The notes beneath the pieces were generated by a model. That model was given only the letters and a program-made list of their open reading frames with translations. It was not told the origin of the DNA and ran no database searches. The position numbers and the translations under genes were made by a program. A stretch of 64,000 bases of DNA from the NCBI GenBank assembly GCA_947561395.2, contig OX387194.1, positions 11,890,048 through 11,954,047 of the forward strand. The letters are read 5' to 3'. This DNA comes from Buxus sempervirens. Taxonomy: Eukaryota > Streptophyta > Magnoliopsida > Buxales > Buxaceae. Shown piece after piece: positions 1 through 64,000 of this stretch. The first letter of the stretch is position 1. Each line of letters starts with the position of its first letter.

Positions 1-845
1 ATAAATATAAGTCTATATGGGCATACAAGTCAGTATATATTGTTGTACAAGTCGATTGGTAGAAGGTACAAGTCATTTGGTTGGGTGGTACAGGTTGTCT
101 TATAAATGTACAAGTCAATACACAGCATTGTACAAGTCATCTAACAGCGATATATGCCTCTGTAGGCATACAAGTTAGCGTATATTGTTGTATAAGTCAA
201 TTGATAAAAGGTACAAGTCATTTGGTTAAGTGGTACAGGTCGCCTTATAAATGTACAAGTCAGTACACAGCATTGTACAAGTCATCTGAAAGAGATATAT
301 AAGTCTCTATAAGCATACAAGTCAGTATATATTATTGTACAAGTCAATTCATATAAAGTACAAGTCATTTGATTGAGTGGTACAAGTTGTCCTATAAATG
401 TACAAGTCAGCATATAACATTGTACAAGTCGTTTGACAGAGAGATATAAGTCTATATAGGCATACAAGTTAGTGTATATTGTTGTACAAGTCAATTGATA
501 ACAGATACAAGTCATTTGGTTGAGTAGTACAAGTTGCCTTATAGCTGTATAAGTTAATATATAGCATTGTACAAGTCATCTCATAGATGTATAAAATCAC
601 CATAGGCATACAAGTTAGTGTATATTTTTATACAAGTCAATTGATAGAAGGTACAAGTTATTTTATTGAGTCATACAAGTTGTAAATAGTCATACAAGTC
701 AATACAATATATATATATTGTACAAGTCATTATAATAAGTGGTACAGGTCACCTTATAGCTGTATAAGTCAATACATGCTATTGTAGAAGTTAATTAATA
801 AAGGGTAAAAATGTTCTTAAGTATTTTACAAGTCATTTTATTGAG
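1..845. repeat. Satellite-like tandem array, ~146-bp unit built on TACAAGTCA
   Basis: The phrase GCATACAAGT recurs near 21, 165, 312, 460 and 605, giving a higher-order period of about 146 bp. Inside each unit the core TACAAGTCA (or TACAAGTTA, TACAGGTC) recurs every 20-28 bp, so the unit is itself built from shorter diverged repeats. About five and a half units are present and the array probably continues left of the window. It decays toward 800 and stops at the CT microsatellite. Short open frames inside it are by-products of the repetition. Confidence 0.9.
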
Positions 846-846
846 G

Positions 847-849
<3 letters not shown>

Positions 850-935
<86 letters not shown>
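850..935. repeat. (CT)n microsatellite
   Basis: An almost uninterrupted CT dinucleotide run of about 85 bp, followed by a short C run and CTTT-rich sequence. It sits exactly at the edge of the satellite array. Confidence 0.97.
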
Positions 936-937
<2 letters not shown>

Positions 938-1092
938 CCCCTTTCTTTCTTTATTTTAAAAAAAACGTAGAAAAATGTTGGGGGCAAAGTGTACTTTTAG
1001 AAATTTATTTAATTCAATCAATCTTCAAACATAGCAACGGCATTCTTTGAAATCTATGTATTTGATTTTCTATTTTACTTAAAATGAGAAAA

Positions 1093-1382
1093 GGGCATTC
1101 TTGGAAGTATTAAGCTTGTAATAATGAAATGTCATTAGAAGTTAATTAGTTTGATTAAGGTGTAAGTTTGATAAAGGTGTACTGAAACACACTACTGCTT
1201 GTAATGATGAAATGTCACTAAAAGTTAATTAGTTTGATAAAGGTGTGCTGAAACACACTACTGGAAACCTTGATACTTTTTGTACGAATAAGGTAAAGGG
1301 TATTCTTGGAATAAATCGGTTTGTAATAATGGAATGCCACTAAATGTTAATTACTTTGATAAAGGTGTGCTGAAACACACGA
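1093..1382. repeat. Three diverged copies of a ~65-bp repeat
   Basis: A segment reading TTGTAATAATGAAATG followed by GTTAATTAGTTTGAT and GTGCTGAAACACAC starts near 1115, 1199 and 1320. The copies differ by point changes and spacing. A short partner (GGGCATTCTTGGA and GGGTATTCTTGGA) precedes the first and third copies. Confidence 0.75.
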
Positions 1383-1385
1383 GGC

Positions 1386-4300
1386 AAAACTTAGCTGACT
1401 GAATTTTAAATATTTTCATAAAGTATCACTAAAAATTAATTTTCCCCCCGATTTTCTATGGTTGCTTACTCGTCCAGAAGAGAAATACAAATAACAGCAA
1501 GCACATAAGCAAGGGAGGATAAAACATATAGAAAATCATGGTAAGACTAATGTCTAAACTTTGTTTCTTTTTAAAGTTTTTTCTTTAGGAAGTTTTAGGT
1601 GTGGCACTCTTTGAATAGCTTTACTATTCTGATTTGGGGATCACTTAAATAAGTATAAGTTCGATGCGTCTTTATATCTGCCTTTAAGATCCCTGAACCA
1701 GTATAGAGCATGGTTCGTGTAATAAGAACGATGATTTGATCATATTTAACAGTTAATTTAATGTTCGATTGAATTTGTGTCCAGATCAAACTATTCAGGG
1801 ATTATTTTGGCTATATTTGTATCTTGATGTAGTACATGTCCAGTAGATGATGGTATTGTTTTCCATTTTGATTTGTCAAATGGCACAGATTCCACCATTT
1901 ACCAAGTCTGGCTAATTTTCTTCCATATACCCTCTGTGCCCATCTACTCTTTGGTTTCTTTTTTAACTTTGAGTTTTCCCACCTTTTTTGCTAGGGGAAT
2001 TTTTTATTACAAATGTAAATATATGAATTTGGATCCATGATTATATATTAAATTTAAATAGGGAATGCACAATAAATTATGCTCCAACTGTATTTTTTTT
2101 TAATTAGGTTTTTTAGTTAAATCTTGTTAACATCTAAATTTCCTGATTTGTAGAAATTTACTGTAGTCTATATTCTTCAAGAAATTTACTGTATGATATT
2201 TATATGAATAAAAAGGAATGGCCGACCCATTTTCATGAAAAATTTACACGAGTTCTTGCATGAAAAAGTAAATACCATATCCTACAAGTGTTTATAGTCC
2301 CCAAAGACAGTTCAAGTCATTTAGAAACAATGAAAAAACCGAATTCCAGAATTTGGAGAGAAGAGAACTGGATCTTCAAGGCAATTAATATCTGAATGAT
2401 TTAGATGATTTATTCTCAAAAACTAGAGCTAGCATTTACTTTCTTCTTTTACCTTTATTATTAGTTAATGATAACATCTTCTTTTATTCAGAAAAAAAAA
2501 AAAAAAAAAGCAGCCACAAATTTCTAAGTTCTTTCTTTATTGCTTTTTTTCTTTTTTCATTTGATGTGATATCTTTTTCTACTTTCATTTCATTCATATA
2601 ATAATACCAAACATGAGAGATATTGTACTTGTTTTAATGCTATCTTTGCTATCTTTTTCTTTGTTATTTGTCATGGATCAAGTTAATATCTTCACTCATA
2701 ATTTCTATAAATCTCCCTTTTTTTTTTCCATTGTGATATAGTTCTTCACAGAAAATTTTCTGTCATGACTTTTTGAGTTCTTTGTTCACCATATTCTTAA
2801 AATTTCATTACAAGATATATTGAGTAACTCTTATGTTAAAGATCATTAATGTTAGCATTGATAATGGTACGAGATTCAGTGCTTCTGTATATTTTTTTTT
2901 CTATATTGTTATGTGTGTTAAAACTGGTTATGATTATCTTTGATTTCATAAATTTAATACATCTGTTACAACTAATTGTACGAGATTCAGTGCTTCTGTT
3001 TATTTTTTTTTTTATATTGTTATGTGTGTTAAAACTGGTTATGATTATCTTTGATTTCATAAATTTAATACATCCGTTACAGCTATATAAAAAGCCCTTT
3101 TGATATGTTGTAGAGACACATGATCCAAACTTGTGAATATTAAAATAGAATCCATACCATAGGCCACAGCATGTTTAATGCTACAAGGATATCAAAGTAA
3201 AAGCAATTCAAATTCTTTAAGTAGACTGTGTAAACACTAAATAACCTTAGCTATTGTCTACCAATTCTAAAAGCATAGATGAATATACTAGCCTTCAAGG
3301 TACACTACTTCTTCCAAGATTTATCTTGATTTGGGTTGAACTTTTAGAGAGGCCATGAAAATTTATCATTGTCTGATTGCTTGTGACAGTAAGGCTTATT
3401 ATGACTTGCAAATTGTATGAACTGTATTTTGAGGTTTTTTCTTTGTTTACAGTTTTATCCAAATTTATCTCAAAGTAAAAGCAATTTATTGCTAGTCTAC
3501 TATGATACTCCTAATTGTCTTCTTTTGAACTTTTGTTCATGAACCATGGAATAGATTTTTTTATGAAAAAAAATTGAATGCATAAGAATTAGATCAATAG
3601 TAGAGGACCAACATGTGGAGAAAATCACGTACCCTTGTCAGTTTTTACCTTCCAAGTAATGGTAATTACTAGCATAAAAACAAGTTCTATTATGGATACT
3701 TAAATTCAATTACTAATACTTCTATTACCAAATATCACTGGCCTTATGGCTTATCTAATTTCTTTCGTAAGTTTTGACATAATTGATGTTGTTCTTTTTC
3801 ACTTAGCTATTGATTCATGTTTTTAATTCATGAATTCTTATACTTCAAGAAATTTCCATTTAATAAGATGCCAATTACTATCATACTAATACTTGCACCA
3901 GAGGTAAAACAACTTAATACTTTTATTATTATTATGATATTGTGAACTCTACACAATAATAAATTTGATACTGTTGTCTCCAAGCTCTATAGTCCTGATC
4001 TACTCTTAGATGTATGAAGTTTAGGTTCAGTGGCTACAGCCTGGTTCATCTTTATTTGAAGGAAGAGCCAAGTTTGAATGCTAAACCCATCATCAAAGTT
4101 ATTAAACTTTTTGTAAAAGATACTTATATTTTCCTTCTTTTTTTTTTTTATAACAAATGATAATAATCTAAAGTAATTTTGCCACTCAAAATCTTTCATG
4201 TGCAATTCACGTGCGTTTTACTAGTATTAAAAAAACAAAAAAACCTAATTACTTGGAATAAAGAGCTTATTGACAGTGATGATTCATAAACAAACACAGA

Positions 4301-4575
4301 CTAAAATGTCAACTACTGTTGGCCAAGCATGAATATCAATCATATCTGCAATAGTCATGAATGGTTTAACAGAAGCAATTAAAATTTCACCCAAATAATA
4401 ATTTATTATCAGGCATTCTTTTCTTTAAAAACAAGCCGGAATAATAATCAATGTAGTGGTCCAATTATATTACCTGAATAATGCTCAGATACGGCAGTTA
4501 TAATTAAATTGAAGCTCAAAAACAGAAACAGGAAGAGCAAAACTTGAAGCCAAAGCTACTGAAAGAAGATTTTAC
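1386..4575. other. No gene recognised; probable last visible intron of CPL4
   Basis: AT-rich sequence with poly(A)/poly(T) runs and only short open frames lacking recognisable domains. I looked on the minus strand for the BRCT-domain exons expected to follow the CPL4 exon ending at 4576 and did not find them, so this stretch is best read as intron. It contains the 111-bp tandem duplication at 2867-3088. Confidence 0.5.
2867..3088. repeat. 111-bp tandem duplication
   Basis: Two adjacent copies (2867-2977 and 2978-3088), both beginning GTACGAGATTCAGTGC and running through TTTCATAAATTTAATAC. They differ by only a few bases, so the duplication is recent. Confidence 0.92.
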
Positions 4576-4614
4576 CTGTCTTACATCTCTATCTGTAACA
4601 TCAGCCCCATGATC
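4576..4614 (-). CDS. CPL4: CPL4 exon 7 (13 codons)
   Basis: A micro-exon reading [13 protein letters not shown], bounded by TTTCAG and CAG|GTAAAA. The DRDVRQ end matches the peptide that precedes the BRCT domain in CPL4. It is the last exon I can place. Confidence 0.82.
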
Positions 4615-7600
4615 CTGAAATACAATGCCAGATCAATTAGAAAAAAAAAACTAAATAGTGAGTGATACCACTTGAATAAACAAGAACACAAGATTATTGA
4701 CTGACCAGGTCAAAGAACATCTCGTGAATCCTTTTGAGAACTTTAAGAATGCTTGCAAGAGCACCATCAGACTCACTTTCATCACTTTTTGTCTCCGAAA
4801 GAGATTTGCAATTGAAACCAAATTGGCGACAACTTGAAGCAAAGTAATGATATCTTTCCATCAGAATCAGATTTTCCCTATGCTTCTGCCAAACCTATAT
4901 TCAACAACCAGAATGTATTTAATACGAAGAATCTTTCACTTTATGGAACATGCAGAATTATGAAATAATTCTCAAGTTTCAAAGATTTCCAATAGAGTAT
5001 AGTGTTTAGACTCATTAATACAGTGTTAGTTAAACTAACAAAAACTACCCAGTTATCCTTTACGATCACAGGTTTTCAGAGCCAGAAGGTAGACCACACT
5101 TGCCTACAAAGTAATCCTTTGAAAGCCATGGATCATAGAATCTGGGGTCACATGGTTATTAAACTATACAATACAGGTAGAAGTATGAATTCCCAGAGAA
5201 TAAGAGGTATGTTTATGGACACAAGTTCTTTCTGGAGAACCCCAAGATATCACTCCCATGCATATCCCTACTCACCACCACTTATGTCCATGTCTGTTGT
5301 CATTAGACATCTGGTATCCTCAACATCCACCCAAAGTAATGTTAGTAAATACTATTACATATGAGAAGTAAATGGACTAGCATCCTCAAAACATGAGTTG
5401 GACACGGTATTGTAAGCAATAATTGTCATATTATGGATAAGGGTGATTTGAGCCATGTATGCACTCTTTCTAAACATAACATTTCTTGTACTAGAGCAGT
5501 TGGATTCCACTGGAGTTTAAGGTTTACAATGAGAATTTTAGGGCTCAGTGTTTAAGGTTTAAGTTAAACATGATATTTAACGTCTTACAACACTTGGATT
5601 ATTGAATTCTACCACAATATACGCATGAGGGTTGATTCATTTAGGCTCTGTTTGTTTCACCGGAAAATATTATCCAGAAGAAAATTTTCCAAGAAAAAAT
5701 TTTCCGGAAGAAAATTTTCCAAATGTTTGGATGTAACATGGAAAATGTTTTAGAATTTTATTCTTTTTTCTTTTCTTATACAAATGCAAATAAAAGCACC
5801 TTCCCTAGGAACTAAAATGGCTTGAGCGCTTATTTTTCATGCGAATTTTAAATCCTTTGCTTCCATAGTGTTTCTACCTTCTTATAAAAACAACTCTTAT
5901 CTAGCTCCAGCAAGTTGGATATGCGATGGATAATGGTCTTATCAGCCATGATACATAAGATGGATGGCATACTTGAACCGCATACTATTGTTATCTTGTT
6001 AAAAGGTGGTGATAGCATAAGAACCTTCAAAGTGAACCAATACAAGTAAAAGAAATTGCTAACTAATTACATGTGGATTCTTCTCAACAAAAGAGATAGT
6101 CTTTATCAGAGTAAACACTAATAAACTACAAAAGATAAAAACCAACCATTCTAAACAAAAGAAATAAGTCTCAAAGCATATAAGAGCATGAAATCTCCAA
6201 AATCCATGACTGACACATATTCAAACTATAGTCAACCAAATGTAAATATAAAAACAAGAAGTATTTAAAATATTATAAAACGAAATAAGTCAAGACGTTT
6301 ATAAACCAAAACCTAGTCTAAACTAGCACTAGTGGAACCGAAACCTAGTCTAAACTAGCACTAGTGGAAGAGATAAAAGAGATAAAATGACAAAAGGAAA
6401 TAAAAACCTCATTGTGTAAGAAGTATATATCTTACCATCTGTACTTCCACCCATCTGAATGAAAACAAGAGAACAATAACTTAGCTTCCCAAGCAAACAC
6501 GGCCTGGAATATCTTAAAATCCCATATCATAGTTATATTCAAAAAAGTAGTAACAACAGAAAAGATGGAAAGTTTCCATACAACACATTTACAGCCTCTT
6601 CCCAATAATAACAAAAACAGCCACTAGAATCACAACATGATTCCCTAATTTACTTTGGGCTCTTCCCTCTGTCATTAATGTTCATCCAAAATTTCATGCA
6701 CAGCCAAGCATGGGCTATGGCTATTGAATTGATTTTCAGAGCTATCATCTTACAGTAATTTTTATCATCAAAGTATTTCTTTCATGAACAAAGAACAGTC
6801 TTTCGCATTTCTGGCGACAGCAGAACTTGGAATGCAGTGTATTCATGCATCATCCAGTCTGTCTTAGTTCCTTTTGGTGGCTTCTCCCTATAGAAAACAA
6901 GTGTATTCATCTGTCCAACTAGTTTGCCATTATAATACACCTTGCCAGCTCCTGTAGCCTTCCAGTATCCTTCACCAGGTTTATTAAGTCCAGCAGCTCT
7001 ATTAGGTCGATCCCCATTCGCATATTTCTTATCTCTCCATGTGAAGAAGTACCATTCTTTCTCCCTATTATTATATGGTGCTGTTCCAATAAAAAATCCC
7101 ACCACCCCCAAATTGGATTAACAAAGAAATATCAAACAAGCCCTCACAAAACGTATATAAATTAAACAAAAAATACATGCTATTAATAACTAAGGAAAGG
7201 AAAACAAGAACACATGACAAGACACAAGGAAGCATAAACAACCAAAAAAAAAAAAAGGCATATCTAAATGGCATAAACAAGTAAAAAGATGCATATGTGG
7301 TTGCTTCAAGAGCCTTTGTTGCACTACAAGGAGAGGTCCTCCAATATCTTACTATTCTTGTTAGTTGCTAATTGTGAAAGATTGAGAGAGAGAGAGAGCA
7401 AAAGCTTTGTTGGAATGGTCTCCATTCCAGGACAGGTTCAAGTCCTGACAATTTCTCTCTTCCCCAGTTCATTCATTCATTCATCCTTTCTGCCCTCATC
7501 CCGTTCAATGTATGCTCAACTATTTTATCATTTCTTCATAGGGAGATCTCAAACATTAGTAGCAAATAGCAGCCTAACCAAAACAAGGTTGCTCTTGATG

Positions 7601-10600
7601 AGGCCCAAGAACAAGTTAGGCTTATCACACGATCAACACAATCCCATCTAAATAAGACATGGGTTGTGTTTGGTTTGAATGGATTAATGGGTTTTAACAA
7701 CAAAAACCCATCTATCCAACCCCACTAATTTATTACTGTTGTTGCTGTCTAAACCCCATGACAAGTAACCAAAGTAGCAACAATTTTAGGCCTAAAGACA
7801 GTGGAAAATAGTACAATTATCAGAGAAGAAAAATGTAATTGAGATGTGTTGAGTTTGGCACAAAGGAGGCTTCCCTCCCTTATCAGAAGGTAAGAAGAAA
7901 CCTGTTATTGCCCTCAAGTAATGTGGAACAATGCCCTATTCACAAATAAAAACTACATGGAGTGACCAAAAAATCTCAGTACAAGGAGCTTGGTAGGGTT
8001 GAAACTTTGGATGGGATGACTCAAGGCCCAATCGATCGGGAGGCTCCTTTTTATTGATTAGGTTTGAGTTGTCATGAATCTGAAATAAAAAAAGATTCAA
8101 ACCCTTATCCAATAAGCAACAAACTCAGTAGAAATCAAATAGACTGTGACAATCAAATGCAGTTGGGGTTGGCTAATAACATACCCTCTTGGATTTGACT
8201 AGAGTTCCAAATGTTTCTTCAACTTGAAAACCACGGAATGCCCTGTTTATTTTGGTTTCCTTCAACAATTTTCTCATTGGATGTATAAGACTGAATCCTA
8301 CTTTTCTATCTCTTGATGAATAATGGATTAAGGAATGCAGGCTCTGGCATGCATTTATCAGCAGGCAATTAGCAGTGTTTGTTTAAAAATGAATAAACAA
8401 ACAAGAAGTAACCAATCACATCTGTCAAGATCAACCAGATTTCCTCATCCCCTTCTTGTTCACACTAACTCTGCTCATATCTATTTCTTCTACATCCCTT
8501 ATGTATCCTTAAGCTTGCTTGGAGACTCTACAGACCTGCAATTCCTCTCTTTACCACATCCAAAAAGGCCTCCAAATAGACCAAATTGCCTCCTTATACT
8601 CTGTCAACAAATCCCAGATCAAACCCATTTCTCATAATGCTAAAGATTTGCTTGTATCAGTCCCTTCTGCTTGCAAAGCACCCTGATTTCTTCTACAGAT
8701 TCACAACCAGAATATGGATAAGCATAATAATCATCTGAGACTCCTATAAAAACGTAAAGATCTCCACCGCAATCCCAATAAATCAATCAGAAAAAAATAA
8801 CTTAACGTCGTACAAAGATATAAGGAACCCTAAAGAAACCCTAATATCTTAATAAAGTAAAACAGATGATCTAAAACAAAACTTCACATAAACAAGAACG
8901 GAAAAGTAGAAGAAATAACATCAAGAGAGAATCGAACAAGAGCAAGATCCCTCACCTTGATAGGAGGAGAAATGAAAAAACGAGGCTTCGAACGATCAGA
9001 AGAAAACAGAACAATGAAGAGGCGATTGCCCTCGAACCTCTATTTATAGATGCTATCGCCGAATGCCGGCTCTCTACGAAACTTAATATCGCTGAATCCC
9101 AGATCAAACCCACGGCCTCTCTTCAGTTGTCCGATTTCTTCACCACCGCAGGAAAAGCTATAAGGAGGGAGGAATGCAAGGCTCTGATTTGGTCATGCCC
9201 CAGGAGAAGGAAGAAAAAAAGAGGCTCTCGAGCTACCTTCGTCATGCCTAGGAAGCTCCCGAGCTATCTTCGTCGAAGTCGTTCGTCATGCCAGGAGAAC
9301 GAAGAAGGGAGTCGAAGTCGTGGAGAAAAAAATTTTGAAACACGAGCACAAGGCAAGAGCTCCGTTCGTAATGCCCTGGCGGAAGATAACTTCCGCTGAA
9401 TTTTAGCAGAAGTTATTTTCCGCCAATTTTACTCCAAATTGGAAAATATTTTCCTTCAGTTTCCGTTTTCCCCCTAAAACAAACATCCAGAAAACTTCAA
9501 AATTCCGGAAAATATTTTCTTTTCCCTATTTTCCGGTGAAACAAACAGAGCCTTAACCAAACAGAAAAAGAACACAAAAAAATTTCAACTTCAGAATCAT
9601 GCCGGTAGAGTTTTGGACATACCTAGCACAAACCCAAATCCCAAGTAAGGTGCATCAACAAAGGAAATAAATAAGCATAGAATATAAGCTCAGGAGTCAA
9701 TTCATTTAACTAATAAGAAAATCTGAAGCATACATGAAATTCAGATTTCAGACAAAAAATCAACATTCCTACAAAGTATATACATGAAGCAGCTAGTCTA
9801 GAAAGATCATAATTATAATTCCATCAATCAGACTTCCCACCACCTCTTACTGAAACTTGCTCGCTATTTTTCAACTAGAACTATTCATGATTCTTCATTG
9901 ATATCATCTGACAAATATAAGGAGAGGCTTAGATTCTTGTGGTCAAAGCATTTTGTCCCAGGATATCAACAAGCCAATAACTATGTCATAAACTTCTTTC
10001 AAATAAAGGAAATATATAAAAAGAATCCATAAACCAATTAGAAAGGAAGCATGGACTGGTTGCCCAAGTACTTACAATCTCTGTATCGTCTAGGATCACA
10101 ACAGCACTCTCTTGCCCTAGCACCACATCAAGGCCTTTTTGATGCCTCTGGGTGCAATCAGCTTGTGAAATTACTCTAGAGCTGAAGTAAATTCTTCCAG
10201 GGTCAAGTAGCTTCGCTATTTCCATTGCATAGGAACGTTCTGCCATTGTGTATATACACATTTCAAACATGCCACTTGCTTCCTTCAGAAAGGTATGAAC
10301 AAAGGGCCTCAACTTTGTCAACATGTGCATAGAATCCAATCTGAAAATGCTGCCGCTCGAAACATCTACCATTTCAAGAATTTTAATCCCATCAACAGAG
10401 TACGCAAGTAGGAAAATGAAAGTTGTGCAGATCAGAATATGCAAATAATAACAGCAGATAAAAATCATGAACCAGAATGAAGGATGAAAACTTTATCAAT
10501 ATAAAGCGAAGATCTTATTATTTTGCACGGTTCATTAAGACAATCCAAAGAGACTCTCCTGAAACATATATATAGAGAAAACAAAAGGAAAATCTTATGG

Positions 10601-13600
10601 AAAGCTCATAAATTAAATGAATCTTGTAAAACCTTGGGTATTTAAAAATAAATAAATAAATAACCCAAGCCTAGGAAAAGGAGCAACACATCTGGACCAT
10701 TCAAAGTACAGAATTACAAAACAAAAGCGGGCCCACACAAGACATATCATTCCCAAAATACGAGGCACCTTTATCTCCTTATTTAGTACAGATTCTACAG
10801 AATTGCATCTGTCTTTAGGCCTTTAGGATTATTATCCTAACGCAAATTATATAACTTACCAGCATATTTTCTTCAGAGGCCCACAGCATCACTAGTTGAC
10901 AAATAGACCATGGCTTAAAACATGGATCCAGACTTCTTACATTTTGAAAATTTTCGCATATGTGCCCCACATATAAGGGTGTCAAGTTTTTCCCTACTAT
11001 GGTAATTGCTTTTACAATTGTAACAACAAAGATCACAAAGGTGTGACATCGCCTTCAGTGTCCTAAAAAATTCACCATTCTAAAGATGCAATTTTTCTCT
11101 TGGGATCAACTTTAAGATTTTGGTTTAAACTTTATATCAGAAGCCTAAAAACAGAGCATATTATTTTAGTTATAATCTGTCAGCACAGCATACCTGGTTA
11201 TTCTTGCATGTCAGCTTGTACAGAGAGATATCAAATATGTACCAAATAATACAAACGCATTTGTCAATGTTTTATACGTATCAGCACATAGATATAAATG
11301 TAATCATCATTACTTCAAAGAATCATCTTTTGATTTTGAAACAACCAAAGATCGATCTAGAGAGAATCTTACACCTGTTAAAAGGGAAATAGCTTCCTAT
11401 CCATGAAGTCCTTGCTCATCAACCCCAAGAACATCCTTAACAGAAAAACTATACAATTTTCCAAAATGCCTTTAACTGTCCTATTGAATGGTCTTCAGAA
11501 GGAACACTCAGTTGACTTGAATTCACATGCTTTTTCCTTTTAATACTTCCCTAATCTTAATGAATTCCATAATAGACACAGCCATAATAATTGGAATACA
11601 GAAGAAGCCATAATAGAGCAAGCTACAAAACATCTGTTCTGGTTCTGGCAAACCATTTTTTAAAAAGCCAACCATTCATTCCTTTTAATCAAGAACCACA
11701 GTTACCCATCTCAACAATAAATCTGTAACGCTTAATGGAATGATGGATGGGGGTATATGTGAACCACAGAAATAAAATTTTGACAAAAGAACTGAGCATG
11801 TGGCAATAACAACGCAATTTCTAGAAAATCTAAATTTTAAACTTATCCAAAACAATGGAATGAGCAAACAAGACAATCTTGATTCCACTTATAAGGATTT
11901 GACATTTGATAATTGCATCTGATACAGATGCAAGAACTTCAATCTTTTTTTTCTCTCTTTCTTCGTTAGACAAACGATATGAGTTGTGTGATCAGAAATC
12001 TTGGAAAGTTAGAACCTTGTTTTCCACATAATTAATCCCAAAACAGTTTTTATAGAATTCACAACAGTCTCTATAGGAATAAAAAGGATCCAAAATATCA
12101 GTAAATAGTAATCCTTGATTCCCTTGCCATTTAAAATACTGTTTTAGTGGACTGACAAACAATTGCGGGAGAACAGAGAGATTGAGGGTGCTTGTCGAAA
12201 ACCTAAACAGTACCTAGATATAAATCTCCAAGCCTCTCCATTCAACTCAAACCACCATTTGAGATACAATAGATGCTGAAGCAGCAGAGAAAGTTCACTG
12301 GTGGTGGTACCGCGAAAACTCATCTTCATTGGTCAAACATATACGGAAACCAAAGGCAGTAGAGATAGAAATTTGAGCTGAAAGATGCATTACCTAAGTT
12401 GACAGTATGGAAATGTAACATACAATCACAACCTTCCAAATGTTCAAATAAATTTTCGAATATAATTGTTCAGGAGATAATAGCATCACTAAGAAGGTTA
12501 TTTTATCAGAAACAGATTGGATTTTATTTTTATTCCATCTTGAAAAGCACTTTTATCACTTAAGAAGGACAAGGGTGCCATGAGACTGTCTACCTCAAGA
12601 GAATCAAACGTATATGTGCTGCATGCCCAACAAATAAACAGTGCTCGCAGAACAAATGTAACTTTCTAAGCTACAAAAACTGGTAATACTAAGCGTAGCA
12701 AAAACACAATAAACCAAAAAACTAGTTATACCTTGCAAAGAATCTGTTTGGCTCTTCAAATATTCTTCTTCAGATGTTATATCAAGAAGTCTAGTTGAAT
12801 TAAGCAGCGTGTGGTCTAAATCAAGAACCAAGTAAAGCTTTTTATTACGCAACAGGTTTTTCAGATCTGTGATTCGTAATCGAGCAATCTCCTCATCACC
12901 AAGCTTTAGATGCTGCACAAACAATCAAATGATCAAGTCTAATTCAAGTAAACATATATATGACTTTATCATCACCTAGGTCTCAGAAGCTCAGTCATTT
13001 CTTATTTTGTTATCTTTAATGAATAATTTTTATAAAATACCAGTCAGATACAAGTATGAGAAAGACAGATGACAAAAGACTATAAAATATTAAGGCAGTA
13101 CATTGATAAAATCATTCAATTTGATCATCTGAATCGTCAAGGTTCACAATCCCAGCTAGATGTGTATCTGCTGACCCCAAAGACGCTTGTTGCACTTGGT
13201 TAGTGAAAAGAATAGTTCAAGTGCTTATCCACTGTCCCCTGTCCATGGATGTGTAGGATTTCTTCATTTCAAATGTTCCATTGTTGCTGGGTTGCCCCAA
13301 ATTTCAGCAAGGATGCCTTGACACTATGGTCCACATATCCTTAAAGGCATCTTAAGGAGATTGATTCCATTTAAAACACATCATGGTTCTTGGAAGGAGA
13401 GGAATAAAATAATTTTTTTTTCTTTTCGTTTTTAAAGGAAATATATCAAACTCTCTTCCCGGGTTATATACAACTAATGGAGAGCTAGGTGGAGCTCAAT
13501 TTTTCCCTAGTTTAATGAATTCATTAGATCAAAGTTTCCTTCTAGTTGGAATGGGCCAATATTGGTAACTTGAGGAGTTTTAGTCAAGTGGTTTCTTTTG

Positions 13601-16600
13601 TGAGGCCTATGGGCATGGGCGTTTGTTTGCCCTCCCCAATGATTATGTGAGAACTTTTTAGCTTTATTTTTTCAGGGAATCTCTTCGCTGCATTGTACAG
13701 TTCTAATCCAATACATTATACACATATATAGTTATGTTTTCTAGCTTAGAAAAGAAAAGGAAAAGACCGCAGAATATGGTTAGACCACGACATAGGCCAC
13801 ATTGATTTTTAATTTTGGATATTCACAATCCATTCCAACCAAGCTTCCCCTGAAAGATTTGCTTAAGTGGCAGTTGTCATAAGCTTACTACCTCATTAAA
13901 AATGTTCACCCATAATTAGGAACATCTCTATTGTGTTTCTCATTTTAAGTGGTTTTCCTGATTTGATACTTTAATAGCAATTTAAAGTAGAAACCAAACC
14001 AAATGTCTGTATTCCTGAGAATCATTTAATTAATTAGAAATTACTATAAATGTTTACTTGTTCAAAGCCAAACACAACCAATTAGTAGAACAGCCTGCCC
14101 TATCAATCTGTGAGCTTGATATGCAAAAGGACAAAAGTTGAAGAAAACCACAAGTCCCAAATCTCTCTCAACGTATCCTAATGATCCTTTGTTCCCAAAT
14201 CATACCATTCCTGAAGTCACCCTCAACTATTATGATCTTACTGTTCAGAGCTTTCAACATATCCCAAATACTATAAAGTGCTCTGAGGCTTTGGATTTGT
14301 TAAATTTGATCCCTAAACACAAATTAAAAATAAGAAAATGCAAAATATTTTCTCATATATCACTACAAAATCATGAAGGACCTGTATTATGGAGTAAACA
14401 CTCATTGAGTTTGATCTCATTCACTTTGGAATACCCCAGGTTGAATGGATGGTTTGAGATTAAGAACAACCTTTTAAACACATTCTATATTTAGAATTGA
14501 GACATCATTACTTATTCATTTCCTTTGTAACTAATGGAGCACCATGACATCATCTATACCTAATATAAAAGAAACAGTGTCCTGCTTTTCTACCATCGTG
14601 CTTCACCTGCTTCAACAGCGTCTTCGCTACCAAGGTGTCGGCCTCCCACCGTGCTTCTGCCTACCTTCTACCGATTCCCTACCCTATCTTCTAGCGACAC
14701 ATCTTTCTGAGATACCATCACCTGTGTCTTCTAATGCTATGTGCGGATCACCTTATTCACCCCTCTTGTCTGTGCTACCGGCATGAGTGCCCTATCTTCT
14801 ACTGCTGTATCAAAAAATTTTACAGATGAAAAGAAGAGCAATTCAAAACGCAAGTAATTTCTCAATAGAGTTGTTTGCAACTGCACCAGCTGCGTTGTGA
14901 AGGACTTGTGCAACTTATCAAGTCAGACATTTCTCTCTCTCCCTTCGTGCTTTGAGTTAATACTGTCTCTTTCAGTTCATGGAAGCCAGTGCTTCAGTTT
15001 GCTGCCTTTCGCACTTTAAACAGGGTTGGGATTTTGTTGTTGAGATGGAATCATGCTATTCTTTTATGAATTGATGTTTCCTGCCTACATATGGTGCTTT
15101 GTCAATCTGAATTTCAGTTATTGAACTAAATTTTACATGTTTTGTAATATTTATTGCCCTTTCATTTCGTCAATTGATTCTATAATACAGGGGCATGGAT
15201 CTTTTCCTTTCTGAAGCTTCTATAGTTAGATTTGGTTTGTTTTTTGGTTAGTTTTTTCAGTGAATTTCTTTGGTTGGTTTAGTTGTGATTGTTTAGGTTT
15301 CTGCAAATGGAAAGTTATGACAAACGAAAACGGGGTGCTAGAATTAGGAGATATGGAAGCAATGGTAAAGATAGAAGAGCAAGAAGTTACATGGAAATAG
15401 TCGAAGCTTACAAGGATAGTCGAAGCTTACAAGGATAGAACAATACAAAGGGAAATATAACCCTAATACAATGGAAATACCCGAAATACCCTCTTGCGAA
15501 TTTTCGCCTCGAGGGCTCCGCCCCCGAACCCCTACCTTACGAGCAAGGGGTGCTGCCCCCCTGCGACCCCCGTGAGCTCACAACAAAGCTCAACCCGCCA
15601 ACTGTGGCTGGGTGTCCAGTATGATCAGGCTCCACACAACTCAACAAATAATAGTGATGAGCCAAGTCTTGGGGGTGTCCTTTGAAGGATTTGATAAGGT
15701 TGCAATGGCATTATTCACAGCACGAGAAAGAGAAGGAAGCTAACAAGAAGGTGGCAAGAGAGCTTAAGAAGTTGACATGGTCAGTAAACGATACACCGAA
15801 ATCGGCGGGAGGAAAAAATAGAAACTGAAATGGTGTAAGGAGGGGTTCAGAGTTGTCTTATGAAGGTTAATGTAATAAGTTGGAATACTATAGGGTTGAA
15901 TGCAAGGGAAACGAGGGATTCAGTTAAGTCACTGTTAAGAGCTTGGAAACCAGATATTCTGATTATTTAGGAATTGAAATTGGAAGTGGTAAATAGCAGG
16001 ATTATTGGGGAAATATGGGACAGCAACAGGGTGCAATGGATATACTTGCCATCAAAAGGGAGTGCAGGTGGAATTATTCTGGCCGGGAAAAGCTCATCTT
16101 TTCAGTTGCAACAAACTTGGATCAAAGAATTTTCTGTATCTGCCCAGTTGCATGACATCAAATCTTCTAAGTCTTTCCTAGTGAGTGGAGTTTATGGTCC
16201 AAATGCTGAATCCTTGTAGTGTAGGATGTGGGAAGATTTGGAGGAGGTGAGGAAAAATGTTCAATTCCTGTGGTGTTTGGGGGGAGAATTTAATGTCATC
16301 AGATTTCCTTCGAAGAGGAAAGGGTGTAAGCATTTGTCAAGAGCAATGCAGAAATTTCAGAATTTATTCATAGACTTGCACGATATTCCAATAAGAGGAT
16401 CAAGATATACCTGGTCTAATAAATACTCTTCTTCAAAGCTTGACAAATTTCTAGTTTCATTAGATTGGGAATCAAAGTTTCCAAAACTAGTAATTGAAGC
16501 TATGCCAAGAGTAGCCTCTGATCATAACCCGCTGATGTTGAGGGGCGAGAATCTCATAAAAAAAGCCTCTCCCTTTCGCTTTGAAAACATGTGGCTGGAA

Positions 16601-19600
16601 ACTCTGGATTTTGTTACGAAAGTGGAGAAGTGGTGGGGGGAGCTGAAGGTAGAAGGGACTCCAAGCTACATTCTAATTAAAAAGATGAAGATGTTGAAAT
16701 TAATCCTAAAGAATTGGAACTCTGAGGAATTTGGAATGGTGGACCAACACTTGTCAAAAACATTGGCCCAAATAAAAGAGATTGATATAAATCAGATAAG
16801 GAACAGTTAAGTACCACGGAATGGATGTTCAAGGAGAGATTGAAATTGGAATTTAGAAGATGGGCCTACTTGGAGGAAGTTGGTTGGCGACAAAAAGCAA
16901 GGGCACTTTGGCTAAAAGCAGTGATATGAACACGAAATTTTTCCACAAACTAGCAAGTGAGAGATGGCGGACTAATCATCTTAATAAAGTAGAGATAGAT
17001 GGGATAATTTATGAAGATGAGGAGGTCATAAAGAAGAAGATTTCAGATTCCTACTTTAAGCATTTCAAGGAAGAAAACTAGTTCAGACCCAAGGTGGATG
17101 GATTAGATTTTGGGATGTTATCCCTTGAAGATAGTGATAGTATGGAAAGGCCTTTTTTTGGAGGAAGAGGTAAAGGGAGTCATCGATCACCTTAATGGTG
17201 ACAAAGCACCAGGCCCAGATGGATTCACTCTAGCATTCTTTAAAGCTTGTTGACAAATAGTTAAAGAGGATTTGATGGCTACAATAAAGAAGTTCCATAA
17301 AACAAGGAGCTTTAAGAGAAGCATGAATGCAAATTTTGTGGTGCTGATTCCTAAGAAAGAAGGAGCATTTAAGTTGAAGCAGCTAAGACCTATAAGTCTT
17401 ATCAGAAGTGTGTACAATATTATAGCAAAGTTGCGTGCTAATAGATTGAGGATGGTGTTGAATCCTTGATTTCACAAACCCAAGGAGCATTTGTAGGAAG
17501 TCGGCAGTTGCAAGATGGGATTCTTATAGCTAGTGAATGCATTCATTCATGCCTTAAGGAGAAAAAACGGAAGATGTTGTGCAAATTAGACCTCCAAAAG
17601 GCATACAATAGTGTGAATTGGGATTTTTTATTGTATATCATGAGGAGAATGGAGTTTGGAGAAAGGTGGAGGATGATGGATGCGATTCTGCATATCATCA
17701 GCTCGTATCTCTTTGTTGATTAATGGCTCATCAGCTGGTTTCTTTGGTACACAAAAAGGCCTTAGACAAGAGGATCCTCTCTCGCCACTCTTGTTCACAT
17801 TAGTAATGGAAGCATTCAGCAAAATGATGGTTCGAGCTTCAGATTTTGGAACAATGGAAGGAGTCAATTTTGGAGGAGTTTCCATAAATCACTTACTTTT
17901 TGCGGACGACATCCTCACATTTTGTGATCCAACTCAACAGTCCATCACATGGCTGAAAGGAGTTCTCCTATGCTTCCAAGCTTGTTCGGGTTTGAAAGTG
18001 AACTTAACCAAGAGTGACATGTATGGAATTGGTGAAGTGGAAAACTTAGAAGACCTAAGCCTAATCCTCGGTTGCAAGGTGAACAAACAGCCAACGACTT
18101 ATCTAGGGATCCCTCTAGGAGCAAGGTTCAAGAACACTTAAGTTTGGAGCCCGCTAGTTGAAAGAATGGAAAAAAGATCAGCATCCTGGAAGAGTTGCAT
18201 TCTATCAAAAGGGGGTAAGTTTACATTGGTGTTAAGCGTGTTGGCAAGCCTACCTACTTTCTATATGACGATTCTTAAAATTCCCATGTCTATTGCTATG
18301 AAACTGGAGCAAATCCAAAGGAAAATCCTGTGGGAGGGTCTTAGGGGGTGGGGGGTGGGGGGTAGATAAGTTTCACTTAGTAAGCTGGAAATCAATGTGT
18401 CAATTGGAGGAAGGAGGGCTTGGGTTGAGACCTCTAAGGCCTCGTTTGGCTTTCATTTTAGGAATGAGTTCCAAGGCTTGGAACTCATTCCAAGCCTTGG
18501 AATGAATTCTGATACCAAAATGAGTGTTTGGTAATGCATGCAAGAACTCATTCTATAAGAATGAAATGAGAAAACCCTTGATTTTCATAAATGACTTCAA
18601 CCCCGTTTTTGGATTTGAGAATGGGTTCTGATTTTTATGCGGTGGCAAACTTGTAATTATTGTTAACTTTAAGCAATGGCATAAATTGTAAATATGCCAA
18701 TTGAGCCTTCTCTCCTTCTTCAATAAAAGACTTTCTAATCGTCAATAAAACAACTCCTCTTCTTCTTCGTTGCTGCTCTGGTTATTTAAGGGGAAAATGA
18801 GGGTTTCTACCATTTCGAAATGGGGAGAACAACTGTGACCCATTGGATATTTCCGAAACCAAAGAGAGAAGGAACGCAGACGAGAACTCACGGCAAAAAC
18901 CATGGATTCGACTGCTCGAAGAAGCGGCGGAGGCCTTCTCAAAGGGTTTTACAAGGTCTTCATGCGCCGTAACTCCGTTTATGTCACTTTTATAGTCCTC
19001 AGCGCTTTCGCCGGAGAGCGGGTAGGGTTTCTTTTTGATCTGTTTCTCCATATTTCTGATTCTCAGACTAAAAATTTCCGTTCTTATATCGTGATTGCCG
19101 TGACACTCCTTGAATAGCTTGTGATTCTATTTAATGCAATCTCGAACTAGAGTCTCCAAACCATTTGGTTGTAACTGAATTTGGGACTTCGAAAGTCGGT
19201 GGGAAAAACGCTTGTTCTGTTCTATGTTAGAAATATCGGTGATCAGTTTCTGGAATCAATGTTACATCTATACTAATCAGCGCTTTGATGGGTTTGATTC
19301 CTGGGTTAATTTGAGGCGGTATGAATATATTGAATGATCATATCTTTGATTTCTATAATTTTATTTTTATTTTTTTCATTTTTGAGTCTTGCCTCTTCTT
19401 TCTAGATCAAGGAAGCTTTTCATGTTTCTAATTAACGAAGGTGTGATCTCTTGGCTGCAGGCAGTGGACTATGGAGTTCACAAGCTCTGGGAGTATAACA
19501 ATGTTGGGGTAATATTTCTAGCACTGCCTTATTTACGCACATTGAACTTTATTATTTTATGTTAAATATGGAGTATAACGATGTTGGGGTAATAATTATA

Positions 19601-22600
19601 GCACTGTCTTATTTACGCACATTGAACTTTATTATATTATGTTAAATATTGCAACATGCTTTTTAGTAGCGTCGTTTTCATGTAAACGTTAGACCTCTGT
19701 TCCTACTATTGTTTTTGGTGATTTTAATGCTATGCTCACTAGTGCAAAGAAGCGGGGTGGAGCTCCTTTGAATCAATCTCAAAGTGAAGCTTTTCTGCAG
19801 TTCATTCAGAATTGTAATTTGTGTGAATTACCCCTAAAGGGTTCTCAATTCACTTGGACTAATGGGCAATTTGGATTCCGGCGCATCTCAGAGAAGTTAG
19901 ATAGGGGGTTTGCAACTACTTTTTATGATTTGTTTCCTAACCCAATTATCTATTCGCAGGCCATCATAGCCTTAGACCATTGTACCATGTATATTGATCT
20001 GCTGCACAAGAACAGGGGAAAGTGCCGCCCATTCAAATTTGAAGCATTTTGGCTTGAGGAGGAATCTTACCATGAAGTTCTGGAGAACGTGTGGAATCAG
20101 TGTAATTCATCCCTGTCAGTACCAAGAAGACTCCAACGCCTGGCTTTTGAATTGAAGAAATGGAACAACAATGTGGTAGGAAATATCCATGGAAAACTCA
20201 ATCAAATAAAGGATCAATTGCAGTCTGTTCAACATTCTATGGCTCAATCAGGGAATCATCTATTATCCTACAAGGAAAAGGATTTGCAGAAAGAGTATGC
20301 AAGATTATTAACACAACAGGAGGTGTTTTGGTACCAGAAATCAAGGGTAAAATGGCTGTTGCTCTTGGATTTCGGCATGTTATACTGGAGGGCGATTCCT
20401 TAATTATGATCCAACTTCTGCAAAAACGGAGTCAAGGTCTGGTGCGAGATGAGGATATTCCATGGAGGGTTTTACCGGTTCTTTCAGAAATTTTTGGGTT
20501 GTGGGAAAGGTTTGATTGCATTGAACTTCGACACACGTATAGGGAAGGCAATATGGCTGCTGATCTATTAGCTAATTTCAGTATAGACTTCTTCTCATGT
20601 GTTTGGACTAAAAAGTCCCCAGGGTTCTTATGTAGACTTTTGTTTGATGAGGCTAGAAACATTGTGTATTATCGTCCTGTTCACTAAATAAATAAAATTC
20701 ATGTTTCACTACCAAAAAAAAATGTAGTCTTACATGAGTACCTAAGAGACACATGAACTATGCAGCTCTCGGTAGTTGATTTTCCCCTCATTGATGATGA
20801 ACCAAATCCAGATGGAGTAATACAAGAACAAGGAATAAGGAGGATGGATGCATTTAGACAATCAATTGCTGAAGCTCTATCGCATGCTTGCAATAGTGAA
20901 TGCCCTTGAGAGTATTATTTGTATTAATGTAATGAACTTTGCTATAAATTATGGATGTGATAGGACTTTGTGACTTTACTGATAGTTGCTATCATTATGT
21001 GTTTTAAATTAATAGACATAATCAGCAAACCCATCCTTTATTTTGTTTTTGTTTTTCATTTCTTAGGTGTTTCAAGTTTCATCTTTCAAAGATCAACCAA
21101 TTTCTTATAATTATTCATGGAAAAAGAAAAAAAAAGGGAAAAACAAATTTCATGGAACTCATTTTATTACTTGTTAACCAAACAATTTTCTAGGTGAAAA
21201 TTCATTCTGCTACGTGCTAACCAAACACAATTAGAAATAATTCAAAATTGATTCGCAAAATGAGTTTTAAGAACTCATTATCGGAATGAGTTCCTAATCC
21301 AGAATGAAAGCCAAACGAGGCCTAAATGTCTTTAACAAAGCTTTGTTCCAAAAGTGGATTTGGAGGTATGGCAATGAGATTGACAGCCTAAGGAAAAGGT
21401 CATACATCAAAAATATGGTTCATCGTTTGGTAGTTGGTTTCCTTGTCAATCAAAAGCCTCATTCAGGGTGAGTTTAGGGAAACCAATTGTAAAGCTAGTA
21501 GCCTCTGTAGAGAATGACTGCAGATTTATAGTGGGCAATGGAACTAAGGTCAGATTTTGGGTGGATAATTGGTGTGGCAATGGGCCTTTGAAAGACAAAT
21601 ACAATGACCTATATATCATATGCAGTGACAAAGAAGCTTCAGTGTGCAAATACATGGAGATTACTACAGCTGGAAGGTTGTGGAATATCACGTTTAGAAG
21701 AGATTTGCAAGATTGGGAGGTGGGATTGTTTGAGGAGCTGCTGCAGGAGGTCTATAGTATTCAGCTGGATCAGGTGGAGGATGACTGACGTTGGACAAGA
21801 GGAAAATCAGGCTTATTCTCAGTAAAGAAGGCTTTTGCATGCTTGAACTCTACGGGATTGAAGATCCAGGAACATAAGCTGATATGGGCAAAACATATAC
21901 CAAGTAAGGTAGCTTTCTTTACATGGGCAGCAAGGCTGGATAAGATCCTAACTGTGAATCGCCTAAAGAATCGAGGATGGCAGATGCCCAATAGATGTAT
22001 AATGTGTAAAGAGAGTGAAAAATCAGTAGAGCACTTACTAGTCCACTGCAAGGAAGCCAACAACCTATGGAACAGAATTATTGGAAGGTTTGGAATATTG
22101 GGGGTTCAGAAAAAGAGTTTTGATAAGGTTCTTCAGGCTTGGGGTGTGAAGAAAGGGACTTCGGAAAAACTTGTTGTGGAACATTGTTCCTGCCTCCATT
22201 ACTTGGGCAATCTGGGGAGAAAGGGACAATAGAAGTTTTAGAAGTCTAGAGTGTGATCCGCCATATCTAGAAAGAAAAGTTTTGAGGCTCATGCATAATT
22301 GGTTGTCAGCTCATGGTATGATGAATGATGTGCAGCTTCAAGACCTGATCCTTTGTCACATATTTCCAGATTAGGTGAGGAAAGTCCAGCAGCATATATG
22401 AGGATTGCTTTGTTGACATCATCAGGGGGGGGAGTCGGGAGTAGGAATTGTTAGAATACGTAAATTTGTCTCAGGATCTATATGTTTGAATCCAGTTATG
22501 TATCATAGGTACACTATTTGTGTACCTATAAATCATGCTTCAATTAATCTATATATATAATATATCTTATTTGCCGATCAAAAAAAAAGGGTTCATTGTA

Positions 22601-23763
22601 TTGAGTTTTATGACATGGCCAACCAAAGTAGTGAATTTTTTCTGTATGTGATCTCATGGATGAAACACATATACTCATGGATGTCTGTTCCATACATTTA
22701 GCGTTTATATTTCCTTAGAATGATTTGCATCCAAATGCTTCCTCAAGTGCCACAATGTATTCCTATTTGTTGTGGGACCCAGTATTTTCAAATTACAGGA
22801 AAGTTGAAACACATAAAAGTCAAGAATGAAAAAACCTAAATAAAGGAACAGAACGAAGATAAGAAGGTTGGTGCAGTTGATCAAATCAAGAAGAGATATA
22901 GACTCCCATCATTCAGTGTGAGCATAAAACTACCAACCTAGGGTATTGGTATTTTGTGCAAAATAGTTTGGGCTTTTCGGGCTAATCCCGAGCCCAACCT
23001 GAACTCAATTCCAAGCCAGAAATTGAGCCCGGACCAAACCCAAACCCAAACCTAAACCTTAAATAGGGCTGTTAATTGGCTTGGGTCAGGCAGGCTGGGC
23101 AAAACTTACAGCTCTAGTTACAACATGGATAAAATTTCTATACACAAACAATGAGTGCACATCACAAGATCCATAAATTAAAAAACTAGAAAAAAAAAAT
23201 TCAAAGCAACCATCCATGCAAAGGCCATAAAAACTAACTGGGCCAATTAGCCTTCATATGATTTTAAAAGGCAAAAGATACAAAGTTAGAAAGTGCACCG
23301 CCAATAATAAATGATAATTGAGCATTTATTTCTTTTTTTAATAAATGAATAACAGGAAAAATCATTTGTTGACAATGAAGAGAATTTACCAATGAAGAAA
23401 TAATATATCTGAATGTTACGCACATCACTATAGTTGTTAAGGTGCTCGCTTGGGCCCCTACGGCGAGTAGGCAGCTTTCAAAAGGGTAGTGAGACAATAG
23501 CCCAAGCAGATCACACTTGGACTAGTGCCTCGGTTCCTCCTAGGTCTACGCCTAGGTAATAAGTCAACAACCTTATAGCCTACTTGGGTGAAGCAACCAC
23601 CTAAAGCCTATTCATATGTATTATTTTTTAATATATATATAATCATGCAAGGCCTTACACAAGTTTCTGTCCATAAGCCTTACACAGGTTTCAATTCATT
23701 GATGAAGGACCTAGGAAAGGACCCTGTAATCATGCAAGGCCTCCCTCCCTCCCTCCCTCTCTC

Positions 23764-23794
<31 letters not shown>

Positions 23795-26700
23795 TGGCTC
23801 ATTGGAACCATGACCCTTACAGGTAGTAAACTCAGAGGGTATGAAGTGATTTGGTTCAAACTCCTACCAAGCAAGGTGGCTTTTTTCATTTGGGTGGCAG
23901 CTCTTGACAAGATATTAACGGTGAACCATCTTAAGAGTAGAGGTTGGCATCTACCAAATAGGTGCATTATGTGTAAGAGGGATGAAGAAAATGTCGACCA
24001 CCTTCTTGTCCATTGCAAAGAGGTATGGAAGCTATGGGATGTGATTATAGCAAAGTTTGGGATCCCTTGGGTGCAACCAAGGAGCTTTGGATCAGTTTTG
24101 GAGGCATGGGGACTGATGAAAGGGAAATCAATTAGGATCATGGCTTGGAATGTTACGCCAGCAGCTATAGCGTGGGTGATTTGGGAAGAAAGAAATAGAA
24201 GAATTTTCAGAAATATAGAGACAAAGGTTGAATTTTTGGGGAAGAGGGTCTTGAGCCTTATCCAATGTTGGTTGGCAGATTATATTTCAATGGACATCAT
24301 CAACCATGAAGAATTTTCGGGCAAATTGTCCTTCCAAGAATAGAAAGGGAAGGTTTCCTAGAGTGTTTGACTATGGTTGGGCTTGATATCTAGGTTGTAG
24401 CTGTTTGGTACACTAGCTTGTGTACCATAACTTTGTTCTCTTTTTCTCCATTATTAATATATTTCTATTACTGATCAAAAAAAAATTTTCAATAAATTAT
24501 CAGAAACAATGAAGGTCAATAAGAGATCTTTCAAAAAAGCCAAAGATCACTAAAAATAGAAACACAAGCATAAAGATATAAATACTAGCAGACATATCCT
24601 TTTTTTTCTCCCATTTTTCTTTCTTTTACCCTCTTTTAATTAGACATAAGAAATATTTTCAACTCATGCCAATAAATTTGGGATATTTTAAATCCCTCCC
24701 TCCTCCCCCACCCCCCAACCCCCACAAAAAGAACCCAAAAAAGAAAACCAAAAAACCCAGTGGTGGCAAAAATTTTCTGGCACAACATTCCTATCTATCA
24801 CGCAATCATCCCAGCTGTCTTGTAACTCCCCATTCTTACGAATATAACAAAATTTATTAACCATGAGAAGGATTTAGGACAGAAAAAACGACAAATGGAA
24901 GAAATAGGAAAATTGAGATCAATTATTTTCTGAGGAATATATCATCCCAATTAAAGAAAATGATGCCTTATCTTACTGGGTGAATAACTTTCAATACTTC
25001 ACAAAATAAAGAAAAATGTGATCAAAATGCATGGTTGAAACTTGATTTAGAGAAGGAATACCTGATGTATATATCCAAATGCTACCCCTGATCCATCCTC
25101 CATCATTTGCCCACATCGAATGCACAATCCTCCGAAAACACCAGGATGTTGACAAGCTTCCTTATTAATGAATGATACTACACATAATATACCAGTTAGA
25201 ACAAAGAGACTCTGACCATTTTAAAACACTCCTAGAAGAAATGAAACCAAGTGAAGATAAGTTTGTAGTTTCCTGATTCTTAGGACCATTTGGATAGTAA
25301 TTCAAGCCCTTTTAATTGCTCAGATGGCATACTGTATTTATAATTATTATAATTACAGATGCTATAAAAAACTTTAAAAAATAAATAGACAGAATAGGTG
25401 CCTGAGATAGATTGGAATTTGGTAAATCACTCCCTTTCTACATATCATAAACTCGGTAATTTGTTTACAATAAATAAGCTGATTAGATCTGAGTTACAAA
25501 ACTTAACCACAATGGTGACCGGTCCTCGTTTTCTCTTTTCTATCTTCCCCTTTCCTCATTAAATCTTATGTATAAACATTCCAGAGGTGTTTCTTTTGTA
25601 TAGTTAACTGAAGATTATCTTAAAAGATAGTAGGATGTACATAGTACCCATAAGAGATGGCTAAAGAGCAAAGACCAGAACCCACACCAGCTGTACAGAA
25701 AACAATTATCAGGTCTAATGTCAGCAAAGTGGAATAAAACACAGTCCTAAAACCCGCATTATGCTGCACATTTACTGCTACATATTAAATCCTAAGAGCA
25801 AAGATGGACCAATCATAGAGCACCTCCTAGGGCAGCACAAATTTTTTTTTGAGAAAGATAACAGAGGTATATATTAAATCAAGAGAGAGGGAATACAAAA
25901 AAACATGGTGGCACTTTCTCAATACATAGGGGTGTGCCCAAAAGATTATACAACAGAAGCTGACTCCCTATTCTGCCCAAGTAAAGAAGCTACATCATTC
26001 CCCTCCATAAATCCATTAATGAATTATTTATTTGAAGTAATGCCAAGTAGTAAATTGCATTTCATCAATAGGACTATAATTATTTAAAATTAAATATAAT
26101 TTAATAACTTGTAACCTAAAATCAAATTTGCAGTAATTGCATGAAACATTCAGTATATGTCATCTTTTTAAACTTTTTTATCCTATTTTAACAAACAAAA
26201 AAAGATAAGGCCAAAATATAGAGAAAAGGATTAAAAACTAGATAACTTAGGTAATGAAAGAGATTCCTAAACAACCCAAATGGAAGCAATCACTCTAACC
26301 AAAAACAAGATTGGAGTTATAAATATAATTTGAAGAATCACACAATCATGTGTTCATTAAAGGAGTGTAACTCAAGTAATAGGAAATAAAATTCAAGATT
26401 TAAATTTCAAACACTTTTTAAACCATCTTGTACTTCACTAAAGAAATACTAACTGCATTGGTAAAAGCATCTAGCACCTTGTTCCTGAGCTCCATCAGAT
26501 GTCAACCCTTGAGGATCCTCTCCATCCTCTGATTCATCCAATTTCCGCCTTTTAATCCTGGAATTTCAATCATACTCCAAAGTTTAAGAAACTCAAACAA
26601 TATTTCAGAAAAATAAAGTTTTCTTTAATTGTTAATAACTTTTTAACTTGAAATCCCTTGCAGTACAATGTTTTATGATAGTAAAAGACCAAAAAGGAGT

Positions 26701-26929
26701 TGCATATATAATCATATATCACCAACTATATATAATCATATAGAGTGAGAACATTGAAATAAACGAACATGTACCTCACTGATCCAAGATCATCACTGAC
26801 GTCTTCATCAACACTCTCCACTTCTTGACCAGGAGATGTCTCGGACGAATTAGTTTCTAATTCAGCGTCAAGAAATGCCGCAAAGTCGTCACTGCTCGAA
26901 GAAACAGGAGAGTCCTCCGTTATGCTCAT
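4576..26929 (-). CDS. CPL4: RNA polymerase II CTD phosphatase-like protein, CPL4 type; C-terminus outside window
   Basis: FCP1-family phosphatase that removes phosphate from serines of the RNA polymerase II C-terminal repeats; it acts in the nucleus. Exons read from protein similarity and GT/AG sites, in transcript order: 26775-26929, 26478-26557, 25062-25156, 12732-12912, 10076-10365, 4706-4894, 4576-4614. They join without frame breaks into 343 codons. The protein starts with an acidic, serine-rich region, then a cysteine-containing segment ([13 protein letters not shown]), then the FCP1 domain with the DxDxT signature (LVLDLDHTL) and the later ILDDTE motif, then a linker ending DRDVRQ. Family members are about 100 residues longer with a BRCT domain; those exons were not found and should lie left of the window. 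Introns 3 and 5 (12.1 and 5.2 kb) are filled with transposons. Intact frame and splice sites suggest a functional gene. Confidence 0.87.
4706..4894 (-). CDS. CPL4: CPL4 exon 6
   Basis: Acceptor ATATAG and donor CTG|GTCAGT. Reads [20 protein letters not shown] then [20 protein letters not shown] and [20 protein letters not shown], as in CPL4 just after the phosphatase domain. A longer open frame overlaps this exon in another frame but has no family similarity. Confidence 0.92.
6306..6370. repeat. 33-bp tandem duplication
   Basis: AACCTAGTCTAAACTAGCAC occurs twice in a row, with a period of 33 bp, inside the NAC-bearing Harbinger element. The two copies are nearly identical. Confidence 0.85.
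6782..7080 (-). pseudogene. NAC-domain transcription factor fragment inside the Harbinger element
   Basis: The minus-strand frame reads [20 protein letters not shown], then [37 protein letters not shown] and ends KTVLCS-stop. These are subdomains C, D and the start of E of the NAC DNA-binding domain. An acceptor (GGAACAG|CACC) sits at 7081. The N-terminal part (the GFRFHPTDEEL region) was not found in the element, and the frame stops within subdomain E, so the copy cannot encode a normal NAC protein. The usual NAC intron near the YWKATG region is absent, which could mean capture of a processed sequence or a NAC subtype without that intron. Whether a truncated NAC-like protein is made is unknown. 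Confidence 0.82.
7112..8955. other. Harbinger element interior, no recognised coding sequence
   Basis: This lies between the NAC exon and the exon-like start. The only possible coding piece is on the minus strand around 8190-8280: an open stretch reading [20 protein letters not shown] followed by a donor-like GTATGT. I do not recognise the family. It could be another exon of the captured transcript. Confidence 0.35.
9041..9050 (-). promoter_or_regulatory. TATA box of a captured minus-strand promoter in the Harbinger element
   Basis: The minus strand reads TCTATAAATAGAGG, a canonical plant TATA context. About 30 bp downstream begins GC-richer, exon-like sequence ending in a good donor (ATCAAG|GTGAGG at 8956). 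This looks like the promoter and non-coding first exon of a captured gene pointing toward the NAC exon at 7080. Confidence 0.5.
9556..10075. other. CPL4 intron 5 remainder, nothing recognised
   Basis: AT-rich intron sequence between the Harbinger right end and exon 5. No domain, repeat or RNA gene was seen. Confidence 0.5.
10076..10365 (-). CDS. CPL4: CPL4 exon 5 (FCP1 domain core)
   Basis: Acceptor ATGGTAG|ATG keeps frame with exon 4 ([11 protein letters not shown]). It contains [40 protein letters not shown] and [16 protein letters not shown], all hallmarks of the FCP1 homology domain. Donor ATT|GTAAGT. Confidence 0.93.
10366..12731. other. CPL4 intron 4, nothing recognised
   Basis: A 2.4-kb interval between two well-supported exons. 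Short open frames on both strands lack known domains. There are no clear transposon ends. Confidence 0.55.
12732..12912 (-). CDS. CPL4: CPL4 exon 4 (phosphatase catalytic DxDxT)
   Basis: Acceptor TTGTGCAG and donor CAAG|GTATAA. It contains [18 protein letters not shown]; the two Asp of DLDHT are the nucleophile and acid/base of the FCP1/HAD superfamily. It continues [13 protein letters not shown], typical of CPL4. It lies 12.1 kb from exon 3, the interval that holds the nested LINE and Harbinger elements. Confidence 0.93.
12913..15300. other. CPL4 intron 3, distal part without genes
   Basis: AT-rich sequence with no recognised gene. Near 14548 a TCTATACCTAATATAAAAG string, preceded by A, resembles a Helitron 5' end, but no matching 3' end was found. 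From about 14550 to 15000 the base composition becomes less AT-rich (CCTACC and CTTC repeats), consistent with old transposon sequence. Confidence 0.4.
15859..16810 (+). pseudogene. LINE ORF2 endonuclease (EEP) domain
   Basis: Begins [20 protein letters not shown], the L1-like endonuclease start. The catalytic-region Gln of the usual QE motif is now a TAG stop (IIL-stop-ELKLEVV). Later motifs [42 protein letters not shown] and ASDHNPLML are the plant LINE endonuclease series, ending with the catalytic SDH. A second stop lies near 16218. Confidence 0.9.
17187..18437 (+). pseudogene. LINE ORF2 reverse transcriptase domain
   Basis: Pieces in order: [93 protein letters not shown] (catalytic ADD), LKVNLTKS and [16 protein letters not shown]. 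Frame changes near 17460 and 17720 and stops near 17254 and 18140 break the frame. The region ends at the Harbinger insertion point. Confidence 0.92.
18902..19508 (+). pseudogene. QCR9: Captured QCR9-like exons (cytochrome bc1 complex subunit 9)
   Basis: Exon at 18902-19021 begins [20 protein letters not shown] and continues [20 protein letters not shown], then donor CGG|GTAGGG. The second exon at 19461-19508 follows CTGCAG and reads [16 protein letters not shown] before GTAATA. This matches the small membrane subunit of mitochondrial complex III found in plants (about 70 residues). The final part (the KRYEDI region) is missing; LINE sequence follows instead. Intron retention shows capture from genomic DNA rather than from mRNA. 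The upstream 18740-18900 may be captured 5' UTR. Confidence 0.88.
19491..19650. repeat. ~80-bp tandem duplication covering the end of QCR9 exon 2
   Basis: GAGTATAACAATGTTGGGG at 19491 recurs as GAGTATAACGATGTTGGGG near 19570. Each is followed by the same intron start and by CTTATTTACGCACATTGAAC. The duplicated unit carries the WEYNNVG codons and the splice donor. Confidence 0.9.
19690..20687 (+). pseudogene. Fused LINE fragment: endonuclease end joined to RNase H, reverse transcriptase missing
   Basis: The first part reads [42 protein letters not shown] and LDHCTMYI, with the usual SDH changed to LDH, up to [11 protein letters not shown], which in intact LINEs leads into reverse transcriptase. 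At about 20345 it jumps to another frame reading [20 protein letters not shown] and [20 protein letters not shown], a plant RNase H domain of the RVT_3 kind. The whole reverse transcriptase is deleted. It is a different LINE from the host element. Confidence 0.85.
20760..20909 (+). pseudogene. Probable Harbinger transposase C-terminal tail remnant
   Basis: The frame ends [15 protein letters not shown] then [16 protein letters not shown], about 410 bp inside the right end. The element at 28290-30744 has a transposase ending EDENIDDEPDLDE at the homologous distance from the matching end. The shared IDDEP motif and position support a common origin, but the similarity is short. Confidence 0.5.
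21323..22374 (+). pseudogene. LINE ORF2 C-terminal part with zinc-binding (zf-RVT) domain
   Basis: Continues the interrupted [38 protein letters not shown], then [31 protein letters not shown] and [20 protein letters not shown], the Cys/His zinc-binding domain of plant LINE reverse transcriptases. Frameshifts occur near 21480, 21790 and 22160. Confidence 0.9.
22591..23745. other. CPL4 intron 3: old repeat sequence, no gene
   Basis: 22945-23115 is rich in CCCAAACC/GGGCTT motifs and ends CAAAACTTACAGCTCTAG, like the right end of the 32819-33482 repeat. 23440-23560 holds CCTAGG-rich sequence of unknown type. AATCATGCAAGGCCT is repeated at 23641 and 23729. No coding sequence was seen. Confidence 0.45.
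23747..23793. repeat. CCT/CT microsatellite
   Basis: Short CCCT repeats followed by a CT run, immediately before the LINE fragment. It may mark the 5' truncation point of that LINE. Confidence 0.9.
23796..24487 (+). mobile_element. Second 5'-truncated LINE, zf-RVT domain and 3' end
   Basis: One open frame reads [20 protein letters not shown], then [20 protein letters not shown] and [20 protein letters not shown]: zinc-binding domain and C-terminus of plant LINE ORF2. The tail is CTGATCAAAAAAAAA at 24473-24487. The protein is clearly related to 21880-22330, so both come from the same LINE subfamily, but this copy keeps the frame open and is probably younger. Confidence 0.88.
24488..25061. other. 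CPL4 intron 3, proximal end, nothing recognised
   Basis: AT-rich with CCCCCACC and AAAACC runs. No domain-bearing frame. Confidence 0.5.
25062..25156 (-). CDS. CPL4: CPL4 exon 3 (Cys-rich segment)
   Basis: Reads [19 protein letters not shown] and ends VAFGYIHQ at donor CAG|GTATTC. This matches the short cysteine-containing segment that precedes the phosphatase domain in plant CPL3/CPL4 proteins. The acceptor GGAAG|CT was chosen because it keeps the frame; the polypyrimidine tract is weak, so this boundary is the least certain. Confidence 0.8.
25842..26085 (-). mobile_element. Possible LINE 3' end, antisense
   Basis: Starts with a T run followed by GAGAAAGATAACAGAGG and GTATATATTAAATC, resembling the reverse complement of plant LINE 3' tails seen elsewhere in this window. 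No coding part and no verified target duplication. It lies in CPL4 intron 2. Confidence 0.35.
26478..26557 (-). CDS. CPL4: CPL4 exon 2
   Basis: Acceptor TTCCAG and donor AAG|GTGCTA. It begins by completing an Arg codon and reads [15 protein letters not shown], a basic then acidic stretch that could act as a nuclear localisation signal (inference). It ends one base into a codon. Confidence 0.82.
26775..26929 (-). CDS. CPL4: CPL4 exon 1 (start codon, acidic N-terminus)
   Basis: Starts [20 protein letters not shown] and continues with an acidic region rich in Asp, Glu and Ser, as in known CPL4 proteins. The donor is AG|GTACAT and the exon ends two bases into a codon. The start is the only in-frame Met and is followed directly by conserved residues. 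Confidence 0.88.
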
Positions 26930-27655
26930 ATTTCCAGAATCATCACTGCGATATTAAAAACCCATCCATCAGAACAATTACGCCCAGAAAAAAAAAACCA
27001 ATCATATCTACTGCTTAATATATATATATACAAAAAATCAATTGGGGAACCACAAAAAAGTATCCAAACTAATATATCAAATATTCAGAACAAAATAAAT
27101 GAATAATATATATATATATATATAAGTTTCTAGGGTTTTGGCAGATTTTTCTTATGAGACAAGGAAAAGCACTTATTTCATGGAATTGTGACGTCCCAAG
27201 TACTTGAAATTGGGGAACTGAGAAGAGTTAAAGTACCATTTCTCCAAATCAAGCAGTTTATAAAAAGAAGACACTGGGTTGCGGCTATTCCCTTATTTCC
27301 TTCCCACCAGACTACCAGAGGGAAGAAGATGAAGAAGAAGAAGAAACGAAACGAAAAGAAGAAAGGTATAAAGAAATCAGAAACGGGTTAAACGAGACGA
27401 AAAGAAGAAAGGTACAAAGAAATCAGAAATGGGTTCCCTCCAAGGTCCTAACTCCTAATGGATTTTCCCACGTGGCAGGAAAGGCACCTGCTACCTCCTT
27501 TGCCGGTCCTCAAAATTTTGTCTTTGAATTTATCGGCTCCGTATTGTCTGCACCGAGCTCCCTGCGCCGGTAAGCATTCAACTCGTTCCAGATTCAACAC
27601 AGAGGAAGATGAAAGACCGAGTCGCTCCAGATTCATCGGCAGTCCATCAAGGAAG
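26930..27655. other. Region between divergent CPL4 and the DUS2-like copy
   Basis: It should contain the CPL4 promoter and 5' UTR (minus strand). TA microsatellites lie at about 27019 and 27105. At about 27350-27437 a purine-rich segment is duplicated (GAAAAGAAGAAAGGTA...AATCAGAAA, twice, period about 49 bp). No coding sequence was recognised. Confidence 0.5.
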
Positions 27656-28084
27656 ATGAACTACGAGAACAAACTCGTTATTGCTCACATGGAGTGAGTG
27701 CAAACACTACAATCAAGATTTTCTTATCCCCTTTTTTCTAGATGAAAAACCATCCAGATTACTATCTGTAAATAAGGTTGCAGACATTATTTACGGAGAA
27801 GAGATTATTGATTATAGTTTGCTAAAATTTGAACATTGGATGAACGAATCTAATGGTTCTATTGATTTTATGCAGAAAGGAAAAGAAATTTTCTCCCGTA
27901 ACTTTGTCACAAGGAAAGGAATCGGGTAGTATTTCATATGAGTACCTGTGATGCGGCGAGGGCTCTTTCTGCAGCTCGAATAGTCTGTGAATATTTGGCG
28001 GCAGTTGACATCAATTTGGGGTGCCCGAAGTCATACTTCATTGGTGGTGGCGTCGGTGCTGCATTGTTGACATCAAAACCCTAA
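27656..28084 (+). pseudogene. DUS2-like tRNA-dihydrouridine synthase, truncated and broken
   Basis: Starts MNYENKLVIAHM, like the MDYxNKLVLAPM start of plant DUS2-type proteins, which reduce uridine to dihydrouridine in the tRNA D-loop. Further matches: ADIIYGEEIIDYSLLKFEH, then after a stop and frame change near 27928, VVFHMSTCDAARAL, AAVDINLGCPKSYFIGGGVG and AALLTSKP-stop. The GCPK motif with its Cys is kept. A GT...AG pair of only about 48 bp lies after the first segment, too short for a normal plant intron. Only about the first third of the family length is present; the catalytic barrel is lost. Divergent to CPL4. Confidence 0.85.
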
Positions 28085-28289
28085 CGTATCAGAAATTTGA
28101 CAAGGAAGATGGCTGAAGAGTATAAGTTCTTGCTAAGAGATTCCAGCTCTCACCCTGCTCAGAGCTTCTCTACCTCCTCTTCCCTCGTCTTGGTGTTTGA
28201 TTTGCCGATAAACTAGAATGGGAGTTTTCCGACTGCACAGAGAGATGCGGAAAGCTCATTTTGAGTAGGTTCCAAAAGAAAATTATTAA

Positions 28290-30744
28290 TGACTCGTTTG
28301 GCGTTCATTCCAGATTCATAATTCATTCCGAGAACGAGTTCCTAAAACTCATTTTGCGAATCAATTTTTGTAGCTTTCTAATTCCGTTTGGTTAACACAT
28401 AGCAAAATGAATTTTTACCCAGAAAATTGTTTGGTTAACAAGTAATGAAATAAGTTATATTTTTCCCTTATTTTTTTTCCATGAATAATTATAATAAAAT
28501 TGGTAGATCCTTGAAAGATAAAACTTAAAACACCTAAGAAATGACAAAAACTTCAAACCGTCTTATAAATATTTTTGGATACAAATAATTCAAATATATA
28601 ACACCTAAAAACAATGTTTTCAATTGCAATATGACCTTTATACGAGTTTAATACACCTAAAAAATGAATTCCAAAAACTGAATAATTCTTGAAATAAACA
28701 TATAATAGGCACATCCATCCTCCTCGTTCTTTGTTCTTGCACTACTCATCTAGATCTGGTTCATCATCAATGTTCTCATCTTCAATGATTAAATCTTCTT
28801 CTTCATATTGATTAAATAACTCATCTCTCAATGTTTCTTGTCTAAGGAAGTTATGCACTGCACACGCAGCAACAAAAATATTTATTTGTGTTGGTAATGA
28901 GTATGGAGGTATTCTCTTAAGAATAGGAAAGTGTGTCTTCAACACACCAAAGCATCACTCAATTACATTCCTCAATGAAGAATGAACATGATTAAATAAC
29001 TCTTTCACTCCACTTGGTGAACTACCTCGTCTATAATCAGGTAGATGATAGTGTACTCCTCGATACGATGCTAGAAAACCCGACTATAATGCAAAGTTGA
29101 TAAAAATCTTTTTCAAATCATCCGACCAAAAGGCTTTATTTTTCGCCTTTGACGCTTGTTGAGTTTTCATGAATCACTGAAACATAAAAGTAATAGCAAA
29201 AGATGCTAAGTTAAAGCTATATATTACAGAAATCTCAATATTATATTGTATTGAAATCCTCAATACGTGTATATAGTTTTCACGTCAAAATATACCATTC
29301 AAGGCAAGCTAAACACTCCAAATCCATCAACAACATTCGTATTCACAATACAAACACTGAATCTCTAAGGCAAACAACATTGGTGTCACAATACAACATG
29401 GCTATTCAAGAGGATTATATGGAGATCTATTGTCTTCTAGTTTTACTGCCCAACCTAAAACATCATAGCATAGAATGTTCTGAAATTTTTTTGTGCAAAT
29501 TATTATCTGTTAGTGTCTAGCCAATGTTTACTTGACGTGGCTTGGATTCCTAAAAAGTGTGAAGGAATCCAGTTTTACCAGCCGGATTGTTGAGATCCAT
29601 TTTTTCTTTCCAGGAACAATAAATGAAGCTATTCAATAGCCTAATGCTTCAGAAGCAATACGCATCCCATCCATATGAACTCAAATTAAAAATCTTTCCC
29701 TACAAATAAACACTGTCAAACTGGATGGCACAAAGTATTCCTCTAGGCATCAATATAACAAAATTTTTCAGTGGGGCAAGGTAAAACAAAAGTGGTAAAC
29801 ATATACTTCAATTCTATTTTCATGGCTATCACACTCATCAAACAGAGATAAGAGAGTAGTTCACTATAAAAATGCTAACTTGAGCAATAAATGAAAGAGC
29901 ACACATCCTTAAGAATCAAAACCCCACAAAAGTCCTCCTACTGACTAAAAGACAAGAAGTGCTTATCATCCAAAATAGTTTTATTCTTATCTTCTTGAAC
30001 GCTTCAATAAACTAGTAGGAGGTTGATCTTTCAAAGGATAAGAAAGGAACCCTAAACTGAGCAACGAGTTCATTTTTAACAGGAATGAATATTTTAACAA
30101 GTTCCAAAATAAGGTTTCCCTGGTTAACAAAATGATATCAAATATATTTCCCCACTCTAGTAATGAATCGTTGATCACCTCCCAATGCTTTTTACAATAA
30201 CGACAGTAAGAAGCAAAACAGAGAGAGAGAGAGACAATAGTGGCAGATTTTAGCATCCAACTAATAGCAATAGCATCAACATTCCATTAATCCCTAATAG
30301 CCACACGAAAATTCAAGCAATGTACTGGAAATAAGCCCTAGAAAATGAAGTAGATGAAAGCAAAAGAAGAAAAGATTTCTCGATCACCTCTAGCCACGAT
30401 AAGAACGGTCGTCAAATCTCTTTGATTTCAGCGTGTAGCAACGGAGGCAATGGAGGCTTGCATCTGCGTTTAAACTTGAAAACGAAGGATTGAAGAGGAA
30501 GGCTTTGTTGGTTCGTTGAAGAGAAAGGCTAGATTACTTAATTTACATTTTATGCCATTGTTTGAAAGTTAACTCATTTTACAAGTTTGCCACCGCAAAA
30601 AGGCTCAAAACTCGTTCTTAAAATTTGGGAACGGGGTCAAGGCCGATTTTAGAAAAAGTTTTTCTCATTCTCGTTTTGGGAGAATGAGTTTTGGCACACA
30701 TACCAGGTTGAAATGAGTTCCCAAAATGAAAGCCAAATGAGGCC
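28290..30744 (-). mobile_element. PIF/Harbinger element (2.5 kb) with transposase remnant
   Basis: The left end TGACTCGTTTGGCGTTCATT and the reverse complement of the right end GGCCTCATTTGGCTTTCATT form imperfect inverted repeats, flanked by TAA on both sides (28287-28289 and 30745-30747). About 150 bp at each end closely resemble the ends of the element at 18438-21322, inverted. A decayed transposase lies on the minus strand near the left end. The rest (29200-30700) has no recognised gene. Confidence 0.82.
28742..29076 (-). pseudogene. PIF/Harbinger transposase (DDE_Tnp_4) C-terminal remnant
   Basis: The minus strand reads SGFLASYRGVHYHLPDYRRG, then KELFNHVHSSLRNVIE, a stop where the family has Arg, CFGVLKTHFPILKRIPPYS, AACAVHNFLR and a tail EDENIDDEPDLDE. 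These are the C-terminal motifs of PIF/Harbinger transposases (RNxIERxFGxLK, HNFxR). The in-frame TGA and loss of the upstream catalytic region mean it is inactive. It identifies the superfamily of this element and its relative at 18438-21322. Confidence 0.92.
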
Positions 30745-32480
30745 TAACCGTAAACCCAAAATAAAATTTTCCGTCTTTCGCGGAGTTGTGATTTGGTTTG
30801 GTCCATGTTTACGTCAACCCAAAACCAAACCAAGTTCTTAACTGTAAACCTAAAATCGAATCGAACCGAACCAAAATAAATCGACAACTGACATCTCCAA
30901 CCCAAAAATCAAAGCAAAATTAAATTCAAAATCCAATAACCAAAGCAACCCAACTCAAGTTTAAAATTTGGTTCGAGGTTGAAAAATCAGAGTTTAGACT
31001 CCAAATACACTTAGAGGGGGGTGAATAGGTGTAATACAGCAGAATAAAAAAGTTATATTAATTAAGGACTTGTCTTTAATTAATAGGCATGAACAAGTTC
31101 TTAAAGTAATTCTAGATAATTAAATAAGCAATAAAAAAATCAACAAACCACCCAAATTGCAAGTAAATAATTAAAGCAATAAAAAAGATAAGCAATTGGT
31201 GATGAAGGGAAAACTCTATGAGAACTCTCACTAGAAAAACCCCTCTGAACTATGCAGGAGCCACCTAAAGACCCATTATGAGAAAAAGGCTTACAGAGTG
31301 GTTCAAACAACTCAACAAATCTTGCAAGACTCTGAAACTCACTAACTTGTCAAGCTCGTGAAGAATTCTTCAGATTTGCAACCCACAGCACTCCAGAACT
31401 CCGAAGATCTCCTCACATGATCACGCCAAACGACCACGTCAGGTACTATGGGAACTCCCACGTTCAACTCTTCCCAACCCGGAACTCCAGGGCTTTGAAC
31501 AGGGAAGAATAGAAGAAAAAGATGGCTCAAAGAGAGAAAATAATAATGGAGATTTTCTTTGAAAGAATAAGACGTCTAGGGTTTCTAAAATATCTCCAAT
31601 ATCCTTTAGGAATGCCTACTAGTCCTATTTATAGGTTTCCAAGATGTAAAGTTAAAGTAGGAAACAAATTAGCATTTTTCAGAATTTTAAACAGAATTTC
31701 CGTATTGAATGCTCAAGCACCACATCTAACGCTGGTCTCACATTCAACGGCTAAACCTGCTTCTTCCCTTCTGGGTCGAACGCAAGTCTAATGCTAAGCT
31801 TTAAAACTTGACCGCTCGAACGCCGACTCTAACTCTCTCCAACGCCACTTTCGGGTTTATCTAAATTAACACTCACAGTGCACCGTTCGACAGTGTGAGA
31901 TAGTCCACTCGAACACTCCACTTTTTCATCAATAAATGTTCAAACACTGAATCAAACCGTCTCCCAACGCTAGTTTCAGGTTTGTCTACAATTCTGCAAA
32001 TAAAGGTGCGCTCGAATGCTCCCTCAAACGTTCTCTCACGTTGAGCATAAAACCTTCAATTTTGACTCGATTTCAACATCGTTTGAACCATGACCTCTTG
32101 GACTCAATCTAAACATTCTAAACACACTTTTTGGCACAGAATTAAGCAAACTTAAGACTCTAAACCTAACAAAGGTCAGTCAATTTAGCATACATTAAAC
32201 AAGTTATCTGACCTTTATAGGCTATAAGGCTTAAATAGTATCAATGTGGTTCAATTTACTAAAATATATATATTTGCAAGTTGAGTGTTTTATCAATTCA
32301 ATTCCAATCAAGACATAAATCCAAAATCGAATTGACTTAGTTCAAGTTAAATATTTTGGAACCAACACCAAACCATATGCATTGAAACCCAACCCAAACT
32401 AAATCAAAATCAGTTTGAGTTTTGTGTGTGTGTGTGAAGGTAAGTGTATTGTATTCACAAGAAAAATCAGTTTGAGTTAG
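30745..32480. other. Intergenic, repeat-derived, no gene
   Basis: 30760-30960 is rich in AACCAAA/AACCGAA motifs. 31000-32200 begins CACTTAGAGGGGGGTGAAT and contains several CGAACGCC/CTCGAACG motifs, which looks like part of a dispersed element whose class I cannot assign. The open frames here have no known domain. Confidence 0.4.
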
Positions 32481-32482
32481 TC

Positions 32483-32535
32483 AGGCCTTGTTTGGAATTC
32501 ATTCTGGATTGGACGAATGAGTTCCATGAATTTGC
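32483..32535. mobile_element. Isolated end of a Harbinger element, same family
   Basis: GGCCTTGTTTGGAATTCATT followed by CTGGATTGGACGAATGAG matches the outer 45 bp of the elements at 18438 and 28290. No partner end was found downstream, so this is a truncated copy. Confidence 0.55.
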
Positions 32536-32818
32536 AGAAGTTGAAGAAAGGTAAGGTTTGATGATTGACGAAGAATGATTGATACATAAAGAACTTATAA
32601 ATATTACAATTTGTCTTTATTTTGACTTAAAAGAAGTTTTCATAAATGACAAGTTTGTCATTGACAAACACAATAGTGCTTGCTTCATTTTGTATTTTTG
32701 GTTGGAGCAACCATTTGCTCTATTATTTTTCTAGCTTCTGGCATTTTTTTCTCAACCATTGTTTACAATGAGTTCCTTCTATGTTTAGCAAATAGTAATC
32801 TTAACATGCTATAAATAT

Positions 32819-33482
32819 TAGAGCTATAAGTAGGGCAAGTTGGGCTCAGTTTTGATGAGTTTGGTCTCAGCCCAATCTAAAATCAATTGGCCTAAACTCA
32901 CCTTGGCTTGCCCTAAACCCAAACTGCTAGAACCCAAACCCAACACTAAAATGATTTTTCAAGTTCGTGGGGGTTCAGGCTAGCCACGGGTCTCTAATAG
33001 CAAAGGCAACAAATCTATGACATTTTTAGTATAGGAAAGTAAAAAATTTGAGTTTTTAAATTAAAACATTTCTAAGATTTATGACCAAATTATAAGACAA
33101 CACATCCAACGTCATGAAAGAAATACTACTGAAAGTGTGGTTCTTTGCCAATCCCAAGTCATTGTCTGCACAAAGGTCAACATTATCAACTTTCCTTGAT
33201 CTCGAAGAAGTTATAGGTTTAGAGCTTTATAATTTTATATAACCTGGTCTATGGAAGAATTGGTTGAAAGAATAGAGAGAAAGGGTTTGGTTTTTGAAAG
33301 AACTTAGGAAGAAGATGGAATTTGCAATAAGTCATTTAACCTAGAGTTTTATAGTTCGGGCTTTTTGAGCTGTAAAGTACGAACCCAAGCCTAACCCGAA
33401 CTCAAGTTCGGGCCTAAAATCAAGCCCAACTAAAAGCCAAACCTAAAATAAAACCTTAGATCAGACAAAACTTACAGCTGTA
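32819..33482. repeat. Possible hAT-like non-autonomous element
   Basis: The left end TAGAGCTATAAGTAGGGC and the reverse complement of the right end TACAGCTGTAAGTTTTG are similar. The interior is rich in GGGCT and CCCAACC motifs. A second right end of the same type occurs at about 23115. No exact 8-bp target duplication was seen. Confidence 0.35.
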
Positions 33483-33574
33483 GATATAATATCTCCAGAA
33501 AAAAGATGGGCTTGAAGATGACACAAGTAAAGCCAATTATACTACTAGTATTGTGATGTCATGTGATGTGATCA

Positions 33575-34700
33575 TCTATACTATTAGTAAAGCCAACTCT
33601 AGGGAATATTCCCCAAATTTTTGCCCTTCCTTTCCTTCCTAGGATTGTCCTCCACAACCAGAAGAATCCCAAATAGTAACCAACACCCCGTTACCCTTCG
33701 CACTTTCAAATTTAAGCCCGTTACTTTCTCCCATCCAGAATTACTCCTCTTCCATCCATCCTCAAAACGAGGGCATTTGCTGCTGCCATTGTAAAGTAAA
33801 AAGCTTCAACCTTATCTTTGCTAGGTGCCTCTCCGCTATCAATTAGAAGGAGATTTACTTGCTACTGTTTATGCAACTTGGAAAGCATTCTTAACTGATA
33901 TATGCAACAAAGATTGCTGTTGCTTCTCTATTCATTATCAGGCTTGTTGAATCTCTCTCTCTCTCTATCTTTTTCCATTGTGTTAGGCGGGAACTCTTCA
34001 TTTTGTGATTATTTTTATTCATAAGGTTTTGATATGTAAATCATATTGATAATTTCATTTTAGATTGCTAATTAAATATCATATTCCTAATCACGTTCTA
34101 GAAATACCATATTAGATATATATATTTTGACGTTTTAGATTCCTAATTAAAGATATATCATATGTTCATATCTTTATCTTTACCTTAAAATATATTTTTA
34201 TTGTAACATATGTCATAATATTCTATAAGGAACCCAAAAGGGCTATTGAAGAAAGGCTGTAGAGGAGAGAGAAGCAGGAAAATATATAATATATCATAAT
34301 ATTCTAATTAAAGATATATAATATATGAGAATATTCTATATGGAACCAAAAAGGGCTATTGAAATATTTCTTTTTTTTTTAAATAATTTAAAATAATCAC
34401 TACAATGAGAAATAGAATTAATAGGGAGTGACTTGAGATTCTTTTAAACCCTATTATAAATTATTTTATGCTTTTGCATAATTTTTTAATAAAAGAATCT
34501 CAACGTTCTATGCTTTTGCATAATTTTTTTTTCTATTTTTCTCACGTGTTTAAACCCTATTATAAATTATTTAATAATGGCCGTAAACAGATTGTAACGC
34601 GTGTGCGTAAATATATAGGGAATATGAGAGTATTTAAAATTGTAGGGTAGTTTTCGAAAGGCTATGGGGGTCAATAAAATTGGCCAGCTAAGACCTTTTG
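33575..34700. other. AT-rich intergenic stretch with a possible Helitron 5' end
   Basis: TCTATACTATTAGTAAAG at 33575, preceded by A, resembles plant Helitron 5' ends, but no matching 3' end was identified. A repeated ATATATCATAATATTCTA segment lies near 34220-34330 and a repeated TATGCTTTTGCATAATTTTT at 34469 and 34510. No coding sequence was seen. Confidence 0.35.
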
Positions 34701-35268
34701 ACTATGCTTTAAAATAGTACAAAGGTATTAAATTAAAAATGTATTTAATAATAAAAAGATTATATATAAAATAAGTATGATTAACAGTGGGGGAAACGTA
34801 TTAAGTGAAAGGGTGCACGTGCAATACTGCACGTAAAGGGAGGCGGTTTTGCAATTGCCGGTTTTGAATGAAGAGGCATATTTTTTTTTATTGTAGTAAT
34901 GAAACCCGGAAGTCACACACGTCTATTGAATGGCTCGAATTTAAATAATACAATAAGCATATGTTATGAGTGAGGTACTAAATTTTTATAGCAGTACAAT
35001 GGCTACCACTTTTTTTTTTTTCCTTTTGCTGAAGTAGTACTTTTGTTAAAGCAAGGTTACAAATATGAACAGGTAACAATTTTTAGCTCGGCCTTGTTTA
35101 AATTGGGCTTAGGCTCGATTTTTAGCCTCATCGGACTAGCCCAATGAACATTGTCCACATGTTATGCTAAATGATCGATTATATTATGAGTCCAAACGTC
35201 CACTGTCCTCTGTCTTCTCAAATATATTATAACTGCAAACGTTCACCCTCCTCTGTCTTTTATGTATA

Positions 35269-36197
35269 CTAGAGGTGCAACTTGGTCTGGTTAAACCTGA
35301 ACCTGAACTAACCCAAACCAACTTCGGTTAGATTTTTATAGTTGTTTGGTTCGGTTTCAGTCAGAAAATCCCTAAACCAAACTAATTCGGTTTTAGTTTT
35401 GGGTTGGATGCTTGGTTAAAATCGAACCAAACCAAATTCATATATTTGCCTAAACCGAATTGAACCAAACCGAAATTGAACCGAATTCATATATATATGA
35501 ATATAATACAATATATGTTAAACTTTGAAATTTACCTTTAACTTTAAGGATATTACAAAAAATACCATGTTTGAACACAAGAATGTATTGGTCTAACCCG
35601 AACCGAATTGATCTCATGTAATTCGGTTGGTTTGATTTTGGTTTCAGTTTTTCAATTTATTTTTAGTTCAAATTTCGGTTTTCAATTTGGTTCGATTTCA
35701 CTAAAAATATTTTCGGCTTACTCATGGGTTGAACTCAACCCGAACCCAACAGACCAGAGTCTCAATGTAACACAAGTTATTAATGAGTGCATCCTTCTTG
35801 GAATTAATGCACGCTAATTAAAGGTCTGAAATATATATACCTGGACAAACGGGACAGGGTCTTGGCAGACTTAATTTCTGAAAGAATTGCTCAAATCTTT
35901 TGTAATAGTCAATGGAGCCTTTTCTTTCCCAACATCCAATTTAGGAAAGAATCAATTGTTGAGGAGGCCAAAATTTCAATGTAACACAAGTTATTAATGA
36001 GTGCATCCTTCTTGGAATTACATGCCGAATCGAATTGATCTCATGTAATTTGGTTGGTTTGGTTTGGGTTTCAAATTTTCAATTTTTTTTAGTTCAGTTT
36101 TTGGTTTTCAATTTAGTTCAGTTTCACTACAAATATTTTCGATTTAGTTATGGTTTGATCTCAACCCGAACCGAACTGACTCGAGTTGCACTCTTAA
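35269..36197. repeat. Repeat with two internal duplicated blocks; possible hAT-like element
   Basis: The left end TAGAGGTGCAACTTGG and the reverse complement of the right end TAAGAGTGCAACTCGAG are similar. Inside, a ~150-bp block rich in TTCGGTT/GGTTTG occurs at 35605-35757 and 36030-36180, and a ~45-bp block starting CAATGTAACACAAGTT occurs at 35763 and 35978. The order is A-B-B-A. No coding capacity. Confidence 0.45.
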
Positions 36198-36702
36198 CTA
36201 GTGGGGTACACGTATGCATGCATGTATATAAAAGATTTATGATATGTAATGGATAAGAAATTGTTGAGGGGTTATCTTTCGCAAAGTGAAAATGAAAAAG
36301 GAAAAAATTGCCCGTGTCAAAATATAAGATAAAATTACATTATAAAAAAGTGTATGTTTGGCATGCTTTCAGGAGGCGCTTATGTATAGTATAGATATCA
36401 CGTTACACCTTAACACACAAAACCTTAAGAGCTCTCCTCTCTTATATGATTGAATGATAATGGTAACGGTAATGCAGCGGCAATGCAACAGTAATGCAAC
36501 GGTAATGCAGCGGCAATGATAATACCGATGATAGAGATAGAGAGAAGGGAGCAAGAATTCCATTTTTTATGAAAAGACATCTATGCCCCCATTAGTAACT
36601 TTAATAATGGTTAATACGGTTATTATAAGGTTGTTCAAGTAAAATGGATATTATATATTGGCACGATTCCCAAGCCTGTGTTCTCTTTATATATAGTTAG
36701 AT
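36198..36702. other. Intergenic, nothing recognised
   Basis: AT-rich. A short imperfect repeat of GGTAATGCAGCGGCAATG lies near 36467-36520. No gene. Confidence 0.45.
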
Positions 36703-36955
36703 CATGGGCGGATCCAGGGGGGCATAGGGGGCAATTGCAACACACCCACCCCCCAAACAATTCCCATAAACTTAAAAGAATTGCCCCCTCCCCCACTTCA
36801 AAAAAGAAAAATGGTTACTTTTAACTGTCTATCAAAAATCTCATTTACATAAACTATCACTTTTCAATTTAAAAATAATTGAATTGTACATATAGTTGAA
36901 TTTATTCTAACTTATTATTTGCCCCTCTTGAGCTAACTTTCTCGCTCTGCCCTTG
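36703..36955. mobile_element. hAT-like MITE (~250 bp)
   Basis: The left end CATGGGCGGATCCAGG and the reverse complement of the right end CAAGGGCAGAGCGAG resemble each other and the common CAGGGGCGGAGC ends of plant hAT MITEs. The flanking 8-mers AGTTAGAT and GTATAGAT share five positions. The interior carries GCCCCC tracts. Old and diverged. Confidence 0.5.
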
Positions 36956-37039
36956 GTATAGATAGATAGATATAGATTATTATTTCTCGAAAAGAGCCCA
37001 ATAAAACCATGTTGGAAGTTCTACCTTAATAAGAGAGGC

Positions 37040-38186
37040 AATAGGGTTTCTTTCCGGAGGTGATAGGGTTTCTCTCTCGGTCCGAAAGTGGGAGATCTTA
37101 GCATAGTGGGCGATGACGACTGGAGATGGGGGTTTTCTCTCTCGCGGCGCTTGGGTTTTCTCTCTCGCAACACTAGGGTCCGAAAGTGAGAGATCTCGGT
37201 GAAGTGGGTGACGGCGGTGCCAAAAAGCTTTGTTCTCTCTCGGTTGTGGCGCTAGGGTTTGGTGGTAGGCTTGTGTGTGTTTCTTTCAACCAGGGAGTTT
37301 GCGGGTTCAAGTGCGGCGTTAGGGTTTGGTGCTACGTTTTTTGGTGGGCGCTTCTGATTTATAGCGAATATCGACGATCAACAACTGGAGAACCCAAGGA
37401 TTCTAGTGGAAGTGCTTGGGTTTGAAGATCTTGAGTGTGTGCAATGGTTTGGGTTCTAATGGAGGCCGATTCTGAAGATGATGATGATGATGGCGACAAC
37501 AATGAGGCCAACAACGAAGGATGGTGTCTACTCGGTATTGGTTGGACCGACGTCTGCCGGAACGTCGCCTATTCGCCTCCTTGTTTTTGGTCATGTTCGT
37601 GAATGTTCTCTTTTGTTTTGACAGCTTTTAGGGTGTTGCTGTGCACAATTTGGAGGTTGCACTGCCTAAGCTTTTGCTCACCGGTAATTCCTTGGCGATG
37701 GTCTTCAAGTTCGATGAGCACTTTTTGTTGATTTTGAAGATGTGTATTCTCAGTTCTCATGGCGCTTTCCCACCCCACCGTTTGCCTCTGCCCCTTTTCC
37801 AGGTTGGGATCGTTTTTTTGATTACCTCCCTTCATTTTGTATTCTTTTCAGCTACACTGATGATTTCACTTTCATTGGGACTTTTAATCCGTTCATATGT
37901 AGACGCTTTCTCAGGCTCTTCTGATGAGCTTTCATCAATTATCGTGACTTCGATCACTCGCCTAAATTTCATCCAGGCAGTTGCAGACGTTAGGGACTAT
38001 GGCAGGTCTCATGTTTTAATGGTTCAATGCATCTTTTTTATCTACTTCTGTTCAGTCTGTGTTTATGTGGCTTTGGCCTTTGTTGTTTGTTCAATGTGTG
38101 TGTATATGGCTGCGGTCTCTGCTAGTGTATTAGTGTTCTTTTGGAATGAAATTGCCTAGGCAAGGCTTTTATCAAAAAAAAAAAAA
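37040..38186 (+). mobile_element. Retroposed sequence (1.15 kb) with target duplication and poly(A), no reverse transcriptase
   Basis: Flanked by AAGAGAGGC at 37031-37039 and 38187-38195, with a tail TTTTATC followed by about 15 A. The left end begins with repeats of GGGTTTCTCTCTCG, like the 5' UTR of plant L1 elements, so the 5' end looks complete. No endonuclease or reverse transcriptase is present. A 172-codon open frame at 37641-38159 is hydrophobic and matches no family I know. It could be an internally deleted LINE or a retrocopied transcript. Confidence 0.7.
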
Positions 38187-38309
38187 AAGAGAGGCCTGAA
38201 TATTTTAATCCCACATGGCAATAAACATTATGCACACGTGGCTGCCATCTGGCACCCAATTTTAGTTTCAACAAAAATACCTGAATTACCTTCCACCTTT
38301 TTTTATTCA

Positions 38310-38870
38310 TTACCTACCCATTTGAGGTCTCAATTTGATGCAATAGAATCGGCTTTGAATTCTCTATATTATGGTCTAATGCCTTAGAATTGAGACTAAA
38401 TCAAATCATTTCATTCAAATTAAACTAGATCCAAATGATCCAATCTATTAAAACAAATCCAATGGTTCATTTTAAGGTCGGAATTTTATTTAAATTGAGC
38501 CCTAATAGCCCATCATTTAAAGTAAATCAATTCGCTTTAAGGTAGGATTTCCATAGTCTAATACTTACAAATGATACCAAAGCAATTCCAATTAAATTGC
38601 ATCTCAACAATTCCCCAATTGATCTTAATAGTCAAATCAATTGAAGTAAAATTAGATTAAATTTTAATGGTTAAGTTTAAGATAGGATTCTAATTTTCTA
38701 ATGCCTTAGATTTGATACCAAATCAAATCATTTCATGCAAATTAAATCAATCAAATCAAATTGGATATTAATGGTCCAATCAATTCAAATAAGTCAAATG
38801 ATTTGATCTAAAATATGATATTCATGGTCTAACACTATCTAATTGAATTATGACACTACTTGATCCTAAA
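38310..38870. repeat. Degenerate tandem repeat, ~135-190-bp units
   Basis: A phrase like GGTCTAATGCCTTAGAATTG followed by AAATCAAATCATTTCAT recurs near 38370, 38555, 38695 and 38827 with variable spacing. Base use is dominated by AAATCAA and AATTAAAT. Confidence 0.6.
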
Positions 38871-39841
38871 ATTGGGTACATAGAAGAAAGTTAAAACTAG
38901 GTTCATCCACAAATTATAAATAAACTAAACCAATTTCTATTCAGAGACTTGAAAAGTTAGAATCAAAGGATATTCTCTAATGTTCTCGGAACGTAATTAA
39001 AGGATTGTACTAAGATACCCTAAACGGGTTTATGCTAAACAAAATAAAACCTAGCACACATGGGTGAGATCTTGTTTGATCATAAATGAAAAAGCACCCG
39101 AATTTTAGTTACAACAATCTGCACTCTTGGTCTGGTTTTGGGTTGCCACCAAACCTAACAATAGTTGGTTGCACCCAGAGTCAAGCCTACACATTATTCT
39201 AGAAATGGTCACATAGACTCGTTTTTTCAAATTTGGACTTTTCTTGTCTAGTTCTTTCAGTTGTTTGCTGTGATAATTTCATATGATCCATATATTGAGT
39301 CAACAACATTGGGCTCCCGTACAATTGTTAAAAAGGAATTCATTATCATGCTTTGTGGAATCCTTTTCTTTTCTGTCTCTTTTATTATCTTTTGAAAGGT
39401 AAACGGGTTTTGTAATTGGTTGGATTATGCAAGAGGTCTTATAAATGTGCCTACCAGTGCGATCATCCCACTTAAATTCCAAGATTCTATCTTTTACCAT
39501 CATAATGTATGTAGTCCTATACGTTCGAAAACGGAACACGTGCAAAAAATTTTGGGTTCAATGTACCAATCACCAAGCACTACTTATCAGGGTCTAGGTT
39601 ATATCCATTTAGATTCCAATTCAAATGACCCATATCTGAAAATTGCTTTTTAGAATAAGATCAAACTCATGACTTCACATCTGTGACATCATAAAGGGCT
39701 CAACATCTTTGGTCTAATCTAACCTAACCAAGTACGTATGGAAGAAAAAAAAAAAGAAGAAAAAGTCAAAAATTAGAACTGTAATTTAAAAGTTCCTCTC
39801 AACTCTTCCTACCCCTTGAGGGATAAAAGATGTTTTCTTGA
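38871..39841. other. Intergenic, nothing recognised
   Basis: AT-rich sequence without domain-bearing frames or clear transposon ends. Confidence 0.5.
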
Positions 39842-40076
39842 TCTATACTATAGATAACGAGAGGCGTCTTCTTGGGGAATTGGGCCAACCAAAATGATCA
39901 ATTTTTCAGAACACCCTTATACATTATTGTGAAGATTCATTAATAAAATAAAAGTGTACGTAGTCAAAGCTACCTCAATTTTTTTTTAAAAGCTTAAACT
40001 ATCCGTTTACAAAACCGTTCCCTCCCTATTTGACTTTTTCCTTAATATGTGTAGTACTGCATGTGCATCCAGCTAG
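39842..40076 (+). mobile_element. Small non-autonomous Helitron-like element (235 bp)
   Basis: Starts TCTATACTATAGATAACG and ends CATCCAGCTAG, inserted between A (39841) and T (40077) as Helitrons require. A palindromic stretch (TAGTACTGCATGTGC) lies about 7 bp before the CTAG end, in the place of the terminal hairpin. About 130 bp of its 3' half match, in reverse orientation, the segment at 61403-61540. Confidence 0.65.
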
Positions 40077-40679
40077 TTGAAGTTAATGAAAAAGGGTTCA
40101 ATAAGGGTATTTGTTATAATGTTTGAAAATCCCTAGTGCCCCATTAGCGTACATATATATATGGAACATGGTGAGGATCACCACACAGGATACCCTCCCT
40201 TAAGGGAAGGCAAGATTGACTACATAAAAAATTCTGTTGGTGAGCCTGCGAACGTGAGTAAGATCCAATGTATCAGAAAAGAAAAAAAGAAAAGAACAAG
40301 AAGAAAGGAAAGGAAAAGGGAGAAGAAAAACCAGAGAAAAGGATAAGAGGACAAAAGAGAAGAAGAAAAGAGAGAATGTCTAGAGGATTTTTTTATTTAC
40401 TTTGACTTGGGTAACTGTGAAGGTCTAGATTGAGTGAACCGCCCCTAGATTCTTTCCTCAAACCGTGTTGTCCTTGAGCGAGTCTTCCTTTTCTTTGTTT
40501 TTTTTGGCCTTTTTCCTTCTCTCTTCCTTGGCGCTTTGAGCAAGACTCAATCAGATAAAAAGACAATAAGTGTCAATTTTAGTGAACCATGGGCCACCCT
40601 ATTGTTCACGTGCTTGCAAAAATTTAAAATCTGTATATATCAAAGCCATTTATTAAAACCGGGCAGACCGGTCTCTATA
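40077..40679. other. Intergenic; purine-rich tract, no gene
   Basis: 40275-40375 is a GAAAAGAAGA-rich tract. The remainder has no recognised feature. Confidence 0.5.
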
Positions 40680-40681
40680 AT

Positions 40682-41469
40682 TGGTCAACATTAATCTTTT
40701 TGAAATTCTGGGGTGAGAAACTGCTAACCCTAACCTCTGTGTAGCTCTGCCCCTAGTTACAACAATCGATAATTAAATTCATATGCGACTAGTCTTATTA
40801 AGCTCACTAATAATGTTTATTTGTGCTAATACGAGTCATTGGTCATTATTTAATATTTTTGAAATCCGCTAAAATTTAATTAGGGTTATAACATGATATA
40901 TATACCAATTAATCCTAAACCCAGTATCTTTGAAATTCCAAAAATACCCTTATATCCAGAATATGAACCATTGTTTCCAACAAAAATGTTTTTGCACTCG
41001 CGAGAATTGCAAATTTCTTCCGATGCAATTTCTCGGCATACAAATGCAACCCAAGTTTGTAATGCTGGCTGAACCGGAATAGAATGAGTCACCGGTACCC
41101 GGTTCAACCTACCGACCAAAATTGAAATAATAAAAACGTGGAGGGGAAGAAAACACGGTCCCAGTGGCACGGTCCCAGTGGCCACACGGTCGTGCACCGC
41201 CGACAAGATTTGGTTGGGTCAATGGAGACTTGTTATCTTCTTAGAAGTGCAAGTTGTCACCTTTACTTTGGTGGGCTTGACTTTGAAATCTAGTTCAATG
41301 GACATGACTCCTTTATCATTATTCCCAACCCCAAGCCATTATAGAACAAAACAAACTAAATGCCGTGATTCTCACATTGTCTAAATGAATGAATTAATAG
41401 CTGGAAATGACACTCTTTTCGGTGACGATTCAAAGCTGACGTTCTTACAAGTGGGAAAAAAGTCAAGAG
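40682..41469 (+). promoter_or_regulatory. W-box cluster upstream of the first WRKY gene
   Basis: W-box cores (TTGACC/T or reverse complement) occur near 40684 (GGTCAA), 41217 (GGTCAA), 41277 (TTGACT) and 41462 (AGTCAA), within 1 kb of the start codon. A TATATAT stretch near 41550 could serve as the TATA box. W-boxes bind WRKY proteins, so auto- or cross-regulation is likely (inference). Confidence 0.6.
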
Positions 41470-41649
41470 ACCCCTCACTCAAGTCTCTACTTCCTTCCTG
41501 CAACTTTCCTTGAACCACCCCCAACTTCTGTCTCTCGTGATCTGGTTCTATATATCTTCTGTTCTTTTTTCTTTCTCTCATTCACTTGTTCTGAAAGCCA
41601 GGCTGAGACATCTTTTCTTCTGGGGTTTGATCGAAATTGCTTCTAGGCC

Positions 41650-43130
41650 ATGGAGTCGACTTGGGTTTCGGATACTTCTCTCAGCTTTGATCTCAATTCT
41701 AACCCTCTAAGAGTTGTAGATGAAACTCTGGTAAGTAGAGTTTGATTCAGCCAGATCGACCATCCTATATGGGTTTTCTTGCATTTACAACTCTCTTTGT
41801 TTAAATTTGCTGAGTTTTGAATTCTTCTTCATTTGGTTCAGGACACAGAGATACAAAGTCCAGTTCATGACATGGGGAGGAAATTCTCAGCGCAAGATGA
41901 GGTGAGTTAATGGATACTACTCATGTAGCTTTTCTCCTTTTGATTCTCTTTTTAACTGGGGTGTTTGCATTGATCTAATGGTGTGGACTTGTTTTCATGT
42001 TCAGACCGATGTTTTAATAGCCGAATTGAATCGGATGAGTGCGGAGAACAAGAGGCTAACTGAGATGCTTACTATACTGTGTGAGAATTACAATAATCTG
42101 CAAAGCCATGTGATGGAGTTGATGAACAAGAGCACTGAAAAAGAGGTTACAGCCACAAGGAAGAGGAAGTCTGGGAGTTGTGATAACAGTAATTGCAATC
42201 AAGTTAATGGGGTTACTGAGAGCAGCTCGAGTGATGAAGATTCATGTAAGAAACCAAGGGAAGAGATCAAGACTCAGGTCTCAAAGGTCTATGTGCGCAC
42301 CGACGAATCCGACACAACCCTTGTAAGTTCAAATTCCTAAGAGTAACATTAACTATGTGAATCTAGTCCATCAAACATGGATAAGTAACACTGTGTACAT
42401 ATAAAATCTTTCATGTACAATGCACAATTTCTTGGTTTTGTGGGTTTTTGTTCTACAATCTCTATATCCTTCCTAGTACTAAACAATCCACATGTTACTT
42501 TGCTGCATATTTCAGGTAGTAAAAGATGGATATCAATGGAGGAAGTATGGCCAAAAGGTCACTAGAGACAACCCATTTCCTAGAGCTTACTTCAAGTGCT
42601 CCTTTGCCCCAGGCTGCCCAGTGAAAAAGAAGGTAAGCCTAAATCAAATTGCCTCAACTTCATCCCCTTGTTTTAATAGGTAGTAGTAGTTATGTTAGAC
42701 TTCAAATTTTTTTGAAGGAACAAAAAGGATGTTAACTTGCTTTGGGGTGATCTTATTCTCTTATCAGGTGCAAAGAAGTGTTGAAGATCGACTTGTTTTG
42801 GTAGCAACATATGAAGGAGAGCATAATCATCAAAAACCTTTGCGAGCCGAGGCAGCATTGAATTCAAGCCGTGGCGTAAACCTTACATCGGTCCCTTCTT
42901 CAGCCTCTGAAATATCTTCAGCAAATCCTGCCATTACTCTTAATCTCACCCAACCTGGATCAAATACTGATAACAAGACGCCTACCCGGAACGTTGAGTC
43001 ACCGGAATTGCAACGATTTTTGGTTGAGCAAATGGCTTCTTCCTTGACAAAAGATCCCAATTTCACAGCGGCGCTCGCAGCAGCGATTTCGGGAAGAATT
43101 GCCCATCAATGTCCAGCTGAAAAGCGATGA
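41650..43130 (+). CDS. WRKY40: Group IIa WRKY transcription factor, WRKY40/WRKY18-like (312 aa)
   Basis: Nuclear DNA-binding protein recognising W-boxes; group IIa members act in pathogen and ABA responses and pair with one another. Exons: 41650-41730, 41842-41901, 42005-42322, 42516-42632, 42768-43130; all borders are GT/AG and the frame is continuous. The protein has a leucine zipper ([20 protein letters not shown]), basic KRK, a serine/acidic stretch, then [17 protein letters not shown] and a C-X5-C...H-X-H zinc finger (YEGEHNH). The C-terminus [20 protein letters not shown] is the typical IIa tail. The intron splitting the domain after KKK is the V-type intron known from groups IIa/IIb. 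The length matches the family. W-boxes lie upstream and a second IIa gene lies 12 kb downstream in the same orientation. Confidence 0.95.
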
Positions 43131-43502
43131 AGAGTGAAGAAAATCTTCAAGAGAGACTTAGTTGCATCTACTAGTTTTGGCACTTCAAGAAATTGAAGAG
43201 CATTGGCTGATGTAAATAGTAGTTCTAAGCAAATAGCAAGGGATAATTTTGGTAAGATTGTTGGAGCCATTTGAATCTGATGGAAGTTAAACATGAATTT
43301 TCTGTGATCCATTTTATGTTTACTTTTTTAGATTAACAACTAGATCTATTTCAAACAAAACAAGGCTTTGAAGTTCAATTCAATATATATCATATCACAT
43401 ACTTCAGATTGTAAGATATTGCTACTTCATTAAAACTGGAAGGTGAAGCTGCAACATCCATTGTGCTGGTATTCAAAGTCAAGATGGGCTAGCTATGAGT
43501 GA

Positions 43503-43675
43503 CCTAACTGATTTTGTTATATATATTTTGAACATTCCCCACTGTCATTAATGGAGGTTTTGCAGATCGACCATCTGGGTCATGAGAGAACTTGGGCTGG
43601 CCCTGTTTGAAGTTCAAAATATATATAACAAAATCAGTTAGGTCATGAGAGAACTTGGGTTGGCCCTGTTTGAAG
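43503..43675. repeat. Perfect 31-bp inverted repeat with overlapping 35-bp direct repeats
   Basis: 43503-43533 is the exact reverse complement of 43612-43642 (arms end in CTAACTGATTTTG / CAAAATCAGTTAG), with a 78-bp loop. In addition GGTCATGAGAGAACTTGGG... (35 bp) occurs at 43578-43612 and 43641-43675 with one difference. It lies about 370 bp after the WRKY stop codon. Confidence 0.93.
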
Positions 43676-44630
43676 ACCTCATCAACCAGGATTTGGTTTG
43701 TCCAGTTCTGATCTGAGGCTTGAACATATATAAAACGGATATTGTCATTTGATCCAACTGGACATAAACCAATCTAAAATTACTAATTGGATTTCGGTTA
43801 TGAATTAAAGAGACTGATTTCAGATTCAATTTAGTAATTGTGTTTCTCTCCACTAAATTTGAGTTTTTTCATGCGTGTTTCTATCAAACCAGTTTCACTG
43901 TAGCACAAAACCCATTTACACAACAAGCAACATGGTTTTATCATTCATCAAAAGTAAAAAAGAGAAAGCAACCCTAACTTTTCTATTTGGAGTCTGTAAC
44001 ATAAATCTTATCTCTCTGCCTCAATCTACTAAGAATATCAGTTAAAATATGAAATCCTTTCTAATGACTCTCTCCAAGTTGTTTTTGATCTTTTCCTCTG
44101 CTTCTGATCGTTTTCTTCACAGGTTATCCTTATACCTACCTCCTTCAGACTTCACTTTATTTCTCCAAAAAAAAAAAAATCTTAGTGCCTGTTTAAGACA
44201 TGGCACAAAACATATTACTTTAGATTTATAAGTAAATATTATTTTGTGTATAAAATTATAGTGTATAGATTATCACTATTTAGATGCATTCTTGTCTGAA
44301 ACATGACTTAACTAACAATCAAATAACTATTGATCATCTAGTGAAATAATAGAAAATTTTGACAAATTCTTTGTTATTTATGTTTTTCTAGTTTTATACT
44401 AGTAAAATATATGTGCTTAGAATAATGTTTAGAGTTTTGACTTAAATCAGGATACTAATGAGTTAACTTAGGAGAGCAATAGTAATTAGAAATTTATTCA
44501 AATTAGAAGACAAATTAGAGAGGTTTTTGTTAGAATTATTTTTTCCACTTAAAGAAATTGTGGAAAAGTAAAAATGCATGAAAAGTTCACGTAGGCGCCA
44601 TGTAGAGGCAAGAGAAGACTTGTATGTATA
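43676..44630. other. Intergenic, nothing recognised
   Basis: AT-rich, short frames only. Confidence 0.5.
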
Positions 44631-44816
44631 CAGGGACGGAGCTACATATAGGCTGCCCACCCTAAAATTACAAAAACCTATTGTAATTAATTGTAAATAT
44701 ATAGCTTGCCCCCTCTAGAATGTTTAATTCGGCCACAATCTTTTTAATTTCAACCGGTCATCATCCATTCTTTGTTGCACTGCCCATCTTGAAAGAAGAT
44801 CCTGGCTCCGCCATTG
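44631..44816. mobile_element. hAT-type MITE (186 bp)
   Basis: The left end CAGGGACGGAGCTAC and the reverse complement of the right end CAATGGCGGAGCCAG form inverted repeats. The flanking 8-mers TATGTATA and TATATATA match at seven of eight positions. This is the classic plant hAT MITE layout. Confidence 0.75.
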
Positions 44817-46188
44817 TATATATATATATATGTTCTAACTCCACATAGCTTACAATATAGCGACTAGAATTGGTATGCTGGGCGGCATGGAAATCCAGAT
44901 TAAGCAATAGAATACCCTAACCCGAACTTGCACAACCTAAGGAACAGTTCACAACCATCTAATAGGCAGCCAGATGATCATAACATGTCCATGAGAACAA
45001 TATCAGAGTACGATACAGAGGAAGATTAAATGAATTATAATAGCTGTTCAATATCCAAATCTCCCATAAATATATACAAACCAACTAGAAAGGAAAAGCA
45101 AAAAAGAAATGGATTATAACAAGCTAGAATCTCTACTTATCAAGAAAGGAAAAAAAAAATAGCTACTCAGAAACATAGCAATAGTAAACAGATCGGATTT
45201 GACATTGCTCAGCGGAGAGGAGAAGGTGAAGATCTAAATTTGTAGGCTTGTGATTTCCTTAAGCAACGAGGCTTTTTGTGTAAAATCCAAGAACAAAACC
45301 GAGGCCTAGTGGGTCAAAGCGTACAATATCATTGATGTAGGGATCAGGAAATTATATACTTCCACTTACGATCAGCACACTCCTTAGTAGAGGGATCTAA
45401 CTTTGGGCTCATCTCTTCTACTGGGTTTACAAAATCTATAGAAAAATACTAGAATGAGAACCGGAGGAAACTAAACATTATTATGTATCATTCACAATTT
45501 GACCAATTCATGCCATCAACCTAATTTTTGTCAAACTCCTCATTCATTGTGAATTAACAACTTACCTTAATCATGCAAGAAAATCTCATTATGATAAATG
45601 AAACCTTACTATAATTTTATTTATAATAAGATAAAGATGAGATTTAGTAGGCATACATGGTAGAATAGAATGGTTGAGATCATAAATCATAAATAAATGC
45701 ATAGCCTAACCCATTTAAGCATTTGCCGCATTTAGAATTTCTTTTTCTTCTATGCAGCATATCTGTCCATAACATGCACCCAACGCACAAGAAGCTTCTC
45801 TTCTCTTTGGATTATTGTTAAAGCAAAAGACAAATTGGTTAAGTGGGTCCCAGTCTAGTATTTGGAATCTGGAAATCAAGTGGGCCCACTATGGTACGAC
45901 AGAGAGTCATGTAACGTCCTTAATTAAGGGGATGGGTAAGAATGGTGGAAGTCTCTCCACGTGGGTTGAAGTCTTCCCACGTGGGTTTCGTCTACGTCGG
46001 GAGACCAGAACCTCCAAGTTGTCATTGCGGTGACTAAGGACTTGCGTGCATGGACTGAGCTTCTCTTTATTTTGATCTACGTGATTCCAACGACAACCAC
46101 TTTACCCATTGATTTTGTGACACGTGGCAATGTTTTGGGAATGTGGCTCCACCATCAACAATTAGTCATGAAAGCCTTTAATGGATGA
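44817..46188. other. Intergenic; two G-boxes, no gene
   Basis: CCACGTGGGTT occurs twice, near 45957 and 45977, within a GC-richer segment (45830-46060). These are G-box cores, but no gene was found beside them. The rest is AT-rich. Confidence 0.4.
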
Positions 46189-46335
46189 TGGGTTGAAATT
46201 GTCTACGGCAGGATGGGATGCTATCACGTGCACCGTCTCTGACTATTATACATTTCACATTTAAAAATATGAAATGATGTACATGACAGCATCCGTGGGA
46301 TGTTGCAAGTTTGCGGTAGACGATTTCATCCTACG
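46189..46335. repeat. Fold-back element (~150 bp)
   Basis: The left arm with TTGAAATTGTCTAC...GGGATGCTATCACG pairs with the reverse complement of CATGACAGCATCCGTGGGA...GTAGACGATTTCA at the right, with a small AT-rich loop. MITE-like, no coding capacity. Confidence 0.7.
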
Positions 46336-46340
46336 GAGGA

Positions 46341-46541
46341 TTGTAAGCAATTGAAATCCTGTAGATCCTTTATCTAGACCCCTTATGTGGATCCCTTCAC
46401 AAAATTGTGCCATGTGTCCCTTGAATGGCGTAAATGTAATTTTCTTAAATGCTTGAAGGGGCACGTGGCACAATCTTGTAGAGGATCCACATAAGGAGTC
46501 TAGATAAATGATCCACAGGATTTTAACTCGATTGTTACTAG
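46341..46541. repeat. Second fold-back element (~200 bp), adjacent
   Basis: The left arm AAATCCTGTAGATCCTTTAT and onward through TTGTGCCATGTGTCCCTT pairs with the right arm AAGGGGCACGTGGCACAA through ATCCACAGGATTTT. The arms are about 75 bp with about 10% mismatches. A stable hairpin is expected. Confidence 0.85.
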
Positions 46542-47245
46542 CATCAGAAATCTATTAGGTTTCTAGAATCAGATCTTGTTAAATTTTTTACCTCAAAATC
46601 ATTTTGCAAGTTGAGATTCTTTTTTCGATGGAAAAGAAATGATGGATCTAAGAGATTATTGTCTTAAGCGATGCTCTAAACTAAGGTCCCAATTCGTGGG
46701 TAATTTGGATTTCGGTTTAAGTTGAATTCTAGAATCCCAAGTCTATTACTGTTATAAAGCCAACCATCTCTTTTCTAGTTGACATTTGATACCTAAATTG
46801 CTCCATGCATTTTATTATATTCACTTTGATCTCCCCTTAACTAACTTATATAACTATCACATATTATTCAAAATGCTCGTTACTTTTAATTCTATTTACT
46901 TTTGCATGTTTACACATATAACCACTTCTATTCTCCAAAATGTCTTTCAATTTATTTTATTTTTTATCTTCCAATTAGTTGTACTAATTTAATTCTTTTG
47001 CTACGCACATAGCTCATGCATTTTTTCCTTAATTATATATAATAGGAAGCAGTCCCTTGGGAAATGCATAAAATGATAAATGCTTTTCCCTAAAACAACA
47101 TTATAATGTCTTATTGATCTATATTTCTATGCGGTAACTTGGTCTTTTTGCTTTTCATTTTTCAAAAAATACCCTTCAACAATTTCTAAGCCGTTAAATG
47201 TCCCAAACATTTTTTTTATATCTCTTTTTCAATTGCACCCGTGCA
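46542..47245. other. Intergenic; possible Helitron 3' end
   Basis: The segment ending GTGCAGTACTGCAAG at about 47240-47254 resembles the hairpin region of the Helitron-like element at 39842-40076, including the upstream AACC/CCGTTAAATG-type sequence. No CTAG end was verified. No coding sequence. Confidence 0.3.
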
Positions 47246-49689
47246 GTACTGCAAGTATGTACCACAAAGATAGCTCCTAAATCATTAATAATCAGACCTA
47301 GTAGGATTAGTCCTACTTCTCCAACGAATCAAACTCAAAATACAGCAAGGATCTCTTAAAGGGTAACTGTACATACCTCAAATTACACAAGGTTGAAATT
47401 TGAGAATGCAAAGGTTTTTTTTTATGTTTGCCCGAAAATAATATTCGGCTATAAGTATATATGGTGTGACCGAAATATTATTTCAGTTACTCATATTTCA
47501 TGTCAATAACCGAGGATATATTTTGGGCATGGGAAAAATGCTTTTAACTGAAATTTAATTTTGGTTCCTTCTAATGAGCTGGCGAATCTTAGTTTGTTAG
47601 GCATCATCATCATTTGCACATGGCCATAACTGAATTTGAATTGAAATTAGATTTCAGTTACACATAATTTATACATGACTGAAATAATATTTCGGTTATC
47701 AGAAATTTTATGTTTAACTGAACTGTATTTTCGGTCATAGGCAATTTGTTTCAATTTAAAAAAGCCCATGAGCCTTCACTTATTTATGTCTATACCTCTA
47801 TTTGGGATGTCTGAATTCCCCAAATTGGCCAAATTACCCCAATTCATGCTTTAGACTTGAGTTAGAAGGTTCTAGACACACTTTTGTGTCTACCTTTGGG
47901 TCTTTTCTACCTTTGGTCTTGCCTATAAATAGAGGGCTTCTCCTCTTGCAAATGGTTGAAATTTTGAAGTTTGAAGAGCTCTTGAAGAAGAAGGGAACCT
48001 CTGCCCAATTCTCCACTTAACTCTCTCAAGCTACCAAGGTAAGCTACTACACTTGTCTCCTCACTTTATTTCAATTCAAGCAATCTTTCGTCTTCTACCT
48101 TTCTGTAGATAAGGCCATGATTGTATTTGAAACCCCAAACCATGCTTAAAGTACCTTAAACACTTTTTCTAGCCGTAAAACGTGAAGAGAGAGTAAGGGG
48201 AAACAAGTGTTGGAATGGATCCTTAGGTCTAGAACCACTTTTGAAAGAGATAATTGCATTCTTGGTTTAAATTTGTGTGTACTTGCTGTTTGTATGTGAT
48301 TTTGTTTTAAATTTGGAGAAATTACATAAATCTATGTTCTTTATAGCATTAGATCTCAATTCTCTCCTAAAAATATGATTTCCTACACAATCATATACAC
48401 ATCACTTGATTTTTGTCAAAATAGGCATAGATCTTAGATCTACTATGCTCAATATGGTAGATATGAGATCAAAAGCCTTAGAGCAATTTCTCAGGACTTT
48501 ATGAGTTGATTTTAACTGATTTTTCATCTTCTAGAGAAGACCTTATGGTCTAATCTCTTGGATTTGAGCAATTTGCATCAATTTGGGTAAATTTGGTTCT
48601 TTCTCTCTCCAATTAATGAGAGATTTGAGTCATATCCACACTCTAAATATTTATAAGTGTTTTTCAATTCATTTCAAGTGATTTCAAATTAGATCATGTC
48701 GATCAAACACACACACTCAATGTTTTGATTTGGTTTTACTTAAATTTTACAGATCTGGACAGAACCTGTACCCTGTCTTAGATCATTCATAACTTCATCA
48801 TATGGATGAATTTTTGAATGATTCCAGAGAAATGTGATAGGTAAAGATGTCTAGTTTAATCCTGTAAAATTTGAGCAATTTATATGGAGCCCATTTTTCA
48901 AACCATTTGATTAAAGTTGACAAGTCAGATCAAATCAGATTGTTAAACTGGTCGCTTTGATTGAGCATCAAAGTCTCATTTCAACTTTGATTTGAGTGAT
49001 TTCAATCTCTGAGTTTTCCTGTATGAGTCTACTTTCAAATCCAATTATTTTCAAGAGTTTACATTTTAATTTGATGTGCTTGATTGACCTTGTACTATTC
49101 AATAGCAGATTACAAAGTCAATCTGTGATCATCTAAGCATGTTTGAGAAAGCACACAAACTACAAATGGATGAAATTTTGAGTGAGGCCTATTTCATTCA
49201 AAAAATGACATCTCATACTTCATTCACACCAATTTTCAAGGATTTATATGGAGCCAATCTCCACGAATAGGTTATCAAAGTTGGCTACTTACCGCTTTTA
49301 CTGTTTTATAACAACTTTGAACAACTGTATTTTCTTTGATTTTAGTCAGATTTAATTGAAATTTTCACTGAGTCTTCTACTTCATATAAGCTCTCAAATG
49401 GCTTCGGTTGCATTCAATTTGAGTTTGATTTGAATGACTTATGGTTAGTTGAATTTTCCAAGTTTAAATGGCTTAATCTTGAGTTGATTTTTCCAGATTT
49501 GTTTTAGTTTGCTTTTCTTCAAGTTTTACCTCGATTTTTCATTTAATCATGAAGTCCTAGAGGTGATATATCTATAGAGAGAGTCCAGGATTTATTGGAC
49601 TGCTTATATGGAGGAATCACACATCTATTTGTTTATTTTACATGTTACTTTTGAGTATTTTTGTTTGCAAGTGTATTAAACATGAATAG
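47246..49689. other. Intergenic, no coding sequence; possible old LTR-like promoter
   Basis: 47440-47750 has repeated CCGAAATATTATTTC-like motifs on both strands. A TATAAATAGAGGGCTTC sequence at 47924 resembles a promoter, followed by CT-rich sequence and a donor-like AAGGTAAGC at about 48038. No protein domain was seen downstream, so this may be an LTR remnant. Confidence 0.3.
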
Positions 49690-51906
49690 CATATGTGGGA
49701 GAACCCTACCAATATAGCAAAGGGTTGGCAAGTACTAACCAGTCATAGTCAGAGTACATGATAAAATAAGGGAAAGCCGCAGCTCACCAGTACAAAGAAG
49801 GCCTCATCGAGTACACGATGGAATGAGTGCGCGAACAAAGAATTACATCTAACAAAGAAAAATCTTTTCCACTATCTAGCTCCTAAATGGATCCATATCG
49901 AGCTATGCCCACTAACTCTAAAACAAAATCAAACACGATGTCCAGCAAGCACAACTCATCTCAATCACGATCATATCATCCCGAGTACACGGGGCATCTC
50001 TGAGTACACAGAGGTATCAACATCCCAAGTAAATGGGGCATCCCCGAGTACACGGAGGTATAACATCTACCTAAGTACATGGGCATCGCAATCCATCTCT
50101 CTAAGTGCATGGAAGAAAAAAAATTAGAAATCAAATCTCACTCTCAGCAATCATTTTAAACTCATATCACTGGAAATAGTTCACAATAGTTGAAAACAAT
50201 GCAAGTTCTTCCATAAAGTCAAGTTAATCCAAAACCATCCCCAAAATAGACTTCAAATGCTAAATTTCCCAAATTTGACTAGAAAAGAAATTTCAGAAAG
50301 TATTTATCGCAACCTGATTAAACACAGTGATTTTGTACAAGAATTTATTTATAATCTTTCTATTATAAAGTAAAACCTCAATACCTTTTCCAAATCAACA
50401 ATTTATACTATAAATGAGGAAATATATAATTAAGTATTTAATAAAATATTTTCTTAAGTAAATTACCTTTGAGAACCCCTAAGATTAGTCCTAGTTAACT
50501 ACTACAAGTGACAGAATCAAAATAAAATCATTATTTTATAATTTGTAACCAATTATCTTTAATAAACTCATTTTTGTAAAATACGCACCAATTTCTCATT
50601 AAAGTGAAATTTCAAATTAATTCCATAGGAAATATCTCTTAGTCACTCAACTATGATTGTACACTCTTTAAAATTTTAAAAAAATATTTCTATAAACAAA
50701 AACCGGCCCCTAAATTCTTAACAATAAACCACCATGATGTAATGTTCTCTTGGCTTACGCGCCTGGCTGAGCGACCATACTCATTTTAAATCCTTGGGTT
50801 GCCTGGCACATTGCCTAGGCGATGTGCTAGGCGCTCATGTTAATATTCACCATTTTGATTGCTTAGCCTGGGTGCCTGGCTTGAGCGATCCTTGCACATC
50901 ATAACTCGTAAATTCCATCTTTCTCTAACTTGAATTTCATGAACTCTGAACTAAATTCCATTTTCCAAACCACTTCGATTACACTCTATAGCAACTTAAT
51001 AACTTAGATGAACAACCTTAGATTTAATTAAAACATATTCACAACAATTTTCAAATAATTCTCCAATATATACTACGGAACAGAAAGTTTCGTTTTAAAT
51101 CATGATCCATTTCAACAATCAAAACCAAAGCGGTAAATCAGAGTTTCAAAAGTGCTACTTACCTTTTTTTAGTTCAGATTCAACTCACTTCCTTCCAGAG
51201 ATCACAGATCTGAGCTCAATCCATGAATTGCTTGATCTTTTAACTAATTCTCTGAAACACAACATAATTCTTCAAAAACCTTCCCCGTTCTGATCTCTAA
51301 CCTCTAATAGTTCATAATTCCGACGAACTTACAAATTATAATCGTAACTCCCCTGATTACTCTCTGTTTGTAGAATTCCACCAGATCAGATCAAACCATG
51401 CACTGCCGTTTAGCTCCAAACGAATTCCAGCTCCTTCTCCAATCGAATGCCCTCTAGATCTGAAATATTCTGTCTTCTCCAGAACTGGTCGTCTACCTTC
51501 AATCTTCAAACCCTAGATCTCTCTCCCTTCCTTCTCAAATGCTCTAGGATTATCGATCAAGCGACTAAACCTTCTAATCGAAGTTTGGCAGCTATTTATA
51601 GTTGCCGCCCAACTCAAGTGTTTCAAATGTCCTGATCCGTTGCAACGCCACACCACCAACTACTACCTGCATGAGCATGATTAAACTTGATTTGATTCTA
51701 TGCTTGTCACACTTCTTAACCCAAAAATTTAGTCATTAATAAATCTTAAATACTACTTACCATTTTAGTTAATCCTCATAACTTAATTCTGAAATTTTCT
51801 CTAAATGACTTCCTCTGCTTCTTCTCCTGAAATTTTCCACCAATTAAATTAATTAGTCATCAATAAAGTCCCAATTTTAATATCATTAAAATTCGGGATT
51901 TTACAC
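49690..51906 (-). mobile_element. Probable LTR of a Gypsy-like retrotransposon, antisense, incomplete
   Basis: The minus strand starts TGTAAAATCCCGAATTTTAA at 51906, a familiar start of plant Gypsy LTRs, has a TATA box (TATAAATAGC at 51593-51600) and later repeats of GTGTACTCGGGGATG (49980-50070). The other end and a target duplication were not found. No internal coding domain is present, so this is an LTR only. Confidence 0.45.
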
Positions 51907-52500
51907 CCCCTTACCCAACCTCTGGACAAGACCATATAGTAAAGCTATTTTAACTCTATTTTTCTTTTTATGCACACTCTGGTGTCCATTCACACCTTAA
52001 CTTGAATAGTGGCGACTCCTCATTTTATGAATTTCTATGTGATGATTAGAAGATCACGTAGGTGATTTTCCATGTCTCACAATAACCAGGAGAGATCCCT
52101 CAAAAGTTATAATATAAATCAGCCTTTGATGTGGCCATTTACATGTGTAATGTTAATTTACACCAAAAACAAAATGAGCTGTTTTTATTCTAGTTTTGTG
52201 CTTATTTTTATTAACAAAGAACCAATATCATAAACCTTGAAAATAACGTATAAGGAAACTAGTTGATCATAGACTATTGAGATTTGAAATCCATGGAAAA
52301 GAAGAGTAGAACATCCATATTGACACATTTGATCAAAACAATTCCATAAGTGGTCAAAGATTCTAGCTAGACATTTTATTTCCTTATATACCATTTTAGA
52401 ATTTGTAAAGACTTTTATATCCCCTTAATAACCATCAACTCACTAATGCTCATGAGTAGGGGTTTAAGCATGTCTGTAATATTGTAAGCGCCATCCCTAG
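51907..52500. other. Intergenic, nothing recognised
   Basis: AT-rich, no domain-bearing frame. Confidence 0.5.
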
Positions 52501-52579
52501 TAATTAGCAATCACTTAAATGCATTTAGCATTGCTTTTTTGCTTATTTAAGGAAAATCAACCATTTTGTAACAAAAAAG

Positions 52580-52975
52580 CATGTTTGATTAATGATTGCT
52601 TTTATTTTTTTATTATTAAGAAAAATGCAATCATTTTGCTTTACATAAATAGCAAAAAAAAAATCTTATTTTTTGTTTGTTTTACATGATTGTTTTTAAT
52701 ACCAACCACCCACCCATTATCATTGTCACCCACCACCACCGAGACCCGCACCTATCACCACCTATCACCACTCATCACCTACCACCACCACTACTGATCC
52801 ATTTGACCACTACCACTACCACCACCACCACCACTACCAAATGTCAACCAAATACTTTTGCTTCATGAAAAGATCTTCACAGAAACAAAAAATCTAGTAG
52901 CTTTTATAACTTTTTGCAGCAATTTTTGAGAAGCAATACCAAATGAAGCCAAATATACATTTGACATTCCATTTC
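52580..52975. repeat. CCA-rich core with diverged inverted ends; MITE-like
   Basis: GTTTGATTAATGATTGCTT at the left and the reverse complement ATTTGGTATTGCTTCTC at the right are loosely similar. The centre (52705-52845) is a CACCAC/TACCAC run. It resembles the better-defined element at 57700-58365 in organisation. Confidence 0.35.
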
Positions 52976-55213
52976 TTTTGCGATACTTTTGTTGTAGGAT
53001 GAAGCAACAGATGATTTCAACCTCTCAACAATTACTTGTATGCCCTTTTCAATTATATACGGGCAATCTAACACTTGTTATATAATTCATTTTAAATGAA
53101 TTAGTGGAGGCACGTTCGCTATTGCACATCAACACACCTCTCTAAAGGTAGTTCTGTTTGCAAATAAATAGGCGGTTGATGTTAGAAAGTAGAATAGGAT
53201 GATAGTTTTATTTGGGAGTTTTATGTGTTGTGGATGGTATTTATGGGAAGAAAATGGGAGAGGTATGATCCATAGGAATCTCTCCACCCAAAAAAAAAAA
53301 GGATCCCATAGGAATCTTCCTTGTTGACCGTCCCAGGTTAATTTGTTATCGAAAAATTAAGTGGGACCCACAACCTTGAAACATAGGTGCGTAAACCACA
53401 ATTGACCGTGGAACTTTCAGTCGTCGTATTTCCCACAAGCAGACCATGTTTACCGCAAGCACATGTACGGAATTCCGGTCCAACCATGCACTGGACGTGT
53501 TCCAAACATGTCGCCATCGCTCAATCGGAGCCGCCCAAGTCTGCTCCACATGCTCTGCTCTTGACTACTTTTCATAAACTTCTCGTCTCCGTCCTCTTTA
53601 TATAATCTAGAGAAATCATCCGTTGATTTGACTTTTGGCCTCAACAAATATTTTAATAATACTATTTCTGTTGAGCTTTTACTATCTTGGCTCGAGCTAA
53701 CTTTAATTTTTTTTTTCTGGGCTCAAGCTTGGCTCAATCCCAATAACATTTTTACCTTTAGGCTCTCTAACTTGTCTTACTCAAATTATATTTGGATTAC
53801 ATTACCTTAAATTGTGTGTATATATATACTAGGGGAATTCACTTAGAAAATCTGAAAGAAAATTGAAGGCGTTTTGGGTATTAAAGTGTTAGGGCATTTA
53901 ATATTGATACACGTGATATTAACAAATAAGTATAGGAGTTAATTTGATAAAAAAAAAAAGTGGATGGTGTTTTTGGTATCAAATGTTAACTAGAAAATAG
54001 GGTGTTCCTTTTATAATAGTGTAATAGATATATAAAAGTGTAACATATATGTAAATTTAAAAACAAATTAAGAATTAATATTATATATTATATGAAATGT
54101 TTTATTTTTATACTTAATAATATTAGTTTATTTTTATAAATGGTATAAAATTATAAATATTATGTAATAAATTAACCCAGACAAGTTTTAACTAAGCTAA
54201 AGCTATGCATGCAAGCTCATCACCTCAGCTCATGCAACCCAAACTAGCTTAGCATGTTTACAACCCCAAGTTGGAAGTAGTTATGAAGTGGCGAATAAGG
54301 CCATTTTGTCCCATTTTATCCCAAGGGAGGTGTTGTCTGTGCTTCCTTCTGCAATAAACGATGCTGCTTGAGTGAGAGAATGTCATGGACAACATTTTAG
54401 GCCTAATGTTTTTTCATTAAAGAGAAAAATGTAAAACGACATTTCTTAATGAAAAAATACGAATCATGAGATATTACACGTGGTAGCATTTCACTCAAAT
54501 AAAATTGTATGCTGCAAGAGGAAGCAGAATTAGGCAATTTCAACATATAAATTAGAAAACCAGAAATTATTTTGGACATATATAATTAGAAGTCAAAAAG
54601 TTCAAGGGCGGAAGCAGTGGCGGAACCAGGACTCCAAATATGAGGGGGCAAAAAAAAATTTTCAGTTAACACTTCTCATGAAATATATAAATTTTAATGA
54701 GTTAGGGGGCAAACCAGAAATTTTAGAGGGGACAAAACATAAATTTTAATTAAAACATATAGAAAAAATATATTTTAAATTAAAAAATAAAATTTTAGGG
54801 GAAGCCAATTGCCCCCTCTAGCTCTAAGGAAGATTGTGCGGCTTATGTTGCTGTTGGTCGTGTCCACATTCAGTCTTGGGTGCTTAAAGTCCCATGAATC
54901 TAGTTTTTGTTTGAAGTTTGAAGTTTGAACACGAAATTCGTACAAAGTAAAAGTATAGTTTTAAGCACTGTTTTCAAAAATCAAACGAACAAACATATAG
55001 AGAGAGAGAGAGAGAGAGAGCAATAAATCCGCTTGGAGGACTTTCTGTAATTTCAGTGGAAGCATCCTGAGCTAAACGGTCTTCCACGTTCACTGCATGT
55101 TTGCCCCCTTCCTCTCCACTCCTTTTTCTTCTATCATTCCCTTCTTCTTCTCTAGTACTCCTTTTCTTCTCGCATTCTGTTTGTTATTAGTACAGATCGT
55201 CTGTTCTATATCC
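52976..55213. other. Upstream region of the second WRKY gene; hAT-like repeat inside
   Basis: W-box cores occur near 53323 (TTGACC), 53403 (TTGACC), 53628 (TTGACT) and 54594 (AGTCAA). 54614-54830 begins CAGTGGCGGAACCAGG and carries GGGGGCAAA/GCCCCC tracts like the hAT MITE at 36703, with a degraded right end. A short AG microsatellite lies at 55000-55020. No gene before 55214. Confidence 0.45.
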
Positions 55214-56343
55214 ATGGCTGCTCAAGAAGATGTCCTTCGTAATGCAAAGGTTAATTAATATATACTTGTTTTCTTCAATTTCTTCTTCACTTTGATGGCT
55301 TTATTTCCATAATTCAAACTCCCAAATACGGGAAAGAAGATAGAACTTCTCGTGGGGATTGACATAATCTACTTTAATTGTGCATTTAGGTGCAAGTGCT
55401 AGAATTAGAGTTGGCACTTTTACGTAAAGAGAATGAGAAGCTTTGCTCCAGGCTTGATGTGATGACCAGTAAATTCAGTACTCTTCAAGCCCATCTCCAT
55501 GGGAAAATGATTGACGAAAAGGGTATCTTTCTTGATAAGAGTTGCTTGAGCCATGACTCGAAAAAGAGAGCTCGGAATGAAGCTCAGAACGCCAAACCAA
55601 CCCAAGTTTTCGTAAGGACTGAAAAGGGAGACAATAGCTTAGTATGTGTTTCTAATCACTAATCAATGTTAATCCCATAAATCTAAATTTTCTCATTACT
55701 TATGCTGCCGTTTCTTATATTAGATTGTCAGAGATGGATTCCAGTGGAGAAAGTATGGACAAAAGTTCACAAAACACAACCCATCGCCTCGAGCTTATTA
55801 CAGATGTTCGATGACTCCGGGATGCCCCGCGAAGAAGAAGGTATGGTTTAGTTACTTATAGATTAGGAGTTTTTTATAGCTTATTAAGACTTTATAACTT
55901 AAGACTTCCTCAGGAAACTTCCAAAATTTTTAAAATTTATGCTATAATTGAAGGTTTTTCTTTATATTAATGGGTTTTAGGTGCAAAGATCCCTTGAGGA
56001 TAAGTCTCTATTAGTAGCAACATATGAAGGAGAGCACAACCATGGAAATAATATCGGCACATCGAATGGTTCTTCGCTTTCGCAAGATGGATCGATCAAC
56101 GGTTCAATCAGTAGATTTCCTTGTTCTGTTACGGTTAATCCCTTTCATTCAAGTGTTATGCTCGATCTAACGCTTTTTGGGCCCAATCAAGATACCAAAG
56201 GTACCAGGAAAGAAGACGACAACAACAACAACAATAGTAGCAACGTCATTGAAGAATATGTTGCTGAATTAACTAAAGACCCCAATTTTACAGTAGCTTT
56301 AGCCACTGCAGTTGCACGCTCCCTCACACAGGATCATAATTGA
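55214..56343 (+). CDS. Second group IIa WRKY transcription factor (255 aa)
   Basis: Exons 55214-55249, 55390-55641, 55724-55840 and 55981-56343 join in frame with GT/AG borders. The protein has a short N-terminus, a leucine zipper ([20 protein letters not shown]), basic KKRAR, then [20 protein letters not shown] and zinc finger C-X5-C...YEGEHNH, and the IIa-type tail [20 protein letters not shown]. The domain intron after KKK is in the same place as in the gene at 41650. It is shorter than typical IIa proteins, lacks the N-terminal exon 2 of its neighbour, and has IVRDGFQ where VVKDGYQ is usual. It is probably an ancient tandem duplicate of the first gene; the two proteins could dimerise through their zippers (family knowledge, not shown here). 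Confidence 0.93.
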
Positions 56344-57699
56344 GCCTGCAGGGTGGGAAATTCAAATCATCTATATATATCAGTAGCTTTTGATTAAAGT
56401 GGAAAAGAGAAGGAACTTAAAATTTTGGAATTTTGATTATTAAAGGTGATGCTTACTCTCTGTAATTATTCTTTTTGTTGAACACAAAAACTGCCTAGGA
56501 TTTGCAATGATAATTACCATAAGCAGATGTAGTTTTGTTTTGATTATGATCAGAGAAGAAAACCCTGCAGTATGACCTGAAATTGTAGGTTCAACATGTC
56601 TTGGGGCTAAGATGTGTGGGTAAGTCTCATGTGGGTTTTATGTTCCTCTATAAGGCAAGCTGAAGACAAGTTTTGTGTGGGGTTCTTTTCTTGGGAATCT
56701 CTCTGTGAGGGTGATTAATGGTTTAAAGTTTGAGGGCTTTTATATAGCATTGATCATCACCTCAGATTGTGCTACTGAAGTGAGGTTCCTGTTCTTTTCT
56801 GGTGATCAATGGTGAGTCTCCATGATCACCAAACCTTTACTTGGGAGTGAGACTCTTATCAGATTAATTAACCATTTTTCTTTCTTATTTCATCTGAACA
56901 TATATGAGAGTGACAATGGTTGAATCAATGGCCATGATTAAGAAAGTGAAAAATCGAATAACTTATATATAATTGGCTTATTAATTACGGTTACTATGTC
57001 CTATTAGAGGAGATGGTGCATATTTTCTACCAGAAGCTCAATAACTCTGGTTGACCTACTGGAGTGTATTTGAAGACCTTGTGGAGTACATTCAGCATGT
57101 CCATGACAGTGTTGCAGAGCCATGAACCTGCTTTCAAAGAGTTACAGGTTCAAATATAACTTTGACATTTGATTTCTTTAGTGATACTTTTGAATTCTTC
57201 CTTTAAGTGGAGTGCACTTTAATGTGAAATTATGGCAGATATCATTCTCTTGATCTCAAAATTTTTTCTTGCTAGAGGTCCTCTACCATTTTCTGGATTC
57301 TATTACAACCTCAAACCAAATTGAAGAGTTCTTCACTCTGTGGAGAAGGCTTTATATAGGCAAAGGGAGGTGTTTCTAGGTTCCTAAGATTGTGTCAAGT
57401 GTGCTTCCTTGATGTACTCTTGGGGTGACACATTTATACCACTCCTAGAGCTTACTTAGTTCTTAGAACTTTTATCATTTTATAACGCTAGGGTTTCATT
57501 TTAGCTTGCTTAAATTGAATCCTGGTACCAAGGACATGAGGCTACAGCTTTGTGATATCTGTCTCATTTTTTTTGCCTCTCCACTTTGGTCTTGAAGGGC
57601 GTACTAGATTTTCTCTCATTGAAAGCTTGAGATGTCCAACTCTAATGGCCTTTCAAATATTGCATCTCCTACTTTTCTTTTAAAACAAAAATTTTAAAA
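56344..57699. other. 3' region and intergenic, nothing recognised
   Basis: The 3' UTR of the WRKY gene is expected at the left. No coding sequence or clear repeat follows up to 57699. Confidence 0.5.
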
Positions 57700-58365
57700 G
57701 ACTGTATTTGGAACCTTGGATTTTGGAAGAAAAGAACCGTTTGGTTGGAATGCAAGGAAGTGATTTAGAGAGAATTTGCCAAACCATATTCTCTTCCTCT
57801 TTCTTTGAAGGCAAAAGATTTTCTTTCCAAAAAAGGTAGAAATTTGGAAAAAACAGGAAAATCGATTATCACAAACCACTACTAATTCCACCCATCCCAG
57901 CCCACCACCACCCACCATCCCAATCACCACACACCATCACCATTCCCACTACCCCCACCATCCCTCACCACTACCACTCCTACCATCACACCCCCCACCC
58001 GCCACCATGCACCCACCATCTCACCACCACCACTACTACCACCCCACCACAACTATTGTCTATTGCCCACCCTTGCCCATCACCCCACCACCACCCCCAC
58101 CCACCGCCGCCCACCATCCGCACTTGCCACATCCACCATCCACCATCATCATCTGCTACCATGCACCCACCACCACCGCCACCACCACCACCACTCCCCA
58201 CCTATCATCTTATTAGAATATGTTTTTCCTTTCTTCCTATGTCTCATCTTATCCAAATAGTTGAAAAGAAAAGAAAATCATCATTTTCTCTTCTCTTCTT
58301 TTCTTTTAATTTCTTTTTCAGATTTCTTTTCTTTTCTCCCCAAATACAGGGTTTCAAACACAGCC
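57700..58365. mobile_element. Tourist/Harbinger-like MITE with CCA-repeat core
   Basis: The left end GACTGTATTTGGAACCTTGG and the reverse complement of the right end GGCTGTGTTTGAAACCCTG are similar. TAA follows the right end (58366-58368); the left flank is TAAAA. The centre (57880-58205) is a long CCA/CACC-rich run, which creates spurious His/Pro- or Gly-rich frames. Confidence 0.55.
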
Positions 58366-58597
58366 TAACTGATCTAGGATTTCAAAAGCTTCAAAAAAGT
58401 TAGAAAATTTTGAGGAGTTTATCAAAGAGCAGTTTGTATTTGCAGATTGAGTTCATTAAAATTGATCTTCAATAAAAAGCTATATATTCATTCTTGCTCT
58501 TTTTCTTGTTTTAATTATAATATGAAAAGTTACAATAGTTTCAACCTTAGCCATTGAATTTTGATTTTAACAATGTTGATCGATTATGTTATGTAAT

Positions 58598-59688
58598 TGT
58601 TTACACCCTATATAACCGACGAATAAGAGAAGGACACGTGGTGCCTAGGTGGCTTGGTTAGGCCACGGCCCGTAGACTTTGAAGGGTTGAGCCGGCCACG
58701 TCAGCACGCATACAGAAGAATGTGGTTCGAGCCACGCAAGCTAATATGACAAAACCATAAATATCAGAAGATCGTGCCATCGGCCGTTCAAGAATAGAAT
58801 TATTTTTAGATCATGGCCGGGCGGTTATCACTTTGAAACAGAGAACTGAAGATAACCAACCGCCATGAAGATCGTGCGAGAGTAGGAAGTTGAGCAACCG
58901 TCAAGGAGCGGCTATAAAAGGCCCCAATTCGAAGAGCTCGAGGACACAATCCACACAACCGCAACCGGTTATTATATTATTTTGATCATCCGTGATCCTT
59001 TATCCCCTCTAACACAGACGGATAAACTAGGACTTCTCTCACTGCTTCCAGTCGCAGTGACATCTTCGACCCCTCTTTACTCCGATTAACACCAGAATCC
59101 TGCCACCGGAGAGTAAGTTGAGGCCGCCCCTGACTCGCAGTTCTGTCTTTACAGAATCCCGAGCAGCCGGTCCCGAGACTCGCTCTGTTCACGCCAGGTG
59201 ACTTGTGTATTTTCGGGTAAGCAGCAATCTAAGGTGAACCCCCTGAATCGACTTTGTAAGCAGCCGCCCCCTTCCTCCTGCGCTTATACCCGATTACGGC
59301 TATAAGATCAGGACAGGCCGGTCCTGCGAGCCCTGTCGGTTTTCTTTTGTACTTTGGTTTCCATTTTGAGGATTATCTGTTGTCGCTTTCGGCTATTTGG
59401 CCGATTTTATAATAAAAGGATTTGTGTGCCGTTAGTTGCTTTCGCTTTCAAACACTTACAAGAACCCAAAACGAAGACCGAACCCCTAGTCTTCATACCA
59501 TCGCCTGACCGATTTTATTACAGGTGACTTGCAGTACGACTGAACCGATCCCGGTTCAGATTCGGAACAGGTGCCCGGGGTCAGGAATCGACTCGAAAAT
59601 CATTGTATCAAACGATACTGGCACGCCCGCGTAGAGACACATCACCACCTTTGACACGTGTCCACACCGGCCCATTTTTGGAGCAACA
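58598..59688 (+). mobile_element. Solo LTR (1091 bp)
   Basis: Begins TGTTTACACC and ends GGAGCAACA (TGTT...AACA), flanked by a perfect GTAAT target duplication at 58593-58597 and 59689-59693. Inside are a TATA box (GCTATAAAAGG near 58912) and a polyadenylation signal (AATAAAAGG near 59411). It is much more GC-rich than the surroundings. No internal retrotransposon sequence remains, so it arose by recombination between two LTRs. Confidence 0.9.
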
Positions 59689-60308
59689 GTAATACTTCTT
59701 CCTCAAGCTGACAAGGTTTTTTGAAATCAATTAACTATCTGGGTTTATTATTATATATTAGAGTGACTATAAGCAAATGTAGAGTAGTTTCTAAATATGA
59801 GATAAGAAAAAAATAAGTTACAAGTGTGAGTTTGAAGTATTCTTTTCTTGAGGGGAGAGATCAAGCCTAATCTTGCTGTTTTGGTTACACAATGAGAATA
59901 AGCTGATGTTACAGTTTAAAATTTCTAGTATCCCCTTTCAAGTTGGAGTTTGATGATGCAATAACACCCAACTGGTATCTAAGGCATTGAAAGTGATATG
60001 GTTTGGTGAAAATGTCTGCCAATATGGTGAGATTGTAGGTAATATGGAGACTGGATTGAAACTTTTCATGAATAAGATGGAAATAAAGATCAGTATGTGT
60101 TTTTTTTTTCCTTTTTTGGGTTCATGAAAAAAGATTAGCAAGCATGTGAAGCAATGTTCAGAATGATATTTCATTGATAGACTTTGATGTTGGGTTTTGG
60201 ATAATTGGGCTACACCAATTGGGAACTTTCATAACCTAAATTAACAAATTTAACAGTAAGTTTCGAAAGAGAACACGTTGCAGCAACAAAATTTTTATGA
60301 GGAGGTAA

Positions 60309-60646
60309 TCTATACTAATATATAAAGGGAATTGCCAAGATTATGGCCTGATAATCTATGCATAAAATACCCCTCACTTACCTCCCTATTTATGTACTAT
60401 TCTCGATTTTGATGTGTCGTCAACTACCAAAGTTTCATTCATTATCTAAAATTAGTTGCTTAATATGAGATTTATTTTTAAATTCAAATTCAAAAGCATC
60501 ATAAATACACTCCTACGCTCTTAGCGAGTACAATCCCCCGGTTATTAATTAAAAGGAAAATGAAATTAAGGCGATGCTGATTTTCTATAGAATTAATTGA
60601 AGTGGCATGTGAAGTACTACATGTACACACTTATACCCTCACACAA
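60309..60646 (+). mobile_element. Possible Helitron-like element
   Basis: TCTATACTAATATATAAAGG at 60309, preceded by A, is a typical Helitron start. A hairpin-like GCATGTGAAGTACTACATGT at 60605 resembles the end region of the 39842-40076 element. A canonical CTRR end is not visible; a LINE inserted at 60647 right beside it. Confidence 0.4.
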
Positions 60647-61144
60647 TTTTTTTTTATTTTTTTTGGTAAGAAGCCACACTATGTATATTCATTAATCAAA
60701 AAAAGGATTACATCAAGAGTTAAACTTCCATGGACAACAACAAAAAAAGGGCACATGATATCCTTCTTCTCGACAGAGCATTTTTCAGGGATTAACAAAA
60801 GCAACGGACCGGTAGTTAAAACCACTAATACCAACAGCAAGCGGTCTCAGTGGTATTTGCAAATGGGTCCGCACAATGGCGGATTGAAATACCCAACGAA
60901 GGGGAGAGTCCTATCATCGTTGGACACGAGACAGGAAGAAGGTAAGTAAAGGAAATTCCAATACTTACGCAAGCACAAACCTGAAATATGCAGGGCTTAG
61001 AGAAGGCATCATGAACCCAGACTTCACACACCACCACAAAAGATACATAGCACTGGCTAGACACCACACAAACAACCAAAAACCTAAACAAAACCCTATA
61101 GGGGGGAAAGACCGGATCAACCCTAATATCAAACCAAGAACAAG
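60647..61144 (-). mobile_element. 5'-truncated LINE 3' end with 15-bp target duplication
   Basis: TATACCCTCACACAA occurs at 60632-60646 and 61145-61159, exactly flanking the insert. The insert starts with a T run (poly(A) on the minus strand) followed by the reverse complement of a typical plant LINE tail. It contains only 3' UTR-like sequence; overlapping open frames are not genes. The perfect target duplication indicates a recent insertion. Confidence 0.88.
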
Positions 61145-61402
61145 TATACCCTCACACAAATGGTTATATAAGATGGGGCGTGGGTAAATCTTACGCGGCA
61201 TGGGAGTCTTTAAAAGCTTTTAAAGGCAGTCGTAGGTCCGAAGGTATTTAAGATACGGCTGTTATTTAAAATTTTAGCCGTGGGTAGTCACTTGGGGAGC
61301 ATTTGTGATATGGGATAAATTTATAGTTTAAGGGCAATTTTTTTATCAATGAAAATATCAGACCACATTTAGTTTGAATATTACATCTTTTCATTAATAA
61401 CA

Positions 61403-61545
61403 CTAACTGGTTGCATGTGTAATACTGCGCGTAGGAAAAAAGAGGTAAAAGAGAGACATAACGGTTTTATAAATGATTATTAAGTTTTTAAAAAATTGAG
61501 ACAGTTTTGACTATTGTACCCTTTTATTAATAAATTTTTTATATG
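61403..61545 (-). mobile_element. Helitron-like 3' end, antisense
   Basis: The minus strand ends GCAACCAGTTAG followed by T, preceded by GCGCAGTATTACACATGC. It aligns by eye with the last 130 bp of 39842-40076, including CAAAACTGTCTCAATTTTTT and ATAAAACCGTTATG. The end is TTAG rather than CTAG. The 5' end was not found. Confidence 0.5.
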
Positions 61546-62519
61546 GCTTGCATATATGAAGGAGAGAATAATAGAGGGATGGAAATTCTTTATAACCGTT
61601 GTATGTACAACAGCCATTAGACACTTAGCTTTTAAAAATAAAAACTTAATAATTTATTTATTTTTCAAAAATATTTCTAGAATGCAACGCCAAAGCACAA
61701 GCCATTGCACAATTTACCATGGACAACACGAACCTACCAAAATAATAAATGGGTTGCTCCTAATTTGGAGGTTGGCTTGGGTTAACCAAAAAAAACCAAA
61801 AAAAAACTTAAAGGCTTTTAGTTAACCCAATTTGGAGAATCCATTAATACCGAAACAAATGAACTTGCTTATGTACTCTGGTCGGCTTTTCAATGGGCCA
61901 ATAAAACTTTGAATTCAACCCAATAATGACTATGGATCTCGAATTTGCCCTGTCGGTTCAAATACGAATTATCTGATCATATATGGATTCACATATATTC
62001 GACCTCATAAAGATCCAAACAATTATTTTATATTTTTAAAACTTTTAGGTCATTTTACATAGGAGTATATATGCATTAGAAACCCTTTAGGGTTAGAATA
62101 GTTAAATTAGATTTTGTATAGGAATCAAAATTTTAGAATTAAAGTACTATCTACTATATTTATTGTAAAAATAAACCTATTTAATCGAATTTCAAATTTT
62201 TTATAGGATTCAGATATTAATCAGATTCAAATATTGATTTCATAAATATATTCGGATTCAAATTCGGTCACTTTATTATTGGATTCTAATATCGTAAAGC
62301 TTAATCAAATTCAAATTTAGAGCATAATAGATCCCATCTATCCAATCGCCCTAATGTCGAGAGAGGTTGCAGTTTTTTTACAGGATAGGCACGGATAGTT
62401 TTCTATTGAATAAAGGAGTCTTTTAGAGATTTTTAAAAGATATTTCGTGACAAAATAATGAGGCCAGTGAAAATCTTAGAAAATATTCCCCAATGTTAAG
62501 GAATATATTAAATATATAA
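61546..62519. other. Intergenic, nothing recognised
   Basis: AT-rich; repeated GGATTCAAAT-like words near 62200-62300. No gene. Confidence 0.5.
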
Positions 62520-62735
62520 AGTTCACCCCTTACTATCAACTTGAGCTGTTGGTAGGAAAGGTGTTCTACATGGTATCAAAGTCTTAGGTAAATGCCAAGG
62601 TCTTGGGTTCAAACCTCCACTGTCCACTCCATCCGTTGAGAAAAAATTCCACATGTAGAGCCTCCCTAAAAATGGGTTTGAGTCCGACCCACACAGTAGG
62701 AACAATGTTCTACACCCAATGTCCGCTTAAATAAT
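62520..62735 (+). repeat. SINE-like, tRNA-derived sequence
   Basis: TGGTATCAAAG at about 62570 and GGGTTCAAACC at about 62606 resemble the A and B boxes of a pol III promoter, spaced as in tRNA-derived SINEs. A 20-bp repeat (ATATAGATAAAATCAAATTC) lies just downstream at 62738 and 62778. Class assignment is tentative; no poly(A) or clear target duplication was found. Confidence 0.35.
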
Positions 62736-62849
62736 CATATAGATAAAATCAAATTCAACAAAGGATACCATTAGGGACATATAGATAAAATCAAATTCTA
62801 TTGTGTTTTTTATTTTTAGCGGGCTCAAAATTTTGTCTTTTTGTGTTTG

Positions 62850-63865
62850 TCTTATGTGGAAACTATAGTCCCACATTGGAAGTTTATCAACAATTGTGTT
62901 TATTAATAATGGTGTGCACTAAAAGGGTGTAACCCTAAAGTGAGATACTATATATTGTGATAGTGTCGAGGTGCTTTTAAATCACACGTGCGCGCACCAC
63001 TGCCGACGGTCGGGCGTGGCAAGGTGTGTGTGTGTGATTTAATATTTCCCATTTAATGTTTTATTTTATCTTAATAGGTCGACTCATGGGTTTAATTTTG
63101 GTTTAATGGGCCGACTCATGGGTTATTGTTTTTAATCGTTTTATTAACATTATCAAATGATTTGTTTTATTTTAATCTGTTATTGAAACCTGTTCCGAAA
63201 CCGTGCAAGTGAATAGTCACGAATGTTTCAGAACAATTACATTTTGGATTTCGTTTTTAAAAGGGGATATTGTGGGTTTGGGGCTTCTTATCTTTGCGAA
63301 AACAGAAACCCTCTCATCTCTTTGTCCTCCTCTTCCACTTCTAAAACTTTGTAACACTGCTGTTGTGGTTCGCCTGAGAACAGTATTTTCATGCGGATTA
63401 CTGGGAGAGGTTGCTTAACAAATGCTGAGAGCATTAGCACCAAAACCCAACGCACTGCAAATTTAATCTAAAGGGGGGTTTTAAAGGCTTTAAGCACAAA
63501 GATTCTTCAATCTTGCCTCAGTTCCATATTTGATAAGTCCTAATTTCGGTTCTATTATTCTCTATTCGATTTCTCTGTGTTTGTGATCCTGTTTCAAATC
63601 TGTCGTGTTTTAATTCCTGTATTCATCTTCTTTTGTTATTACTCATCTTCATCTCGTTTAGATTTGTTCACTTTCTATTTCTAATTTCATCTAAATCCAA
63701 TCTGTCGTGTTCGTGATTGTTTTTCTATTCTTTATTCTTTTGTTTGACATCTAGTGTTGCTGTTATTGTGTTTTATTTTATTTAGTTACCTTAAACCTAA
63801 TTATTCTCTTTATTGCAAATCTCGTCTATTTAATATATCCATTGTCTGACATTGCTATACCTTTT
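62850..63865 (+). other. Possible LTR-like sequence, no gene
   Basis: The stretch with CTATAGTCCCACATTGGAAG near 62865 resembles the start region of some plant Copia LTRs, and 63300-63760 is T-rich leader-like sequence. No terminal pair, TATA box or coding domain was verified. Confidence 0.3.
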
Positions 63866-64000
63866 TTTCATTTTTTATTTTTTTATAAGGAGACAACATA
63901 TAAATTATCTAAGAATACTGTCTTACATGACTCACCCCAGAGCATCATCTAAACAATACAATGAAAGGAAGGCAGGGGGAGAGTTCAACCATGTACATGA
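63866..64000 (-). mobile_element. Possible antisense LINE 3' end running off the window
   Basis: A T-rich run followed by ATAAGGAGACAACATATAAA resembles the reverse complement of the LINE tails at 60647 and 25842. Only 135 bp are visible. Confidence 0.3.

Follow-up and report, generated by a model that had tools for sequence, protein, structure and literature searches.

A PIF/Harbinger element carrying QCR9 gene DNA and a LINE insertion in Buxus sempervirens

A Harbinger element nested in a LINE

We looked at a PIF/Harbinger-type element located in a stretch of 64,000 nucleotides of Buxus sempervirens DNA, called the window hereafter (Table 1). Its two terminal inverted repeats (TIRs) are identical at 20/20 bases and a TAA is found on each side, so that the perfect ends and the target-site duplication described in the initial annotation were both recovered. 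When the window was searched with the TIR motif allowing up to 3 mismatches, five occurrences were detected for 0.03 expected, two of them being the element's own ends. The element had also been described as nested exactly in another LINE. Once joined, its flanks are continuous with LINE paralogues: 39 of the best 40 matches (from 280 candidates) span the insertion point as judged by matched range, the remaining one being the window's own right flank. The reading frame of this host LINE is also broken at other places. Within the element, each of the pieces announced for the cargo, namely two QCR9 exons with their intron, a LINE fragment and a transposase tail, was found in that order.

Table 1. 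Features of the element and its surroundings (positions in the window)
Feature	Position	Strand	Remarks
Host LINE around the element	15860..22374	+	ends approximate; RVT_1 on left side, zf-RVT on right side
Left target-site duplication	18435..18437	.	TAA; from sequence
PIF/Harbinger-type element	18438..21322		20/20 TIRs, TAA duplication; cargo of QCR9 exons 1-2, LINE piece and transposase tail
Left TIR	18438..18457	+	20 bp, GGCCTCGTTTGGCTTTCATT
Left Harbinger backbone	18438..18833	+	common to QCR9-free family members
22-bp stretch	18834..18855	+	left capture junction; in all five QCR9 elements
Captured QCR9 DNA, part 1	18856..19698	+	collinear with donor C1:5250269-5251222, about 95% identity
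5' leader	18856..18901		46 nt
Exon 1	18902..19021
Intron 1	19022..19460
Exon 2	19461..19508
Tandem duplication	19490..19649	+	80 bp, over exon 2/intron 2 border
Start of intron 2	19509..19698
Inner LINE insertion	19699..20721	+	probably L1-type; replaces 31 bp of target
Captured QCR9 DNA, part 2	20722..20793	+	remainder of captured intron 2
Right capture junction	20789..20793		common bases CATTG
Right Harbinger backbone	20789..21322	+	534 nt; transposase C-terminal end (stop at 20909) and subterminal repeats
Right TIR	21303..21322	-	20 bp, inverted GGCCTCGTTTGGCTTTCATT
Right target-site duplication	21323..21325	.	TAA; from sequence
Second, more diverged family relative	28290..30744	-

The left and right arms are the two end pieces of one Harbinger family. 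Fuller relatives carry a DDE transposase (PF13359, 1.3e-12 in L022) and a Myb-like ORF1 (PF12776, 4.1e-14 in L027), and these two, together with the TIRs and the 3-bp duplication, support the Harbinger identity. The tail at 20789-20909 aligns with the terminal part of the transposase frame in other family members; some 40 C-terminal codons are all that is left, and the element has no complete transposase. On the left, backbone homology stops at element position 284-365 in six members, and the 362-396 portion resumes in L021 behind an insertion. Duplications of 3 bp (TCA, TTA, TTA, TGA, and TTA) were found in 5/7 other members. The second relative present in the window has a TTA duplication, diverged TIRs and broken ORF1 and transposase remnants, with neither QCR9 nor LINE. 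A third TIR-like end, at 32484, matches only positions 21303 and 30725 (reverse complement, up to 4 mismatches), which belong to the right TIR of the element described here and to an end of the second, diverged element, respectively. The TIR motif gave no match in viral_contigs, an Rfam scan of the window returned nothing and ARAGORN detected no tRNA in it.

The captured QCR9 DNA and its donor gene

The joined 56 residues of exons 1 and 2 match Pfam PF05365 (5.3e-17) as well as the QCR9 chains 7jrg and 8bel. Intron 1 is 439 bp long with GT/AG ends, and exon 2 is 48 bp. A complete-looking three-exon QCR9 gene was found on contig C1, its exon 3, about 6.4 kb downstream, reading KRYQDIPVLGTRQSEE followed by a stop. 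Comparison with this gene had been suggested at the outset, and it proved collinear over the exons, the intron and the leader; the captured piece amounts to about 0.95 kb, from the leader to the start of intron 2. With the intron kept and the donor locus located, capture at the DNA level, as first proposed, is borne out. The 80-bp tandem duplication is found in the donor too and therefore predates the capture. Scoring of all 14 candidates for exon 1 gave five elements, the C1 gene and one locus on C3 with exon 1 only. The 16 pattern hits for QCR9 in viral_contigs gave no confirmed case.

At least five elements carry QCR9 DNA, a count resting on the search for relatives (best 40 of 811 candidates) and on the exon 1 search (14/14 scored). 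Left and right junctions are the same in all five, which are collinear with the donor and set apart from it by 23 aligned columns. In the QCR9 part, the window copy differs from the copy at C12:33.47 Mb at 13/838 positions, and from the donor at 38/836. Four of the five have clean duplications (TAA, TTA, TCA, and TAA, one TAA being that of the window copy), while the copy at C12:41.03 Mb has none, with TAA on its left and AGT on its right. Among the loci compared, the 22 bp found on the left side of the capture occur only in the QCR9 elements (21 bases, up to 4 mismatches) and match neither donor nor backbone, so that this junction is more complex than a direct join.

Since the start codon and upstream sequence are kept, a chimeric transcript had been considered possible. 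A working chimeric gene would have exons 1 and 2 spliced and read into intron 2, giving a predicted protein of 74 aa that ends in a new hydrophobic tail. The ATG, the frame and the GT/AG sites are indeed kept in all five elements, the window copy included, where the reading of 74 aa is likewise open, and the frame and splice sites of exons 1 and 2 are intact in 5/5 copies, as expected of a working gene; 23 random changes would keep the frame stop-free with a probability of 0.51. Contrarily, the distinct exon changes, 17 nonsynonymous and 6 synonymous over about 128.5:39.5 sites, look neutral by their ratio. In the window copy, five positions that do not vary among three structurally known QCR9 chains carry other residues (F13L, I32V, and A33L already in the donor, E14K and G34S being left to the elements). 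The C-terminal 16 residues of QCR9 are absent and the element sits inside a decayed LINE. The codon variants by which the window copy can be told apart are E14K, R18K, V31I, and G34S. Moreover, just 46 nt were captured before the ATG and therefore no QCR9 promoter is evident. On this sequence evidence, a working gene would be very improbable; most likely, the QCR9 piece serves no function as a protein and is undergoing neutral decay. A chimeric transcript may exist, but the case for it is weakened by the shortness of the leader and the neutral-looking substitutions.

The inner LINE and the order of events

The LINE inside the captured intron 2 is 5'-truncated, ends in an A-tail and lacks 2.78 kb of internal sequence, with a 10-bp overlap (20346-20355) at the breakpoint; its reverse transcriptase would have been lost through this deletion. 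Its RNase H part was recognized (PF13456, 1.6e-9), and the match of its endonuclease-side ORF lies below Pfam cut-offs. In a LINE relative on C11, both pieces are found 2.78 kb apart, each starting within one open frame of 1480 aa. A close relationship of the inner LINE with the host LINE was discarded, as the two share 26% protein identity over 183 aligned endonuclease-side positions. No target duplication was found for the inner LINE, the longest exact word common to both flanks being 7 bp, which is at chance level. Comparison with the LINE-free elements and the donor revealed a 31-bp target deletion at the site, and the duplication is missing because these 31 bp of target were lost.

The LINE is carried by 2/5 elements, the window copy and the one at C12:33.47 Mb, where the compound QCR9 and LINE structure recurs, answering the initial call for further copies. 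In the other three and in the donor, intron 2 is uninterrupted at this place, and therefore the LINE was not captured with QCR9 but inserted later. This contradicts the single capture history first proposed for the QCR9 and LINE pieces. Joint uptake, either from a QCR9 allele holding the LINE or in one repair event with several templates, would account for QCR9 and LINE lying within one TIR pair, for the LINE having no target duplication of its own and for the compound structure being common to two elements. It would nevertheless require the three related elements, which have the same QCR9 junctions and keep the replaced 31 bp, to have lost the LINE with exact restoration of these bases, which is implausible, and the C1 donor is likewise without LINE. 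Separate capture of the LINE-free elements is countered by the common junctions and the 23 common differences. We consider joint uptake next to impossible.

We propose instead a four-step history of a non-autonomous, Pack-kind PIF/Harbinger element, which as a whole we hold with high confidence. A contiguous piece of the C1 gene, still in place today, was copied once into a Harbinger element with an internal deletion, where it lies between the left subterminal part and the final transposase codons. This QCR9-bearing element then spread, giving at least five copies, of which four are flanked by a clean 3-bp target duplication of their own. In one lineage, the 5'-truncated, internally deleted LINE, probably of L1 type, entered what was left of intron 2, and 31 bp of the target disappeared. 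Finally, the LINE-bearing form is now found in the window, inside an older LINE, and at C12:33.47 Mb; each of these two sites has its own duplication and therefore the LINE-bearing form moved again. One variable column groups C12:33.47 with C12:41.03, against the proposed order, and another unites all elements except C12:33.47. The transposase was probably supplied by related copies elsewhere, and the presence of copies at several loci with their own duplications would indirectly support movement by a cognate transposase.

The capture itself may have been a copying error during repair of an excision gap, by template switching. The 5 bp of common sequence (CATTG) at the right junction are cited for template switching. 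Capture by the joint movement of two neighbouring Harbinger copies flanking QCR9, following the model of Gisby and Catoni (2022) for Pack-TYPE elements, would predict that both arms are end pieces of one family, as observed. However, C1:5243000-5264100 around the donor contains no family TIR within 5 mismatches, the backbone arms give a single 33-nt match there (E 0.003) and the right junction shows common sequence rather than a target duplication. Flanking insertions that have since departed could be invisible. Joint movement is thus possible but rather doubtful, and we favour the copying error.

Other family members and known systems

Pieces of other likely host loci were found in 3/7 other family members examined, and these could be used to examine how PIF elements come by their cargo. 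The cargo of L027 gave no match in Pfam, NCBIfam, and PDB, leaving its host gene without a name. In the window element and in L024, L025, L026, and L027, the right arm starts 534-564 nt from the right end, these starts falling within a span of about 30 nt towards the end of the transposase coding sequence, while the middles differ among the five. Captured host DNA touches this breakpoint in the window element, the matched host piece stops 30 and 137 nt short of it in L025 and L026, and ORF1-side family sequence, joined at different places, lies there in L024 and L027. A preferred breakpoint for the exchange of the middle could be imagined; since its neighbour in L024 and L027 is not host DNA, we consider it unlikely. 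If the breakpoints had arisen independently, gap repair would repeatedly halt at one short stretch of the element, host DNA being among the things taken up there.

As the donor gene and the LINE-free and LINE-bearing elements are present in one genome, the order of capture, amplification, LINE hit, and movement is directly readable. An apparent chimera of several sources inside one transposon can build up stepwise, which calls for caution in surveys counting several captured loci per element. The window element carries host-gene DNA, has no complete transposase and has multiplied its cargo, and we class it as a non-autonomous, gene-capturing ("Pack") PIF/Harbinger element. Gene fragments captured between TIRs are likewise found in Pack-MULEs, which differ in belonging to the Mutator superfamily, with other TIRs and another duplication length.

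Pack-MULEs of rice are named in PMC8903248 (Gisby and Catoni, PLoS Genet 2022), as are the Pack-PIF of maize and rice, which resemble the window element in being non-autonomous PIF elements that multiply captured coding DNA. They differ in species and in the acquisition model put forward, joint mobilisation, whereas no family end was found here in 21 kb of donor region. Pifvine-3 of grapevine (PLoS One 2008, PMC2528002) is also a PIF element with mostly TAA/TTA duplications and internal host exons and introns common to several copies. There, however, elements otherwise containing ORF1 and transposase have gained a long 5' region, whereas the window element has lost most of the transposase and its cargo was later struck by a LINE. 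The inner LINE resembles non-LTR insertions with target-site deletion (PMC2881922) in that target bases were lost and no duplication was made; unlike these, it is also internally deleted, and it went into a captured intron that lies within a DNA transposon. Among the literature titles listed, namely one alga paper, unrelated by its title, and 10 of 199 others, none pointed to QCR9 capture by a transposon. Altogether, PIF capture of exons and introns is already in print (grapevine, 2008; maize and rice, 2022), and the QCR9 case is a real and well-resolved new example of it, with its steps well ordered.

The QCR9 capture and the later LINE insertion

The initial annotation had attributed the QCR9 and LINE sequences of the window element to a single capture history, and this did not hold. 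In three elements of the same genome (C12:41.03 Mb, C8:23.11 Mb and C8:3.41 Mb) and in the donor gene, intron 2 of QCR9 is uninterrupted and no LINE is found at that place. The window copy and the element at C12:33.47 Mb carry the LINE piece at the same position in this intron, where 31 bp of the target are replaced. This comparison of sequences indicates that the LINE came later than the QCR9 capture. Separate insertion with target duplications had been named beforehand as evidence against one history; the LINE was indeed inserted separately, but by way of a target deletion and not a duplication. That non-LTR insertion can result in a target deletion is established (PMC2881922). The LINE piece has an A-tail and is 5'-truncated. 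Its two parts overlap by 10 bp at an internal deletion relative to a C11 relative, in which they lie 2.78 kb apart and both start in one 1480-aa open frame.

Counted over the QCR9 part, 13, 18, 30 and 37 of 838 positions distinguish the window copy from the elements at C12:33.47 Mb, C12:41.03 Mb, C8:23.11 Mb and C8:3.41 Mb, respectively; differences from the donor range from 36 to 47 of 836 positions among the five elements (38 for the window copy). All five are separated from the donor by 23 columns. Five columns unite the two LINE carriers, two unite these with C12:41.03 Mb, and one further adds C8:23.11 Mb; this single column is in conflict with two that unite both C8 copies. Two more columns speak against the order, one uniting C12:33.47 Mb with C12:41.03 Mb and one uniting all except C12:33.47 Mb. 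Overall, shared changes and pairwise differences fit the same order of elements.

Comparison with the QCR9 gene of the species, proposed in the initial annotation, led to a locus on C1 matching element positions 411-1259 and 2285-2356; in a re-run alignment the match started at element position 419. Like the element, this locus has exons 1 and 2; some 6.4 kb downstream, a GATGCAG acceptor precedes a third exon (KRYQDIPVLGTRQSEE, then stop), so that the locus looks like a complete predicted gene. Further copies were also found: a protein search with exon 1 (14 of 14 candidates scored) detected it at C1, at C3 and in the five elements. Within the 9.9 kb fetched, the C3 locus contains exon 1 only and is probably an old partial paralogue. 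Its start and splice donor are intact, and it adjoins what we take, by eye, to be a WD-repeat gene.

The captured segment runs from 46 nt upstream of the ATG into intron 2; its length is 945 bp at C12:41.03 Mb, where no LINE interrupts it, and 843 + 72 bp in the window copy. The right junction falls within CATTG, bases common to both sides, and at the left junction an additional 22-bp stretch separates the backbone from donor-derived DNA; both junctions are common to all five elements. An 80-bp tandem repeat across the exon 2 border is also present in the donor. In the C8:3.41 Mb element, the remnant of intron 2 has an additional tandem duplication of about 98 bp. Capture may have occurred by gap repair with template switching; alternatively, neighbouring elements might have moved jointly. 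Across C1:5243000-5264100, no family TIR was found within 5 mismatches, and both arms together gave a single 33-nt match (E 0.003), which was taken as chance.

The window element and its surroundings

Coordinates of the features discussed (window positions unless a contig is named)
Feature	Position	Strand	Remarks
Tandem repeat array	5-683		147-bp unit, about 4.6 copies, 82% matches
ORF pieces	42699-43130 and 9986-10492		presumably resembling a WRKY-type factor and a CTD-phosphatase-like protein (by eye)
Window element TIRs	18438-18457 and 21303-21322		identity 20/20
QCR9 exon 1	18902-19021		followed by a 439-bp intron
QCR9 exon 2	from 19461		48 bp
Transposase tail	20789-20909		C-terminal end of the family's transposase frame
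LINE 3' fragment	23579-24343		zf-RVT, 2.5e-18
Second, more diverged Harbinger relative	28290-30744	-	TTA duplication, broken transposase and ORF1 remains
Lone TIR-like end	32484-32503	+	GGCCTTGTTTGGAATTCATT
QCR9 donor gene	C1:5250269-5251222
Exon-1 locus (L035/L043)	C3:49598294-49598416	-

The perfect 20-bp ends described initially were recovered, with TAA on both sides. The TIR motif (up to 3 mismatches) occurs five times in the window, both element ends counted, against 0.03 expected. The flanks belong to one LINE, with RVT_1 to the left and zf-RVT to the right. LINE continuity upon removal of the element was borne out: of 280 candidates seen, 40 matches were scored, and the joined flanks span the join in 39 (by matched range), the remaining one being the window's own right flank. 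Another LINE 3' fragment lies shortly behind the host LINE. The two QCR9 exons with their intron and the transposase tail were likewise confirmed. The QCR9 piece matches PF05365 at 5.3e-17, and its nearest solved structures are 7jrg, 8bel and 8zno, the first presumably from Vigna and the second from Arabidopsis. In the second relative, PF13359 stays below the cut-off (E 0.019). The lone TIR-like end, which has no recognisable partner of its own, is possibly a truncated element. Besides transposons, the two ORF pieces suggest that the window probably contains ordinary genes.

Related elements and their cargo

A genome-wide search, in which 40 of 811 candidates were scored, gave 47 matches, and 33 of the 47 were limited to the right arm (about position 2352 to the end). 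Seven right-arm members were fetched (L021-L027). Equal 3-bp duplications border both ends in five: TCA in L021, TTA in L023, L024 and L027, and TGA in L025. L026 has unequal flanks (TTA left, CTT right), and no left end of L022 was found within the fetched stretch. Coding sequence for the DDE domain PF13359 (1.3e-12) is present in L022, and for the Myb-like domain PF12776 (4.1e-14) in L027. These duplications and domains of family members place the window element in the PIF/Harbinger superfamily. In L021 (C12:22.57 Mb), about 2.9 kb of inserted DNA, starting with TG and with ACGAGG on either side, interrupts the left arm; it is possibly an LTR-type element.

The fillings of L023, L025, L026 and L027 were compared with the genome. 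That of L025 (C15:34.85 Mb) matches C8:45624563-45625815 at 93%, with three matching loci in all; downstream of this C8 stretch lies an ORF that codes for a HIT domain (PF01230, 5.3e-12), and the two may form one gene. The filling of L026 (C12:33.51 Mb) matches C11:3626882-3628390 piecewise at 90-100% and overlaps, in antisense, the beginning of a reading frame resembling Orn/Lys/Arg decarboxylases (PF01276, 1.1e-70). For L027 (C8:4.62 Mb), a 97% match to C8:6393027-6393647 covers the last part of an open frame of 550 aa, for which no family match was found, plus following sequence. In all three the host match is confined to the filling and the arms are not covered. L023 partially matches a C10 tandem cluster (84-91%). 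Judged from these alignments, three of the seven members, the QCR9 group aside, likely have a host donor.

In the window element and L024-L027, whose middles differ, the right arm starts 534-564 nt from the right end, a span of about 30 nt. ORF1-side family sequence adjoins this breakpoint in L024 and L027; in L025 and L026, the host piece and the right arm are 30 and 137 nt apart, with other sequence between them. The clustering could reflect a hotspot or one inherited deletion.

Fate of the captured exons and known captures

With the donor as ancestor, the five elements show 17 distinct nonsynonymous and 6 synonymous exon changes over about 128.5 and 39.5 sites, a ratio near 0.87, in keeping with evolution without selection. 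Exon 2 is unchanged (0/48) in four elements and has one change in the fifth, from which selection was not read because the copies share ancestry. In each of the five elements, the 74-aa reading through exons 1 and 2 and into intron 2 stays open; the computed probability of remaining stop-free after 23 random changes is about 0.51.

Grapevine PIF elements with transduplicated exons and introns were described in 2008 (PMC2528002), and Pack-PIF elements in maize and rice in 2022 (PMC8903248, the only paper found in a search for Pack-PIF or Pack-Harbinger elements). Because such captures and LINE target deletions have already been reported, the kind of capture is known, and the QCR9 case is a new, well ordered instance of it.
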